A DNA stretch of 57,485 nt, from positions 1-57,485 of the forward strand of contig JAGCUZ010000051.1 in the NCBI GenBank assembly GCA_017962615.1, given 5' to 3'. The translations under genes and the position numbers were made by a program. The notes under the pieces were generated by a model that was given only the letters and a program-made list of their open reading frames with translations, was not told the DNA's origin and ran no database searches. This DNA is from Bacteroidales bacterium (GTDB taxonomy: Bacteria > Bacteroidota > Bacteroidia > Bacteroidales > P3). Shown here in pieces: positions 1-57,485 of the stretch (the stretch's first letter is position 1; the number at the start of each line of letters is the position of its first letter).

Positions 1-386
1 AGCATACATGAATCATGTAGATAGAAGATTGTATCATCGGGACACACCTTTTGGTACAGATATAGGTATTCCGGTATCCTTATTGTATCATAAAAGAATC
101 CCTCATACAGCGAAGACACCTTGGTCAGTGCTGTAAGTCCCTTTATTTTCAGGGGTTCATTTGTCACAAATCTTTTGGCAACATATCTTCCTGTAACAGG
201 GGTTGTTATTTCCAGATAGCAGTCCCAGCCGTTCAGGTAGCATTCGCATGTATCGTACCATTGGTTGTAGAAATAATTGCGATGACGGTTTGGAATTGTG
301 TCGCAGTTTGGACAAGGTGTTGCTGTTTGTCCAAAAATCTGGACAGTTGTGACTAATAATAGTGTTAGTGTAAAATAACGTTTCAT
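1..386 (-). CDS. Secreted protein of unknown function, C-terminus cut off by window edge
   Basis: An open frame runs from an ATG at 386 to the window edge, about 128 residues with no stop. It opens with a typical Sec signal peptide (MKRYFTLTLLLV..., cleavage likely after IFGQ). The mature part is rich in Cys, Tyr and Trp (for example PCPNC and CECYLNGW) and matches no family I recognise. The neighbour at 438-2003 has the same strand, a signal peptide and the same A+T-rich composition, so the two may be related surface or secreted proteins. The start is fixed by the signal peptide. Confidence 0.7.
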   Translation of the reverse strand, partial: MKRYFTLTLLLVTTVQIFGQTATPCPNCDTIPNRHRNYFYNQWYDTCECYLNGWDCYLEITTPVTGRYVAKRFVTNEPLKIKGLTALTKVSSLYEGFFYDTIRIPEYLYLYQKVCPDDTIFYLHDSCM

Positions 387-437
387 AATATTTATATTTT
401 GATCGTTAGTGTTTGGTTTTGCAAATAGTCATGATTA

Positions 438-2003
438 TCAATAGCTACAATAGCTTGTCGGACAGTAATTCGTATAAACGATAGGAATTGCCGTGACAGG
501 GAAATTCGTGGGATCGTGAGCATAACGATGGTTTATACTGAAAGGCTTGTTAGTCAATGTGGATATAGTGATATTGGCAGATGGGGCTTTTGAATAATTA
601 TTGTCCATACAGTCTTGTGACAATATATTTGTAAAATATCTGTGATAGCCTAATTTTACATAGAAGTCTGAACTAGTGGTTGGATGCAGGCCACCCAAGG
701 CGAAGCCCCAGAACCCATTGTTTCCTACAACATTGTACCGACACACAGAATTAACCTTATTTGTACAATATAATATATATAAGGGATTCACAATGTTGTT
801 CCATTTTTCGGTGTACATCCAGCTGTTCTGTGACCCATCATGAGTCAACAAAACTGTAGCCGTGGTGTCTGGCAGGCTGCAAACATCCTTCAATGTCCCC
901 GCATTCAAAATGTATGAACCATCCAAAATAGTTGTGTTCTGAATTTTGAATCTTAAGGAGAATAATCCGTCATAATATGTAATACCGTTGTCAATGTTTT
1001 GGGCATTGAATGACAGAACGGAATTGTCAGCCCCCATGGGACTTAATCTCACAGGTAGGGAAAAGGTTGTCGAATTAAGGTTGTATGGATTTGCTGCGGG
1101 GCTAATAATAGTGTGTGCATCAAATAAATAGGCTGTTTTTGTAAATTGCATTCCCCCAAAATAGAAATAGTATTCCTGACTATTGCGACGAAGCCAAATC
1201 GTATGGTAGTCGTTGGTAAAAACGGAGGCTGTAATTATTGAAGTACCTTCCTTTATGATATCAACCACCTTTTCCGTAGAATTAACGGGCGGTGTCCTGA
1301 TATTATTATCCCATCTTATTTCGCCATTACATTCTGGATAAAACTTTACTCGTGCCACAGTAGATGCTCTGAAAGCGGTATCCTTCGGTAATCCAACTAT
1401 GTCTAATACCGCGTTTTCTTTGAATACGTTCTGACATACGCCCTGATAATACCCATTGGTCTCGGTATAGGCCACCATCTTATAAAGACTTTTGCAGCCT
1501 TCAATATTTCTTACGTAAACTGATCCTGGTGCCGTGGTTTGAAAAACTGTATCAATATAAAACAACCCAACGAAACCATCTGAGTCAACACGTGGGATCC
1601 ATTGCATTTGGTAGTAATATCCTGTATCTCTGGTATATGTTCCACAAAAAACGCAGAAGTTCACAGGAGTCTGTGCAGCATTATCTCTGTGTAAAGTCAC
1701 GAATTGCGCATCATGTACCCTGTAACCACTAGGCAATTCGCAAATCTTTCTCAATAGACTCATTGTAGTGTCAGTGACGTATATTGTTGTTGCCGATGAT
1801 GCATTGGGGTTGGTGCTTTGGCTGGCAGAAATATTATGCTCAAAAACAAATAGTAATTTGTCGTTATTATTTCTAACTAGAACATTTTCTGTATAAACAG
1901 GATATGACGTTGCCCTAGAAATAGTCTGAGCAGAAACCGTCATATCTATAAGAGCCACAAACATTACTAAAAATATCAGCTGTACTATTGTCTTTCTTTT
2001 CAT
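438..2003 (-). CDS. Secreted protein of unknown function (521 aa)
   Basis: The protein starts with a clear signal peptide (MKRKTIVQLIFLVMFVALI..., cleavage likely after VSAQ) and continues as a Tyr-, Asn- and Thr-rich sequence typical of exported Bacteroidales proteins. I see no lipobox, no transmembrane segment after the signal and no T9SS sorting domain (no YPNP-type motif). The phrases that read like formatted text descriptors of beta-rich repeats (LYIDTVF, LYILYCTN) do not point to a known fold. Base composition is visibly A+T-richer than the housekeeping genes of the window, which fits a recently acquired or fast-evolving accessory gene. Function unknown. Confidence 0.75.
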   Translation of the reverse strand: MKRKTIVQLIFLVMFVALIDMTVSAQTISRATSYPVYTENVLVRNNNDKLLFVFEHNISASQSTNPNASSATTIYVTDTTMSLLRKICELPSGYRVHDAQFVTLHRDNAAQTPVNFCVFCGTYTRDTGYYYQMQWIPRVDSDGFVGLFYIDTVFQTTAPGSVYVRNIEGCKSLYKMVAYTETNGYYQGVCQNVFKENAVLDIVGLPKDTAFRASTVARVKFYPECNGEIRWDNNIRTPPVNSTEKVVDIIKEGTSIITASVFTNDYHTIWLRRNSQEYYFYFGGMQFTKTAYLFDAHTIISPAANPYNLNSTTFSLPVRLSPMGADNSVLSFNAQNIDNGITYYDGLFSLRFKIQNTTILDGSYILNAGTLKDVCSLPDTTATVLLTHDGSQNSWMYTEKWNNIVNPLYILYCTNKVNSVCRYNVVGNNGFWGFALGGLHPTTSSDFYVKLGYHRYFTNILSQDCMDNNYSKAPSANITISTLTNKPFSINHRYAHDPTNFPVTAIPIVYTNYCPTSYCSY

Positions 2004-2133
2004 AAATCATTGTTTTAAAGTTCATTTTTGTGCAGTCCTCGTGAAGAAAAATATCATGTATACAATACAGACGGCGGTTCCTCGTTATTATTAAGGACTG
2101 CGGATTCTTATTCTGCGTCTTGGGTGCACCTTT

Positions 2134-2223
2134 GCAGGGAAGAGTGAATTATATGTTGTGAAAGTTCAAAACACTCTCCCTGCGTCGGCACCCTCTTTTT
2201 ATAGCCCGCACATGCCGACGCAG
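2134..2223. repeat. Two overlapping inverted repeats in the spacer 2004-2309
   Basis: The first stem pairs 2134-2146 (GCAGGGAAGAGTG) with 2172-2183, one base bulged. The second pairs 2180-2190 (CTGCGTCGGCA) with 2213-2223, 11 of 11 bases. They share 2180-2183, so both cannot form at once, as in an attenuator or a folded mobile element. The spacer lies between two leftward genes: it would be the 3' region of 2310-2732 and the leader of 438-2003. No U-tract follows the second stem. The rest of 2004-2309 shows nothing else. Confidence 0.5.
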
Positions 2224-2309
2224 TAGACATGTGGATGGGCTTGGTTAGATGAATTTCATAGGCATTAATGGTTTTGTGCAAACTGTATTATGGTTTGCTG
2301 TTATTAGAT

Positions 2310-2732
2310 TTACTTGACGGCAATGCAGGTGTATACTCCTGTTTCTTCGTTGTATTCAATTGTTACATCGTACCCTTGCGAATGCATGTTATCACACCAT
2401 GTGAAAGCGGCGGCTTTGTCGGTTGTAGTGTAGGTGACTACTTCCTTGGAGGCTGAGACTTGTGTTGTGCGGTTTCCATTGAGAATCCGGACTGTGTAGC
2501 CACGCTCTGCCAATGCCAGCATACGGTAGAGGAAGTCGTTCCACGCCTCCTCACCTACAAGCTTTTCCTGGCGCAGCTCGCCGTTAACGGTGTAGTGCAC
2601 GTGGCGCACTGCGCCAACCTCGGCAACGCTCGTCTGGGGTTCGACCATTGTTTCTTTCTGACAGCCTGCGGCCATCGTTCCAAGCACTGCTATGAGTGCT
2701 AACGCTTTGATTGTTCTGCTTTTCTTAACCAT
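2310..2732 (-). CDS. Small lipoprotein of unknown function (140 aa)
   Basis: The N-terminus has a lipoprotein signal: charged MVKKSR, hydrophobic stretch, then lipobox MAAGC with Cys24 as predicted lipidation site. The mature domain of about 115 residues has no motif I recognise; it alternates beta-like stretches (VRHVHYTVNGE, YDVTIEYNEE). It overlaps the end of the upstream gene 2699-3262 by 34 bases, so the two are translated from one message, and the message probably starts at the sigma-factor gene. Likely sits in the inner leaflet of the outer membrane or the periplasm. Confidence 0.75.
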   Translation of the reverse strand: MVKKSRTIKALALIAVLGTMAAGCQKETMVEPQTSVAEVGAVRHVHYTVNGELRQEKLVGEEAWNDFLYRMLALAERGYTVRILNGNRTTQVSASKEVVTYTTTDKAAAFTWCDNMHSQGYDVTIEYNEETGVYTCIAVK

Positions 2733-3262
2733 GTGTTTGAATTTGTTTTATTGGGGTTGTTGGAAATGTTATATTCATAAGACATGTTCGACACTGCCTT
2801 GATCTGGGCAGAATCGGTTATTTTTAATATGCATATAAAACGCCTGGGACGTGACGTGTACATAATGTTGTTGTTTAGTCCGTCAACGGTATCCACGGGT
2901 AATGCTGGATGTTTTTTGTTGATAGTCTTTATGGATATCTTGTTGCTGTCGCCGCAATAAAGATGCTCGTATTCTTTGGGAACTACAGGAATATAGAAGT
3001 CGTGTTGCAGAATGTCCCAGCCTGCATCGTTTGCAGCCTCGAGCAGCGTAATGTCAACAGTGACAGTATCGTTGACACGATAGTCCTTCAGGAATGCCGC
3101 TCTGATGCCGTCAACGTCCTTGTATCTGGAATATTCCTCGCTCACTGCCAAAGACGGGAAGAACCAGTACCATCGCTTCCACAGCGTGATGGCGGCAAAT
3201 TCCACGACTACGGCCAATAACAGCCACAGCCAGAAATGTTTTGCAAGTTTTGTGTTATTCAT
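2699..3262 (-). CDS. Single-pass membrane protein of unknown function (187 aa)
   Basis: Residues about 8-30 form one hydrophobic segment (FWLWLLLAVVVEFAAITLW) near the N-terminus, followed by a soluble domain of about 150 residues with no recognisable family motif. The topology suggests an inner-membrane anchored periplasmic domain. It is the third gene of a tight leftward set (sigma factor, small membrane protein, this gene, lipoprotein), overlapping the lipoprotein gene by 34 bases. The C-terminal tail is Asn/Lys-rich. Whether it takes part in signal sensing for the sigma factor is only an inference from position. Confidence 0.7.
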   Translation of the reverse strand: MNNTKLAKHFWLWLLLAVVVEFAAITLWKRWYWFFPSLAVSEEYSRYKDVDGIRAAFLKDYRVNDTVTVDITLLEAANDAGWDILQHDFYIPVVPKEYEHLYCGDSNKISIKTINKKHPALPVDTVDGLNNNIMYTSRPRRFICILKITDSAQIKAVSNMSYEYNISNNPNKTNSNTWLRKAEQSKR

Positions 3263-3302
3263 ACTATTTATTGGCGATTCTTATTAATAGAGTCCATGGT
3301 TC

Positions 3303-3608
3303 TTAAACGGCCTCGGGTCGGTATATCGCTGTATGGACGGCTTTGTACGCATGTGCGGTGTCTATGGCGCCGTAAAGAGTCGATGCTGTATGTACCTGAG
3401 GCTGGGCATAGGCTGAGCCCGCAGTGGCAGAGACGAGAACAACGACACAAACCGCTACGGCTGTGCGGAACAGCCTGACACGGTGGCGGTAGCGGGCGCA
3501 GCGCTCCTCGAGGCCCACGGAGTGTTGGGCGGCGAGGGCGAGAATCATGGCGCGGTCGGCATCGGTGAGCGGCCGCAGGGGTTGTCGGGGTGTGGTGTGT
3601 GTTTTCAT
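3303..3608 (-). CDS. Small single-pass membrane protein, candidate partner of the sigma factor
   Basis: This 101-residue protein has an N-terminal cytoplasmic half of about 47 residues, Arg- and His-rich, containing the phrase LTDADRAMILAL. One transmembrane helix follows (TAVAVCVVVLVSATAG) and then a short outside tail. Its ATG overlaps the TGA of the sigma gene (ATGA, 3605-3608), so translation is coupled. Small membrane proteins coupled to ECF sigma genes are often anti-sigma factors. This one lacks the zinc-binding HxxxCxxC motif of the ZAS family, so the role is inferred from context only. Confidence 0.65.
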   Translation of the reverse strand: MKTHTTPRQPLRPLTDADRAMILALAAQHSVGLEERCARYRHRVRLFRTAVAVCVVVLVSATAGSAYAQPQVHTASTLYGAIDTAHAYKAVHTAIYRPEAV

Positions 3609-4132
3609 TTCTTGTATTTTTTACGCAGTTCGTTGATTATGCGGTAGCGCAGCTGGACGACGCTGCGCTGCTTGATGTTGAGTTGTTGGGCTATCTCGTC
3701 GTCGTCGAATCCGTCGGCCATCAGCAGGAAGGCTCGGCGCTCGTGGTCGGTCAGCTCGTCGGCCATGGCCTCGATGCAGTCGCGCGCGCCGTTGTCGACG
3801 GGCTCGGCTATGTTGTCGGCCATCCAGCCGTCGAGGGGCAGCAGCTTCCAGGCTTTGCGGTAGTAGCTGAAGTTGGAGTAGGCGGCACGGCACTGCCAGT
3901 ACACCCAGGCCGTCTCCTGCAGGGGCGCGGCCCCGGGCTTAAGCCTGTCGGCCCGCCGCCATAGCCACAGGTAGCACTCCTGCTGCAGCTCTGCACACAG
4001 CCGCTTGTCGCCATAGGCGCGCAGCTTGCAGAAATGCTCTATGAGCGCCTTGTGCCTGGTGACGAGGCTCTGGAACTGCCGGTAGTATGTCATTCTGTCG
4101 CTCTGCATGGTTTTGTGTCGGCCGACGGGCAT
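3605..4132 (-). CDS. ECF-like RNA polymerase sigma-70 family factor
   Basis: The C-terminal part (about residues 118-172) is a good region-4 helix-turn-helix: an acidic-hydrophobic lead-in (ELTDHERRAFLLMADG), then DDEIAQQLNIKQRSV and a basic end. The N-terminal part corresponds to region 2 but is weakly conserved. The length (175 aa) is usual for ECF sigma factors. A second in-frame ATG at about 4108 (MQSDRM) could be the real start. It heads a four-gene cassette with a coupled small membrane protein. In Bacteroidota, ECF factors usually answer envelope or nutrient signals through membrane partners; the signal here is unknown. Confidence 0.75.
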   Translation of the reverse strand: MPVGRHKTMQSDRMTYYRQFQSLVTRHKALIEHFCKLRAYGDKRLCAELQQECYLWLWRRADRLKPGAAPLQETAWVYWQCRAAYSNFSYYRKAWKLLPLDGWMADNIAEPVDNGARDCIEAMADELTDHERRAFLLMADGFDDDEIAQQLNIKQRSVVQLRYRIINELRKKYKK

Positions 4133-4200
4133 TGTGACGCTTCTCTATAATATAATAGGAATCTCGAAGGCAAAAAGTCTACAAGGGCACAAAAAATTTT

Positions 4201-4300
4201 CAATCAGAACTATCAGAACTGTCATAATTTTTTCTCAATCAGAATATTCTCAATCAGAACTGTCAGAATTTTTCTCAATCAGAACTAAAAGAACGAAAAG
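4201..4300. repeat. Degenerate tandem repeats built on CAATCAGAACT
   Basis: About five imperfect copies of a 10-12 base unit (CAATCAGAACT, ATCAGAACTGTCA, CAATCAGAATATTCT and variants) stand in a row, separated by T-rich runs. The end of the array (AACGAAAAGAA near 4291-4301) reappears inverted at 4589-4599 inside the 66-base duplication, so 4201-4724 is roughly bracketed by inverted material. It lies upstream of the sigma gene and could hold its control region. No coding function. Confidence 0.6.
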
Positions 4301-4336
4301 AAATATGATTACTATATGTTATGTCTACAACTGAGG

Positions 4337-4355
4337 GCGCGTACCTTCGGCACGC
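4337..4355. repeat. REP-like hairpin, isolated copy
   Basis: The sequence GCGTACCTTCGGCACGC folds into a 7-pair hairpin with one A-C mismatch. It belongs to the same family as the hairpins of the 45-46.5 kb cluster (GCGTACC, short loop, GGCACGC). The rest of the gap 4302-4587 is G+C-rich, carries open frames on several strands with no family likeness, and I see no gene in it. Confidence 0.55.
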
Positions 4356-4587
4356 ATTGTTTTATGGTCATTTTAGGCCCCAGACTGCGCTTCGCTTGTC
4401 AGGGGTTATTGAAATTAAGTCCCTCCGGGACTTTGTTCCCAGTTGCCTCGTTAAGTTCGGCAGGCTTGCCACGCAGCCTTCGGCAGTCAAGGGTTTGCTC
4501 TGCAGCTCGCGAGGTACACCAATTGAGGGCAAGCCCATACGGGGCTATTAGGTGAAGAATATAGTATCCATAAAAGAGTTTCTGATA

Positions 4588-4724
4588 GTTCTTTTCGTTG
4601 CTCATTAGTTTTATTGATTCAAAAGGTATTCGCAGGCATACCACTGATTGAGAATATGGTTCTTTTCGTTGCTCATTAGTTTTATTGATTCAAAAGGTAT
4701 TCGCAGGCATACCACTGACTGAGA
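4588..4724. repeat. 66-base tandem duplication
   Basis: Bases 4588-4653 and 4659-4724 are almost identical (unit begins GTTCTTTTCGTTGCTC and ends in CCACTGATTGAGA or CCACTGACTGAGA), giving a 71-base period. The near identity suggests a recent slippage or unequal-crossover event. The pair sits just beyond the terminator of the OmpA-family gene. Confidence 0.75.
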
Positions 4725-4734
4725 TAAGAAAAAA

Positions 4735-4766
4735 GAAAACGGGCCCCGCGGTGGGGGTCCGTTTTC
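4735..4766 (-). terminator. Intrinsic terminator of the OmpA-family gene
   Basis: A 13-base stem (4735-4747 with 4754-4766, one G-T type mismatch) with a six-base loop is followed, reading leftward, by TTTTTTCTT at 4734-4726. It lies 33 bases beyond the stop of the gene at 4799. Confidence 0.85.
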
Positions 4767-4798
4767 TTACGTGTTATGATTGGTAAATAACGTTGGGG

Positions 4799-6067
4799 TT
4801 ATTTTGCAATCAGGGTGATTTCAGCACGACGGTTGTTGGCGCGGCCTTCCTCGGTGGCGTTGGTGTCGATCGGGTACTTGCTGCCTTTGCCTTCCTTGGT
4901 CATGCGCGAAGCGTTGATGCCACGCTCGAGGAAGTAGTTGTACACAACCAGGGCACGACGCTCGGAGAGCGGCTGGTTGACCTTGTCGGTGGCGGTGTTG
5001 TCGGTGTGGCCAACGATTCTGACGTTCATGTCGGGGAAGATCTTGAGGATCTTGACGACGGCGTCGAGCTGGCGTGTGGCGTCGTCGCTGAGGACGGTGT
5101 CGTTGAGCTCGAAGTTGACCTTGACGGCATAGCCGTAGATGTCGTCGCTGCCATCGTTGTTGGCGTTGTCCTTAGCAGGACGGCCGTTGGCGTCCTTCAG
5201 TGCGTTGTAGACCTCGTCTTTGCTCACCTGGCCGGGTTTCTCGGTGGGAACCTCTTTGACGACTTCCTTGACGACTTCTTTCTCGACGGTGCGGACAACC
5301 TCAACAGGAACCTCAACAGCCTTGGGGCAGTGGCAGGCGCGTTTCAGCGGGAAGCCGAGACGTATGGCGGCCTCGACGCCTCTGTTGTAGCGTTTGCCTT
5401 CGGCCTCGTATACGTTGGTGTTAAGACGGTCGGCCTCGCGGTCCATCTCGACCTCGGAGAAGGTGTTGATGAAGCCCAGGTTGTAGCCCACCTCGAAGCC
5501 GAGGGTGATGGTGCGGTTGGTCATTTCGATGGGGAAGTTCATACCGAAAGCGCCGTAGCCGCTGAAGTCGTACTTGGCGATGCTGCCGGTGGAGAGCTCG
5601 GTGGAGACCTCGCCGGTGGCGTTGGAGTTATAGGTCACGTTGCCATAGCGTGCCATGCCGAAGGTGGGAGCAATGAGGAGGTAGGGGCGCACTTTGCTCT
5701 CGCGGCAGAAGGTGTAGACTATGGGGAGGCGGAAGTCATAGTAGAAGGCGTTCATCTTGTAGTTGATGTCGGCCCAGTCGAGCTTGACACCGCGACCGAT
5801 GTAGTTGAACTCGGGACGGAGAGAGAGACCGTTGTTGAAGGCTATGTCGAGGAACATGCCGAAGTTGGGGCGCACATAGACCGAGTGGTCGTAGAGCTCG
5901 TTGTAACGGTCGTAGGTGTAGTGCATGTTGGCGAAGTTGACGCCGCCCTTGAAACCGAAGGTGAGGCGGTCGTTGAAGGTGCCATATTCTTCATTTGTGG
6001 CCTTGTTCTGGGCAAAGGCGACAGTGGCCATGCAACCAAGGAGAGCAAGTAAAAAAATACGTTTCAT
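4799..6067 (-). CDS. OmpA-family outer-membrane protein with PorT-like barrel and peptidoglycan-binding domain
   Basis: A signal peptide (MKRIFLLALLGCMATVAFAQ) leads to a beta-rich region of about 220 residues that reads like the PorT/OMP_b-brl barrel (GFKGGVNFANMHY, then FEVGYNLG). After a charged Val/Glu/Lys repeat linker (about 245-275) comes an OmpA-like C-terminal domain. It contains VRIVGHTDNTATDKVNQ, LSERRALVVYNYF and GRANNRRAEI, the residues that hold diaminopimelate in peptidoglycan. Such proteins tie the outer membrane to the cell wall and are usually abundant. It is followed by a strong terminator. Confidence 0.9.
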   Translation of the reverse strand: MKRIFLLALLGCMATVAFAQNKATNEEYGTFNDRLTFGFKGGVNFANMHYTYDRYNELYDHSVYVRPNFGMFLDIAFNNGLSLRPEFNYIGRGVKLDWADINYKMNAFYYDFRLPIVYTFCRESKVRPYLLIAPTFGMARYGNVTYNSNATGEVSTELSTGSIAKYDFSGYGAFGMNFPIEMTNRTITLGFEVGYNLGFINTFSEVEMDREADRLNTNVYEAEGKRYNRGVEAAIRLGFPLKRACHCPKAVEVPVEVVRTVEKEVVKEVVKEVPTEKPGQVSKDEVYNALKDANGRPAKDNANNDGSDDIYGYAVKVNFELNDTVLSDDATRQLDAVVKILKIFPDMNVRIVGHTDNTATDKVNQPLSERRALVVYNYFLERGINASRMTKEGKGSKYPIDTNATEEGRANNRRAEITLIAK

Positions 6068-6112
6068 ATCCTGTATTGTTTATTTTAAAAGTTAGACAAA
6101 ATCAAAAACAAG

Positions 6113-6868
6113 TCACTTTTTCAACATGTCTTCGGTGAGCCAGTGGCATTTGGAAGCCATGCCGTCGCCATCGCGATAGACGCGGTAGTAGTTGACACGC
6201 ATGAGGTCGTTGTTGGCATCCTGCTTGTCGAGCATGACGAAGCAGATCTCGTAGTCTTTCACGCCTTCATCGGTCCAGGTGCCGGAGATGATGGTGGCTT
6301 TGCGGAAGGTCTTGCCGTCGGTGAACTGGCCGTCCTCATAGAAATAGACTGTGAAGTCGTTGCCTTCGCCGATGATCTGGGCCTCGCCGGAGTAGGAGGT
6401 GGAGCTGCCCTGACGCTCGTAGTACTGAACGATGTTGGAGCTGGACTGGCCAACGAAAGCGAAGTAGACGTCGTCGAAGCGGTCGCCAGGATTGTAGAGG
6501 CTGTCGGAGGCATAGACGAGGAGCTCAGGAGAGCAGACGAACTGGGCGGAGATGAGGTCGCGAGTGGTCACAGTGCCTTCGCTGCCGTCGCCCGGGTTGC
6601 CGCCGTTACCGTTGCCGCCGTCGTTGTTGGGGACGTGGAGGGTGTCGGTAATCATGACCGGGGGGGTGAGACCCTGATGAATCTGCATCACCGAAGTGGA
6701 GGTGATGGCGTTGATCACCTCAGTGGGGATCACCGTCGATGAAATTGTGCCATCCGGCACCGGAAGAATCAGTGTGTCGTCCGATTCTTTGAGACAGCTG
6801 GTTGCGCAGAGTGCCACAACAGCAGATAGGGCGAGAGCCCTAAAACAGTTCAATTTTCTGACTTTCAT
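6113..6868 (-). CDS. Lipoprotein of unknown function with glycine-asparagine linker (251 aa)
   Basis: The lipoprotein signal ends in the lipobox ATSC (Cys25). A Thr/Val-rich stretch and a Gly/Asn linker (NNDGGNGNGGNPGDG, about residues 80-95) precede a C-terminal domain of about 150 residues. That domain has no motif I recognise, though it looks like a single beta-sandwich. The gene sits 45 bases upstream of the OmpA-family gene on the same strand, has its own TAnnTTTG promoter, and may be co-transcribed with its neighbour. The Gly-Asn linker design recurs in the lipoprotein at 47548-48402. Confidence 0.75.
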   Translation of the reverse strand: MKVRKLNCFRALALSAVVALCATSCLKESDDTLILPVPDGTISSTVIPTEVINAITSTSVMQIHQGLTPPVMITDTLHVPNNDGGNGNGGNPGDGSEGTVTTRDLISAQFVCSPELLVYASDSLYNPGDRFDDVYFAFVGQSSSNIVQYYERQGSSTSYSGEAQIIGEGNDFTVYFYEDGQFTDGKTFRKATIISGTWTDEGVKDYEICFVMLDKQDANNDLMRVNYYRVYRDGDGMASKCHWLTEDMLKK

Positions 6869-6915
6869 GGTTTAATAATTTATTTTTTAGAATTAATTTA
6901 CTCTATTTCAATTTG

Positions 6916-6938
6916 CAAATATACACACTTTTTTTGAA
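6916..6938 (-). promoter_or_regulatory. Bacteroidota-type promoter for the lipoprotein/OmpA pair
   Basis: Reading leftward, TATATTTG (6923-6916) matches the -7 consensus TAnnTTTG, about 48 bases before the ATG at 6868. The rest of 6869-7039 holds a weak hairpin (6972-6976 with 6983-6987) that could help end dusB transcription. Confidence 0.6.
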
Positions 6939-7039
6939 TTAGCACAGAAAAAAGTAAAAAGAGGCATTCTGGGTGCTCGCGGGCACCTGTCGCGGCGGGT
7001 GGCAAGGCGGCGGCAACGGGCGGCTGGCCGAGGGTGTGC

Positions 7040-8029
7040 TCAACCGAAATGCTGCGCCACTTCGTGAAGCAGGGCTTCGATGTCGGCCACGGTCGTAAGC
7101 TCCACGAGGCGAGTGCGGTAAGGCTTGAAGTGGGGTATGGAGCGGAAGTAGCCTGCATAGTGTTTGCGCATCTCGATAACCGCCGCACGCTCGCCCTTGT
7201 CGGCGGCAGCGGCGCGCAGGTGCTCGATGCACACGGCGGCACGCTCGGCAACGGTGGGCTCGTGGTAAGCCCCTTCGCGCATGTAGGCCTTGGCCTGTCC
7301 GAAAATCCACGGGTTGCCTATGGCGGCACGGCCAATAAGCACGCCGTCAACACCATAGCGGTCTCGGGCTTTGGCCACCTGCTGCGGTGTCTTCAGGTCG
7401 CCGTTGCCGAACACGGGGATATGCAACCTGCTGTTTTCTTTGACTTTGGCGAGGAGTGCCCAGTCGGCGGTGCCGCTGTACATCTGGGTCTTGGTGCGTG
7501 CATGTATGCTAATGGCCGCCACGCCAATGTCTTGCAGCTGCTCGGCGAGGGTGACGATGGGCTTGTCGCTCTCGTCGTAGCCCAGGCGCGTCTTCACCGT
7601 GAGCGGCAGCTTGGCGCGCTTCACTAACACACTTGTTATATGCAACATAGCGGGTATGTCTTTCAGTATTCCCGACCCTGCGCCGCGTCCCGCCACCTTG
7701 CGCACGGGGCAGCCCCAGTTGATGTCGATGAAGTCGGGCTTCGCCTCCTCGACAATGTCCACGCAGCGCAGCATGGAGTCCTCGTCGGCCCCAAATATCT
7801 GTATGCCAATGGGTCGCTGCTCCTCGGTGAAGCACATCTTGCGGCGGCTCTTCACCGCGTCGCGCACCAGCGCATCGGACGAAATGAACTCGGTTACAAG
7901 CACATCGGCCCCGTGCTGCTTGCACACCTGACGGAACGACAGGTCGGTGATGTCGTCCATGGGCGACAAAAACAGCGGAAAATCAGGCAAAATCAACGAG
8001 CCGACAGCAGGCATAAAGTTTTTACACAA
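7040..8029 (-). CDS. dusB: tRNA-dihydrouridine synthase (DusB-type)
   Basis: This FMN enzyme reduces specific uridines in the tRNA D-loop using NADPH. The sequence shows the TIM-barrel signature: LSPMDDITDLSFRQ near the N-terminus, the catalytic cysteine in DINWGCPVRKV (Cys107), and the flavin phosphate-binding part VFGNGDL followed by GVDGVLIGRAAIGNPW. Length 329 aa is usual for the family. Start taken at the ATG at 8029. It is transcribed away from cdd from a shared 60-base spacer. An exact assignment to DusB rather than another Dus group rests on overall likeness. Confidence 0.9.
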   Translation of the reverse strand: MCKNFMPAVGSLILPDFPLFLSPMDDITDLSFRQVCKQHGADVLVTEFISSDALVRDAVKSRRKMCFTEEQRPIGIQIFGADEDSMLRCVDIVEEAKPDFIDINWGCPVRKVAGRGAGSGILKDIPAMLHITSVLVKRAKLPLTVKTRLGYDESDKPIVTLAEQLQDIGVAAISIHARTKTQMYSGTADWALLAKVKENSRLHIPVFGNGDLKTPQQVAKARDRYGVDGVLIGRAAIGNPWIFGQAKAYMREGAYHEPTVAERAAVCIEHLRAAAADKGERAAVIEMRKHYAGYFRSIPHFKPYRTRLVELTTVADIEALLHEVAQHFG

Positions 8030-8066
8030 TAAATTAAGTCAATAACCGTAATATATTCCGAACATG

Positions 8067-8074
8067 CAAAAATA
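8067..8074 (-). promoter_or_regulatory. Promoter -7 element of dusB
   Basis: TATTTTTG reading leftward, 38 bases before the dusB start, fits TAnnTTTG. The 60-base spacer must also hold the cdd promoter, which I cannot place. Confidence 0.5.
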
Positions 8075-8089
8075 AGATTATTTTTCGAA

Positions 8090-8554
8090 ATGGACAAGAC
8101 ACACATCATTCATTACACGGAATTGCCATACAACGATCTTGGAACCAGTGATATGGAACTTCTGTCGCGTGCCAGGGAGAGCATCGGGAGCGCCCACGCG
8201 CCGTATTCGCATTTCAGGGTAGGGGCGGCCGTGCGGCTGGCAAGCGGCGAGATAGTTACCGGCAGCAACCAGGAGAACATAGCCTATCCTTCGGGGCTGT
8301 GTGCCGAGCGCACCGCCCTCTTCGCCGCCTCGGCGCAACACCCCGGACAGGCCGTAACAGCACTGGCTATCATTGCACAAGACCCGCAGGGGCGACTGGT
8401 GGCGGCCAACCCGTGCGGCGCCTGCAGGCAGGTGATGGCCGAGTACGAGATGCTGCACAAAACACCCATACGCATAATTGCCTACCAAAACGAGGCATGT
8501 GTGCAGATATTCAGCGGCACTGCGTCGCTGCTGCCTTTCTCGTTCGAGATGTAG
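8090..8554 (+). CDS. cdd: Cytidine deaminase
   Basis: The enzyme hydrolyses cytidine and deoxycytidine to uridines in pyrimidine salvage. It carries the full zinc site of the homotetrameric type: Cys71-Ala-Glu73 (proton shuttle) and Pro-Cys109-Gly-Ala-Cys112. The substrate-binding phrase SHFRVGAAV and the loop GSNQENIAYPSGL are also present. Length 154 aa is usual. It stands alone on the + strand, divergent from dusB, and is followed by a terminator. Confidence 0.93.
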   Translation: MDKTHIIHYTELPYNDLGTSDMELLSRARESIGSAHAPYSHFRVGAAVRLASGEIVTGSNQENIAYPSGLCAERTALFAASAQHPGQAVTALAIIAQDPQGRLVAANPCGACRQVMAEYEMLHKTPIRIIAYQNEACVQIFSGTASLLPFSFEM

Positions 8555-8650
8555 GTGCAATTTTGCAAAAAACATGGTGCGCAACGGCGGCAAATGCAGC
8601 CCGCCAAGCGAAATAGTATATAATATTTTTTATCACTAAAGCTTTAGAAC

Positions 8651-8684
8651 CCAAGTCGATAAAAAGACTTGGCATTGCTTTTTT
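8651..8684 (+). terminator. Intrinsic terminator after cdd
   Basis: A 7-base stem (CCAAGTC 8651-8657 with GACTTGG 8666-8672) is followed by CATTGCTTTTTT. It separates cdd from the next promoter. Confidence 0.7.
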
Positions 8685-8717
8685 GATAAAAAGTTTTCAC
8701 ACGCGGAAAATTATTTG

Positions 8718-8725
8718 TAATTTTG
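8718..8725 (+). promoter_or_regulatory. Promoter -7 element of the PpiD-like gene
   Basis: TAATTTTG fits TAnnTTTG. Transcription should begin near 8732, which makes the in-frame ATG at 8736 unusable and supports the start at 8802. Confidence 0.65.
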
Positions 8726-8801
8726 CACGCTTAAATTGGCGCTGGAGAAGTGCCCAAAAAGCATCAAACGCAACAGAAACAAAAACCAAAAAAAAATAAC
8801 A

Positions 8802-10925
8802 ATGGGAATTATCGGAAGTATCAGAAAACGTGGGTGGATTGCCGTCGTGGTTGTCGGCGTGGCAATCATCTGTTTTATCATTGGCGACTTTGCCAAGAAA
8901 CAACCAAACATGCCCGACATGGGTAAGATTAACGGCAAGACCATCACCAGCGCCTACTTCAACCAGCGTGCCGACGAGATGATTGAGAACTACCGTCAGC
9001 AGCAGCAAATGGACCAGCTGCCGTCGGAAGTGGAGTATCAGATTCGTGAACAGGCATGGCAGGTGATTGTTGAGGAGCAGCTCAATGAAAACCAATACAA
9101 CCGACTTGGTCTGCGCGTCACCTCGAGCGAGGTAAGCGACATGTTTGCAGGCAGTTTCATACATCCTTACCTGCGCCAGATATTCACCAATCCGCAGACC
9201 GGCGAATACAACGTGCAGCAGATCCGTTCGATGACCGACAACTTCGACATGCTCGACTCCACATCGAAGACCCAGTGGGTGCAGCTGGAGAAGGCTGTGA
9301 AGCAGGATCGTCTACAGCAGAAGTATAACATGCTTATAAGCAAGGCTTTCTACATGCCGAAGGCTATGGCTGCGCAGGTGGCCGATATGAGCAGCGACGC
9401 CGCCAACGTGCGTGTAGCCGCCCTGCGTTTCCAGAACGTGGCCGACGAGGAGGCTAACCCCACTCAGGCCGACTACGAGAAATACTACAAAGAGCATAAA
9501 GCCGAGTACCGCATCCGCGAGGAGCTGCGCGAGCTCGACTTCATCGTCTTCCCCGTCAACCCCACTCCTGCCGACCTCCAGGCCATCGAGGAGAACGTGA
9601 ACAAGACATGGGAAGAGTTTCAACAGGTTGAAGACAAGGACATCATGTACTTCGTCAACGACGAGTGCCAGTCGGCCAGCCGCTACGACACGATTTACAA
9701 GACCGCCGACGCCTTCAGTCCGCTCGACTCGATAGTCAAGGCCTCCAACCCCGGCACGATGATTGCTCCGCGCATCGTTGGCAACGACTGGGTCATGGCA
9801 CGCGTCACAGGTGCCGCCATGCGTCCCGACAGCCTCCGTGTGTCGGCAATATGGATTCTCAACAAGAAAGCCGGCGGCGAGATATCGCGCAGCGAAGAAG
9901 AGGCCAGCCGCCTCACCGACAGCATCGCCGACCTGCTGAGAACCGGCAAGATGCCTTTTGAGCAGGCTGTGGCCGAGTTCTCCGACGACCCCGCGAAGGC
10001 CGAGAACAAGGGCGACCTGAACTGGGTGCCCGACGGCTACTACGGTTTCCTCAACGAGCGCGTTGTCAACACCCCCGTGGGCAACTTCTTCACCATGGAG
10101 CGTCCCGACAAGACCGGCCACGTCATTGCTTTGGTGACCGGCAAGACCGAGCCTCATATGAAATATAAGGTGGCTATGATAACGCTGCCCATCACCCCTA
10201 GCGAGCAGACCGACGGCGAGATTTACGCCAAGGCCAACCACTTTGCCGGTCAGAACCGCACCCACGCCGCCATGATGTCGGCCGCCCAGGCCGAGAACCT
10301 GGCAGTGCGCAACGCCATCATCCCGGCTATGGCCAACTCGCTGCAGGGCGTGAACGGCAACGCACGCAGCATAGTGCAGTGGGCCTTCAACGACGAGACC
10401 GAGAACGGCTCGGTGGCCAACCAGGTGTTCTCGACGGGCGAATACATGTATGTGGTTGTGGCTCTGAAAGACATCCTCAAGAAAGGCTACCTGCAGCTTG
10501 AGCAGGTGCGCAACATGATTGAGCAGCCTGTGCGCCTCGAGAAGAAGGGCGAGATACTCATGGCCAAGGCCGAAGAGGCTCTGAAAACCAACAAGAACAT
10601 CGACAACCTGGCATCGCAGCTGGGCACCACCGTCGACTCGGTCAACAATGTGAGATTCAACGACTACTACTTCGACCGTTTTGGCATGGAACCCAAGGTG
10701 CAGGCCGCCATCGCCGCCACCAAGCAGAACAGCCTCATAGGCCCTATCAAAGGCACGAGCGCCGTGTACATGGTGCAGGTTGACGGCGTTGTGAAGGGCG
10801 AAGAGGTTAGCGCCGACATGATTCGCAACAACATGGAGTCGGAAGAGCAGCAGAAGGTGCGCAGCCTGATACAGGTGCTCAAGGACAACGCCAAGATTAC
10901 CGACCAACGAAACAAATATTTCTAA
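8802..10925 (+). CDS. PpiD/SurA-like peptidyl-prolyl isomerase, membrane-anchored periplasmic chaperone
   Basis: The 707-residue protein has one N-terminal helix (WIAVVVVGVAIICFIIGDF, about 12-30), then a SurA_N-like helical region. A parvulin-type PPIase domain lies at about 345-440 (ISRSEEEASRL, FEQAVAEFSDDPAKAE, GDLNWVPDG), and a second, more diverged parvulin-like part lies further on. Family members sit in the inner membrane facing the periplasm and assist outer-membrane protein folding. An in-frame ATG lies 66 bases upstream, but the promoter position and the classic MGIIGSIRKRG start favour 8802. A terminator follows, so it is its own transcription unit. Confidence 0.88.
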   Translation: MGIIGSIRKRGWIAVVVVGVAIICFIIGDFAKKQPNMPDMGKINGKTITSAYFNQRADEMIENYRQQQQMDQLPSEVEYQIREQAWQVIVEEQLNENQYNRLGLRVTSSEVSDMFAGSFIHPYLRQIFTNPQTGEYNVQQIRSMTDNFDMLDSTSKTQWVQLEKAVKQDRLQQKYNMLISKAFYMPKAMAAQVADMSSDAANVRVAALRFQNVADEEANPTQADYEKYYKEHKAEYRIREELRELDFIVFPVNPTPADLQAIEENVNKTWEEFQQVEDKDIMYFVNDECQSASRYDTIYKTADAFSPLDSIVKASNPGTMIAPRIVGNDWVMARVTGAAMRPDSLRVSAIWILNKKAGGEISRSEEEASRLTDSIADLLRTGKMPFEQAVAEFSDDPAKAENKGDLNWVPDGYYGFLNERVVNTPVGNFFTMERPDKTGHVIALVTGKTEPHMKYKVAMITLPITPSEQTDGEIYAKANHFAGQNRTHAAMMSAAQAENLAVRNAIIPAMANSLQGVNGNARSIVQWAFNDETENGSVANQVFSTGEYMYVVVALKDILKKGYLQLEQVRNMIEQPVRLEKKGEILMAKAEEALKTNKNIDNLASQLGTTVDSVNNVRFNDYYFDRFGMEPKVQAAIAATKQNSLIGPIKGTSAVYMVQVDGVVKGEEVSADMIRNNMESEEQQKVRSLIQVLKDNAKITDQRNKYF

Positions 10926-10973
10926 TAGTCGGCTCAAGCCCTGCAAATCTGAATCACAAAAATTAGAAGCAAG

Positions 10974-11010
10974 AGAGCGTGGCCTGACTTAGAGGGCTAC
11001 GCTCTTTTTA
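10974..11010 (+). terminator. Intrinsic terminator after the PpiD-like gene
   Basis: The stem AGAGCGTGGCC (10974-10984) pairs with GGGCTACGCTCT (10994-11005) and is followed by a T-tract. Confidence 0.8.
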
Positions 11011-11044
11011 TCAGAAACGACATCACCAACACCTACACGCTGCC

Positions 11045-12007
11045 ATGGCAAAACGTCGGCGAAACATCTTCAAGGCTCTGCACCCCAAACAAATCAAGAA
11101 GTGGGGCCGCAAGCTTGTTGACTTGAAAGACGACATCAAGGACGTTATAAAAACCAAGCACCGTTTTGTCATAATGGACTCCGAGACCTTCCGAGAGAAG
11201 TTCTCGTTCCAGCTGTCGGGTATCAATGTGTTTGTAACCGTGGGTGTCATAGCCATAGTGACGGTGACGCTCACGGCAATCCTTATCGCCTTTACCCCGT
11301 TGCGCGAGTTCATACCTGGTCACGCCAACAGCCGTATGGTGGAGCAGACCTACAAGAACGCCTACGTCATCGACTCGCTTGAGCAGCAGCTGGCCAACCA
11401 GGAGCGTATGGTTCACACCATTCAGTGCATACTGCAGGGCAAGGACCCGTCAGAGGGCGACGACAGCGGCGAGGCGGAGCGTCCGGCCAAAGTCGACAGC
11501 GTGAACTACACGCACTCAAAAGCCGACGGCGAGCTGCGGCGCGAGATAGAGAGCGCCGACAACAAATACCAGGTACGTGGACAGAAGACCGACAACCAGA
11601 CAAAGGCCAACTCGTTCGGCGGCGACGTGCCGATGAACAGCCAGCTTTACTTCACCCCGATGAAAGGCAAGATAATTGCCAGCTACGACCCTAAAATAAA
11701 ACACTACGGGGTGGACATAGCCGGCACCACCAACGCGACGATAAAGGCCGCCTACAGCGGCACGGTGGCCTTCTCGGGCTTCACCGTGGAGACGGGCTAC
11801 GTGATAGTTCTGCAGCACCCGGGCAACGTGATATCGCTTTACAAACACAACAGTGCCCTGCTGAAGCGCGAAGGCGACTTTGTAAGGGCGGGCGAGCCTA
11901 TAGCCTACCTGGGCAACTCGGGCGAGCTGACCACAGGGCCTCACCTGCACTTCGAACTATGGATTAACGGCAAAGCGGTGAACCCGCTGCAATATATTTC
12001 GTTCTAG
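11045..12007 (+). CDS. M23-family metallopeptidase, membrane-anchored
   Basis: A basic N-terminus is followed by one transmembrane helix (about 60-80, VFVTVGVIAIVTVTLTAIL), a short coiled-coil-prone region (about 95-120) and a C-terminal lysostaphin-type domain. The zinc ligands are present: His220 and Asp224 in HYGVDIAG, and the HLHFE motif (His300, His302). The domain is therefore predicted to be active against peptidoglycan cross-links, unlike the degenerate EnvC/NlpD activators. It has the same strand as dxr and rseP but is separated from dxr by a 175-base repeat-rich spacer. Confidence 0.88.
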   Translation: MAKRRRNIFKALHPKQIKKWGRKLVDLKDDIKDVIKTKHRFVIMDSETFREKFSFQLSGINVFVTVGVIAIVTVTLTAILIAFTPLREFIPGHANSRMVEQTYKNAYVIDSLEQQLANQERMVHTIQCILQGKDPSEGDDSGEAERPAKVDSVNYTHSKADGELRREIESADNKYQVRGQKTDNQTKANSFGGDVPMNSQLYFTPMKGKIIASYDPKIKHYGVDIAGTTNATIKAAYSGTVAFSGFTVETGYVIVLQHPGNVISLYKHNSALLKREGDFVRAGEPIAYLGNSGELTTGPHLHFELWINGKAVNPLQYISF

Positions 12008-12073
12008 GCAGGCCTAGGCTATCTTAGGAAACCCTAGGCAATCCTAAGAACTAGCACAAAACAACGTATCAAC

Positions 12074-12159
12074 TTATCCACATTAAACCTATCCACATAT
12101 CAACTTATCCACATTAAACCTATCCACATTAAACCTATCCACATATCAACTTATCCACA
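12074..12159 (+). repeat. Array of six DnaA-box-like 9-mers, all in one direction
   Basis: Exact TTATCCACA (the consensus DnaA box) occurs at 12074, 12105 and 12151, and the one-mismatch form CTATCCACA at 12089, 12120 and 12135. Start-to-start steps are 15, 16, 15, 15 and 16 bases. The two forms come from a tandem repeat with the alternating linkers TTAAAC and TATCAA. The flanks 12008-12060 carry another local repeat (CCTAGGC and AATCCTAAG types). Such an array could be bound by DnaA, or could be a simple minisatellite; no function is shown. Confidence 0.7.
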
Positions 12160-12182
12160 TTAAACGTATCAACGGATAAACA

Positions 12183-13349
12183 ATGAACTCAAATACTCAA
12201 GATATTCCCCCGAAACGCATAGCCATACTGGGCTCGACGGGCTCGATAGGTACGCAGACTCTCAACGTGGTGCGGCGGCACCGCGACAGGTTCGAGGTGG
12301 AGCTGCTAGTGGCGGGCAGCAACGCCGAACTGCTCATACAGCAGGCTCTGGAGTTCAGTCCCAACACCGTCGTCATTGCCGACAAAAGCAAGTATCAGGC
12401 GGTCCAAGATGCCCTCGACCCGCACGACATCAAGGTGTTTGCCGGCATAGAGAGTGCCACCGACCTCATGTCGATGGAGAGCATCGACATGGTGGTGGCT
12501 GCCATAGTGGGTTTCGCTGGCTTGCAGCCCACCCTCACCGCCATACGCAACGGCAAGCCCATAGCCCTGGCCAACAAGGAGACCCTCGCCGTGGCGGGGC
12601 AGATAATGAGCCGCGAGGCGGTAGAGCACCACGTGCCGATACTGCCTGTCGACTCGGAGCACTCGGCCATCTTCCAGTGCCTGGTGGGAGAGAACGCCTG
12701 GGGCGACAGCGGTGTGGACAAGATACTGCTCACCGCATCGGGCGGCCCCTTCCGCGGCCGGACGCGCGAGAGCCTTGGGGATGTGCGCCTCGACGAAGCC
12801 CTCAACCACCCCAATTGGAAGATGGGCCGCAAGGTGACTATCGACAGCGCCACGCTCATGAATAAGGGGCTGGAGGTTATCGAGGCCAAGTGGCTTTTCG
12901 GCATCGACGCAGAGCGTATCGAGGTGCTGGTGCATCCGCAGTCGATAGTGCACTCGATGGTGCAGTTCTGCGACGGCAGCATCAAGGCGCAGCTGGGCGT
13001 GCCCACCATGGAGACTCCTATACAATACGCCCTCAGCTACCCTGAACGCATAGAGAGCCACCTGCCGAGGCTCGACTTCATGCAGCATCCGCAGCTCGAC
13101 TTCATGCGGCCCGACACCGACACCTTCCGCTGCCTGCCATTGGCCTACAAGGCCATCAAGAAGGGTGGCAACATGCCCTGCGCCATGAACGCCGCCAACG
13201 AGGTGGCGGTGCAGCGGTTCATAGAAGGGCGTCTGCCGTTCCTCGGCATAGCCGACTTCATAGAAGACAAAATGAACCAGAACATATTCATCGAGAACCC
13301 AACCCTCGACGACCTTGTTGAAACCGACAAACACATTCGTCAATCATGA
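12183..13349 (+). CDS. dxr: 1-deoxy-D-xylulose 5-phosphate reductoisomerase
   Basis: Dxr converts DXP to 2-C-methyl-D-erythritol 4-phosphate with NADPH, the first committed step of the non-mevalonate isoprenoid pathway. The N-terminal nucleotide motif LGSTGSIGTQ (16-25), the metal/substrate site PVDSEHSAIFQ, the phrase LTASGGPFRG and the NHPNWKMGRKVTIDSAT block are all intact. Length 388 aa is normal. Its stop overlaps the start of rseP by four bases (ATGA), so the two are co-translated, an arrangement common in bacteria. Confidence 0.96.
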   Translation: MNSNTQDIPPKRIAILGSTGSIGTQTLNVVRRHRDRFEVELLVAGSNAELLIQQALEFSPNTVVIADKSKYQAVQDALDPHDIKVFAGIESATDLMSMESIDMVVAAIVGFAGLQPTLTAIRNGKPIALANKETLAVAGQIMSREAVEHHVPILPVDSEHSAIFQCLVGENAWGDSGVDKILLTASGGPFRGRTRESLGDVRLDEALNHPNWKMGRKVTIDSATLMNKGLEVIEAKWLFGIDAERIEVLVHPQSIVHSMVQFCDGSIKAQLGVPTMETPIQYALSYPERIESHLPRLDFMQHPQLDFMRPDTDTFRCLPLAYKAIKKGGNMPCAMNAANEVAVQRFIEGRLPFLGIADFIEDKMNQNIFIENPTLDDLVETDKHIRQS

Positions 13350-14743
13350 AATTTCTTGCCCTTATTTTAAGCCTCACCCTGCTTGTCATAACCCACGAGC
13401 TGGGTCACCTGGGCTTTGCCAAACTGTTCCACACGCGCGTGAGGCGTTTCTACCTGTTCTTCAACCCTAAGATATCGTTGTTCAAGGCCAAGAAGTTCGG
13501 CGGCAAGTGGCACTTCCTGTTTTTCAACAGCACCACGCCCGAGTCGTGGGACGAGAAGAACCTGGCGCCCGAGGACCAGGACAACACCCTGTGGGGCATC
13601 GGGTGGCTGCCGCTTGGCGGCTACTGCGACATAGCGGGCATGATTGACGAGAGCACCAGCGCCAAAGACCTGAGTGCAGAGCCGCAGCCGTGGGAGTACC
13701 GCACCAAACCGGCCTGGCAGCGCCTGTGCATAATATGCGGCGGCGTGCTGGTCAACTTCGTGAGCGCCCTGCTTATCTACACCTGCATCTTCGCCCACTG
13801 GGGACAGGACACCCTGCCGCTGCGCAACGCCGGCATGGGCTACGCCTACAACGAGATACTGCTCGACGAGGGCTTCAGGGACGGCGACGTGATATGGAGC
13901 ATCAACGGCGAGGAGATGACCGATTTCACACAGACCACCACGGCGCTGCTGCTGGGCAACCCGTCGACGGTGGTGGTGAAACGCGACTCGCAGTTCGACA
14001 CCCTTTACCTCTCGGGCAAGCTGATGGCGCGTATCAACAAAGAGCAGCCCAAGAACTTGATGACCGTGCGGTTCCCCATGGTTATCAAAGACTTCACTGC
14101 GGGCTCGGCGGCGCAGAAAGCGGGACTCATGGTCGACGACAGCCTGGTGAGTGTGGCCGGCATAAGCACGCCCGTCAGCACCGACATCATGGCGCTGCTG
14201 CCCGACTATGCCCATAAAACCATCGTCGTAGGATTGTACCGTCAGGGAAGCTACATGGAGATACCCGTCACCCTCGGAGGCAACGCCAAGCTCGGCGTGA
14301 TGATGAAGTCGTACAACGAGATCTACCCCATTGTCCACACCGACTATAACTTCCTGCAGGCCATACCTGCAGGCATCAAATACGGCTGCGAGACGCTCGT
14401 CACCTACGTGGGCTCGCTCAAGCTCCTCTTCTCGGAGGGCGGCGCGCAGAACCTGGGCGGCTTCGGCACCCTCGGCAGCATATTCCCGCGCGAATGGGAT
14501 TGGCAGCAGTTCTGGAACATCACGGCGTTCCTCGCCGTCGTTCTGGCTTTCATGAACATCATACCCATCCCGGGACTCGACGGCGGCCACATCATGTTCA
14601 CCCTCTGGGAGATAGTGACCCGCCGCAAGCCGAGCGACAAGTTCCTCTCGCATGCCCAGACTGTGGGCATGGCCATACTGATAGCCCTCCTCGTGTGGGC
14701 CAACGGCAACGATCTGATACGCTGGCTCGGCGGCAAGTTTTAG
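13346..14743 (+). CDS. rseP: Site-2 intramembrane metalloprotease RseP
   Basis: The active-site HELGH (His17, Glu18, His21) lies in the first helix and the third zinc ligand in the PGLDGGH motif (about 410-416) near the C-terminus. PDZ-like domains lie between them (for example AGSAAQKAGLMVDDSLVSV). Members of the family cut membrane-anchored anti-sigma factors and leftover signal peptides. Start codon overlaps the dxr stop. The length (465 aa) is normal for Bacteroidota RseP. Confidence 0.94.
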   Translation: MKFLALILSLTLLVITHELGHLGFAKLFHTRVRRFYLFFNPKISLFKAKKFGGKWHFLFFNSTTPESWDEKNLAPEDQDNTLWGIGWLPLGGYCDIAGMIDESTSAKDLSAEPQPWEYRTKPAWQRLCIICGGVLVNFVSALLIYTCIFAHWGQDTLPLRNAGMGYAYNEILLDEGFRDGDVIWSINGEEMTDFTQTTTALLLGNPSTVVVKRDSQFDTLYLSGKLMARINKEQPKNLMTVRFPMVIKDFTAGSAAQKAGLMVDDSLVSVAGISTPVSTDIMALLPDYAHKTIVVGLYRQGSYMEIPVTLGGNAKLGVMMKSYNEIYPIVHTDYNFLQAIPAGIKYGCETLVTYVGSLKLLFSEGGAQNLGGFGTLGSIFPREWDWQQFWNITAFLAVVLAFMNIIPIPGLDGGHIMFTLWEIVTRRKPSDKFLSHAQTVGMAILIALLVWANGNDLIRWLGGKF

Positions 14744-14796
14744 GACAAAGTCCCGCATCGGCCTGGAGTTAAACAAACACGCATAACGAGCCAACC

Positions 14797-16290
14797 TTGA
14801 AAAAGATAGACAGACTCATACTTCGCTCCTTCCTGGGACCGCTGGTGCTCACGTTCACCATCGCCGTCTTCGTGCTGCTCATGCAGTTCGTGTGGAAGTA
14901 CATCGACGACATGGCGGGCAAGGGGCTTGAGTTCAAGGTTATCGCCGAGCTGCTGCTGTATGCCTCGGCCACATTCGTGCCTATGGCGCTGCCTATCTCG
15001 ACCCTCTTCGCCTCTATCATGACCATGGGCAACTTCGGCGAACGCTACGAGCTGGTGGCCATGAAGGCGGGTGGCATATCGCTGCGGCGTGTCATGATGC
15101 CCATGGCTATCGTGGTGCTGCTGCTCACGGGCGTGGCCTTCTACTTCGCCAACAACGTGATGCCCTATGCTATGCTGAAGTACCGCACCACGCTCTACGA
15201 CATCACCCGCAAGAAGCCTGCCCTCAACATACGTCCCAGCGAGTACTACTCCGAGATAGACGGCTACGTTATCCGTATCGACGAGAAGGACTCCGACGGC
15301 AAGACCCTCCGCGACATCACTATCTTCGACCACAGCCACGGTGCCACCGAGAACAACGTCGTGGTGGCCAACAGCGGCTTCATGCAGACCACCCCCGACG
15401 AGCGCTACCTGGTCTTTACCCTCAAGGACGGCTGCAGCTACAACGAGTCGATAGCGGGCGAAGACTTCTACCCGCGTCCCTTCACCCGCGTGGAGTTCGA
15501 CGAGGAGATACTCACCTTCGACCTCAGCAGCTTCGCCTTCAACAAGTCGGAGACCGAATTCTTCAAGGGCAGCTACCAGATGATGAACGTGCGCCAGCTC
15601 GACACCGCCACCCAGCAGCTCAGGGCCGTCCAGGAGGAGCGCTACCGCGAGCATGCCGGCAATATCCTCGATCGTATGCAGGCCTGCAAGATATACCTTG
15701 CCTCGGCAGGCACGGCGGCGGATGCCGACACTGGTCTGACAGAGCCTGTGCCGGCAACAGCTGCAGGCGAAGACTCCTTCGAGAATATATTCGGCGACAG
15801 CAAGGCACCCGACGCTACGCAGCCGTCGGTGGCCGTCAAGGCGCAGCCCGCCGATTACCTGCGTCAGGCTCGGGCCATTGCCGAGGCTGTGCGCAGCGAC
15901 ATCAACGTGTTTCACGAGGTCATCAAGGCCGACGACGAATACCTCAACCGCCATTACATAGAATGGCACCGCAAATACACCCTCTCTGTGGCCTGCCTCG
16001 TGCTGTTCCTTATCGGAGCCCCCTTTGGCTCTATAGTGCGCAAGGGAGGGCTTGGCCTGCCACTCGTGGCGTCGGTCATCTTCTTCGTGTTCTACTACGT
16101 CGTCGGCATGATTGCCGAGAAGGCGGTGCGCGAGTCGGCCATGGGGTCCATAGGCATGTGGGTCTCGACGTTTACACTGCTTCCCATAGGCATATTCCTC
16201 ACCTACAAAGCCACCACCGACTCCACCCTCTTCGACGCTGCCTCATGGAAGAAAAGGCTCCGCGCCCTGCGTGGCCGCAAAGCCCGTTGA
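14797..16290 (+). CDS. LptF/LptG-family lipopolysaccharide export permease
   Basis: These permeases form the membrane part of the LptB2FG transporter that pulls lipopolysaccharide out of the inner membrane. Helices lie at both ends (about 15-40, 50-75, 95-120; then about 395-475) around a periplasmic beta-jellyroll, here enlarged by an insert rich in Ala, Asp and Thr (about 300-350). The start must be TTG at 14797: the frame upstream reaches a stop at 14770 without an ATG, and KKIDRLILRSFLGPL is the expected first segment. It closes the dxr-rseP set. Confidence 0.9.
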   Translation: MKKIDRLILRSFLGPLVLTFTIAVFVLLMQFVWKYIDDMAGKGLEFKVIAELLLYASATFVPMALPISTLFASIMTMGNFGERYELVAMKAGGISLRRVMMPMAIVVLLLTGVAFYFANNVMPYAMLKYRTTLYDITRKKPALNIRPSEYYSEIDGYVIRIDEKDSDGKTLRDITIFDHSHGATENNVVVANSGFMQTTPDERYLVFTLKDGCSYNESIAGEDFYPRPFTRVEFDEEILTFDLSSFAFNKSETEFFKGSYQMMNVRQLDTATQQLRAVQEERYREHAGNILDRMQACKIYLASAGTAADADTGLTEPVPATAAGEDSFENIFGDSKAPDATQPSVAVKAQPADYLRQARAIAEAVRSDINVFHEVIKADDEYLNRHYIEWHRKYTLSVACLVLFLIGAPFGSIVRKGGLGLPLVASVIFFVFYYVVGMIAEKAVRESAMGSIGMWVSTFTLLPIGIFLTYKATTDSTLFDAASWKKRLRALRGRKAR

Positions 16291-16381
16291 TAGGTTGACA
16301 TGTTTAGTGTTGATAAGTTTAATGTTGTCCGCGCCAGCCTCTATCACATCTATCGTTTCTATCGCATCTATACCTTATAAA

Positions 16382-16480
16382 CCGCGTCAGCCACTTAAAA
16401 CTAAACCGCGCCAGCCACTTAGAACTAAGATAGCATCAGCCACTTAAAACCAAGGCCGCGCCAGCCACTTAAAACTTAAA
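16382..16480. repeat. Four-copy 25-base tandem repeat upstream of the macroglobulin gene
   Basis: Units of 24-25 bases begin at 16382, 16406, 16431 and 16456 around the core CAGCCACTTAAAACTAA, with small differences. Just before them (16335-16375) a shorter repeat on TCTATCGCAT occurs. The array fills most of the 215-base spacer 16291-16505, in which I see no promoter. Confidence 0.75.
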
Positions 16481-16505
16481 ACTAATAACTTATAACTACA
16501 CACCC

Positions 16506-19500
16506 ATGCCCAAGTTGTTTGTAATAGTTGTTGCAATGGCGGCGGCAGCCGTCGGCGTGGCTCAGGAAAGCTACGACTGGGCCCGCCTCGACACCCTGAT
16601 AAGCAAGTCCGACTACTCGACGGCCTACCCGCTGGCACAGCAGTATTTCGCCAAGTCGCAGGGCGGCAGCGGCGTGGAGCAGCTCACGGCGGCCATCTAC
16701 CTTACCACCATCGACTACGCCTACAACAAGTCGGCCGACGACTCGGCCCTGATGCGCTACACCGCGCTCGCCCGCAGGCTGCACGGTGCCGATGCCGCCG
16801 TGGCCCGCACCTTTCTGTTCCAGACCTATTCAAGGCTATATAGTAACAACTACTACAGACTTATTCGTAATGACGTGTCGGATGACCGCGACCTCTCTCC
16901 CTACCTGTGGCACCGTGCGCGTATGGAAGACACCCTGCTGACGCTTGCCGACAGTGTGCTGGCCTGTGCGCCGTTGCTGCGGTCGACGGGTATAGGCGAT
17001 TACGAGCGGCTGTTTGCCATCGGTCGCCGCGTGCAGCCTATTGTCGACAGCTCGCTGATGGCTGCGCTGGCGCAGGCGCTACTGGAGAGGGACACGTACT
17101 TCAGGGGCACAGACGAGGTCAGTCTGTCGCTTGTTAAGGAGGCGCAGGCCATGAATGTGTTGCCTCGGTTTGTAGAGAAGGCGGCCGCTGTAAAGCTGCC
17201 CTATGCTCTGTCGCTGCACCTGCGCGTGGCGCGGGTCTATGCCGACGGGGGTAACGCCGACGCCATGCTATGGCTCGACCTGCAGCGCTTCGAGCTGCTG
17301 CACAGCATCATCGACGCGCTGCCCGATGATTATATCGTCGAGACCGCCGACAGCCTCGCCGCCTACTACCGTCCCAGGCTTGCCGCCGATGCCATGAAAG
17401 CACTGCTCAACCTGCGGCAGGCGCAATACCTCAAGAAAGCCGAAGAGTATGTCCGTGCCGAAGAGCTCTGCCTCGAAACCGAGCGGCTCTATCCCGGCAG
17501 CTACGGCGCCGAGCATTGCCGCGTGCTGAGGGATGATATATGCCGCTCCGAAAACCGGCTGCATATACAGCGCACCGCCACGTCGCAGCGCCACCGTATG
17601 CTGTGCATCGAGTCGCGCAACACCAAAGAGCTGGGCTTCAGGGTTGTCAGCACCGCCGTGCTTCCCAATGATATAGGCTATCACTCTGACAGTGGCGACA
17701 CCCTGCTGAGCCTGCCTGCCGTGGCCGAGTGGCGCCAGCCGCTGCCCGACAGCGGCGACCACCGGTGGCACAAGTATCTGATGACCATGCCCCTAGTGCC
17801 GCAAGGCGAGTACTATCTGGTGGCATACAGCGACAGAAACTACTGCTTCGAAAAGTTCAACTCGTACGACGACGCCTTCTTGATCGACCTTCTGCCGCAA
17901 AAGCCGCAACGCAATGCCGAAACGGGTGCGGTGGAAGGCCATGTGGTCGACCGCTGTACGGGCGAGCCGCTTGCAGGACGCCGCGTGACACTGCAAACCG
18001 AAAATATCATAAAATACAACCGCCACGACCGCACCGACCGCGACGGCTACTTCCGCTTCGGGCTCTCGTCGTTTATCGTATCCGACCTCTCCTCCCTCTC
18101 GGTACGCGAAGACGGTGTGGAGAATTATTTCGACGGACACATCTACAACGAGCGCAGATATTGGGAGAGTCATGGCAGGACAAACAAGCGTCTGCGTATC
18201 GTCATGACCGACAGGCCTGTCTACCGGCTTGGCGACACGGTGCACTTCCTCTGCCTGGTCGACAAGGGCAAGGTGCGGGGCAAGGCTTTCAAGGCTTCGG
18301 CACGGCCTGTGGCCGGCCTTAAGCTTACGGCTACGTTCGGGCGTTACGAAGACACGGGGCGCGACACCGTCAGGCTCGTCACCGACGAGCACGGCCGCTG
18401 CCGGGGCAGCTTTGTGGTGCCTGTCGACGGGTATAACGGCGACTACAGCCTCGAGGTTGCCGAGGCTCCGGGCAATTTCAGCATCGTAAACTTCCACGAA
18501 CTCAGCGCCTACCGTTCCATAAAGGTGGAGGCCTACAAGCCTCCGCGGTTCATGGTGTCGCTGTCGGCTGCCCGCGAGGGGACCGACAGCACCAACAGCG
18601 TGCACCGCTTCGGCAAGCCGATGACTGTCTACGGCACGGCGGCCAGCTACAGCGGCGCCTCGATGGAGGGCGCCAAGGTGGAATGGTCGCTGCAGTGCAG
18701 GAGCAACAGAGGGTGGGGCACACGATATTTATGTAGTGACAGCCTTACGGTGGGCGCTGACGGTCAGTTCACAATAAGCTACACACCCCAGGAGGATGAT
18801 TGGGTTCAAGTTACACGAGAATCGTCGCAGCCAATCTCGGCTGCGCCAGCATACTTCTACACCTTCATCGTCAGCGTCACCGATGCCGACGGCGAGCTGC
18901 ACGAGCAGCGCATCGTGCTCAACGTCAGCAATGCCGACGGCTACTGCAGGCTTGCAAGGTTCGACCCCGACGGCCTCGCCTTTGCCTACAATAACTTCGA
19001 CCACCAGCCTCTCGGCGGCAAGGTGAGGGTCGAGCTCTACAGGTTGCAACAGCCCGACACCCTGCGCACCCTCGACCCCATTATGGCGTCATACCCCGAC
19101 GCACGATGGCTGGGCACGCGCCACGAGTTTGATAGCCTCTTCCCCTGGTGCGCCTACAGCAGCCGCGAGGCCGACCCGCGCTCATGGCCTGTGGCCGCCA
19201 AATGCCTCGACAGCACAGTGACGCGGCGCACCCTCGGCGTGGCAGGGCTGCAGTCGGGCCTCTACCGCGTGGTGTTTCACATGCCCGACGGCACGCAGTA
19301 CGACACGCTGTTCACCTATGTGGCGCCGAGTGGCAGGGTGTGCGGCAACGACCTGCTGTGGCACCGCGGCGGCAGGCTCGCCAACGGACGTTTGGCCACG
19401 GGTGATATAGACTCCGGAGTTAACAGCGACATATGCGTGACATCTGCGGTCACCACGATAACGTGCAGCCTCGGCGACACGGTGTGCATCGAGGTGGGCA

Positions 19501-22500
19501 GCCCCTTCGCCGGTCAGTATCTTTACTACAGCGTCAGCTACGGCGCCAAGGGGTTCAGCCGTGGTGTGGCGAAACTCGACGAGGGCAATATTCACCGTAT
19601 CGTCATCCCCGCCAGCGGGCAGTACGAAAACGGCTGCAAGGTACAGCTGAGGACCATGCGCGACGGCCTCGAGTACCTGGCCACTTACACCATCGGCGTG
19701 CTGCGCAGCGACAGGGTGTTGAACATAAACACCGAGACTATACGTTCTACCATGAAACCCGGCGAGCGCGAGCAGTGGCTGCTGCACATCGCCGACGCCG
19801 ACTCGGCGGCCGTCGAGGCCAACCTGTGCCTCGCCATGTACGACCTCGCGCTTGAGCAATACGGCACGCTGGACATCGACTTCGGCGTGCTGCCTAACTA
19901 TATCTACGCATATTCTATCAGTACTCCCAGCATCTGGAACCATATATTGAATAGCTATGTGTCGATATGGCTTCCGGGCGCGGCAGCCAACTGTTTGACA
20001 GTACGCAACCTGCCCGCGCCGGTCATGGGATTCAACCTCGCCAAGATCCCCGAGTACTATTCGCTGGTAACTCATCGCGTAAAAGCCAACAGCGTCACGG
20101 GCATAGTTTTCGACTACGAGACCGACGAGCCTCTGCCTTTCTGCAACGCAGTGCTGAAACAGAACGGCAGGATACTGAAGGGCGCAGCGACCGACTATGC
20201 CGGGGTGTTCAGCATCGACGGCCTGAGCGACGGGGAATACGAGTTGGTGGTCTCTTATGTGGGCTACAACAGGATAAGCGAGATGATAGTCATTGACGGC
20301 ACTCATGAGCTGACCCTGCGTATACTGCTCACGCGCAGCGGTCAGCAGCTGCAGGAGGTCAAGATTGTCGACGACAGGATTCCCGTCATCGAGGTGGGTG
20401 TTCCCGAGTGCGGCGTGCGCATGTCGTCCAAAGATGTGGCACGCATGCCCGGCACGGCGCGGGGCGAGAGTGGCGAAATAACCATGGTTGGCGGCATAAG
20501 GTTTAGGGCAGGGGTTCGCAATACCGCAGAGGAAGAGGAGATTGTGAACGAGCTCTCCCTCGACGATGTCGACGGGTCTCAGGCCTCGACAGGCGAGACG
20601 GCTGCGCCCCCGTTGCGCAGCAACATGTCGACGCTGGCCCTGTTCGAGCCTATGCTGCGCAGCGGCGCCGACGGCAACGTCGAGGTGGCCTTCACCATGC
20701 CCGACGCCTTGACGCAGTGGAGGCTCATAGGCCTGGCTTGGACCGACAGCTACCAGACGGGGGGCATCTACAACACCCTGCGCACACAGAAAGAGTTGAT
20801 GGTGCAGCCTCTGCTGCCGCGTTTCCTGCGGCAGGCCGACACCGTCGAGATACGCGCCAAGGTCTCCAACCTCACCGACAGCGCCGCCCATGTGCTTGTA
20901 AGCTTCGCCTTCGGCGATGCCAACGGCTCCGGAGCCAAGTCCATGGTCGACGTCAACCTAGAGGTCGCCCCCAGGGGTAGCGCCGTGGCATCGGCACGCA
21001 TCGCCGTGGGCGGCGACTGGCACGTGGCGCACTACACCGTGCAGGCCGCCAGCGTCAGCCCCTCGGCGCGTCACAGCCGCGACGGCGAGACGGGACGGCT
21101 GCCGGTGCTCGCCAACCGCCAGCGCATCACGCGCAGCCACCTGCTCTATGTGCCGGCCAGGCAGAGCAGGTCGTTCAGCATACCCCTCCAGGCCTTGGGC
21201 GCCGACGACTCGCTCACCCTTGCCTTCAGCCCCAACCCCGTCGATTATGCCATACAGGCTCTGCCTTGTTTCGAACGCCACTTCATGCCGGGCAACATCT
21301 ACCTGGCCAACAGCATATACGTCAACAACCTGCGGGCTTCGCTCGCCTTCTTCGACGCCAAAGAGCGCCAGAAAGCCGCCAACAGCGTCAGGCACGACCT
21401 CGCGCTGCTCTTCGCCGCACAGCACGGCAAAGGCGGCTGGAGCTGGATGCCGTCAGGCCACGAGGCAAGCCGCTACATTACCGAGGCGGTGCTGCAACGG
21501 CTGCGGTCGGTAGGCGACATCGGCGGCTATCTCAACGTCCGCGGCAGGCAGAAAGCATTGGATTACCTCGACCGCGAGCTGCGCGAAAGCTACCAGCACG
21601 ACATGTTGCACAAGCCCTCGCACGCCTATAGCGACAACCTCTCGCTGCTCTACACGCGCAGTCTCTACCTCGACGTTTCGCCCCTCCAGCAGGCCGACAG
21701 CGTCACCCGCCAGGCCTTCCGCCACTATTACGACCTATGCCTCTCGCGCCGCGACGAGGCCATGCCGCTCTACCGGCAGGGACAGCTCGCCCTGCTGATG
21801 CTCCGCATGGGCGACACCGTCGAGGCCGCCGACATGGCTCGGCGCATCAAAGGCTCGGCCCACACAACCGACGCCCTGGGCATGTACTGGCTCAACAACA
21901 CCGCCAGCTGCTGCATCTGGTACCAGCGGCCCGTCGAGACCGCGGCGCTGCTCGTCGACGTGTTAGCCGACGTGCTGCACGACTGGGAGTCGGTGAGCCG
22001 CATACAGCAGTGGCTCCTCGCCTCCAGGCAAGGCAACGTATGGCGCACCGATATGGCCACAGCCTCCGCCGTCGCCGCCCTCATGCGCCAACCTGGTGGA
22101 GCTTTCGATAGCAAAGTGGAGAGCAAGAACCCCGTCGGCACCGACTCCGCACTCGTCACCATGACCGTAAACGGCCAAAACATCAACGTTGACACCCTTT
22201 CGCGCACCGACGCGGTGGATGTGTCGCCGTGGCTCAGGCGAGGCACCAGCGACGGCAAAATCGACATAGAGCTCCACAGCCGTTCGCGCTACCCCTCATG
22301 GGGTGCCCTCTTCTACAGCCACGACACACCCATGGACAGCATCGCCGCCGACGGCACCGAGATAAACCTCCGCAAGACCCTCAGCCTGGTACGTGCCGAC
22401 GGCTCGCTGCGGCTCCTCCAGCCCGGCGACACCCTGCATGTGGGCGACCGCATACGCGTGCATGTCGACATCCACTGCCTGCGTTCATTCGACAACATGG

Positions 22501-22769
22501 TGCTCTCCGAGCAGCGTGCCGCCGCCTTCGAGCCCGTGAGCACTGCCAGCGGCTGGCGCTGGAACGACGGCCTGCGCTATTATCTCGACGTGCGCGACGA
22601 GGTCACCAACTGCTACATCGACCACCTCGCCGACAGCCACTACTATGTGGAGTACGACCTGTGGGTGCGTCATGCAGGCTCCTTCGCCAACGGCATCTGC
22701 ACCCTCTACAGCGCCTACGCCCCCGAGTTCCGCGCCAACACCACCTCCCCCCGCCTTACCGTCCAGTAA
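16506..22769 (+). CDS. Giant alpha-2-macroglobulin-like protein with regulatory-domain and plug-like inserts
   Basis: The 2087-residue exported protein starts with a signal peptide (MPKLFVIVVAMAAAAVGVAQ). A helical N-terminal region of about 340 residues precedes a CarboxypepD_reg-like domain (about 475-520), MG2-type macroglobulin domains (TDRPVYRLGDTVHFLC at about 566), and a second CarboxypepD_reg-like domain at about 1196-1280. A short TonB-plug-like piece follows (about 1285-1350: RMPGTARGESGE, MVGGIRF). The A2M core begins at about 1375 (LFEPMLRSGADG) with helical toroid and receptor-like domains after it. Bacterial macroglobulins trap foreign proteases in the periplasm through a CxEQ thioester; the matching place here reads CFER (about 1587), so the thioester is probably absent. 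Confidence 0.88.
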   Translation: MPKLFVIVVAMAAAAVGVAQESYDWARLDTLISKSDYSTAYPLAQQYFAKSQGGSGVEQLTAAIYLTTIDYAYNKSADDSALMRYTALARRLHGADAAVARTFLFQTYSRLYSNNYYRLIRNDVSDDRDLSPYLWHRARMEDTLLTLADSVLACAPLLRSTGIGDYERLFAIGRRVQPIVDSSLMAALAQALLERDTYFRGTDEVSLSLVKEAQAMNVLPRFVEKAAAVKLPYALSLHLRVARVYADGGNADAMLWLDLQRFELLHSIIDALPDDYIVETADSLAAYYRPRLAADAMKALLNLRQAQYLKKAEEYVRAEELCLETERLYPGSYGAEHCRVLRDDICRSENRLHIQRTATSQRHRMLCIESRNTKELGFRVVSTAVLPNDIGYHSDSGDTLLSLPAVAEWRQPLPDSGDHRWHKYLMTMPLVPQGEYYLVAYSDRNYCFEKFNSYDDAFLIDLLPQKPQRNAETGAVEGHVVDRCTGEPLAGRRVTLQTENIIKYNRHDRTDRDGYFRFGLSSFIVSDLSSLSVREDGVENYFDGHIYNERRYWESHGRTNKRLRIVMTDRPVYRLGDTVHFLCLVDKGKVRGKAFKASARPVAGLKLTATFGRYEDTGRDTVRLVTDEHGRCRGSFVVPVDGYNGDYSLEVAEAPGNFSIVNFHELSAYRSIKVEAYKPPRFMVSLSAAREGTDSTNSVHRFGKPMTVYGTAASYSGASMEGAKVEWSLQCRSNRGWGTRYLCSDSLTVGADGQFTISYTPQEDDWVQVTRESSQPISAAPAYFYTFIVSVTDADGELHEQRIVLNVSNADGYCRLARFDPDGLAFAYNNFDHQPLGGKVRVELYRLQQPDTLRTLDPIMASYPDARWLGTRHEFDSLFPWCAYSSREADPRSWPVAAKCLDSTVTRRTLGVAGLQSGLYRVVFHMPDGTQYDTLFTYVAPSGRVCGNDLLWHRGGRLANGRLATGDIDSGVNSDICVTSAVTTITCSLGDTVCIEVGSPFAGQYLYYSVSYGAKGFSRGVAKLDEGNIHRIVIPASGQYENGCKVQLRTMRDGLEYLATYTIGVLRSDRVLNINTETIRSTMKPGEREQWLLHIADADSAAVEANLCLAMYDLALEQYGTLDIDFGVLPNYIYAYSISTPSIWNHILNSYVSIWLPGAAANCLTVRNLPAPVMGFNLAKIPEYYSLVTHRVKANSVTGIVFDYETDEPLPFCNAVLKQNGRILKGAATDYAGVFSIDGLSDGEYELVVSYVGYNRISEMIVIDGTHELTLRILLTRSGQQLQEVKIVDDRIPVIEVGVPECGVRMSSKDVARMPGTARGESGEITMVGGIRFRAGVRNTAEEEEIVNELSLDDVDGSQASTGETAAPPLRSNMSTLALFEPMLRSGADGNVEVAFTMPDALTQWRLIGLAWTDSYQTGGIYNTLRTQKELMVQPLLPRFLRQADTVEIRAKVSNLTDSAAHVLVSFAFGDANGSGAKSMVDVNLEVAPRGSAVASARIAVGGDWHVAHYTVQAASVSPSARHSRDGETGRLPVLANRQRITRSHLLYVPARQSRSFSIPLQALGADDSLTLAFSPNPVDYAIQALPCFERHFMPGNIYLANSIYVNNLRASLAFFDAKERQKAANSVRHDLALLFAAQHGKGGWSWMPSGHEASRYITEAVLQRLRSVGDIGGYLNVRGRQKALDYLDRELRESYQHDMLHKPSHAYSDNLSLLYTRSLYLDVSPLQQADSVTRQAFRHYYDLCLSRRDEAMPLYRQGQLALLMLRMGDTVEAADMARRIKGSAHTTDALGMYWLNNTASCCIWYQRPVETAALLVDVLADVLHDWESVSRIQQWLLASRQGNVWRTDMATASAVAALMRQPGGAFDSKVESKNPVGTDSALVTMTVNGQNINVDTLSRTDAVDVSPWLRRGTSDGKIDIELHSRSRYPSWGALFYSHDTPMDSIAADGTEINLRKTLSLVRADGSLRLLQPGDTLHVGDRIRVHVDIHCLRSFDNMVLSEQRAAAFEPVSTASGWRWNDGLRYYLDVRDEVTNCYIDHLADSHYYVEYDLWVRHAGSFANGICTLYSAYAPEFRANTTSPRLTVQ

Positions 22770-22770
22770 C

Positions 22771-22794
22771 CCACATTTGTCAAGAAAAATGTGG
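22771..22794 (+). terminator. Hairpin after the macroglobulin gene, possible weak terminator
   Basis: CCACATTT (22771-22778) pairs exactly with AAATGTGG (22787-22794) right after the stop codon at 22769, but no T-tract follows. Confidence 0.35.
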
Positions 22795-22863
22795 CATAAA
22801 TGATAGCCTCCTGACGCACCACCACGGGCGCAAAAACGCAAAAACGGCGTTTTGCGGTTTTTG

Positions 22864-22965
22864 TACCAAAATCGGGCGCAGCATCGCCGTAATACATTTA
22901 TACCAAATTAGTTACAAGCCATTTTTAAGTCGCGCACAAAACGCGACAAACCCCCGATTTTGGTA
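22864..22965. repeat. About 100-base element bounded by 13-base perfect inverted repeats
   Basis: TACCAAAATCGGG (22864-22876) and its exact complement (22953-22965) enclose a stretch that also contains GTCGCG...CGCGAC. The arrangement is like that of a small non-autonomous (MITE-like) insertion. The right end overlaps the start of the dispersed 96-base repeat at 22960. Confidence 0.5.
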
Positions 22966-23055
22966 TATAGAACGTAAATCGTAAGTATATAGTTGATAAG
23001 GAGTTGGTGGGAACAACTCTTTATCATCTCTATACCTTCTCTATATGTACCCTAT
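22960..23055. repeat. Dispersed 96-base structured repeat, copy 1
   Basis: This stretch matches 48986-49081 over its whole length (TTGGTATATAGAACGTAAAT at the start, ATGTACCCTAT at the end) with scattered changes. It contains a long hairpin around GATAAGGAGTTGGT. The changes between copies largely keep the pairing (G-C to G-T wobble), hinting at selection for structure. Confidence 0.7.
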
Positions 23056-23189
23056 ATTTGCCTTGTTTCAGGGGTGAAAAATGGTCGGGACAGGACGGGG
23101 AATGGCACCCAGTGATGCAGGTACGAGTTCGCGGGGCGGGCGGCTACATTGTCGTATTAGTTGTTCTCCGCTACGCTATCGAAAATCCA

Positions 23190-23294
23190 CAGGATTTTCT
23201 TCATCAGTCGGCACGCTGAGGATGTGGGGGACGCACACCACGGCACTGCGCTACGCTGGTACCGTGTTATGCATATCGCATGCCGACGGCACGC
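23190..23294. repeat. Decayed copy of the REP-like repeat family
   Basis: A perfect hairpin AAAATCC-ACA-GGATTTT (23190-23206) is followed by CACGGCACTGCGCTACGC and ACCGTGTTATGCAT, an inverted and internally shortened form of the repeat unit at 46377-46483. GCATGCCGACGGCACGC (23278-23294) is a REP-like hairpin. With the two repeats above it accounts for most of the spacer 22770-23308; no gene is seen there. Confidence 0.55.
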
Positions 23295-23308
23295 GACTTT
23301 GATTGACA

Positions 23309-24346
23309 TTACTCGCTGCGGTAGTCGCCGCGGTCGACGACGAGCTGGCTGCCGGTTGAGCGGATGCGGCCGTCGAGGCAGGCACGGCATTCGGCGGCTT
23401 CATCGCCGGTGCATATCTTGTTGTCGTAGATATTGTAGTCCTTGCGGTGCTCCTTGGGGCTGAGGTTGGGCATGACAACATTGGCGCCGGCAAGGATGCC
23501 CATCTCGCGGCCGTTGGGCAGTATGGTGCCGAGGGCCGTGGTGGCGGGCAGCAGCACGCGGGAATGTATGAGGCGTATGATGGAGAGGAGCCGCAACGTG
23601 ACATCGGCGGAGCCTGCCTTCTGCGAGGCGAAGGGGGTGCCGCTGGCGGGGATGAAGGGCCCTATGCCGACCATCTGGGGCTGGAAGGAACGGATGAACT
23701 GCAGGTCGCGGTGCAGCATGTCGACGGTCTGGTGCGGCGAACCCACCATGAAGCCGCAGCCCACCTGGTAGCCTATGGCTTTGAGGTTGTTGAGGCATTC
23801 CATGCGGTTGGTGAATGACATCTCGGCGGGGTGCAGCAGACTGTAGTGCTCGGGTGTGGCGGTCTCGTGGCGCAGCAGGTAGCGGTTGGCGCCGGCGTCG
23901 AAGAGCCTCTGGTAGCTCTCTTTAGACCGCTCGCCCAGCGAGAGGGTGATGGCGCAGTCGGGGAAGCTGCGGCGTATGTCGGCGATGAGCGGCACGAGGC
24001 GTTCGTCGGTAAACCAGCCGTCCTCGCCCCCTTGCAGGACGAAGGTGCGGAAGCCGAGCTTATGGCCCTGCTCACAGCATTGCATAATCTGCTCGGGCGT
24101 AAGCCTGTAGCGTGTGGCGGCCTCGTTGCTGCGGCGCAGGCCGCAATAGAGGCAGTCGTTGCGGCAATAGCTCGAGAGCTCGATGAGGCCGCGCATGAAG
24201 ACGCGGTTGCCGTAGACGTCGAGGCACTGCTGGCGTGCGGCGTCGAAGAGGGCTTTGAGGAAGGCTTCGTCCTTGTTGGCAAGGATGAAGCGCAGCTGCT
24301 CGAGGGATATGTCGCGCTGACTGGATATATCGTCGATTACTGACAT
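23309..24346 (-). CDS. hydE: [FeFe]-hydrogenase H-cluster radical-SAM maturase HydE
   Basis: HydE is a radical S-adenosylmethionine enzyme of the BioB-like group that helps build the dithiomethylamine/diiron part of the hydrogenase H-cluster. The sequence has the SAM cluster motif CRNDCLYC (Cys61, Cys65, Cys68), the phrase FRTFVLQGGED, and the ending C-x(n)-C of the family (ICTGDEAAECRACL). Length 345 aa is typical. It is the last gene of a seven-gene operon, 12 bases after the HdrA-like gene. No hydF, hydG or hydrogenase subunit lies in the window, so those would be elsewhere. Related HydE-like/PylB enzymes are the main alternative. Confidence 0.85.
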   Translation of the reverse strand: MSVIDDISSQRDISLEQLRFILANKDEAFLKALFDAARQQCLDVYGNRVFMRGLIELSSYCRNDCLYCGLRRSNEAATRYRLTPEQIMQCCEQGHKLGFRTFVLQGGEDGWFTDERLVPLIADIRRSFPDCAITLSLGERSKESYQRLFDAGANRYLLRHETATPEHYSLLHPAEMSFTNRMECLNNLKAIGYQVGCGFMVGSPHQTVDMLHRDLQFIRSFQPQMVGIGPFIPASGTPFASQKAGSADVTLRLLSIIRLIHSRVLLPATTALGTILPNGREMGILAGANVVMPNLSPKEHRKDYNIYDNKICTGDEAAECRACLDGRIRSTGSQLVVDRGDYRSE

Positions 24347-24358
24347 TGTTGCACAGTT

Positions 24359-25372
24359 TTATTTGTTGTCTGCCGCCGAGAGGATGGCGAAGGCTGCCGA
24401 ACGGCCGTCGACGACGGAGTCGGTGAGCGTCATGGGACGCTTGCAGGCGCCTGCCACGAAGAGGCCCTGACGGGGCGTGAGGTTGTCGCGCAGGTGCGGG
24501 TCGAGGGACTGTGCGAAGCCGTAATCGCCGCAGATGTCGCAGAGCGTCGAGAGGCGGCGGGTGCCGTCGGACGACTCCATGCCCACCATGAGGACGAGGA
24601 GGTCGCTGGTCATGCGCAGGGGAAGCCCCAGGAGGGTGTCCTCGGCCTTGATCTGCACGCGGCCGTCGAAGGTGCCGCCAGCCTCGGAGATGCGTCCGCG
24701 CACAAACTTGACGCCGTACTCCTGCTGGGCGGTGCGGTAGAGCTCCTCGTAGTGCTGGCCCCACATGCGGAGGTCCATGTAGAAGACATACGCCTCGACC
24801 GATGGCAGCAATTTCTTCACCTCGATGGCCTGCTTGACGGCTGTGACACAGCAAAGCTTGGAGCAGTAGTGGTTGCCCGTCTTCTCGTCGCGCGAGCCCA
24901 CACACTGCAGGAAGACGATGCGCTTGGGCAGGTTGCTTATAGAGTTGCGTATCTCCTTGTTGCGAATCATCTGCTCGAGCTCCAGAGAGGTGTGCACGCC
25001 CGGGTATATGCCGTAGCCGAGCTCTTCTTTGCGCTTGGCGTTGAAGGTGGTGTAGCCTGTGGCGAGCAGTACGGCGTCGAAGCTCTCGTCGTCGACGCGC
25101 CAGCCTGCCGCGGGGTCGGTACCCGCAGAAGTTATGCAGCTGACATCGTGGCCACACTGCAGTGAGATATTGGGATGCGACAGCTTGGCGAGCAGCTGAG
25201 CCGCCACGGTGTCGGCCGATTCGAAATTAGGGAAGAGGCAGGCTTTGTCGGTGATGTTGGACAAAGGGCGTTCGTTCTTCTCGAACACTACGACGCCGCA
25301 TCCGCTGGCGGCAAGAGCAGCGGCGGCTTCGATACCTGCGGGGCCTGCGCCCACAATAGCGATTCTTTTCAT
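24359..25372 (-). CDS. HdrA-like FAD/NAD(P)-binding oxidoreductase, short form
   Basis: The N-terminal dinucleotide site is GAGPAG (8-13). HdrA signatures follow: LLATGYTTF then GYGIYPGVHTSLELEQM (about 103-135), and the cysteine insert QCVGSRDEKTG with CSKLCC (Cys157, Cys170, Cys174, Cys175). At 337 aa it lacks the extra ferredoxin domains of methanogen HdrA, more like QmoA or the small HdrA-like proteins. It should be the flavin branch point of the complex encoded by its operon. The gene lies 16 bases after hdrB and 12 before hydE. Confidence 0.82.
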   Translation of the reverse strand: MKRIAIVGAGPAGIEAAAALAASGCGVVVFEKNERPLSNITDKACLFPNFESADTVAAQLLAKLSHPNISLQCGHDVSCITSAGTDPAAGWRVDDESFDAVLLATGYTTFNAKRKEELGYGIYPGVHTSLELEQMIRNKEIRNSISNLPKRIVFLQCVGSRDEKTGNHYCSKLCCVTAVKQAIEVKKLLPSVEAYVFYMDLRMWGQHYEELYRTAQQEYGVKFVRGRISEAGGTFDGRVQIKAEDTLLGLPLRMTSDLLVLMVGMESSDGTRRLSTLCDICGDYGFAQSLDPHLRDNLTPRQGLFVAGACKRPMTLTDSVVDGRSAAFAILSAADNK

Positions 25373-25388
25373 TCAGAAAGTGTTAAGG

Positions 25389-26444
25389 TTAAACACGCAA
25401 ACAATCAGGTTTGGCGGGGGACGGGTTGATGCGGCCGCTGACCCCTTTGTATTTCTCGGACGGGTTGTAGGTTATACCTATCTTGTCGAGCAGGCGCTCG
25501 CACTGCACCTGGTGGAGCTGCAGCCCAAGCTTCCAGGGGTCGTAGCCCAGGAGTAGGCCGGTGAGCTCCTCGTAGGTGAGCACGGGGATGCCGTAGCCCT
25601 CCTTGTCGTAGGTTTTGTGCTCCATCTCGGCGATGGTGTACTGCCACTTGTCGAGGAACATGGCGCAGCCCGGGCAGTTGGCCACGATGAAGTCGGGCTC
25701 GTAGGGTTCCATCGACTCGAACTTCTTCTTGGTATTGGCGATGCTGTAGCCGCGGTTCTCGCGCACAAGGTACTGTCTGAAGCCGAAGCCGCAACAGTGG
25801 CGGCGCTCGGGGTAGTCGACCACCTCGCCGTCCCAGGCCTCAATCATGCCGGCAAGCACATAAGGGAACTCGGCATTACCGATTCCGATGTTGGGGAATA
25901 TCTTGGCATAGTGACAGCCGATGTGCTCGACGACACGCAAGGGCTTGCCCGTAAAACGGTTGATGAGGCGGTAGCGCATCTTGGGCTTGAGGTCGAACCT
26001 GAACTTGTAGATGATGTCGCTTGGATGCGCTATATTGTCGGGCACCTCGAACTCACGCTTGCAGGCATCCCAGAGGAACTGGCGTGCCTGCTCCTTGAGT
26101 TCGGGCGACTCTTTCCACTTGGCGATGACCTCGGAGAAGACGCCGAAGCTGGTGACGCACGACGGCACGTAGTTGTGGTAGCCGCACTCGGTCATGAGCG
26201 AGAAGAGGCGTGCCACGACGGTCATGGTGGTGTTGAACGGCACCACGTCGCTATGGTAACCTATGCCCGTGCAGGTGTGCTGATGAGGGTTGTCGCAGAT
26301 GTCTTTGCCCAACTCGTTGCGAAGGATGGAGAGGAACGCCGCCTCGGAGCCCGGGAAGAAGGTCTGCCGAATACAGCTGCGCTCATAGAAGTAGTGGTCG
26401 TCGGCTATCTCTTTTTGGTATTCGTTCCAGTAACGGTTGCTCAT
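25389..26444 (-). CDS. HdrB-like protein with cysteine-rich CCG domains
   Basis: Two CCG-type cysteine clusters are visible: an N-terminal one (SCIRQTFFPGSE with CGYHNYVPSC) and a C-terminal one (HIGCHYAKIF, HCCGFGFRQY, NCPGCAMFLD). In heterodisulfide reductases each domain holds a non-cubane [4Fe-4S] cluster that splits disulfide bonds; in SdhE and TfrB relatives it passes electrons to other acceptors. Length 351 aa is a little over canonical HdrB (about 300). It is the fifth gene of the operon, between the membrane iron-sulfur protein and the HdrA-like protein. The physiological substrate cannot be told from sequence. Confidence 0.8.
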   Translation of the reverse strand: MSNRYWNEYQKEIADDHYFYERSCIRQTFFPGSEAAFLSILRNELGKDICDNPHQHTCTGIGYHSDVVPFNTTMTVVARLFSLMTECGYHNYVPSCVTSFGVFSEVIAKWKESPELKEQARQFLWDACKREFEVPDNIAHPSDIIYKFRFDLKPKMRYRLINRFTGKPLRVVEHIGCHYAKIFPNIGIGNAEFPYVLAGMIEAWDGEVVDYPERRHCCGFGFRQYLVRENRGYSIANTKKKFESMEPYEPDFIVANCPGCAMFLDKWQYTIAEMEHKTYDKEGYGIPVLTYEELTGLLLGYDPWKLGLQLHQVQCERLLDKIGITYNPSEKYKGVSGRINPSPAKPDCLRV

Positions 26445-26463
26445 ATTGATGATAGTGATTACG

Positions 26464-28257
26464 TTAGACTAACTGTTTTGCCACCAGCTCGGCCACATCC
26501 ATCACGGGAGCTCTGTCGGCACGCGCGAAGGCTTTCTTGCACATGGGGCAGGCTGTGGCCACGACGTCGGGGCTGGGGGCCAAGAGGTTGTCGAGTGCCG
26601 CGTTGCGGATAAGGGCCTGCTGCTCAACGCCGAGGGTGGTGTTGCCGAGGTTGAAGCCGCAGCAGAGGCTCTTCCCTGCCTCCTCCTTGATGGGGAGCAA
26701 GGTGGCCACACTCTTGAGCACGGTACGCGGCGGCTCGTAGATACCGCAGCCGCGCCCTAACTCGCAGGGATCGTGATAGGTGACGCTCTGAGCGCCCTTC
26801 GACACCTTGATGCGGCCGTCGGCGATGAGCGACTTGATATACTCCGTGTGGTGCATGACGGGGATATTCAGGTTGTACTCTTTTACAAACGACTGATAAC
26901 AAATGGGACACGAGGTTACGAGCAGTGTGGCACCCGACTGGGCGAACATCTCCTGATTCTTACGCCGGAGGCTGTCGGCCTGACGTATGAAGCCCTGCTG
27001 CAGTAGAGGCCTGCCGCAGCAGATGCTCTGCTCCTTGTCGACATACCAATAGGGTTGACCCGCCGCCTGGAATATCTTCTCCATGGCCTCGGTGATGCCG
27101 GGGGTGAGGCGCGACATGCAGCCGCCGAAATAGGCAACACGTCCTATCGCGTTGAACGGATGCACCTTGGCAAGATAACCATAGCCATGCGGGTTGTCGA
27201 CAGAGCGGTTGCTCTCGGTACGTACCTGACGGCGGATGGTGGCGAGGTCGACGCCCACGGGACATTCCTCAGAGCAACGCCCGCAGACCATGCAGTTGTT
27301 GGCAATAGCCTCGGCACGATGCCAAAGATCCTTGTTACGAACGGTTTGCAGGAGATAAACGCCTTGTATGTTGGAGATGTCAAGCTCGCGGTTTATAGGG
27401 CAGTTGTCGATGCATATACCGCAACGGGAGCAGGCGCTCATCTCGAACATAGAATAGCCTGTCTTCTTGTGCCCTTCGGTGACACCCAGATTACGGAAAT
27501 AGATGAGGAACACCTCGGTGAAGATATGCATGTAGCGGCTGAACGGCATCAGCGAGAAGAAGATACCCAAAGCCAGGGAATAGAAAAGCCACAGCTGATA
27601 CTCGAAGACGGGGTTCTCGAAGCCCATGGCGGTGAACAGGTCGCCGACAGCACTGACCAGGAAGCCGCCGTTATGGTAGTTGGCCGATGTGGCACCCTCG
27701 GCCAGCAGACGTAGAGGAAATATAGACCACAAAGCCGCCTTGGTGACACGGTCGGTAAGGTTGTGCTTGGTCGTCTTCTTCATCCCTAACGGCTTAGACC
27801 ATATCTTCTTAAACATGGCCAGGAATAGACCCGACAGGACATAGAGCAGAAGGGCGTCCATCAGGGCAGCATACAATGGTGCCTGTGCAAAAGGCACCAC
27901 CTTGGGTGACCTTGGCTCGAAATAGTTAAAGAATATGGCGACATAGAAAGGATGGCCGTCGGGACAGGCCAGAATTGCCTGTACTGCACCCACAACGATG
28001 AGCAGAAACCATCCGAAAGCCAGGCTGCGGTGCATGTAGCCAAGGATGACATTATGCTTGGTGATACGCCAATGTAGCAGACTCTCGCGAACAGCCTCCC
28101 ACACTGCCGGAAGAAACTTCCACGACAGCATGTTACGGAGCACGACAACACGTTGACGCCCATCGAACTTGGATATCCACAGCCAATATTTCACCACCGA
28201 GATAACCAACAGGGCGAGGACGCCTATACAAAACGGAAGGACAAAAAGGTCGAACAC
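26464..28257 (-). CDS. Membrane-bound iron-sulfur oxidoreductase (fused DsrM/HdrE-like and DsrK/HdrD-like)
   Basis: The first 250 residues contain about five helices (LPFCIGVLALLVISVV; SLAFGWFLLIVVGAVQ; ALMDALLLYVLSGLFLAMF; LWLFYSLALGIFF) with histidines (GYMHRS, SRYMHIF) that could carry heme b, as in NarI/DsrM. Two [4Fe-4S] ferredoxin motifs follow (CSRCGICIDNCP, CMVCGRCSEECP, about 275-335). Then come two CCG domains (GGCMS...CCGRP...CPICY; CELGRGCG...CCGFN...CPMCKK). Such proteins exchange electrons between the menaquinone pool and the CCG clusters. It makes this Hdr-like complex a membrane complex. Confidence 0.84.
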   Translation of the reverse strand: MFDLFVLPFCIGVLALLVISVVKYWLWISKFDGRQRVVVLRNMLSWKFLPAVWEAVRESLLHWRITKHNVILGYMHRSLAFGWFLLIVVGAVQAILACPDGHPFYVAIFFNYFEPRSPKVVPFAQAPLYAALMDALLLYVLSGLFLAMFKKIWSKPLGMKKTTKHNLTDRVTKAALWSIFPLRLLAEGATSANYHNGGFLVSAVGDLFTAMGFENPVFEYQLWLFYSLALGIFFSLMPFSRYMHIFTEVFLIYFRNLGVTEGHKKTGYSMFEMSACSRCGICIDNCPINRELDISNIQGVYLLQTVRNKDLWHRAEAIANNCMVCGRCSEECPVGVDLATIRRQVRTESNRSVDNPHGYGYLAKVHPFNAIGRVAYFGGCMSRLTPGITEAMEKIFQAAGQPYWYVDKEQSICCGRPLLQQGFIRQADSLRRKNQEMFAQSGATLLVTSCPICYQSFVKEYNLNIPVMHHTEYIKSLIADGRIKVSKGAQSVTYHDPCELGRGCGIYEPPRTVLKSVATLLPIKEEAGKSLCCGFNLGNTTLGVEQQALIRNAALDNLLAPSPDVVATACPMCKKAFARADRAPVMDVAELVAKQLV

Positions 28258-28259
28258 AA

Positions 28260-28592
28260 CTATTCCTCCAATAATTTTCTCATATTAATAATTAAAGCCC
28301 TGGTATTGACGCCCCTCGGGCACACCAGCACACACTTGCCGCACAACATGCATTTGTTCAACTCGTCGACAAGGCCGTCATACTGTCCACGAGAGAACTT
28401 GAAGTGAACCTGACGTATGTTGAAGTCGGTCATCGATGCCGCCGAGCAGGTGGCGCTGCACGCCCCGCAACCGATGCAGTAGCGGTATGACGGAACCAAC
28501 TCCTGCAATGCTGCAGACTTAGACAGATTGGCAGAGTCGAGGTTGATAGACCTTGTCGTTGCTATATTGAAGCCGAACTTATTCATTGTCAA
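28260..28592 (-). CDS. HdrC-like double [4Fe-4S] ferredoxin subunit (110 aa)
   Basis: Two ferredoxin motifs are seen: CIGCGACSATCS (about 39-50; the usual Pro after the last Cys is replaced by Ser) and CMLCGKCVLVCP (about 81-92). This is the layout of HdrC. The start overlaps the end of the preceding gene by 14 bases, and the stop is two bases from the next gene's stretch, so the three are tightly coupled. With the 201-residue protein before it, the operon has two HdrC-type subunits, which is more than a canonical HdrABC set. Confidence 0.8.
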   Translation of the reverse strand: MTMNKFGFNIATTRSINLDSANLSKSAALQELVPSYRYCIGCGACSATCSAASMTDFNIRQVHFKFSRGQYDGLVDELNKCMLCGKCVLVCPRGVNTRALIINMRKLLEE

Positions 28593-29184
28593 CGATGTTT
28601 TTCAGTTTTATACCACCCGTAACCTCGAATATGCGGTGCACCTCCTCAAGGTCCTCCTTGGGGATATCGCGCAACGCACCCGGACCGCTGCCATGGTAGT
28701 TGGCTCCAAGCTTGGGGGCTATGTCGGCAATGTGTTTGATGTACCACGTCCATATTGGGCCTTGCTCGGGATGTTGCTCAGGGTCAACGCGGTCGGGATA
28801 GACGCAATAACCGATATCAAGTATATTGCGTTCGATGGTACGCATCAGGAAGACCTGCTGACGGCCTTTCTCGCTCATGCGGAAATAGCCGAGCTCCTGA
28901 GAAGCCTTGCGGAGCACGCTGATCAATTCGCCCGGCACATTGCCACGCGGGCAACGCGGCTTGCACGACATGCACTGACCACAATACCAGATGGTATCGC
29001 TTTTAAGCAACTCCTCTATTTCGCGCTCGTCGCCCCGCTGCACCAACTCGCATATCCTGCGAGGGTCGTAGTCGTAGAACTCAGCGGCAGGACATACGGC
29101 GGTGCACACACCACAATTCATGCATGCCTTCAACGACTCCTCGAAACGCACATCCTGACGAAGATAGTCCAATATATTTTCCAT
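28579..29184 (-). CDS. HdrC-like 4Fe-4S dicluster protein (201 aa)
   Basis: Two cluster motifs, CMNCGVCTAVCP (about 21-32) and CGQCMSCKPRCP (about 68-79), sit in an HdrC-like domain. A helical C-terminal extension of about 100 residues (TIERNILDIGYCVYPDRVD onward) follows and is unlike plain HdrC. The extension ends GGIKLKNIVD. The gene begins 17 bases after the VOC protein gene. Probably relays electrons between the membrane subunit and the HdrA/B-like subunits; exact partners are inferred from gene order. Confidence 0.8.
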   Translation of the reverse strand: MENILDYLRQDVRFEESLKACMNCGVCTAVCPAAEFYDYDPRRICELVQRGDEREIEELLKSDTIWYCGQCMSCKPRCPRGNVPGELISVLRKASQELGYFRMSEKGRQQVFLMRTIERNILDIGYCVYPDRVDPEQHPEQGPIWTWYIKHIADIAPKLGANYHGSGPGALRDIPKEDLEEVHRIFEVTGGIKLKNIVDNE

Positions 29185-29201
29185 GTTATATTATGTGTCT
29201 A

Positions 29202-30272
29202 TTAGAACTTTACGCGGTTAAGAGCCATCAGCCGGAAGAAGAACTTGGGGAAAGGTTTCTCGCGATTGCGTGACAGCATGTCGATGACTATATGGGGCCG
29301 TTTGCTGACGGTTAGCTTGTGAGCCTCAACAAGTTCAATCAATGTACCGTCGGGGTCTTCGATATATGTGAAGTGGCCACTTGCCTCGCCCATGTCAAAG
29401 TGGTCGTCATTTTTGCAGCTGTCAACCGTGAACGGATAACCCGCGGCCTCACAGCGTTTTTCCAGAGCACGCATGTTTGTAACATCGAGGCATAACTGGA
29501 TAAAACCGGGGTCACCCCAATAGCGACCCTCGTATATCTTTCTGGGAGCCCGCTCGACAGATTGCACAAGTTCTATGTTACCAGCACCATAGAGAGGAGC
29601 AAAGGCACCTTTGCGCGGCGCACTCTCGGCAAGCAGCACCCTGCGGTATTTACCCGCGCCCTCTTTCATGTAGGCTATATCGTCGAAAGTACTCGTTACA
29701 TCGTAAACCACGCGGTCATAGCCCAATAGGTCGCGGTATAGCGGCAACGCCTTGTCGATGTCGCTGCAACCTATCATTGCACCGACAACACCTCCGTTAT
29801 AAGTGGGCTGTTTTATAAAGACATACGAATCCTCGACCACTTGGAAATAGTTGTTCCACGGGTCTTTGACAATGAACGATCTTCTTCCGTCGGGAGAGGT
29901 TGACAGAGGTCCCACCTGATTGTACTTACCGCACAACTGACGATGGAACTGTTCTATATTGCAGCTCTTTATCTTTGCGGCAAAGATACCAAGGTCGCCT
30001 ACAGATATATCGAAACTTGCTGGACAAGGCTTGCGGTCGGAATACTGCCAAATCTCGAAGCCGCCACCGCCTTGGAGATTCACTGCTATACAGGCGTGGC
30101 GCTTTTGAGCCTTGCCACCCGTATAGGGCAACATGCGTTCGGCCACGGTGTCATCCTCAAGGATACGCACATCCATGTTGAACATTTCGATATACCACTT
30201 CCAAGATTCATGGAAATTCTCGCAGCCAACACCTACTTGTTGTATGCCGGAGATAAAATATTTGTTGTTCAT
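29202..30272 (-). CDS. Two-domain VOC (glyoxalase/dioxygenase-fold) protein
   Basis: Two vicinal-oxygen-chelate modules are visible, about residues 1-165 (GIQQVGVGCENF, FIVKDPWNNYFQVVE) and 170-330 (GAMIGCSDIDKALPLYRDL, HFTYIEDPDGTLIELVE). The second keeps a likely His and Glu metal pair. The frame stays open far upstream, but the start at 30272 (MNNKYFISG) is chosen because it begins the first domain. A -7 element at 30301-30294 places transcription just before it. Members include glyoxalases, epimerases and extradiol enzymes; the substrate is unknown. It is the first gene of the Hdr-like/HydE operon. Confidence 0.8.
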   Translation of the reverse strand: MNNKYFISGIQQVGVGCENFHESWKWYIEMFNMDVRILEDDTVAERMLPYTGGKAQKRHACIAVNLQGGGGFEIWQYSDRKPCPASFDISVGDLGIFAAKIKSCNIEQFHRQLCGKYNQVGPLSTSPDGRRSFIVKDPWNNYFQVVEDSYVFIKQPTYNGGVVGAMIGCSDIDKALPLYRDLLGYDRVVYDVTSTFDDIAYMKEGAGKYRRVLLAESAPRKGAFAPLYGAGNIELVQSVERAPRKIYEGRYWGDPGFIQLCLDVTNMRALEKRCEAAGYPFTVDSCKNDDHFDMGEASGHFTYIEDPDGTLIELVEAHKLTVSKRPHIVIDMLSRNREKPFPKFFFRLMALNRVKF

Positions 30273-30293
30273 CAATTTTCTGATTATTTTTTG

Positions 30294-30301
30294 CAAAATT
30301 A
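30294..30301 (-). promoter_or_regulatory. Promoter -7 element of the VOC-Hdr-HydE operon
   Basis: TAATTTTG reading leftward, 22 bases before the ATG, with a TTTG about 19-20 bases further upstream. This is the best Bacteroidota promoter match ahead of the seven-gene operon. Confidence 0.65.
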
Positions 30302-30503
30302 ACATTTTCCCCCGACAAAAAAACCGCAAAACGAAAAAACTTATCACCATATCTGTTTTGCATTTTCGTATAGTCTGAATGCCAGTATATTGCACACTGT
30401 AAAGCCGACAAAGCAAACAGACAAAAAAGGATGTTGCAAGGGCGAAATACGGCAATGGTTGGCGAAAAACAATAATATTTTGACACAATTGAATTGTTTT
30501 TAG

Positions 30504-30511
30504 TATCTTTG
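30504..30511 (+). promoter_or_regulatory. Promoter -7 element of the AraC-type regulator gene
   Basis: TATCTTTG lies 23 bases before the ATG at 30535, with a TTG-type -33 element upstream. The 262-base A+T-rich spacer 30273-30534 thus holds two divergent promoters. Confidence 0.65.
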
Positions 30512-30534
30512 CAAATTCTAAGAGAGCGTTTCCA

Positions 30535-31641
30535 ATGGGGCAAATGCAGATAATACAATACATGCTATACGGTGCATTCATCATGCTCCAAATATGTGCA
30601 TGCATAGTGCTGCTACACCGGCACCAAGCCAATGAACCAAGCGGCAGCACACAGCGTGCGGTGGGCGCCATGACAATACTCACACTGGCCTACACCGTGG
30701 CATGGGCAGCTCACAACCTGTTCCCGACATTAAGATACAACACCGAACTGATACACATCCTCACACTAAGTTCTGTCATCCCATTTGTATATATAATCAG
30801 TCACTCAATACGTTACGGATATATTCCGACGGCACGCAAGATAGCGTTACACTACTTGTCACTACTGCTGCCCATAGCATACATGCTTACCTCAAGAAAA
30901 GAAATAGCATACGTCACAATCTTATACACAGTGGTTTACCTATGCATTCTGCTTGTAAACCATGCTTTTTGGTTTGTACGTCATAAAGACATGTGGGTAC
31001 AGTACGACGACCGGTACCGCAAACAACACGTATGGCAGATATGGCTGATAATTGTCCCCATTGTGTTGCTCGCCATCCTGTATGCAGTCATCATACTGGG
31101 TACGCCTCGGCCGTGGACCACTTCCATATTCCTGATTCTATGTATTGTACTTGGAATAGTTATCACGGAACGCTCATATCTTGACCAGGCAACACCCAAC
31201 GAGGAAACCGACTGTATAAGCGTACTCGAGGACTCGGCGGCAATGGAGGCCGCAAACAACGCAACGGCATTGCCTGAGTCAATAAAAGCACAGATAGCAA
31301 AGAGGTTAGCGGAAGCTGAACAGAACAAACTACACCTTGAAATAGAGACAAACCTCGACATATACGCACAGTATGTGGGGACAAATCGCACATACCTGTC
31401 GCGATACCTGAACCAAGAGTTGAACACAACGTTTTGTGATTACCTGAACAACAAGCGATTGGAATATGCCATAACGCTGCTCACCTCGGACAAGAAATAT
31501 ATCGCCGACGTGGCCTACATGTGTGGCTATGCCGACACCTCGACGTTTCGCCGCAACTTCAAGAAATATATCGGCACTACACCAAGGCGCTACAGGCAAG
31601 GCGCAAATTCTGCAACAAAAACCAAGGAAACAAACAGTTAA
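30535..31641 (+). CDS. Membrane-bound AraC-family transcriptional regulator
   Basis: The first 220 residues hold about seven hydrophobic helices (for example MLYGAFIMLQICACIVLL, LTLSSVIPFVYIISHSI, IWLIIVPIVLLAILYAVII). A linker is followed by a C-terminal AraC/XylS DNA-binding domain (about 265-355). Its motifs are YVGTNRTYLSRYLN (first helix-turn-helix) and IADVAYMCGYADTSTFRRNF with GTTPRRYR (second, the family signature). Seven-helix AraC proteins occur in Bacteroidota and probably sense a membrane or periplasmic signal. Because it diverges from the Hdr-like/HydE operon, it is the natural candidate regulator for it. The phosphohexomutase gene follows after 29 bases. Confidence 0.87.
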   Translation: MGQMQIIQYMLYGAFIMLQICACIVLLHRHQANEPSGSTQRAVGAMTILTLAYTVAWAAHNLFPTLRYNTELIHILTLSSVIPFVYIISHSIRYGYIPTARKIALHYLSLLLPIAYMLTSRKEIAYVTILYTVVYLCILLVNHAFWFVRHKDMWVQYDDRYRKQHVWQIWLIIVPIVLLAILYAVIILGTPRPWTTSIFLILCIVLGIVITERSYLDQATPNEETDCISVLEDSAAMEAANNATALPESIKAQIAKRLAEAEQNKLHLEIETNLDIYAQYVGTNRTYLSRYLNQELNTTFCDYLNNKRLEYAITLLTSDKKYIADVAYMCGYADTSTFRRNFKKYIGTTPRRYRQGANSATKTKETNS

Positions 31642-31670
31642 AAATATAACAACAACGAAAACATATCAAT

Positions 31671-33398
31671 ATGGACGCAACAACAAATGCAAATGTACAA
31701 GCCTGGTTGAACGGGGCATACGATGAAGAGACGAAACAGGCCATCCGTAAAATGGAGAAAGAGAATCCCGAAGAGCTGACAGAGAGCTTTTACCGGCATC
31801 TGGAATTCGGTACGGGCGGCCTGCGCGGCATCATGGGTGTAGGTACAAACCGAATGAACAAATACACCGTAGGCATGGCCACACAGGGATTGGCCAATTA
31901 TGTAAAGAGCTGTTTCCAAGGCACTGAGCTAAAAGCAGCCATATCGCACGACAGCCGTAACCACAGCCGCGAATTTGCTGAGATAACTGCCAACGTGCTG
32001 GCGGCAAACGGTTTCACTGTATACCTGTTCGACGATATGAGACCAACACCAGAGCTCTCCTTCGCCATACGCCACCTACACTGCCAGACGGGCGTAATGC
32101 TCACCGCCTCGCACAATCCGAAGGAATATAACGGCTACAAAGCCTACTGGGACGATGGCTGCCAGCTCGTGCCGCCTCACGACACCAACGTTATCGACGA
32201 AGTGCTGAAAATCAAAGAACTCAGCGACGTAAAATGGAACGGTGGCGAAGAGCGTATCATCACCATAGGCAGCGAAGTCGACGAGGCTTTCATGCAGAAG
32301 ATTGAGAAGAACGTGCTGCATCCCGAATGCATAAAAGCACATCATGACATAAAGATTGTATACACACCGCTGCATGGCACAGGTATAAAGCTGATACCCA
32401 CGATGCTGGAGCGTCTCGGCTTCACCAATGTCAACGTCGTCAAGGCGCAAGCCGTTCCTGACGGCAACTTCCCCACCACCCCGTCGCCCAACCCCGAAGA
32501 ACACGCCGCCATGAAGATGGCCGTAGAGCTGGCCAAAGAGATTGACGCCGACATAGTTTTTGCGAGCGACCCTGACGCCGACCGCGTAGGCGTAGCCGTT
32601 AAAAAGCCCAACGGAGAATGGATGCTCCTGAACGGCAATCAGACCCTGTCGGTAATCATATATTACTTGCTGAAAGAATGGAAAGACAAAGGCAAAATAA
32701 CAGGTAAAGAATTTATTATCAAGACTATCGTCACAAGCGAGCTGCCCGCCGAGATTGCCAAGAAACAGGGTGTGAAAGTATACGACGTGCTGACAGGCTT
32801 CAAGTGGATCGGCTCTAAAATCAAAGAGATGGAGGGGAAAGAGACCTTCATTGGCGGTGGCGAGGAGAGCTACGGCTATATGATCGGCGATTTCGTGCGC
32901 GACAAGGATGCCGTGGGAGCCTGCTCGATGATTGCCGAGATAGCAGCCTGGGCGGCATCGCAGAACAAGACGTTCTTCGATGTGCTGGTGGACCTTTACA
33001 AAGAGTTCGGCTTTTACAAAGAGGGGCTTCTCAGCGTGGTACGCAAAGGCAAGAGCGGCGCCGAAGAGATTCAGCAAATGATGAAACAGTACCGCGAGAA
33101 CCCGCCGTCGGAAATCAACGGCAGCAACGTTGTATGCATCAAAGACTACAAGACGCTTGAGAGCAAAGACACGGCCACAGGGAAGGTAGAGAAACTGCTG
33201 CTCCCGACGAGCAACGTACTTCAGTTCTTCACCGAGGACGGCAACAAGGTCACGGTACGTCCCAGTGGAACAGAGCCTAAGATAAAGTTCTATTTCGGCG
33301 TTAAAGGCGAACTGAAATGCCGAGAAGACTTCGATGCTGCAAATGCCGCTCTCGACAAAAAGATTGACGACATCAAAGCCTCAATGGGCTTGAATTAA
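31671..33398 (+). CDS. Phospho-sugar mutase (phosphoglucomutase/phosphomannomutase)
   Basis: The enzyme moves phosphate between C1 and C6 of hexoses through a phosphoserine. All four domain signatures are present: FGTGGLRGIMGVG, the catalytic serine in TASHNPKEYNGYK, the metal loop DPDADRVG, the sugar-binding GGGEESYGYM, and the phosphate-binding RPSGTEPKIKFY at the C-terminus. Length 575 aa fits the long PgcA-like class that works on glucose and mannose phosphates. It may be read from the AraC gene's message; a strong terminator follows. Confidence 0.93.
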   Translation: MDATTNANVQAWLNGAYDEETKQAIRKMEKENPEELTESFYRHLEFGTGGLRGIMGVGTNRMNKYTVGMATQGLANYVKSCFQGTELKAAISHDSRNHSREFAEITANVLAANGFTVYLFDDMRPTPELSFAIRHLHCQTGVMLTASHNPKEYNGYKAYWDDGCQLVPPHDTNVIDEVLKIKELSDVKWNGGEERIITIGSEVDEAFMQKIEKNVLHPECIKAHHDIKIVYTPLHGTGIKLIPTMLERLGFTNVNVVKAQAVPDGNFPTTPSPNPEEHAAMKMAVELAKEIDADIVFASDPDADRVGVAVKKPNGEWMLLNGNQTLSVIIYYLLKEWKDKGKITGKEFIIKTIVTSELPAEIAKKQGVKVYDVLTGFKWIGSKIKEMEGKETFIGGGEESYGYMIGDFVRDKDAVGACSMIAEIAAWAASQNKTFFDVLVDLYKEFGFYKEGLLSVVRKGKSGAEEIQQMMKQYRENPPSEINGSNVVCIKDYKTLESKDTATGKVEKLLLPTSNVLQFFTEDGNKVTVRPSGTEPKIKFYFGVKGELKCREDFDAANAALDKKIDDIKASMGLN

Positions 33399-33420
33399 CC
33401 CCTAAGTCAAACACACTTAC

Positions 33421-33462
33421 AACAATAGCGGACAGGAACACTGCGTCCTGTCCGTTATTGTT
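33421..33462. terminator. Strong terminator between convergent genes
   Basis: A 17-base stem (33421-33437 with 33446-33462, one G-T pair) with an 8-base loop is T-rich on its right side and A-rich on its left. It can stop both the mutase gene from the left and the YbjQ-family gene from the right. Confidence 0.85.
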
Positions 33463-33498
33463 TTGTGCCGTTTATCAATGGCGGCGGTTATACAAATG

Positions 33499-33810
33499 CT
33501 ATTTATAGCGCACAGCAGTGCCAAACACAAGCACTTCAGCGGCTTGTGCCATGATTGCCGACGTGGTGTAGCGGACACCTATAACCGCATCAGCACCCAT
33601 CTGCACAGCCTGGTCGACCATACGCTGAGTGGCCTGGCTGCGGGCTTTTTCCATCATTCCTGTATAGGACTTAAGTTCGCCACCGACAATGCTTTTCAGA
33701 CTTTGGCCGAAGTCGCTGACGAAATTCTTGCTTTGAATTGTGCTGCCACTGACAATGCCCAATTCTTCATAATTCACTCCTTGCAGAGTTTCAACAGTTA
33801 CTATTTTCAT
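33499..33810 (-). CDS. YbjQ/UPF0145-family protein
   Basis: The 103-residue protein has the family signs: GIVSGSTI near the N-terminus, the middle GGELKSYTGMMEKARSQA and the end ADAVIGVRYTTS. It should form a small pentameric barrel, described as heavy-metal-binding-like in domain databases without an established role. It stands between the mutase terminator and the T9SS protein gene, with no obvious partner. Confidence 0.88.
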   Translation of the reverse strand: MKIVTVETLQGVNYEELGIVSGSTIQSKNFVSDFGQSLKSIVGGELKSYTGMMEKARSQATQRMVDQAVQMGADAVIGVRYTTSAIMAQAAEVLVFGTAVRYK

Positions 33811-33882
33811 GATTTTAACTGATATGTTTGATTAATAATTAATTATCAATATTCCAAGTGCCAATCCACCTGACCTGTCACG

Positions 33883-36800
33883 TCAACGGTTTCTTATCAA
33901 CAACTTGCTTACATGGTTCAAGTCGCGGCTCTTTATCGATACAAAATAAAGACCGTCTTGCAGCGAGCCAATATCAATGCGACGCTTGCTATATGCTGCA
34001 ATTACCATCTCATACTCTGATATTTTGCGTCCCATCGCATCACTGAGGGTTACAACCACAGGGCCTGAAACAGAGCCAAAAGCGATGTCGAAGCAGCCCT
34101 GCGTTGCCGGATTGGGATACACAGATACACGAGCGTCCATGTCGATGTGTGCTGCTATACCATCCACATTGCCACTGTCTGTTGTGAAATGCAGTGTATC
34201 GCTTATGCGGCTGAAACGTTCGCTGTCGCATACCGTGTAGACTGTAACCGTGTAGCTTGTTTGCGACGACAACCCGTTCAGCCATACATCGGGCCGGAGT
34301 ACCAGCGTGTCCATGACACGCCCGCCTCGCAGTTGCACCATCCACGACGAGGCATCCTCGCCGGCATCCCACGAGACGTGAGCCCAGCCGATACCATTGG
34401 AGTCAAGTCGCACCGCCTCGGGCTTCCTGCATGGCAAGAGCAGTGAGTCGGCATGGCTCTGCAAGGTTATGAACACTGCGTATTGCCAGTCGGAGTGATT
34501 GTCCGAGCAGTCGGTCCTTACACGCACGTTGTAAGGCGTCTCCGGTGCGAGTCCTGTGAGCAGATAATGAGTGTCGCTTACAAAAAGGCTGCTGCTCCAT
34601 GCGGTGTCGCTGTATTTCTTGTAAGATATGTCGAAGTTGCCCGTACCGCTCCAGCTCAGCAACGCCACCGTGCCCGCCGGCACGGCTGAGAAGTTCGACG
34701 GTGGAGGACAGGGCGACACGGCATTGGCCAAGCTTACATCATCGAGCATGACACCATAGCCGTAGTTGTCTTCGGCAACGAATGCTATCTGACATGTATT
34801 CAACCCCGTAGGGAGAGTTACCAACTCCTGAGTCCATGTCCTGATGTTGTTAGTGTAGGTGGCCAACAGCGACCATCTATGATTCTGCGTGGGCCTGTAG
34901 TACACCGACAACACATCCTGGTCGTTGCCCCAGGCCTCCTGGGTATGCCAGAACGACAGTTGAGGGGAGGCAAGGGTGCTGACGTCAATCAGCGGGCTGA
35001 TAAGGCGTGTGACACTGCCGTTGTTACCATTGAAAATCAACGACTGTCTCCCGCCATGCGGCGTCACGACCGACCCCTGCGACACACTGGGCGAGCCGAG
35101 TTGCCATGAGGCGTTGCCGCTCATATACTCTTCTGTCCAGCACATCGGCAAACCGTCGGTCTCAAAACCCTCGCGGTATGGCACGGCTGGCGTGGCATAG
35201 GCAAGACCGCACAAGGTATTTATGGCCGGGTAGGCGTTCCATGCACTTGATTCTGTGGCACAATTGGCTCTTACCCATACATGATATGTCGTCGCGGGCG
35301 TGAGCTGCCCTATTGTGTATCTTGTGGTTGTGATGTTTGCCGACCCTGTGGCATGCTCAACCCTGCTGTCGGTTCCCCACTTGACGGTGTAGTCACCCAC
35401 TCCAGTGGTGTCGGTGAACGAAATCATAATACTCGTGTTCGTCACCGAGTCCACCGAGAGGTTGCGCGGTAGCGGACAGGAAGATACAGGCACACACTGC
35501 ACCGTGAGCGCATAGCCGGAATATTGTGTGCGGCTGTCCGACGTAAACCGTATGGTAAGCGGACCCGTAGTCGACGTATAAGGTCCAACGGTTTGGTTCT
35601 CACCGCTTATGTGACAGAAACGTGTACCAGCAACGCCAGTACCGTCATAGATATCGAGGAAATCATAATTCAGTTCCGTAGAGCTGTTACCCGTCACACG
35701 CACTGCATTGCCGGGCATAGGATACACCACCAGCACGTCGGAAGAGTTGGCGGCATAGTTGGCCGACAAGCCTCCGTTGTCGTATATTGTGGCCATGCAT
35801 GTCGTCAGGGTATCAGTGCCATACATCATAGTATACGAGCCCGGACAATACTGCAACGGTCCGGTCCAGCGGCTGTTGCTGCCCGGACACTGGCTGCGCA
35901 CCCACACGTTATACAATACTCCTCGACTAAGACCGTTGATTGTATAGGTGGTGCTGGCCGTGTTGGTGGTTGCGGAAGCTTGCGCCACATCCGTCGACGT
36001 TCCCCATGCTATTGTATATATGTTGCCGCTCGTGGCACCGTTGAAGGCAATGGTCACCGATGAGTCTGTGCCACCCATCTGGCGCAGAGCCGTAGGGGTT
36101 GGACAGCCGCTGTTCGTATCAACGCTAACATCGTCAATCCAATACGACCACAGGCTACTGGTGCTTTCCTGCTTGAACACCACATATCCTGTATCAGTGC
36201 TGCCAATGCTACTATAATCCACCGTATACCAATGATATTCAGCGTCTGTAGGAGTAATCGTCATAACCGGCATAAACGACGACATGGAATCCAGCGTCGG
36301 CACGAAGCCCACCTTCATCGACCCCGAGCTCTCGCCCTCACGGCGAAGCCTGAACGACACAAGTAGCTGATTGGCAGGCACCGGCATACGTGGAGTTGTC
36401 ACCACCGAATTACCCATCGTCATCAGGCTGTTACCTGCCGTATCGAACGCCAAACCGCTGTGATTGGTAAGCATGGGATAGTTGCCGCTGCCTTGAAGTA
36501 CATGCCAGCACTGAGGCATGTCGACGCTGGCCGTATAGCTGTCGAAGTCTTCGTAGAACGGCAATGCACTGCTCACGCATTCCGTCCGGAACACGTCATG
36601 CAGATAAACGCTGTCTACGCCGCACGACGGATATATATACACGTCATACTCAGTGTTTGCGGTAAGACCTATAAGCCTCACGCTGTCGACCGATGCCACC
36701 ACTGTGTGACCCCTGCCGCGCTGGAAGCCGACGGTGTCGTACTCCACCATCCACATGGTAGCCGAGCCTGACTCGCGCCAGTGAAGCAATGCGCTGACAG

Positions 36801-38343
36801 GCGTCACCTGAGTGACATCGACCTCCATAGGCGGCGGGCAGGCCGACATAGTCCGCACCACCACGTCGTCGACGTAAGCACCGCAGTCCACGTAGGTACT
36901 GCCGCCTGGGGCACGCAAGGCTATGTAGCGTCCTGTCCCTGTATATAAACGTAGATAGCAGGTGCACTGCGACCAGTTGTTGTCGAGGGTGAAATGCCTG
37001 ACGGTCTGAAAGGTGCTGATGTCGTACGGATTATCCATAACCCCAACCTCCACATGGCCGATATGCGCATTGCTACCTGTGCTGTTGCAGGCTCGGAAAG
37101 TAATCATTAAGCTGCTCAAATCGGCCCTAAACATCGGCAAGGCGGCATAACTGTATTCGCTGTTGTAATAATAGGCATACATGAATAGGCTCTGGCTGCC
37201 GCTGTACGCCCGCGAACCGCTTATGGCAGGATAGTTCCCCGTACTCGCATTGCTGCCCGACACCCAGCACGGACTTATGGTAGCCCCTGTGCTGTTGTCG
37301 AAGTTCTCTGTATATGGAAGATTGGTTATCTCGCTGCACGCAGTATGGAATGTGGTATAGACGTTGCTGCTTGTATCGCTGCCGCAATCCGAATGTAAGT
37401 ACACGTGATACTGCATGTTGGGGATTAAGCCCGTCAACCATACAGCCGTATCGGTCGACACTATGCGCTGTCCATTTCCACACCCTGGCACAAACGTTCT
37501 TGCTGCATACTCAACCACCCACGAGGTGGCCGAGCCTGGCTCATGCCATGTCAAGCGGGCAGAGTCATTCGTTGCACGTACCGCCACGTCGACCGGTCGC
37601 GGGCAGGTGATGACCGGCCGCACAAACTCATAATATCTGTTGGCTCCATGCCATGCATTATATTCAACATCGTAGCCACGGCTGCATATTGTATCCCTGT
37701 GAGTTACCGGGTTGACAACTCTTATGTCGGTGTTTGACGAGGCAATGCCGGTCTGGTAGGCCACCGGCGTCGACGCAGGCGGCACGCTCGCATACACCAA
37801 TACTATCTTGTTTGAGTCCTCGTGCAGCTGCACCTGCCACGACACATCCGCCGCCAAGGCACTCCCGTAGGTGTGTGCCAACGCATACTCGCACACGAAG
37901 ACACGCTGTGGCGCAGTCCCATGCACCTCATAGATTATATAGCCGTTCCGCCCTGTCGACATGTCGCGTGCAACGCCGCTTATCTTTGGCAAACTGCTGC
38001 CGACATAGGCCGCAGTGAACTTGCCTGCGCCCATCGTGCCGATGCAAGGCTCCGCTCCCAGACGGAACAAGCCGTTGCTGCTCACCGAGAAGGTGCTGTA
38101 GCTGTTATTGCCCATCAAGAAGGAAAAACCTATCGGCAACACTGACGAGACATCGTCATCGTGGTAAGCCCCAGGCGCGAATATGGTGTCGGAAGCCGAC
38201 GTCATGGAGATCCAGCGACTTGCATCGACTCCGGTACGATAGGCGTAGCTCGACAACTCTTGAGCCTCGACACCCGCCGCCGACAGAAGAAGCAACACCG
38301 ACAGCGCGAACCATCTTAGTCCAAAACGATTATTTAATATCAT
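33883..38343 (-). CDS. T9SS-exported multidomain surface protein (FN3, MAM-like, CUB-like)
   Basis: The 1486-residue protein has a signal peptide (cleavage likely after GVEAQ) and several fibronectin-III-like modules (repeated endings such as TEYDVYIYPSCG, ATTYHVWVRANC and ETPYNVRVRTDC). MAM/jelly-roll-like modules occur between them (YTENFDN, YEDFDS, YREGFETDG). A CUB-like module lies at about 830-950, and a type A T9SS sorting domain forms the last 80 residues (VSVYPNPATQGCF). It is therefore moved across the outer membrane by the type IX system and attached to the surface or released. The many cysteines suggest disulfides. An adhesin or glycan-binding role is likely; no catalytic motif seen. 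Confidence 0.88.
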   Translation of the reverse strand: MILNNRFGLRWFALSVLLLLSAAGVEAQELSSYAYRTGVDASRWISMTSASDTIFAPGAYHDDDVSSVLPIGFSFLMGNNSYSTFSVSSNGLFRLGAEPCIGTMGAGKFTAAYVGSSLPKISGVARDMSTGRNGYIIYEVHGTAPQRVFVCEYALAHTYGSALAADVSWQVQLHEDSNKIVLVYASVPPASTPVAYQTGIASSNTDIRVVNPVTHRDTICSRGYDVEYNAWHGANRYYEFVRPVITCPRPVDVAVRATNDSARLTWHEPGSATSWVVEYAARTFVPGCGNGQRIVSTDTAVWLTGLIPNMQYHVYLHSDCGSDTSSNVYTTFHTACSEITNLPYTENFDNSTGATISPCWVSGSNASTGNYPAISGSRAYSGSQSLFMYAYYYNSEYSYAALPMFRADLSSLMITFRACNSTGSNAHIGHVEVGVMDNPYDISTFQTVRHFTLDNNWSQCTCYLRLYTGTGRYIALRAPGGSTYVDCGAYVDDVVVRTMSACPPPMEVDVTQVTPVSALLHWRESGSATMWMVEYDTVGFQRGRGHTVVASVDSVRLIGLTANTEYDVYIYPSCGVDSVYLHDVFRTECVSSALPFYEDFDSYTASVDMPQCWHVLQGSGNYPMLTNHSGLAFDTAGNSLMTMGNSVVTTPRMPVPANQLLVSFRLRREGESSGSMKVGFVPTLDSMSSFMPVMTITPTDAEYHWYTVDYSSIGSTDTGYVVFKQESTSSLWSYWIDDVSVDTNSGCPTPTALRQMGGTDSSVTIAFNGATSGNIYTIAWGTSTDVAQASATTNTASTTYTINGLSRGVLYNVWVRSQCPGSNSRWTGPLQYCPGSYTMMYGTDTLTTCMATIYDNGGLSANYAANSSDVLVVYPMPGNAVRVTGNSSTELNYDFLDIYDGTGVAGTRFCHISGENQTVGPYTSTTGPLTIRFTSDSRTQYSGYALTVQCVPVSSCPLPRNLSVDSVTNTSIMISFTDTTGVGDYTVKWGTDSRVEHATGSANITTTRYTIGQLTPATTYHVWVRANCATESSAWNAYPAINTLCGLAYATPAVPYREGFETDGLPMCWTEEYMSGNASWQLGSPSVSQGSVVTPHGGRQSLIFNGNNGSVTRLISPLIDVSTLASPQLSFWHTQEAWGNDQDVLSVYYRPTQNHRWSLLATYTNNIRTWTQELVTLPTGLNTCQIAFVAEDNYGYGVMLDDVSLANAVSPCPPPSNFSAVPAGTVALLSWSGTGNFDISYKKYSDTAWSSSLFVSDTHYLLTGLAPETPYNVRVRTDCSDNHSDWQYAVFITLQSHADSLLLPCRKPEAVRLDSNGIGWAHVSWDAGEDASSWMVQLRGGRVMDTLVLRPDVWLNGLSSQTSYTVTVYTVCDSERFSRISDTLHFTTDSGNVDGIAAHIDMDARVSVYPNPATQGCFDIAFGSVSGPVVVTLSDAMGRKISEYEMVIAAYSKRRIDIGSLQDGLYFVSIKSRDLNHVSKLLIRNR

Positions 38344-38412
38344 AGATACAGGTATTTATTCTATTATAACTATGCAGCAGTACGGCAACTCGGCAGAGAC
38401 TCTTCGGGCATT

Positions 38413-38420
38413 CAAAGAAA
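38413..38420 (-). promoter_or_regulatory. Possible promoter of the T9SS protein gene
   Basis: TTTCTTTG reading leftward is a one-mismatch form of TAnnTTTG, 70 bases before the ATG. Weak match. Confidence 0.3.
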
Positions 38421-38457
38421 GAGTAAACTTCGCACAATCCCGAAAACGCAACTCGCT

Positions 38458-39267
38458 TTATTTCTCGCAGTTGCCTTTATCTATCTGTTGCTTTACGGCT
38501 TTCCATACCTTCCCGAGCTCATCACGGGGAACATCAGCCACGCTGCGCCCTTGCTCGCCCAGCCGTCTCTCCAGCTCGCCAAACGCCGCCTTGAAACGGC
38601 TGTTAGCCCTGCATAGCGCAGTATCGGCATTTATGCCCTGCGCCGCGCCCCACCTCACCATGGCAAACAGCAAGTCGCCGAAGCGTCCCTCATCCCTATT
38701 ATCCACATAATCAGAGTATGCATCCTGCATATCCTGGTATGCGCTGTCGGCAAAGTCCAACCCAGCGCCTGCGGCTTTCTCCTGCAGCCTGACCGCCTTG
38801 ACCATCGAAGGCAACGCATCCGGAACGCCTTCCATGACCGACTTGCGGCCCTCTTTCATCTTCACCTGCTCCCACTTGGGAGGCGCCTGTTGTGCAGAGA
38901 CTTCCGACATGCTACCGTCGCGGAGCGGCAATGATATGTGGGGGTGACGGGCAACCAGTTTGTCGCATATCGCATGCAGCACGTCGGCAATGTCAAACAT
39001 GCCGCGCTCTTCGGCTATCTTGGAATAGAACATTACATGCAACGAGATGTCTCCCAACTCCTTCTCCAGACTCACGGCAGTTGCGGGGTCGCTCTCGTCA
39101 AGCGACAGCACCGCCTCGCTAAGTTCAAACACCTCCTCAATGGAGAGGTAACGCAAGCTCTCGAACGTCTGCTCCCTGTCCCACGGACAGTCGCGTCGCA
39201 GGATGTCCATAATGGTCTTCAAGCGCTCAAAAGCCTTTGTATATCTTGTTGATTCCATGATAATCAT
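38458..39267 (-). CDS. mazG: Nucleoside triphosphate pyrophosphohydrolase MazG
   Basis: MazG removes pyrophosphate from (d)NTPs and, in E. coli, lowers ppGpp during starvation. The first MazG domain has the signature CPWDREQTFESLR, the metal-binding EEVFELSEAV and ELGDISLHVMF, and the second domain has FGDLLFAMVRWG. Length 269 aa is typical. The ATG at 39267 overlaps the RelA/SpoT stop (ATGA); a second ATG three codons on (39258) is possible. Coupling to RelA/SpoT echoes the relA-mazEF-mazG neighbourhood of other bacteria and fits a shared stringent-response role. Confidence 0.93.
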   Translation of the reverse strand: MIIMESTRYTKAFERLKTIMDILRRDCPWDREQTFESLRYLSIEEVFELSEAVLSLDESDPATAVSLEKELGDISLHVMFYSKIAEERGMFDIADVLHAICDKLVARHPHISLPLRDGSMSEVSAQQAPPKWEQVKMKEGRKSVMEGVPDALPSMVKAVRLQEKAAGAGLDFADSAYQDMQDAYSDYVDNRDEGRFGDLLFAMVRWGAAQGINADTALCRANSRFKAAFGELERRLGEQGRSVADVPRDELGKVWKAVKQQIDKGNCEK

Positions 39268-41456
39268 ATACGGAACACATCCTCCACGCCCTCAATGGAG
39301 CGGATGCGTTTCATCAGTCGGTTGAGGTTGTCAAGGTCGTGGACATAAAGCATGATTATGCCGCGTCCCACGCCTTCGCTGGCCTCCAGCGATATAGCAC
39401 GCACATAGAGGTCCATCTCCTCGGAAATAACCCTCGTAAGGTCCTGCAGCACACCCTTGCGGTCTATTGCCGTTATACTCACGCCTGTCAGGAACGACAC
39501 CTTTTCGCCGCTGCGCCACTGAGCTCGCACCACGCGGTTCTCATGGAGCGACATCTCGGTGGCCGCCATCTTGCACGTGGTGCGGTGCACGACGATTTTA
39601 TCATCCTGGATAATGCCGATTACATCGTCGCCCTGTATTGGCTTGCAGCATGGCGCAAGCTGGCTGTCAAGACTTTCGTGAGCCTTGTCGAACAGAAACT
39701 CGTGGTTCGGGGACGAAGAGTCCAGAAGGTTCTGGTACTTCGACAGGAGCGTCAACGGCGGAAGCTTCTTGGCTTTGCCGAAACAGGCTCCTATCTCGTC
39801 AACGCCTATGCGCTCCACCGCCACCTGGTAGTACAGCTCCACGTCGGGCAGGTTGAAATGGCGTTTTATCTTCTGCAGGTTGGTAGCCGTGGCTTTCACC
39901 CCCAACTCTTTAAGTATCTGCTCTAAGCGTTGCTCGCCTTTGGTCTGGTATTTGCGGTGTTGCTCGCGCAGATAATCCTTTATGTGTTCTTTGGTGCGTG
40001 GCGTGGTCACTATGTCGAGCCAGTCTTCCTGCGGCCATGTCTTCTTCGACGACAGCACCTGCACCTGGTCGCCTATCCTGAGCTTGTTGTTAGGCGGCAC
40101 CACCCTCGAGTTGACCTTGGCGCCTATGCAGTGCAGGCCCAGCTCGGAGTGTATGTGGAACGCAAAGTCCAGCACCGTGGAGCCCGACGGCAGCTTCACC
40201 GTCTCGCCTTTGGGCGTGAACACATATATCTCTCTGGTGTACAGCGACTCCTTGAATTCTTCAACAAGGTCGAGGGCGCTTTTCTCGGTATTCTCGAGCG
40301 TCACCCTTATCTGTTTCAGCCACTCTTCAACGCCGTTGTTGTCCGATTTCTCCTCGGGGTGTGCTTCCTTGTACAAGAAGTGCGCCGCCATGCCCTTCTC
40401 GGCTATCTCGTCCATCCTCTCGGTGCGTATCTGCACTTCCACCCAGCGGCCTATGGGCGACATCACGGTGGTTTGCAACGACTCGTAGCCGTTCTTCTTC
40501 GGCGTGGTTATCCAGTCCCTAAATCTCATAGGATTAGGTGGAAAGCTGCTCGATATCATGGCATACACGGCAAAGCACGCCTCCTTCTCCTTCTCTATCG
40601 GCACGTCGAGTATCACGCGCATGGCAAACAGGTCGTATATCTCGTCAAATGCCACGTGCTTGTTTTCCATCTTGCGCCAGCACGAGTACACCGACTTCAC
40701 TCTCGTCTTTACTTTATACTTGTAGCCGTGCTCATCGAGCATTTTGCATATCGGATCCGTGAAGCACTTCTTCAGCTGCGACTCTACGCGCAACGCTTTG
40801 TTTATCTTTTGCGATATCTCGGCGTAAGGTCCTGGGTTGGTGTATTTCATCACCAGCTCTTCCAGCTCCGTCTTGATGTTGTACAGTCCCAGACGGTGCG
40901 CCAGCGGGATGTACAGGTACTGCGTCTCCGACGATATGGTCAGCTTCTTGGTGTCCGACATCGAGCCGAGGGTTCGCATGTTGTGCAGTCGGTCGCACAG
41001 TTTCAGGAAGATAACGTAAGCGTCGTCGCACATGGCGAGCAGTATCTTGCGGAAGTTCTCGGCCTGCTTCGACTCGCTCTGCAGTTTTATGACATCCTCT
41101 ATCTTCGTCACGCCGTCGACTATACGCGCCACGCGGTCGCCAAACACCGAGCGGATGTCGTCGAGAGTTATCTCGGTGTCCTCCACCACGTCGTGCAGCA
41201 GGGCGCACACCACAGCTATGGGGCCCAGCCCCACCTCGGTGACCGCTATATTGGCCACGGCGAGAGGATGATAGATATATGCTTCGCCCGACTTGCGGCG
41301 CGTGCCCTCATGCGCCTTGCGGGCCATGGTATACGCACGCAGTATGGTGTCTCTCTCCTCGGCTGTCAGTGGCTTTATCTTCTCGCACTCCACCAGCAGC
41401 TCCTGATATTTGCTCTCTATGTCCTGTATTTCACGTTCTTCGTCAATCTCATGCAT
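39264..41456 (-). CDS. spoT: RelA/SpoT family (p)ppGpp synthetase/hydrolase
   Basis: The enzyme makes and breaks the alarmone (p)ppGpp. All domains of the long form are present. The HD hydrolase has HPLAVANIAV and HDVVEDTEIT. The synthetase has RVKSVYSCWRKM, YDLFAMRVIL, NGYESLQTTV and EVQIRTERMDEIAEKG. Then come TGS (YVFTPKGETVKLPSGST) and C-terminal zinc-finger-like and ACT domains. The intact HD motif implies hydrolase activity, so a bifunctional Rel/SpoT is more likely than RelA; I cannot settle the name without a tree. It is translationally coupled to mazG. Confidence 0.93.
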   Translation of the reverse strand: MHEIDEEREIQDIESKYQELLVECEKIKPLTAEERDTILRAYTMARKAHEGTRRKSGEAYIYHPLAVANIAVTEVGLGPIAVVCALLHDVVEDTEITLDDIRSVFGDRVARIVDGVTKIEDVIKLQSESKQAENFRKILLAMCDDAYVIFLKLCDRLHNMRTLGSMSDTKKLTISSETQYLYIPLAHRLGLYNIKTELEELVMKYTNPGPYAEISQKINKALRVESQLKKCFTDPICKMLDEHGYKYKVKTRVKSVYSCWRKMENKHVAFDEIYDLFAMRVILDVPIEKEKEACFAVYAMISSSFPPNPMRFRDWITTPKKNGYESLQTTVMSPIGRWVEVQIRTERMDEIAEKGMAAHFLYKEAHPEEKSDNNGVEEWLKQIRVTLENTEKSALDLVEEFKESLYTREIYVFTPKGETVKLPSGSTVLDFAFHIHSELGLHCIGAKVNSRVVPPNNKLRIGDQVQVLSSKKTWPQEDWLDIVTTPRTKEHIKDYLREQHRKYQTKGEQRLEQILKELGVKATATNLQKIKRHFNLPDVELYYQVAVERIGVDEIGACFGKAKKLPPLTLLSKYQNLLDSSSPNHEFLFDKAHESLDSQLAPCCKPIQGDDVIGIIQDDKIVVHRTTCKMAATEMSLHENRVVRAQWRSGEKVSFLTGVSITAIDRKGVLQDLTRVISEEMDLYVRAISLEASEGVGRGIIMLYVHDLDNLNRLMKRIRSIEGVEDVFRI

Positions 41457-41484
41457 CTCCTTCCCTCCCTGCTTTTATAATAAG

Positions 41485-42099
41485 CTACCACCACAAGCTG
41501 AGCAGCCCCACCGTTGCAAGGCCGAGGCTCAAGCCGAAGGTGTAGTATTGCTCACCACCCATCCAGACGGTGCTGCTCGATATGCTCCACCACGAGAAGG
41601 CTCCCGACAGCAGGCCACGCCCCGAGGCCAGACGCGTGCCCACCTCGAAGCCCGCCGAATAGCCGAGCATCAGGCCGCCGTACACCTGCCAGTCAACTAT
41701 GTGGTGGTCGTCGAACAGGCGCATCACCGGTCCGAAGGACAGCGCGTTGAAGCCGTCGCCACATACCCCCTCTGCATAGCCGCCGAAGCGTCCGGGCACC
41801 ATGGCAAAGTTCACGCCTATGCCAGTCTGCCGCCAGCCCCACATGAGGTTCAGCTCGGTGAATGTGGTGCAGAAATCGTCAAACGAATGCAAGTTCTGCC
41901 TCTCGTGATAGCTGTTGTACAGATAGTAGTCGCCGTGCCAGCCGTCTTCGCGTATTATCGACGTGTCGCTGACGTGGCTCTTTTCCTGCACCGTGGCAGC
42001 CTTTACGCTGTCCTGCCGCCCGTCGGCAGCCGTGGCCGGAGCCTGCGCCCACACTGCGGCGCAGCTCAGCATCATCACAATGAAAACAACCTTTCTCAT
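41485..42099 (-). CDS. Exported protein of unknown function (204 aa)
   Basis: The frame opens earlier (42156), but the start at 42099 is chosen because it begins a clean signal peptide (MRKVVFIVMMLSCAAVWAQ). The mature part ends in a Gly/aromatic-rich, probably beta-barrel-like region (WQVYGGLMLGYSAGFEVGTRL, FGLSLGLATVGLLSLWW). The final Trp-Trp suggests an outer-membrane barrel end. Located between recA and RelA/SpoT on the same strand, 58 bases after recA. No family recognised. Confidence 0.7.
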   Translation of the reverse strand: MRKVVFIVMMLSCAAVWAQAPATAADGRQDSVKAATVQEKSHVSDTSIIREDGWHGDYYLYNSYHERQNLHSFDDFCTTFTELNLMWGWRQTGIGVNFAMVPGRFGGYAEGVCGDGFNALSFGPVMRLFDDHHIVDWQVYGGLMLGYSAGFEVGTRLASGRGLLSGAFSWWSISSSTVWMGGEQYYTFGLSLGLATVGLLSLWW

Positions 42100-42157
42100 A
42101 ATCTCGTTAATGTCTAAATTAAACATACATCCGCCGCCGCAGGCAATGTCCCGCACG

Positions 42158-43186
42158 TTATGCGTTGTTGCGGTCGAGCAGCGCCTGCCGTATCTTGGCC
42201 TCCAGCTCCTCGCACAGCTCGGGATTGTCCTTCAGCAGCTGCTTCACGCCGTCGCGTCCCTGCGCCAGCTTGCTGTCGCCGTAGCTGAACCACGACCCGC
42301 TCTTCTTTATGATGTCGTACTCCACGCCCAAGTCGATAATCTCGCCCAGCTTCGAGATGCCCTCGCCAAACATCAGGTCGAACTCGCACACGCGGAATGG
42401 CGGTGCCACCTTGTTCTTCACCACCTTCACCTTCACACGGTTGCCAATGTTCTGGTCGCCGTCCTTGATGGCCTGTATGCGGCGTATGTCCATACGCACC
42501 GAGCTGTAGAACTTCAGCGCGTTGCCGCCCGTGGTGGTCTCGGGGTTGCCAAACATCACGCCAATCTTCTCGCGCAGCTGGTTGATGAAGATGCAGCAGC
42601 ACTTGGTCTTGCTGATGGTTGCCGTCAGCTTGCGGAGCGCCTGGCTCATGAGGCGTGCCTGCAGGCCCACCTTGCTCTCGCCCATCTCGCCGTCGATTTC
42701 CGCCTTCGGCGTCAGCGCCGCCACCGAGTCAATCACTATGATGTCTATCGCACCGCTGCGTATCAGGTTGTCGGCAATCTCCAACGCCTGCTCGCCGTTG
42801 TCGGGCTGCGACACAAGCAGGTTGTCGATATCCACGCCGAGGTTCTTGGCATACACAGGGTCGAAGGCGTGCTCCGCGTCGATAAACGCGGCTATGCCGC
42901 CCTTCCTCTGGCATTCCGCCACGGCATGTATGGCCAGCGTCGTCTTACCCGACGACTCGGGACCGAATATCTCTATTATCCTTCCCTTGGGCAGTCCGCC
43001 CACGCCCAGAGCCGCGTCGAGGCTTATGGAACCCGTCGATATCACCTCGAGGTCCTCGGCCGGACGGTCGCCAAGCTTCATCACCGAACCCTTGCCGTAG
43101 TTTTTCTCTATTTTGTCAAGCGTGCTTTGTAGAATTTTCAGCTTCTCAAGTTTCGACGCATCCGCATCGGTCATTTCTTTTGCCAT
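42158..43186 (-). CDS. recA: Recombinase RecA
   Basis: RecA forms filaments on single-stranded DNA and drives strand exchange and SOS induction. Key parts are seen: Walker [10 protein letters not shown] (75-83), Walker B region ([13 protein letters not shown]), the L1 segment [15 protein letters not shown], and the L2-region [22 protein letters not shown]. Length 342 aa is typical. A TATATTTG element lies about 56 bases upstream; I find no SOS-type palindrome I can name. Confidence 0.98.
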
Positions 43187-43241
43187 GGTTTATAGATGTT
43201 TAATGATTATATCTTTTCAATTTTGCCTATTATTCGCAATA

Positions 43242-43249
43242 CAAATATA
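43242..43249 (-). promoter_or_regulatory. Promoter -7 element of recA
   Basis: TATATTTG reading leftward matches TAnnTTTG; no clear -33 element. Confidence 0.55.
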
Positions 43250-43359
43250 CACCCATTTTTGCTTACGGCACCCTTTTGCGCCGTTTTTTTATCAACAACC
43301 CCGCGTCAGCAAGAAAATCGCATGCGTGATATAGGGGAGATATTGCTCTCACAATCAAG

Positions 43360-43415
43360 CAGTGTCGTGATGTCCCGACAGGGAAGTGAGTTGCGATAGC
43401 GTAGTGCTGTAATCT
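43360..43415. repeat. Decayed short copy of the REP-like repeat
   Basis: CAGTGTCGTGATGTCCCGAC, then AGTGAG and TGCGATAGCGTAGTGCTGTA, match 46094-46146 (CAGTGCCGTGATGTCCCGAT onward) with about 10 differences. The copy abuts the 3' end of the ATPase gene. Confidence 0.6.
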
Positions 43416-44696
43416 CTATACAGCGTACAGCGGGATGTTGGTCAGCTGCCCTTGTACTTTGTACGGCAGCATCGAGTAGCGGACAGCCGAGAGATCCGGG
43501 TTGTTCTCAAGCAGCTGGGTTAGCGAGTTGGCCCTGACGTTGCCGCTGGCCTTTACCTCTATGGGCAAAGGGTTGCCCTCATGCTGGATGAGGAAGTCTA
43601 TCTCCAGTCGCGAGTCGGACGATGTGTGGTAATACAATGGCCCCATTCCCTTGCTTGTCATCTGTTGCAGCACATATTGCTCGGTCATGCCGCCTTTGTA
43701 CTCAACAAAAGCGTTGTCGTTCACTATGATTTGCACAGGGTCCACATCGGCCATGGCTCCCAGCAGCCCAATGTCGAGCATATATAGCTTGAATGCTGAG
43801 AGGTCCTCGTAGATGCTCAAGGGCAGAGCCGCTTTCTTGCATCGGGGCACTTTGTATAGCAGTCCAGCGTCGACAAGCCAGCGTATGGCCAGCTCAAAGT
43901 CGTTGGCCCTGGCACCGTTGCGCAGAGCGCCGTAGATGAACTTTTTATTCTCTTTGAACAGTTGCGACGGCATCGAGTTCCACACCATCTTTATGCGCGG
44001 CACCTGCTCTTTCGGCGCATGTTTCGAGAAATCGCGTATATAGCCGCTGATGATGCTCTTCTGTATTCGGCGCACCTCGTGCAGTGCACCGGTTTCGGCA
44101 TTTTCCTTCACGGCCTCTGGCATGCCGCCAACATAATAGTATTGCCGCAGCATGTCGATATACTTGTCGTGCAGAGCCGTCATCAAGTCGAAATCCCGTG
44201 CCTCCAGCACCTTGCACATCTCTACTTCACCCTTGGCCATCAAAAACTCTTCGAAGTTCATGGGGTAAAGGTTAATCTCGTCAACCTTGCCCACAGGGAA
44301 AGAAACGTTGGCATGCATTGAAATGCCCAGCAGCGACCCAGCCACAGCTATATGATATTCAGGTACGTTCTCGCAGAAATACTTCAACGACTCAATAGCC
44401 TCGGGAATATCCTGTACCTCGTCGAGGATAATCAGAGTGTCGCCCGGCGTGATGTCAACGCCCGAAAGGGCGCGGAGGGCCATAAGGATGCGGTCGGTGT
44501 CAAAGTCCTGGGTGAAAACCTTTCGTGCCGCCTCGTTCTTACGACAATAGATATACGCCTCTTTCGCATATTCTTTATGTGCAAACTCGTGAAGGAGCCA
44601 TGTTTTACCCACCTGACGGGCGCCGTTGACGATAAGCGGCTTCCTTTTGGGATTATTCTTCCATTTGATAAGTTGTTTTATTGCAGTTCGTTCCAT
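43416..44696 (-). CDS. AAA-family ATPase with DUF4143 domain
   Basis: The N-terminal P-loop domain has Walker A GARQVGKT (25-32) and Walker B LIILDEVQD (about 88-96), plus the sensor phrase VAGSLLGI. The second half shows DUF4143 features: YYYVGGMPEAV, LYMLDIGLLGAM and the end DFLIQHEGNPLPIEVKAS, which resembles a restriction-endonuclease-like (DExK) core. Such genes are widespread in Bacteroidota and archaea in many paralogues. Their role is unknown; a link to mobile or defence functions has been suggested. It stands alone with its own promoter next to the repeat cluster. Confidence 0.88.
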   Translation of the reverse strand: MERTAIKQLIKWKNNPKRKPLIVNGARQVGKTWLLHEFAHKEYAKEAYIYCRKNEAARKVFTQDFDTDRILMALRALSGVDITPGDTLIILDEVQDIPEAIESLKYFCENVPEYHIAVAGSLLGISMHANVSFPVGKVDEINLYPMNFEEFLMAKGEVEMCKVLEARDFDLMTALHDKYIDMLRQYYYVGGMPEAVKENAETGALHEVRRIQKSIISGYIRDFSKHAPKEQVPRIKMVWNSMPSQLFKENKKFIYGALRNGARANDFELAIRWLVDAGLLYKVPRCKKAALPLSIYEDLSAFKLYMLDIGLLGAMADVDPVQIIVNDNAFVEYKGGMTEQYVLQQMTSKGMGPLYYHTSSDSRLEIDFLIQHEGNPLPIEVKASGNVRANSLTQLLENNPDLSAVRYSMLPYKVQGQLTNIPLYAV

Positions 44697-44732
44697 TGGT
44701 ATTCATACATTTTTCCGCACATATTCCGACTG

Positions 44733-44740
44733 CAAAGATA
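44733..44740 (-). promoter_or_regulatory. Promoter -7 element of the DUF4143 ATPase gene, inside A-rich repeats
   Basis: TATCTTTG reading leftward lies 37 bases before the ATG. Around it (44700-44800) the motif ATATGTGCAAAAAAGTGT and close variants occur three times, so the promoter is embedded in a small repeat. Confidence 0.6.
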
Positions 44741-44837
44741 CACTTTTTTGCACATATTTCAAGCATATCAGCACACTTTTTTGCAGCAAAATGGTGGATT
44801 TTCGCAAATATGAATAGGACTGCCGTACAATCAATAT

Positions 44838-44941
44838 GTCCCGAAGGGACGAGACCCTGCATAACACCGTACTGCCGAAGGCTGCGAACTCCCGTAAAAA
44901 TGAAAATATGGAAAGTGAGCAAGTAAAGCGCAGTGCGGTGA
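44838..44941. repeat. Hairpin-bounded repeat unit A
   Basis: The unit begins with the perfect hairpin GTCCC-GAA-GGGAC (44838-44850). It runs through ACCGTACTGCCGAAGGCTGC and a 57-base core that is identical in units A-D, and ends CGCAGTGCGGTGA. A REP-like hairpin of the second type follows at 44967-44984 (GCGTGCC-GATA-GGTACGC). No ribosome-binding or family signal supports the small open frames it contains. Confidence 0.8.
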
Positions 44942-44990
44942 CACGTGTCACAATCCACCACTCTATGCGTGCCGATAGGTACGCGACGGC

Positions 44991-45106
44991 TTGTTAATAC
45001 AATTTTGCTTGTTAATCGCACAAATGGTATTTGTTTGTAAATCAGCAGATATCTTTAATTTTTGTATTTGTCGGGCTTGTTTTCCTTGTTAATCCGCCTT
45101 GTTAAT
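44991..45106. repeat. Four copies of CTTGTTAATC between repeat units A and B
   Basis: TTGTTAAT occurs at 44991, 45009, 45086 and 45099, three times continued as TTGTTAATC(C/G). The rest of 44985-45197 shows no gene. Confidence 0.4.
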
Positions 45107-45197
45107 CGTCCAGTATTTCCCTTCAACAAACGTGATGGATTATGTAATAAAGGGGGGCGTTGCATTGCCATGTGAGCAGGCAGTGTGTTGCAAATAT

Positions 45198-45336
45198 GTC
45201 CCGAAGGGACGAGACCTTGCATAACACCGTACTGCCGAAGGCTGCGAACTCCCGTAAAAATGAAAATATGGAAAGTGAGCAAGTAAAGCGCAGTGCGGTG
45301 ATGGATAGACTCTACACATGCGTCCCGAAGGGACGC
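45198..45336. repeat. Hairpin-bounded repeat unit B and the hairpin before the transposase gene
   Basis: Unit B (45198-45301) is nearly identical to unit A. It is followed by a perfect 7-pair hairpin GCGTCCC-GAA-GGGACGC (45320-45336), which ends 48 bases before the transposase ATG. Confidence 0.8.
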
Positions 45337-45383
45337 GACAATGCATGATACAATAATATGCAGCACCTCGCGTTTCTATACAC

Positions 45384-45833
45384 ATGAGTTATACATGTAC
45401 TATATACCACGTTGTGCTCCGCACGCACCGTAGCGAGAAAGCGATAGCCGAGGAATACGAGGCCGAGCTGTATGCCTATATGAACGGCATTATCAACCAT
45501 CTTGACGGCAAGCTCTACCGCATCGGCGGTATGCCCGACCATGTGCACCTCCTCGTGTCGTTGCCTGCCACCCTCGCCATGGCACCGTTCGTGAAAGAAC
45601 TGAAAGTGTCGACCAGCAAGTGGATGAAAGCCAATCCGCACTTCCCCTTGTTCACAGGATGGTCGCAAGAGTATGCGGGGTTCACCTACAGCATACACGA
45701 CAGCGACAAGATAATCAACTACATCAAGAACCAGAAGGAACACCACAAGAGGATGACCTTTGCCGAAGAGTACCGCAGGTTCGTCGAGGCCAACAACCTG
45801 CCCATAGACGAGCGGTACTTCATGAAAGACTGA
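45384..45833 (+). CDS. Y1 (HUH) tyrosine transposase, RAYT/IS200-like, single-copy in a repeat cluster
   Basis: The 149-residue protein has the full Y1 set: the HUH motif as His53-Val-His55 (MPDHVHLLVS) and the catalytic tyrosine Tyr113 in INYIKNQKEHH, with Gln117 as likely third metal ligand. Length is normal. Y1 enzymes nick and rejoin single-stranded DNA next to hairpins. There is no tnpB/iscB partner and no IS ends; instead both flanks are hairpins of the local repeat family (45320-45336 and 45839-45856, the latter six bases after the stop). This is the arrangement of REP-associated tyrosine transposases (RAYTs), which are domesticated or mobilise REP elements. Confidence 0.85.
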   Translation: MSYTCTIYHVVLRTHRSEKAIAEEYEAELYAYMNGIINHLDGKLYRIGGMPDHVHLLVSLPATLAMAPFVKELKVSTSKWMKANPHFPLFTGWSQEYAGFTYSIHDSDKIINYIKNQKEHHKRMTFAEEYRRFVEANNLPIDERYFMKD

Positions 45834-45838
45834 TTGTC

Positions 45839-46103
45839 GCGTACCTGTCGGCACGCAGGCAGGGTGGGGGAGGCGAGCTCTCACGGCACTGCGCCTTGCT
45901 CACTGCGTTCGCAGCCTGCGGCACGGCTTGTACCGTGTTAATCAAAGTCGCGTGCCGTTGGCACGCCATGTAGGATAGTCTGTCACGACAGTGTAAACGT
46001 CCCTATCGGGACGTGACTCTGCATAACACGGTACTGCCTAAGGCTGCGAACTCCCGTAAAAATGAAAATATGGAAAGTGAGCAAGTAAAGCGCAGTGCCG
46101 TGA
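45839..46103. repeat. 265-base composite repeat, copy 1 (inverted short unit plus unit C)
   Basis: Begins with the REP-like hairpin GCGTACC-TGTC-GGCACGC, then a shortened, inverted unit (TCACGGCACTGCGCCTTGCT...ACCGTGTTAA, 45881-45941). A perfect hairpin GCGTGCC-GTT-GGCACGC (45950-45966) and the hairpin ACGTCCC-TATC-GGGACGT (45997-46014) come next, followed by a direct full unit. A further short unit without core lies at 46105-46146. Confidence 0.85.
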
Positions 46104-46218
46104 TGTCCCGATAGGGACGTGAGTCTGCGATAGCGCAGTGCGGTGACTGGGAGCCCCTATCCATGCGTGCCGATAGGTACGCGATACGGGCACGGCGATG
46201 ATACAGCAGCATATGGTT

Positions 46219-46483
46219 GCGTACCTGTCGGCACGCAGGTAGGGTAGTGGTGGCATGCTCTCACGGCACTACGCCTTGCTCACTGCGTTCGCAGCCTGCG
46301 GCACGGCTTGTACCGTGTTAATCAAAGTCGCGTGCCGTTGGCACGCCATGTAGGATAGTCTGTCACGACAGTGTAAACGTCCCTATCGGGACGTGACCCT
46401 GCATAACACCGTACTGCCGAAGGCTGCGAACTCCCGTAAAAATGAAAATATGGAAAGTGAGCAAGTAAAGCGCAGTGCCGTGA
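46219..46483. repeat. 265-base composite repeat, copy 2 (inverted short unit plus unit D)
   Basis: Repeats 45839-46103 at an exact 380-base distance with few changes. It is followed, like the short unit before it, by CCCCTATCCATGCGTGCC and a REP-like hairpin at 46502-46519. The high identity points to a recent duplication of a hairpin-core-hairpin module. The stretch 46520-46616 shows nothing more. Confidence 0.85.
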
Positions 46484-46501
46484 CTGAGAGCCCCTATCCA
46501 T

Positions 46502-46519
46502 GCGTGCCGATAGGTACGC
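46502..46519. repeat. REP-like hairpin closing the cluster
   Basis: GCGTGCCGATAGGTACGC folds into 7 pairs (one G-T) with a GATA loop; identical copies at 44967 and 46165. Confidence 0.75.
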
Positions 46520-46616
46520 GACAGGGTGCCGTGTTTACCAATGGGATTATTGCCTCTTTTGTGCGGCGTCCTTGGCGGCGGGGTGGGGGATGCCGCCTTT
46601 GCGGTAGGGGTGGGGG

Positions 46617-47066
46617 TTATTCCACCAGGTGGAGGTCTTCAGCGGGGATGTCGCGGCGTTGCTGGCGGAAGTAGGAGGGGACCACGATTACCACGTGGGC
46701 CTTCCATTGGCCGTCGCGTTTCAGCATCGGGAGGCTGCTGCTGTCGGTCGACAGCGGGGTGCTCTTCACGAAGCGCACCTCGGCGGTGCTGTCGCTCAAG
46801 AGGTCGATGGCGGTAATCCGCGTCTGTGCCTGGCGGTTCTGCTCTATGAAATGCGGGTCGGTGTTGGGCAGCAGTACATCCTTGAAGAACTGCAGGGTCA
46901 CCTGCTGCGTCTCGTCGGTGGCGTATTGCGCCGCCTTGTCGAAGTCGTAGTCGGCCACGGCGTCCAGGTACGCTTGGGCCGCAGACTCTATTGCGCAGTT
47001 CTCGCTCCGGCAGCCCGACAGTAGGACCATGCAGGCTATTGCCACTATGGCTATAGTTCGTCTCAT
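46617..47066 (-). CDS. Small lipoprotein, NTF2/DUF4878-like
   Basis: Lipoprotein signal with lipobox LLSGC (Cys19). The mature domain begins AIESAAQAYLDAVADYDFDKAAQYA and ends in WKAHVVIV. This pattern is typical of the cystatin-like NTF2-fold DUF4878 lipoproteins (helix with a 'dyd...A..yat' phrase, then a curved sheet). Function of the family is unknown. It lies between the repeat cluster and a terminator, and seems to be its own unit. Confidence 0.75.
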   Translation of the reverse strand: MRRTIAIVAIACMVLLSGCRSENCAIESAAQAYLDAVADYDFDKAAQYATDETQQVTLQFFKDVLLPNTDPHFIEQNRQAQTRITAIDLLSDSTAEVRFVKSTPLSTDSSSLPMLKRDGQWKAHVVIVVPSYFRQQRRDIPAEDLHLVE

Positions 47067-47091
47067 TGTGTGATTCTGTTGTAGTTATAGA

Positions 47092-47121
47092 AAAAAGAGA
47101 GTGCCGTAGCACTCTCTTTTT
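47092..47121. terminator. Strong intrinsic terminator, works on both strands
   Basis: A perfect 13-base stem (AAAAAGAGAGTGC 47092-47104 with 47109-47121) and a CGTA loop. Read leftward it ends the gene 47146-47529 and has a U-rich 3' side. Confidence 0.85.
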
Positions 47122-47145
47122 CTTGTTTAATGCTTTGAAGAAAGA

Positions 47146-47529
47146 TTAGTTCTTCTTGAATACGTCAGCGGCGTTCTTCTTACCGGTACTCATCGTCGTG
47201 GTGGTAGCGGTGTTGTTGTCGCTGGTTGTCAGGTTGCCCGATTTTGCTGCGGTAGCGGCATCGGCCTTCTTGTTGCCGGCTATTGTGGTAGTGGTCACAG
47301 TAGCGGTCTCATCTTTCTTTACAGCGGGTTTGTTAGCTTTCTTGGCGGGCTTCTCGTCCTTCACCTCAACCTCTTCGGCTACAACCTCTTCGACAACGGG
47401 AGTGGTGTCGATAACCTCCTCAACGACGGGGGTGGTGTCGACAGCTTCCTCTGCGGGCTGGTTGTTGCAGGCTGCCACGGTGAACATGGCGGCAAGTGCC
47501 AATGCAGCTATTCTAAAATTTCTTTTCAT
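47146..47529 (-). CDS. Low-complexity lipoprotein (127 aa)
   Basis: Lipoprotein signal with lipobox VAAC (Cys21). The remaining sequence is low-complexity: Val/Glu/Thr repeats (DTTPVVEEV twice), then Lys/Ala and Thr/Ala/Asn-rich parts ending DVFKKN. No folded domain is predicted by eye; it resembles a flexible spacer from outer membrane to cell wall. It begins 18 bases after the lipoprotein 47548-48402 and is co-transcribed with it. Confidence 0.7.
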   Translation of the reverse strand: MKRNFRIAALALAAMFTVAACNNQPAEEAVDTTPVVEEVIDTTPVVEEVVAEEVEVKDEKPAKKANKPAVKKDETATVTTTTIAGNKKADAATAAKSGNLTTSDNNTATTTTMSTGKKNAADVFKKN

Positions 47530-47547
47530 CTTTTTGTTGGTTTATTG

Positions 47548-48402
47548 TTATTTAACAATAGCTTTCTTGAAACCTTTGCCAGAAACCATCTGGAAAGTCA
47601 CGTTGTTGAGGTTGACAACGAGAACTTTCTTGGTTGCGCCTTCGGCATCTTCGGCAACGCCGTCAGCGATGTCGGCCAACGACCACATCGTGTTGGTAAT
47701 GCTGCCGCTAGCGGTCAGAGTGCTGGCGTCGAAGCTTCCAATGTTCACAGCGTCGTTCGAGTAGAACTGCCAGTCACCATACTGGGTCTGCTCGCCGGTC
47801 TGCTGGTTGGTGGAGGTGTAGACGTGCTCGAAGTAGAACTCGGTGGTAGCCTGCTCGTTGCTGATCACCTGGATGTCAGCTGCACTGGTACCGGTCATCC
47901 ACATCACAAGGTAGGGCAGAGCAACCTGGTTGCCTTCGTGGGACTTTGCGCACTGGAGGAGGAGCACCTGGCCGTTGGTCTGGGCGTCAACCCAACCCAT
48001 AGCCTCGCAAGGAGTGCCGTCGAAAATGAGGGAAGCGCTGCCGTTGCCAGTGTTGCCACCGTTGCCGCCGTTGCCACCGTTACCACCATTGCCGCCGTTG
48101 CCACCGTTGGCCAGTGCAAAGACTGCGGTGAAAGTAGCGTCAGCATTCACGGTCTCGGTGCGGGGGTTGTCGGTCTTGCCGTCTTCCTGCCAGCTGACGA
48201 ATTTGTACTCGTCGCTGCTCGGCACGGCGGTGAGGGTGATGACCGTACCGCTCTCATACGAACCGCCTTCCGGAGAAATCTTCACAGTTCCCCAAGCGTC
48301 GTTGTTCGAAGCGACAGTGATTTTGAAAGTGTCTTTTCCGCAGGAAACAAGCATTGCACCTGCAACTAAGGCTAAGCCAAAGAATTTGAACAGATTTTTC
48401 AT
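47548..48402 (-). CDS. Lipoprotein with InlB-B/Flg_new-like repeat and GGN linker (284 aa)
   Basis: Lipobox LVSC (Cys21) follows a normal signal. Residues about 25-95 form one bacterial-repeat (InlB B-like) module: WGTVKISPEGGSY, then GTVITLTAVPSSDEYKFVSW. A seven-fold Gly-Gly-Asn linker (about 98-120) leads to a C-terminal domain of about 160 residues with no known motif. It probably displays a beta-rich domain away from the membrane. First gene of a two-gene unit with a clear promoter. Confidence 0.75.
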   Translation of the reverse strand: MKNLFKFFGLALVAGAMLVSCGKDTFKITVASNNDAWGTVKISPEGGSYESGTVITLTAVPSSDEYKFVSWQEDGKTDNPRTETVNADATFTAVFALANGGNGGNGGNGGNGGNGGNTGNGSASLIFDGTPCEAMGWVDAQTNGQVLLLQCAKSHEGNQVALPYLVMWMTGTSAADIQVISNEQATTEFYFEHVYTSTNQQTGEQTQYGDWQFYSNDAVNIGSFDASTLTASGSITNTMWSLADIADGVAEDAEGATKKVLVVNLNNVTFQMVSGKGFKKAIVK

Positions 48403-48497
48403 GTTGTTGTTTTTTAAGTTGGTTTATTGGATTAGTTATCTGTTTCTTAATACAATATAATGCTTTTTGCACATCGCGCCGCAGCATTAATAATTTG

Positions 48498-48505
48498 CAA
48501 AAATA
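48498..48505 (-). promoter_or_regulatory. Promoter -7 element of the lipoprotein pair
   Basis: TATTTTTG reading leftward, 96 bases before the ATG at 48402, implying a leader of about 85-90 bases. Confidence 0.6.
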
Positions 48506-48556
48506 CATATTTTTTTTAATATCGCCGCTTTTTTTTGCTTTTCTTGCTAAAAAATG

Positions 48557-48643
48557 ATGTTGGAAAAGTGTCAAAAACCGCATAAAAACATGTTGGAAAA
48601 GTGTCAAAAAATGCACAAAAATGCGTTGGAAAAGTGTAATGTA
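48557..48643. repeat. 33-base tandem repeat, three copies
   Basis: Units start at 48557, 48590 and 48623 around TTGGAAAAGTGTCAAAAA; the third is partial. Because the period is a multiple of three, a frame reads MLEKCQK(P/M)HKN repeated, but nothing supports translation. Further on, GCGGAAAATGTGTAAA and GCGAAAAATGTGTAAA (48783-48829) and a hairpin CGGTGCG...CGCACCG (48779-48807) carry the same motif. They lie in the gap 48403-49382, which holds no gene. Confidence 0.65.
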
Positions 48644-48985
48644 TGCTATGTAACTTTTTATTTAATAGACTGTTATGTATTTTACTGCCAGCAGACCGCT
48701 GAACACCGCCACGATTTACCACTTTTGTGCAGCGCAATACAAGTAAATAGTCTGTAGATATTGCTCTGAGAACAAGTGCGGTGCGGAAAATGTGTAAATT
48801 CGCACCGAAAAGTATGCGAAAAATGTGTAAACTGTAGGTTAAATGCAAGATTGGCAGCAGTTTGCATAGCTGATACTTGCATGCGGTGCATTCGTGTTAT
48901 ATGCCAATGTACGGCGTATATCGCTGTATGCTGCTGTTACCCTGTAGTTTAGATGCTATTTTGATGGTCGTTTCTGAGTCCGATG

Positions 48986-49081
48986 TTGGTATATAGAACG
49001 TAAATCGTAAGTATATAGTTGATAAGGAGTTGGTGGGACCAACTCCTTATGTACTCTTTATCTTCTCTAAATGTACCCTAT
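48986..49081. repeat. Dispersed 96-base structured repeat, copy 2
   Basis: Second copy of 22960-23055. Its hairpin is perfect: ATAAGGAGTTGGT (49022-49034), loop GGG, and the exact complement (49038-49050). Confidence 0.75.
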
Positions 49082-49200
49082 GTTACGGTTGCGGAGGGGG
49101 TGGATTTTTGGGGTGCCTGATGTGGCACTGCCGTGTGTCGAGAATGTGCATAAACTGGCTGATAATCATGTGTACATTCCAGGAATTGTTTCTCAAAGTC

Positions 49201-49275
49201 GCGTACCTTTCGGCACGCATTTGCGTTCTGTTGTATTGCACCGCACTGCGCCTTCGGCTTGTACGGTGTTATTTG
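49201..49275. repeat. Dispersed, shortened copy of the REP-like family
   Basis: REP-like hairpin GCGTACCTTTCGGCACGC (49201-49218), then CACCGCACTGCGCCTTCGGC and TACGGTGTTAT (49239-49272), an inverted unit without its core. Confidence 0.65.
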
Positions 49276-49351
49276 CACTGCGTGCGTTCAGCCCCCACAG
49301 GGCTGTAAATAAAAAAATGCTGAAAAGTTGTGATATGTGCAAAAAAATAGT

Positions 49352-49359
49352 TACCTTTG
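49352..49359 (+). promoter_or_regulatory. Promoter -7 element of the gene at 49383
   Basis: TACCTTTG lies 23 bases before the ATG. The preceding A-rich motif (TGCTGAAAAGTTGTGATATG) resembles those near 44750 and 48560. Confidence 0.6.
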
Positions 49360-49382
49360 CATTTTCAAACAGTAGACGGCAC

Positions 49383-50012
49383 ATGAAGCAGTTAGTTTCT
49401 TTTATATTGCTGATAATGATAGGGTTTGCTGCAAGTGCACAGGAGTATATTGTGCCTGAGGAGACCCTATATATTATGGAGGTACAGGGCAGTAATTACC
49501 ACGGATTCTCGTTCAACAAGGACTGGGAGGTGGATTTTTATGTGGAAAATCAGGACGGGCGTTACACGCCGACGAACGATGACATCGTGAAGGCCGAGGC
49601 GCTGATTCAAAAGCGCATAGCCTACCTGAACCGCGAGCATGAGAACCAGGAGGGGCGCTGCCCCATCATCGACGAGCATATACGCAAGTACGAGCGTCAG
49701 TATGTGGGGTTTACCGACGTGTTCGGGCACCACATAGTGTGGGTGAATTTTTTGTGGGATGAGTCGCTGGGCGAGAAGCTGTCGAAAGACGTGGTGCTTA
49801 CCGAGGGCGGCTGCGGCCGCTACTGGCGCGTGAAGGTCAACGTCGACACTGAGAAGGTGTACGGCCTCGAGGTCAACGGCACGGGCGACGTGAAGTACAT
49901 ACCGCGCGTGGTGAAGCCAGGGCCTCGTATCAGCAAGCCGCGCAAGCCGGGCAAGATGCCGAGGGTGCGCAAGACGGGTATAAAGCCCAATCCGGAGGAG
50001 ATAACTTTTTAG
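49383..50012 (+). CDS. Exported protein of unknown function (209 aa)
   Basis: The start at 49383 begins a signal peptide (MKQLVSFILLIMIGFAASAQ) and lies just after a promoter; the frame is open further upstream only through repeat DNA. The mature part has a compact domain with YRWxV-like phrases (GRYWRVKVNVDTEKV) and a basic, Pro/Lys/Arg-rich tail (about 175-209). No family recognised. Followed after 16 bases by the GtrA-like gene, so it may head that operon. Confidence 0.72.
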   Translation: MKQLVSFILLIMIGFAASAQEYIVPEETLYIMEVQGSNYHGFSFNKDWEVDFYVENQDGRYTPTNDDIVKAEALIQKRIAYLNREHENQEGRCPIIDEHIRKYERQYVGFTDVFGHHIVWVNFLWDESLGEKLSKDVVLTEGGCGRYWRVKVNVDTEKVYGLEVNGTGDVKYIPRVVKPGPRISKPRKPGKMPRVRKTGIKPNPEEITF

Positions 50013-50028
50013 CGGGCCGCGCCGTCAG

Positions 50029-50457
50029 ATGAAGCTGCTGTTTCAGTGGGGTGCGGTTGCCGACATGTGCGCCGAGCTGGCCCCCAAGTTCATGAAGTTT
50101 TGCGTGGTGGGCGTGTCGGGCACGGCTATCGACTTTGCGCTGACGTATGTGTGCAAGGAGTGGCTGGGCATAAAGAAGTTCGTGGCCAACGCCATAGGCT
50201 TCGTGGTGGCCGCCACGACGAACTATATCCTCAACCGTGTGTGGACGTTCGAGAGCGTCAACAGCCAGGTGGGGCTGGAGTATGTGAAGTTCTTCGGGGT
50301 GTCGCTCGTGGGGCTTGGCATCAACACCACCATACTGTACCTGCTCAACGAGAAGCTGCACTGGAACTTCTACCTGTCGAAGGTGGGCGCCACGGGCGTG
50401 GTGATGCTGTGGAACTTCTTTGCCAACTATCTCTTCACCTTTGCCTCGGCGCTGTAG
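50029..50457 (+). CDS. GtrA-family membrane protein
   Basis: Four hydrophobic helices in 142 residues with the family phrases FCVVGVSGTAIDFALTYV, ANAIGFVVAATTNYILNRVWTF (as two pieces, GFVVAATTNY and LNRVWTF) and the end LWNFFANYLFTF. GtrA-like proteins flip or help flip lipid-linked sugars (for example undecaprenyl-phosphate glucose) across the inner membrane. The glycosyltransferase two genes on supports a surface-glycan role. Confidence 0.88.
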   Translation: MKLLFQWGAVADMCAELAPKFMKFCVVGVSGTAIDFALTYVCKEWLGIKKFVANAIGFVVAATTNYILNRVWTFESVNSQVGLEYVKFFGVSLVGLGINTTILYLLNEKLHWNFYLSKVGATGVVMLWNFFANYLFTFASAL

Positions 50458-50500
50458 AGTGCTGGGGAACCTGTCGTAAATAACATAGATACATGATGCT

Positions 50501-51709
50501 ATGAAGAACCGTGTGAGTTTGTTTGTGGTTATGGCTGTGTGCGCTGCGGTGCAGTGCGTGCAGGCGCAGATGCCTGTGCGACCCGATGCTTTCCCGCCGG
50601 TGGAGCCTGCGGGCGGTGCCAAGGCGGTGACGATGGCCGCCACGCTCGACGAGATGTACCGCTGGGAGGCGTATCCCACCTACGGGGTGTACCTGCAGAT
50701 GATGCAGCATTTTGCCACGGAATACCCGTCGCTGTGCCGTGTGGACACCATAGGCCACAGCGTGCGCAACAGGCTGATACTATGTGCCGTGATAACCGGC
50801 AACGCCACCGCCAAGAGTGACAGGCCGCGAATGTTCTACTCGTCGACCATGCACGGTGACGAGGTGACGGGCTATTACCTGATGCTGAGGCTTATCGACA
50901 CGCTGCTGAACGGCTACGGGCGCGATGCCAGGATTACCGAGCTGATGAACAGCACCGAGATATACATCAACCCGCTGGCCAACCCCGACGGCACCTACAT
51001 ACGCTCGGACAACAGCGTGCAGCGTGCGCAGCGCTACAACGCCAACTACGTGGACCTTAACCGCAACTACCCCGACCCGTTCGGCACGGCTCCCGTGTCG
51101 TCGCAGCAGGTGGAGAACACCGCCATGATAAACTACATGACGGCCAAGCGCTTTGCGCTGAGCGCCAACCTGCACGGGGGCTCGGAGGTGCTGAACTACC
51201 CGTGGGACAGCTTCACGTCGGGCGAGCGCGAGCATCCGTACCGCAGCTGGTGGGTGGAGGTGTGCCGCAGGTTTGTCGACACCCTGAGGCTGGTGGAGCC
51301 CAACCACTTTGCCGACGTGACGCCCGAAGGGTATGTTACCGGGGGCGACTGGTACGTCATCAGCAACGGCCGTCAGGACTACGTGAACGCCACGCTGGGC
51401 TGCCTGGAGATGACCATGGAGGTATCGACCGACAAGATATTGAGCACCAGCCAGCTGAAGAGCTACTGGCGCATGCTGTTCCACCCGCTGCTCAACTATA
51501 TAGGCGAGGTGCACTCGCTGCCTACGGTCGACGCCATAGACGGTGCGACGGCTGGCGAGCCGCAGGCGCGTATCTACCCCAACCCCACACGCGGAAAGGT
51601 GACGGTCGAGACACCGTCGTCGACGCGGTGCATAGACCTGGGCGACAGGCCTGCAGGCGTGTACGTGCTGTCGGTGGATGGCTACAGGTTTAAAGTTGTC
51701 AAGCTGTGA
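50501..51709 (+). CDS. M14-family zinc carboxypeptidase with T9SS sorting domain
   Basis: Signal peptide (cleavage likely after VQAQ) then a peptidase M14 domain. Zinc ligands are His118 and Glu121 (MHGDEVTG) and His225 (ANLHGG). Substrate-carboxylate phrases are LNRNYPDPFG, and the catalytic glutamate is Glu303 or Glu307 (LEMTMEVS). The last 75 residues form a T9SS type A domain (ARIYPNPTRGKV). It is therefore an active-looking secreted metallocarboxypeptidase. Its stop overlaps the start of the next gene (GTGA). Confidence 0.9.
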   Translation: MKNRVSLFVVMAVCAAVQCVQAQMPVRPDAFPPVEPAGGAKAVTMAATLDEMYRWEAYPTYGVYLQMMQHFATEYPSLCRVDTIGHSVRNRLILCAVITGNATAKSDRPRMFYSSTMHGDEVTGYYLMLRLIDTLLNGYGRDARITELMNSTEIYINPLANPDGTYIRSDNSVQRAQRYNANYVDLNRNYPDPFGTAPVSSQQVENTAMINYMTAKRFALSANLHGGSEVLNYPWDSFTSGEREHPYRSWWVEVCRRFVDTLRLVEPNHFADVTPEGYVTGGDWYVISNGRQDYVNATLGCLEMTMEVSTDKILSTSQLKSYWRMLFHPLLNYIGEVHSLPTVDAIDGATAGEPQARIYPNPTRGKVTVETPSSTRCIDLGDRPAGVYVLSVDGYRFKVVKL

Positions 51710-52893
51710 GCGGCAGCCGCATAGCCGTTGCCGTGCCGGTGCTTGCCGAGGAGGAGAGCCTGCCGAGGCTCATGCAGCTTCTGGGCAGGCAGACGTGGCG
51801 CGACTTCGAGGTGTTTGTGTGCGTCAACCAGCCCGAAGGGTGGTGGGACGACGGCGTGCCGCAGCACGCCGAGGCATGCAGGGAGAACAGCCGCATGTTG
51901 CAGTATCTCAATGCCTCCGACGGGGCTGCCGCCGATGCCGGCGCCGTGGTGCATGCGATAGACCGCAGCAGCCGAGGCCAGGCTTGGGAGGGCAAGCGCA
52001 AGGGCGTGGGCTGGGCGAGGAAGGTGCTGTTCGAGGCGGCGCTGGAGCGGTGCGGCGAGGAGGTGCTTATCGTAAGCCTCGACGCCGACACGGCGGTGAG
52101 CGACAGCTATCTGGCGTCGCTGCATGCCCTCTTCGCGCAGGTGGGTGCAAGTTTGCAGGCGGTGGCGGTGCCCTACCGGCATCCCCTGACGGGCGACGAG
52201 GAGTGCGACCGTGCGCTGCTGCGCTACGAGGTGTATATGCGCCACTACCTCATCAACCTGCTGCGCATAGGCAACCCCTACGCTTTCAGCGCGCTGGGGT
52301 CGGCTATGGCGTTTACCGGCAAGGCCTACCGCAGGGTGGGCGGTATCACGCCGCTTGAGGGCGGCGAGGATTTCTACCTGATGCAGAAGTTCGTGAAGAC
52401 GGGACGTATAGCCCTGCGGGTGCCGCTGGAAGGCGGCGAGGCGTCGGAGTGCGTGCTGCCGCAGGGGCGGCCGTCGTGGCGTGTGCCGTTCGGCACGGGG
52501 CCGGCGGTGGCGCGTGGCGTGGAGGCCATGGCCGAGACGTATCCGTTTTACAGCGAGGAGAGCTTCGAGGAGGTCGGGCGCACGTATGCCCTCTTCCCGG
52601 CGCTCTACGACGGCGACGCCGAGACGCCCATGAGCGAGTTCCTGCGCGGGCAGCTGAGGCGCGACGACCTGTGGGGGCCGCTGAGGCGCAACTTCAAGCG
52701 GCGCGCCATCTTCGTGCATGCCTGCACGGAGCTCGTCGACGGCCTGCGCATACTGCAATACCTGCGCAGCCGCGGGCAGGGGAGTGCCGACGTCTACGGC
52801 GTGGACTTCGCCACCGACCCAATAGAGACGCTCGACGCATTGCGCCAACGGCTCTTCGCCACCGAGATGCAGCTGCGACGGCAGCATGGGTGA
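51706..52893 (+). CDS. Family 2 glycosyltransferase
   Basis: GT-A fold features: IAVAVPVLAEEESLPRLMQ at the N-terminus, the DxD-type motif in VSLDADTAVSD (about 122-132), and the acceptor-side phrase GGEDFYLMQKF. The start is GTG at 51706, overlapping the carboxypeptidase stop. No transmembrane helix, so likely a cytoplasmic enzyme that adds a sugar to a lipid- or protein-linked acceptor. Sugar unknown; the GtrA-like gene is the only contextual hint. Confidence 0.85.
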   Translation: MSGSRIAVAVPVLAEEESLPRLMQLLGRQTWRDFEVFVCVNQPEGWWDDGVPQHAEACRENSRMLQYLNASDGAAADAGAVVHAIDRSSRGQAWEGKRKGVGWARKVLFEAALERCGEEVLIVSLDADTAVSDSYLASLHALFAQVGASLQAVAVPYRHPLTGDEECDRALLRYEVYMRHYLINLLRIGNPYAFSALGSAMAFTGKAYRRVGGITPLEGGEDFYLMQKFVKTGRIALRVPLEGGEASECVLPQGRPSWRVPFGTGPAVARGVEAMAETYPFYSEESFEEVGRTYALFPALYDGDAETPMSEFLRGQLRRDDLWGPLRRNFKRRAIFVHACTELVDGLRILQYLRSRGQGSADVYGVDFATDPIETLDALRQRLFATEMQLRRQHG

Positions 52894-52981
52894 TCAAGGG
52901 CAACACTTGGGGCATTTGCATAACGGCCGCCATAAAAATTACGTTGCACATGCAGTACAATAATATTGCAAAGGTGACGTT

Positions 52982-53197
52982 ATGAGGATAATAAACTTTT
53001 ATGAAATGAGCGTAAAACCGTATCCCATTCAAGAAGAGAAATCCAGTGTGCCGACGGCCAACGAGCCAACGGTGCAGGAGGCTGTCCGCAAAAGGAGATA
53101 CCCCATGGCCGAAGCGATGAAAAGCAGCATCACGCTGGAGGAGTTAGACAGTCATCTTACGGACCTTATCCACCGTCATTATCATCCTGAGGCATGA
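52982..53197 (+). CDS. Putative antitoxin of a ParE/RelE-type module
   Basis: A 71-residue protein whose second half (MAEAMKSSITLEELDSHLTDLIHRHYH) has the SITLEELxxHL phrase common in Bacteroidota antitoxins that neutralise RelE/ParE toxins. Its first half is basic and disordered. The stop overlaps the toxin start (ATGA, 53194-53197), the usual order and coupling. A TAATATTG element at 52961 is a weak promoter candidate. Confidence 0.65.
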   Translation: MRIINFYEMSVKPYPIQEEKSSVPTANEPTVQEAVRKRRYPMAEAMKSSITLEELDSHLTDLIHRHYHPEA

Positions 53198-53505
53198 GGG
53201 TAATTATTGATGACAGAGTCACCCGGAACTTTGACGCCTTCTACAATGCTGCCATGGAGCGGCACATCTCGCTCAGCGAGGAAACAGTCATGAAGAAAAA
53301 GTCGAGACTGATAGAGTCTCTTAAGTCGCTTGGTGACATGCCGGTTCTTTATGATAAGGCGAGACTGAAAAAGGAATGGATGAGCGCGGGCTGGCGCGAA
53401 TTCATCTGTGAGGATTTCCATGTGGCATACGAGATTTGCACCGACGAGAATGACGAGGACTACGTGTGGGTGCGTGACGCGGAGCACAGCCTTCTTTACC
53501 ACTGA
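53194..53505 (+). CDS. RelE/ParE-family toxin
   Basis: A 103-residue protein with the family outline: a helical start (VTRNFDAFYNAAMERHIS), a basic middle (RLKKEWMSAGWREFICEDF), then VAYEICTDENDED and the end VWVRDAEHSLLYH, matching the toxin's last strand and catalytic tail. RelE-type toxins cut mRNA in the ribosome and ParE-type toxins poison gyrase; which applies here cannot be told. Paired with the preceding antitoxin. Confidence 0.78.
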   Translation: MRVIIDDRVTRNFDAFYNAAMERHISLSEETVMKKKSRLIESLKSLGDMPVLYDKARLKKEWMSAGWREFICEDFHVAYEICTDENDEDYVWVRDAEHSLLYH

Positions 53506-53606
53506 TTGGCGTACCGTCAGCTCACGAATGTGGTGAGTCCCCAATAGTTATTAGGGAATATGTGATGAGGTTTAACTATTTTTTGTAATATTTTTATATT
53601 TTTTTG

Positions 53607-53614
53607 TATTTTTG
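53607..53614 (+). promoter_or_regulatory. Promoter -7 element of the putative sulfonolipid operon
   Basis: TATTTTTG, with TTTTG 22 bases upstream in an A+T-rich stretch. Expected transcription start near 53621, which excludes the in-frame ATG at 53617 and supports the start at 53668. Confidence 0.7.
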
Positions 53615-53667
53615 CAATGCAAAAGTGCAAAGACAATAATAATTACAAGCAATCCAAACTACACAAA

Positions 53668-54930
53668 ATGAAAGATATATTTGCAAGAATCAAGGAGTCG
53701 ACAGGCGGTCCGCTGGGACAGTATCGCAAACTTGCCGACGGCTATTTCTATTTTCCCAAGCTCGAGGGCGAACTGGGTCCCGAGATGACATTCAACGGCA
53801 AGAAGGTGCTCAACTGGAGCCTTAACAACTACCTGGGTCTTGCCAACAACCCCGAGGTGCGTGCCGCCGACGAGGAGGGAGCCCGCCGCTGGGGTCTGGC
53901 TTATCCTATGGGAGCCCGCATGATGTCGGGCCACACCGCTCTGCACGAAGAGGTGGAGGCCATGTTGTGTGAGTACACGCACAAGAAATACGGCTACCTG
54001 CTGAACTTCGGCTACCAGGGTCAGATAAGCATACTGGACACCATAGTGTCGGTGCGCGACGTGATAGTGTACGACAGCGAGGCCCACGCCTGCTTAATCG
54101 ACGGCTTCCGCGTGACGGGTGCCAAGCGTTTCAAATACAAACACAACGACATAGAGAGTCTGCGTCATCAGCTGGAGCAGGCCACGGCGCTGGCCGAGAA
54201 GCAGGGCGGCGGCATACTGGTGGCCACCGAAGGCGTGTACGGCATGGAGGGCGACCTCGGTGCCCTTGCCGACATCTGCGCACTGAAGAAAGAGTATAAC
54301 TTCCGCATACTTATCGACGACGCCCACGGCATGGGTGTGATGGGTCCCGAGGGACGCGGCACGCATACCCACTTCCACTGCGAGGACGACATAGACCTGT
54401 ACTTCTGCGCCTTTGCCAAGACGATGGCCATCATAGGCGGTTTCATAGGCTGCAACGACCCCGACATCATCACCTACCTGCGCTTCAACATGCGCAGCCA
54501 GATATATGCAAAGAGCTTGCCGATGCCCATAGTGTGGGGCGTGAAGCGCCGTCTGGAGATCATCAACGCGCACCCCGAATACAGGGAGAAGCTGTGGAAC
54601 CTGTCGAACTACCTGCAGAAGTCGCTGCAGAGCGAGGGCTTCAACACAGGCGTGACGGAATCGCCCATCACACCGGTGTTCTTCCCCGGCGACGTGAACC
54701 AGGGAACCAACGTGGTTGTCGACCTCAGAGAGAACTACGGCATATTCTGCTCGATAGTGGTGTACCCGGTGGTGCCCAAGGGACAGATAATGCTGCGCAT
54801 CATCCCCACGGCGGTGCACACCATGGAGCACGCCAACAGAACCATCGAGGTGTTCAAGGAGGTGAAGAAGAAACTCGACGCAGGGGAATACAACAAGCCC
54901 ATGCCCGACATGCACATTATAAAGAAATGA
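53668..54930 (+). CDS. Alpha-oxoamine synthase: probable cysteate (or serine) fatty acyltransferase
   Basis: This PLP enzyme of the SPT/KBL/AONS family joins an amino acid with acyl-CoA and loses CO2. It has the PLP lysine in AFAKTMAIIGGF (Lys251), the stacking histidine in YDSEAHACLIDG (His140), the aspartate/histidine pair DDAHGMG (217-223) and TEGVYGMEGD. At 420 residues from MKDIFARIKE it matches bacterial serine palmitoyltransferases. The start is set by the promoter at 53607. The partner genes (threonine-synthase-like enzyme, reductase) suggest the amino acid is cysteate, giving 3-ketocapnine; serine, giving 3-ketosphinganine, is the alternative. Confidence 0.85.
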   Translation: MKDIFARIKESTGGPLGQYRKLADGYFYFPKLEGELGPEMTFNGKKVLNWSLNNYLGLANNPEVRAADEEGARRWGLAYPMGARMMSGHTALHEEVEAMLCEYTHKKYGYLLNFGYQGQISILDTIVSVRDVIVYDSEAHACLIDGFRVTGAKRFKYKHNDIESLRHQLEQATALAEKQGGGILVATEGVYGMEGDLGALADICALKKEYNFRILIDDAHGMGVMGPEGRGTHTHFHCEDDIDLYFCAFAKTMAIIGGFIGCNDPDIITYLRFNMRSQIYAKSLPMPIVWGVKRRLEIINAHPEYREKLWNLSNYLQKSLQSEGFNTGVTESPITPVFFPGDVNQGTNVVVDLRENYGIFCSIVVYPVVPKGQIMLRIIPTAVHTMEHANRTIEVFKEVKKKLDAGEYNKPMPDMHIIKK

Positions 54931-54947
54931 TGCGATAACAGCAAAAT

Positions 54948-56165
54948 ATGAAATATCAACTGAGATGTAAGAAGTGTGGCAAAGTCATTGATGACTTTGC
55001 CACATGGTTTAAACAAGACCAGCAATGTGCCTGCGGCAGCACGTATGCCGAGGTGGAGTACAGCGACGCCGAGCCGTTCAGCTTCGGCGCACCTGCCGAC
55101 GGTTCGTACCAGGATTACTACTTCGACCTGCTGCCTATAGAGAGGCGCGAGAACATCGTAAGCTTCGGCGAGGGCCTTATCCCGATGGAGCGCTGGGACA
55201 ACCTTGAGGACTATGCCCGCAAGCACGGCGTGGACTGCAAGGTGTACGTGTACCGTAACGACCAGAACCGCGGCAGCGGCTCGTTTAAGGACATCAGTGC
55301 GGCACTGGCCGCCACGGTGCTCAAAGAGAACGGGGTGAAGGAATATTGCCTGGCCTCGACCGGCAACGCCGGAGTGGCTTTTGCCACCTATCTGGCCAAG
55401 GCAGGCATCCGCTTCACGGAGTTTGCGCCCAACTGCATAGACCCCGCCACCGTGGAGGCCATACGCAAAGTGGGGCAGCCGGTGGTGATCTCGGAAGGGG
55501 GCTACGGCGACGCCAAGAAAGAGGCCGCCGACTACCACAAGAACAGCAAGGTGCTCATAAGCGGCGGCAACACCGACCCGCTGCGCATAGAGTCGAAGAG
55601 GCTGCTGGCCTACGAGTGTCTGCGCCAGATGGGGCAGATGCCCACGGTGTACATGCAGGCAGTGGCCGGAGGCACCTCGCCGCTGGCCTTCGAGAAGGGC
55701 TTCCGCGACCTGCAACGCTGCTCGATGCTTGCAACCGACGCGGCGCTGCCGCGCATGCTGCTGGTGCAGCAGGACGAGTGCGACCCGATGGTGACGGCAT
55801 GGGAGAAAGCCACCGCCGCTGGATTTCCCGCAGGATGGGAGCGGCAGTACGAGGCCAAGAAGAACATAAAGACCCGCATAGGCATCCTCACCGCCGCCAA
55901 TCCCGGCAATTATCCCCTCGTGGCTCCGCTCGTGAAGCGCAGCGGCGGCACTTTCATACGTGTTGCCGAGGCTGAGCTGCCAAAGTACGGCAAGGAGATG
56001 AAGCAGAGCCGAGGTGTGCTGATGGGGCCCGCGTCGATGGTGTGCTACGCCGGTTTCTTCCAGGCCGTGCAAGGCGGACTGATAAAGAACGGCGACACCG
56101 TGCTTCTCAACACCGGCGAGGGCTGCGACCGTGCAGGGTGGTTCAAGGAGTTGGTGGAGAAATAG
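54948..56165 (+). CDS. Threonine-synthase-like PLP enzyme, probable cysteate synthase
   Basis: Fold-type II PLP enzyme: PLP lysine Lys114 in RGSGSFKDIS, the phosphate/cofactor phrases ASTGNAGVAFATY and AVAGGTSPLAFEKG, and the end NTGEGCDRAGW. An N-terminal zinc-ribbon-like element is present (CKKCG and CACGS: Cys7, 10, 27, 29). True threonine synthases usually sit with homoserine kinase genes; this one sits between an acyltransferase and a reductase. Cysteate synthase is a known threonine-synthase relative that makes cysteate from phosphoserine and sulfite, exactly the substrate a sulfonolipid pathway needs. Assignment is by family plus context. Confidence 0.7.
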   Translation: MKYQLRCKKCGKVIDDFATWFKQDQQCACGSTYAEVEYSDAEPFSFGAPADGSYQDYYFDLLPIERRENIVSFGEGLIPMERWDNLEDYARKHGVDCKVYVYRNDQNRGSGSFKDISAALAATVLKENGVKEYCLASTGNAGVAFATYLAKAGIRFTEFAPNCIDPATVEAIRKVGQPVVISEGGYGDAKKEAADYHKNSKVLISGGNTDPLRIESKRLLAYECLRQMGQMPTVYMQAVAGGTSPLAFEKGFRDLQRCSMLATDAALPRMLLVQQDECDPMVTAWEKATAAGFPAGWERQYEAKKNIKTRIGILTAANPGNYPLVAPLVKRSGGTFIRVAEAELPKYGKEMKQSRGVLMGPASMVCYAGFFQAVQGGLIKNGDTVLLNTGEGCDRAGWFKELVEK

Positions 56166-56184
56166 AGCTGGTAATACAAGGAAA

Positions 56185-56985
56185 ATGAAGAAATTCGAAA
56201 ACAAAACAGTCTGGATTACAGGAGCCTCGTCGGGCATAGGCGAGGCCACGGCCTACCGTTTTGCACAGGAAGGAGCCCGGCTTATACTGACGGCTCTTGA
56301 GGCGGACCTGCTGGATGAGGTGGCGAAGAAATGCAAGAAACTGGGGTCGCCCAATGTGGCGGTTATGCCGTTCGACTTGTCGCAGACCGACGGGGTCGAG
56401 GCGTTGGCCATAGGCGCATGGGCGGCGTTCGGCCATATAGACATCCTTTACAACAATGCCGGCATCAGCCAGCGCGGCACCACGGTGGAGACAGAGATGA
56501 AGGTGATACGCAAGGTGATGGATATAGACTTCTACGCCCCTGTGATAATCACCAAAACCATACTGCCGCTCATGCTGGAGCGTGGCGGCGGGCAACTGGT
56601 GGTGACCACCAGCATAGCAGGTCGCTTCGGCTTCCCGATGAGGTGTGCCTACACGTCGGCCAAGCATGCGCTGTACGGCTTCTTCGAGACCGTGCAGGCC
56701 GAGTACTACGACAAGGGCATACGCGTAACGATAGTGTGCCCCGGCAGGGTGGCCACCAACATATCGGTCAGCGCACTGGAGAAGGACGGCACGCGCCACG
56801 GCAAGATGGACGCCGGTCAGGCCAACGGCCTCGACGTGAGCAAGGCCGCCGATAAGATCGTTAAGGCCGTGTACAGGAAACGACGTGAGGTGTTGGTGGG
56901 GCGCAAGGAGCTGCTCATGGTGCAGATAAAACGGTTCTTCCCTGGGTTGTGTGCCCGTATAGCCCGTCGGATACAGCCGATGTAA
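56185..56985 (+). CDS. Short-chain dehydrogenase, probable 3-ketocapnine/3-ketosphinganine reductase
   Basis: Classical SDR: cofactor loop TGASSGIG (12-19), NNAGIS (90-95), Ser143, and catalytic YxxxK (Tyr156, Lys160 in CAYTSAKHALY). The substrate loop phrase PGRVATNIS and the basic, helical end (KRFFPGLCARIARRI) resemble membrane-associated ketosphinganine-type reductases. The start at 56185 is chosen as it begins the fold directly; the frame is open further upstream inside the preceding gene. Third gene of the operon, expected to reduce the 3-keto group of the base made by the first gene. Confidence 0.78.
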   Translation: MKKFENKTVWITGASSGIGEATAYRFAQEGARLILTALEADLLDEVAKKCKKLGSPNVAVMPFDLSQTDGVEALAIGAWAAFGHIDILYNNAGISQRGTTVETEMKVIRKVMDIDFYAPVIITKTILPLMLERGGGQLVVTTSIAGRFGFPMRCAYTSAKHALYGFFETVQAEYYDKGIRVTIVCPGRVATNISVSALEKDGTRHGKMDAGQANGLDVSKAADKIVKAVYRKRREVLVGRKELLMVQIKRFFPGLCARIARRIQPM

Positions 56986-57012
56986 GAGCTGGCGCGGCCG
57001 AGAGAAGAGGGG

Positions 57013-57034
57013 TTTTAACCGAGAGCGGTTAAAA
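57013..57034 (+). terminator. Hairpin after the reductase gene
   Basis: TTTTAACC (57013-57020) pairs with GGTTAAAA (57027-57034), 28 bases after the stop. No T-tract follows, so termination is uncertain. The stretch 57035-57280 is A+T-rich, with the near-repeated motif AAAAAGTGCCGAATAGA / AAAAATGTCGAATATA; no gene seen. Confidence 0.4.
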
Positions 57035-57280
57035 TAGGGTGAAAGAGGTGTAATAAGCTTTGAAACAGCGATATGCACGGGTATGGCATAAAAAGTGCCG
57101 AATAGAGGGTCAAAATGTTCAAAAATCGTTGAAAACTCTTTCGGAACAGAGACTGCAGGTGGTGAAAAAATGGGTATATTGGTCAGAAAAATGTCGAATA
57201 TACCGTATTAATAATCAGTGTTATAGAAAAAATATTACAGAGAAAACGAAAAAAATATTTGTAGTATGCCAAAAATGTTG

Positions 57281-57288
57281 TATCTTTG
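57281..57288 (+). promoter_or_regulatory. Promoter of the tRNA-Thr gene
   Basis: TATCTTTG with TTTG at 57258-57261, 19 bases between them: the most complete -33/-7 pair in the window, about 47 bases before the tRNA. Confidence 0.75.
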
Positions 57289-57334
57289 CAGCCTCAAATC
57301 ACGAGAAGAGCCACTTGAAATATTGTGCAGAGCA

Positions 57335-57407
57335 GCCGATGTAACTCAGTTGGTAGAGTAGCTGATTTGTAATCAGCCTGTCGGGGGTTCGAGTCCCTTC
57401 ATCGGCT
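57335..57407 (+). tRNA. tRNA-Thr (anticodon TGT)
   Basis: The acceptor stem GCCGATG (57335-57341) pairs exactly with CATCGGC (57400-57406), followed by discriminator T; CCA is not encoded. The anticodon stem GCTGA/TCAGC encloses loop TTTGTAA with anticodon TGT. The T-arm carries GGTTCGAGTCC. In many Bacteroidales a tRNA-Thr(TGT) stands first in a tRNA group before tuf, which may lie just beyond the window. Confidence 0.95.
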
Positions 57408-57485
57408 CGAGGCAGCCCTCGAGGTCCCCAAAGACACGGCGCGCTGCAGGAAAGAGAAGAAATAGAGTAGGGGGAGTCGCATAGC

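Follow-up and report, generated by a model that had tools for sequence, protein, structure and literature searches.

An IS200-class transposase closest to subclass 1.2 among dispersed hairpin units in Bacteroidales: a probable REPtron-like system

Background

The end hairpins of IS200/IS605 insertion sequences are in direct orientation around tnpA, and IS608 processes its hairpins as single strands with a foot as the recognition or guide element. The orientation of IS200/IS605 elements is described as following replication, with the lagging-strand template preferred (PMC5371812), and PATEs are described as miniature derivatives that lack a transposase (PMC3119063). The TnpA_REP enzymes, or RAYTs, are likewise reported to process hairpins as single strands; the foot guides cleavage in Marinomonas (Mb), and changes to the foot failed to retarget cleavage by the Ec and Sm enzymes (PMC8266576). 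RAYTs are described as predominantly vertically inherited in a survey (Quentin et al. 2018, PMC6006769) whose table also gives for subclass 1.2 a length of 148 aa, a copy number of 1.7 per genome, 36.2% identity between copies, WQ in the W motif, "no" for REP, and occurrence in Cyanobacteria and Bacteroidetes. Where its text treats this subclass it calls the proteins IS200-like, without the properties of insertion sequences and generally without typical terminal structures. Since it is described as having neither IS properties nor REPs, subclass 1.2 is without a known substrate, and we found no report of REPs for it in the literature searched, a coverage that takes in few subscription papers. 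Finally, the CGTC-tagged REPs, which have been reported from Bacteroidetes too, often have the tag changed to TGTC, have stems of 8-9 bp that almost always begin with A/T pairs, and are not known to have a dedicated transposase (Di Nocera et al. 2013, PMC3733652).

Results and discussion

tnpA lies within a cluster of hairpin units

In the window, that is, the whole 57,485-nucleotide stretch of a Bacteroidales genome that was analysed, tnpA (45384..45833, plus strand) lies inside a cluster of hairpin units at 44837-46519. A full unit consists of a foot and a hairpin of about 7 bp with a loop of 3-4 nt, an imperfect central stem, a second hairpin in direct orientation to the first, and then GAC. 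Unit A (44837..44984, plus strand) has its first hairpin at 44837-44851 with the foot AGAC and its second at 44967-44984 followed by GAC. Unit B (45197..45336, plus strand) is built in the same way, with a hairpin at 45197-45211 with the foot AGAC and a hairpin at 45320-45336 followed by GAC that ends 47 nt 5' of the tnpA start. On the other side, directly 3' of the tnpA stop, the GTC-hairpin 45839-45856 opens an inverted shortened unit (45836..45966, minus strand) that has a short central stem from 45882 and another GTC-hairpin at 45950-45966. Then come unit C (45997..46120, plus strand; hairpins 45997-46014 and 46104-46120), a GCGTGCC-GATA-GGTACGC hairpin 3' of it (46165..46182, plus strand), a second inverted shortened unit (46216..46346, minus strand) within a 271-bp direct copy of 45833-46103 (96%), and unit D (46377..46519, plus strand; hairpins 46377-46394 and 46502-46519, then GAC). 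A 59-bp core, which is mostly the loop region of the central stem, is identical in its four copies at 44878..44936, 45238-45296, 46040-46098 and 46420-46478. The first-pass annotation had reported hairpins on both sides of the gene, at least four full units, inverted shortened units and several hairpin types, and all of this was confirmed, five stem forms being read in the cluster (TGTCCC..GGGACG, GCGTGCC..GGTACGC, GCGTCCC..GGGACGC, ACGTCCC..GGGACGT and GCGTGCC..GGCACGC). The core that it had given as identical in units A-D is indeed identical, but it is 59 bp and not 57 bp long. Its notion of hairpin, core and hairpin as a modular unit is likewise supported.

Elsewhere in the window there is an isolated unit at 49198..49280 (minus strand), with a GTC-hairpin at 49201-49218 and a central stem, whose right end was set by eye, and a hairpin at 4339..4355 (minus strand) that was assigned by eye to a third type, with the foot GAGGGC and CCCCAGAC-type sequence alongside. 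No Rfam match was found in 44700-46700 up to an E of 0.1. Genes for AAA-type ATPases adjoin units or cassettes at window positions 43416-44696, in L056 (3161-4417) and in loci L203 and L218, and this may reflect either a preferred neighbourhood or merely a common gene. The names recA, dus, lipoprotein and ATPase were given by eye from translations.

The transposase is closest to subclass 1.2

The tnpA product is a 149-aa HuH Y1 transposase that matches Pfam Y1_Tnp with an E of 1.5e-20. The open reading frame and its catalytic residues hold as first described, with H53, H55 and Y113 invariant in an alignment of 17 relatives. The label RAYT, on the other hand, had to be given up. The Y motif is Y---Q--HH and the class 2 RAYT motif Y---NP is absent, and the NCBIfam RAYT model scores 20 bits against a cut-off of 80 whereas the IS200 model scores 54.9 bits against a cut-off of 55. 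Membership of class 2 was considered and is contradicted by that motif and by the RAYT model score. DHVH, YIKNQKEHH and the length of 149 aa match subclass 1.2 (DH[IV]H, YIKNQKEHH, about 148 aa, Bacteroidetes). However, the W motif is WS, the form of subclass 1.1, and differs from the WQ of the subclass 1.2 table, and it is for this reason that we term the protein closest to subclass 1.2 and not a certain member.

The transposase had also been called lone, which it is not, because its own genome, a 67%-complete MAG, has a second Y1 gene whose product is 35% identical to it, and each of the two genes adjoins its own hairpin type. Two copies this far apart are low-copy and divergent as in subclass 1.2 (35% here, 36.2% there), and many identical transposase copies were not found, though in a genome of this completeness copies could be missed. 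The second gene (contig C40 of genome G000, 58445-58882, locus L002) encodes DHMH, YILHQREHH and the W motif WQ. The hairpins beside it stand partly in inverted pairs, a further, separate palindrome, of the CCAGCCAAT..ATTGGCTGG type, adjoins, and a short tandem repeat array at about 710-930 of L002, 5' of this gene, has no obvious kinship to the hairpins. The window protein is not a RAYT and, on our reading, not a standard IS200 transposase, and to the extent that the anatomy shows it behaves as a REPtron enzyme.

Hairpins are dispersed in the genome that carries the gene

The pattern CGTNCCN{3,4}GGNACG has 104 sites in the own genome against 15 for the reversed control, and hairpins tagged with the GTC foot number 47 against none in the control. 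Thus, the repeats are dispersed, as the first-pass annotation had supposed, and are not confined to the locus. When the 47 tagged sites were assigned to families by eye, 19 had the loop type found beside the C40 gene, and 12 of these form six inverted pairs 46-51 bp apart; the other 28 are of other types, 8 of them in the window cluster, and the remaining 20 are spread over 11 contigs, among them that of the window itself, with the site at 49198. Outside the cluster, 3 of the 24 distinct tagged hairpins examined lie inside open reading frames of at least 150 aa, compared with 64% of random positions, so the dispersed copies are mostly outside long reading frames. A 103-base unit had nine matches in the genome, of which four are in the cluster, four are short and partial, and one is on contig C5 (82 bases, 88%); the long core is therefore nearly local, with this one longer match elsewhere. 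Contig ends fall within about 0.7 kb of hairpin sites or tnpA in several assemblies (G000 contigs C2, C8, C23 and C33; G043 C82; G047 C8; G044 C87; G024 C134), and since they do, the repeats may break metagenome assemblies and the copy numbers given here are perhaps too low.

Flanking hairpins in relatives are polar and vary with the protein

Homologues were found in 55 of 99 genomes of the genus (E <= 1e-5) and, by a profile search of the phylum, in 164 of 395 genomes (E <= 1e-15), both sets having one genome per species, evenly drawn. A motif-seeded scan confirmed 564 places, the best 80 of which were used. Many of these 80 are in Bacteroidales MAGs from herbivore guts, and others are in Cyclobacteriaceae, Chitinophagaceae, Chryseobacterium, Oligosphaera and Actinobacillus. 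The homologue in two Actinobacillus genomes (L124 and L135), far from the main hosts, is 47% identical and has a downstream hairpin with the foot TTA; horizontal acquisition is our guess. Altogether Y...Q..HH is present in 139 of 140 loci, 80 of which come from the scan that was seeded with that motif.

The flanks of the 140 loci were scanned for perfect hairpins (stem of at least 7, loop 3-5) within 130 bp of the gene, with first-order Markov samples as controls. Such hairpins are upstream of the gene in 87 of 139 loci (control 4.2), downstream in 104 of 137 (control 3.9), and on both sides in 76 of 136 scorable loci (control 0.2), which leaves 60 of 136 with at least one side without a perfect hairpin. 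They lie close to the start and stop codons, and in several clades the foot overlaps the stop codon. Since the genus and motif-scan sets overlap, polarity and foot were counted on 129 unique proteins, using on either flank whichever perfect hairpin was closest to the gene, provided that it lay within 130 bp and had a stem GC of at least 40%. Read with the gene side as 3', the loops of the 170 hairpins obtained are GNA or GNNA in 119, TNC or TNNC in 7 and neither in 44 (nominal p 2e-27 for 119:7, with related loci treated as independent). The hairpins therefore have a polarity, with those on either flank of a gene inverted relative to each other. The trinucleotide on the gene side is NAC at 78 of 170 hairpins, which on the opposite strand reads as a 5' GT foot, and NAC is on the outer side at 5 of 170; in one clade GCTCTC replaces it. 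GT[AG] followed by G, the RAYT foot, is at 32 of 170 hairpins, unlike the window foot, which is GTC followed by G.

The same 3-nt foot is on both flanks in 25 of 68 loci, compared with 6% when shuffled. Trees were made from 124 of the 129 proteins, short rows and rows with stops being left out, and foot and stem states were mapped on them, dropping states seen fewer than three times so that 76 and 45 rows were kept. The foot changes 31 times on the protein tree (shuffled mean 51.7, minimum 43 of 300) and the stem 10 times (shuffled mean 28.0, minimum 24). Foot and stem thus vary together with the protein.

The repeats are partly associated with the gene

A close homologue was defined by a best E <= 1e-50 among the 99 genus genomes. 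Twofold or greater enrichment of the CGTNCC hairpin over control is seen in 14 of the 31 genomes that have a close homologue, in 1 of 24 with a distant one and in 5 of 44 with none (Fisher p 7.6e-5 for close homologue against the rest). The repeats are therefore not equally common in genomes without the gene. In the other 17 of the 31 genomes the tested stem class is not enriched, which would be expected if their stems differ. Five genomes are enriched without a detected homologue (G006, G036, G042, G049 and G059), two of them with only 3-4 sites, and two with a broken gene keep many repeats, namely, G094 with 53 sites and G017 with 43. In the phylum set, all 12 genomes with at least two AACCCCNNNGGGGTT sites carry the gene; of those with exactly one site 14 of 29 do, which is about the base rate (164/395). 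Matches to a Flavobacteriia-type stem occurred in 7 of 15 carriers and in none of 4 non-carriers, with at most 20 copies in each. The CGTNCC stem class is enriched chiefly where the gene is present, exceptions occur in either direction, and the association is a partial one.

Cassettes and units differ in position between genomes

The tnpA genes of G043, G047, G094 and G095 are 96.2-98.5% identical (over 333 nt only in three of the pairs), whereas recA is 79.4-83.0% identical among them and below tnpA in all 6 pairs. These genomes share a block of about 770 bp, composed of a unit, tnpA and a unit, in unrelated flanks. From these sequence comparisons, the cassette seems to have been transferred between species and relocated. 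In G039 a tandem array of units with an 86-bp period comes after the neighbour gene of the G094 cassette (94% over 2257 bases), and no tnpA was found near this array within the 5.5 kb examined. On the 3' side of dus, the only side on which the comparison was anchored, units are present in 6 of 15 genomes and absent from 9, two of which offer little sequence (G016 with 221 bp and G095 with 625 bp); tnpA is there in G094 only, in two pieces. In loci L058-L060 the gene is in one common neighbourhood, with the gene of L059 in the opposite orientation. We infer from these comparisons between species that the units are mobile; movement within a species was not seen among the comparisons made. For the window cluster no empty site was readable in the 12 congeners tried, in all of which recA was found, because the other matched genes of the region were either on different contigs or at least about 24 kb distant. 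No vehicle for the cassette was found in the phage, plasmid and viral-contig comparisons: phage records gave no match, plasmid records gave two at 34-35% identity, and viral contigs gave 45 loci at 24-48%.

A dispersed unit with strand bias in Oligosphaera ethanolica

Oligosphaera ethanolica DSM 24202 (L109, G493) is an isolate with a single 5.7-Mb contig. Counted with up to one mismatch, the hairpin flanking its tnpA has 273 copies, 113 on the plus and 160 on the minus strand, with 0 in the control and 0 in four other genomes. Eighteen copies inspected with their flanks form a unit made of the hairpin, ATGCATAA, a central stem, a further hairpin and ACATT, a three-part unit in which the central stem encloses the searched hairpin, and TGCATAAC in the window unit stands where this unit has ATGCATAA. 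The last hairpin of one such unit ends 18 nt 5' of the tnpA ATG, and inverted units are nearby downstream. In this one relative, with the skew sampled at 20 places, the strand agrees with the sign of the GC skew for 67 of 86 exact copies and is against it for 19; with clusters merged, 55 of 73 agree (p 1.7e-5). The blocks at 2.05-2.5 and 2.5-3.0 Mb depart from this rule and are perhaps inversions. By the usual convention the sign of the GC skew tells the leading from the lagging strand, and this agreement would thus place the GT-foot strand on the lagging-strand template.

A proposed mechanism

We propose, at a probability of roughly three in four, that this is a REPtron-like system. Its enzyme, a TnpA of the IS200 class that is low in copy number and nearest to subclass 1.2, would mobilise the hairpin units in single-stranded form. 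TnpA would recognise a short hairpin together with a clade-specific 5' foot (GTC, GTA, GTG, GTT or GAGAGC), the foot acting as a recognition or guide element as in TnpA_REP and IS608, and it would act on the hairpin as single-stranded DNA, probably on the lagging-strand template. It would move or amplify units of hairpin, central stem and hairpin, and these would pile up mostly between genes, singly or in tandem, while tnpA between two inverted units would be a cassette able to relocate and to cross species. The sequences show the anatomy, dispersal and polarity, the partial association with the gene, the covariation of foot and stem with the protein, the presence or absence of units beside dus, a cassette far more alike between species than recA, and the strand bias along the chromosome of one isolate; the binding, nicking and moving of units by TnpA, and the strand that it processes, we infer. 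On the strand the evidence conflicts. The REP analogy and the skew favour the GT-foot strand. The GNA strand is favoured by mismatches, which on it are G.T in 31 cases against A.C in 10, with 30 others, and by the fold of the unit at 46377-46519, which as single-stranded DNA gives three stems on the plus strand (z -2.9 versus shuffles) and not clearly so on the minus strand (z -0.7). GNA loops in DNA are stable.

Three other explanations were weighed against this reading. The most serious, although we consider it unlikely, is that tnpA belongs to an ordinary IS200/IS605 insertion sequence with end hairpins and that the dispersed units are its deletion derivatives, PATE-like and moved in trans. 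In its favour are the transposase class with its IS200-like Y---Q and the WS of subclass 1.1, and the hairpin ends, the direct hairpins within window-type units and the miniature derivatives without transposase, as in IS200/IS605 elements (IS608, ISDra2) and PATEs. So are the cassette, which lies in unrelated flanks and is more alike between species than recA, the strand bias of the one relative, which resembles the replication-linked orientation described for IS200/IS605, and G043, which has a pair of close copies with 84% and 82% identity to the window protein. Yet such end hairpins should be direct, and those beside the gene are inverted (119:7); the units examined have a third, central stem; the own genome, 67% complete, has one copy and another at 35% with no near-identical ones; and subclass 1.2, as characterised in PMC6006769, lacks IS properties. 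A true class 2 RAYT REPtron with divergent REPs is the least probable of the three. It would account for the inverted hairpins on the two sides of the gene, the dispersal of palindromes, a repeat type proper to each enzyme, coevolution and the frequent 5' GT foot, with GT[AG] then G at some hairpins, all of which our system shares with REP, BIME and REPIN systems, but the enzyme is class 1 by its Y---Q--HH and falls far below the cut-off of the RAYT model. Moreover, the foot varies by clade, the cassette seems horizontally transferred unlike the predominantly vertical RAYTs, and whereas a REPIN has two inverted REPs, of which the six inverted pairs of C40-type hairpins may be a counterpart, in window-type units the two hairpins are direct and enclose a central stem.

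The hairpins could also be host elements such as terminators, RNA or nucleoid sites with a function of their own, among which tnpA merely inserted. That most tagged hairpins are outside long reading frames, and that they remain where tnpA is broken or undetected, is in keeping with this, but it is improbable in view of the foot and stem, which track the transposase tree and often match on both flanks of one gene, of the position of the hairpins near start and stop codons with the foot over the stop codon in several clades, of the 9 of 15 congeners without units beside dus, and of the lack of an Rfam match up to E 0.1. The window hairpins share the CGTC/TGTC tag with the CGTC REPs, but the stem is 7 bp, GCGTNCC, with G-C first; because stem length and first pairs differ, identity with them is not claimed. 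Of the earlier interpretation, then, the REPtron-like organisation in Bacteroidales, with a transposase inside its own hairpin cluster and dispersed copies mostly outside long reading frames, is retained under the reading that we prefer, and the enzyme class and the word lone are replaced.

Conclusions

The system differs from subclass 1.2 as tabulated, with its "no" for REP and its WQ, in that many relatives have polar, inverted hairpins on their flanks and these occur in dispersed copies, and in the WS of the window protein. A wider reading, which we hold to have an even chance, is that TnpA proteins like those of subclass 1.2 form, apart from the RAYTs, a second lineage of Y1 transposases that serve repeats. 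In Bacteroidota and beyond, the enzyme would coevolve with its hairpins, feet and three-part units, insertion would have replication polarity and cassettes would spread between species. Such proteins would then be an extant link between IS200 insertion sequences and the domesticated RAYT systems, and the foot could be taken as a guide sequence that changes. The W-motif mismatch slightly lowers the probability of this reading. If the proteins described here do belong to subclass 1.2, the sequences beside each gene supply candidate substrates, and the published absence of REPs from this subclass would have to be revised, for Bacteroidota at least. With foot and stem varying by clade in step with the protein, the family offers a natural experiment on the question of the guide sequence. 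If true, this reading would tie REP-like biology to replication polarity and horizontal transfer.
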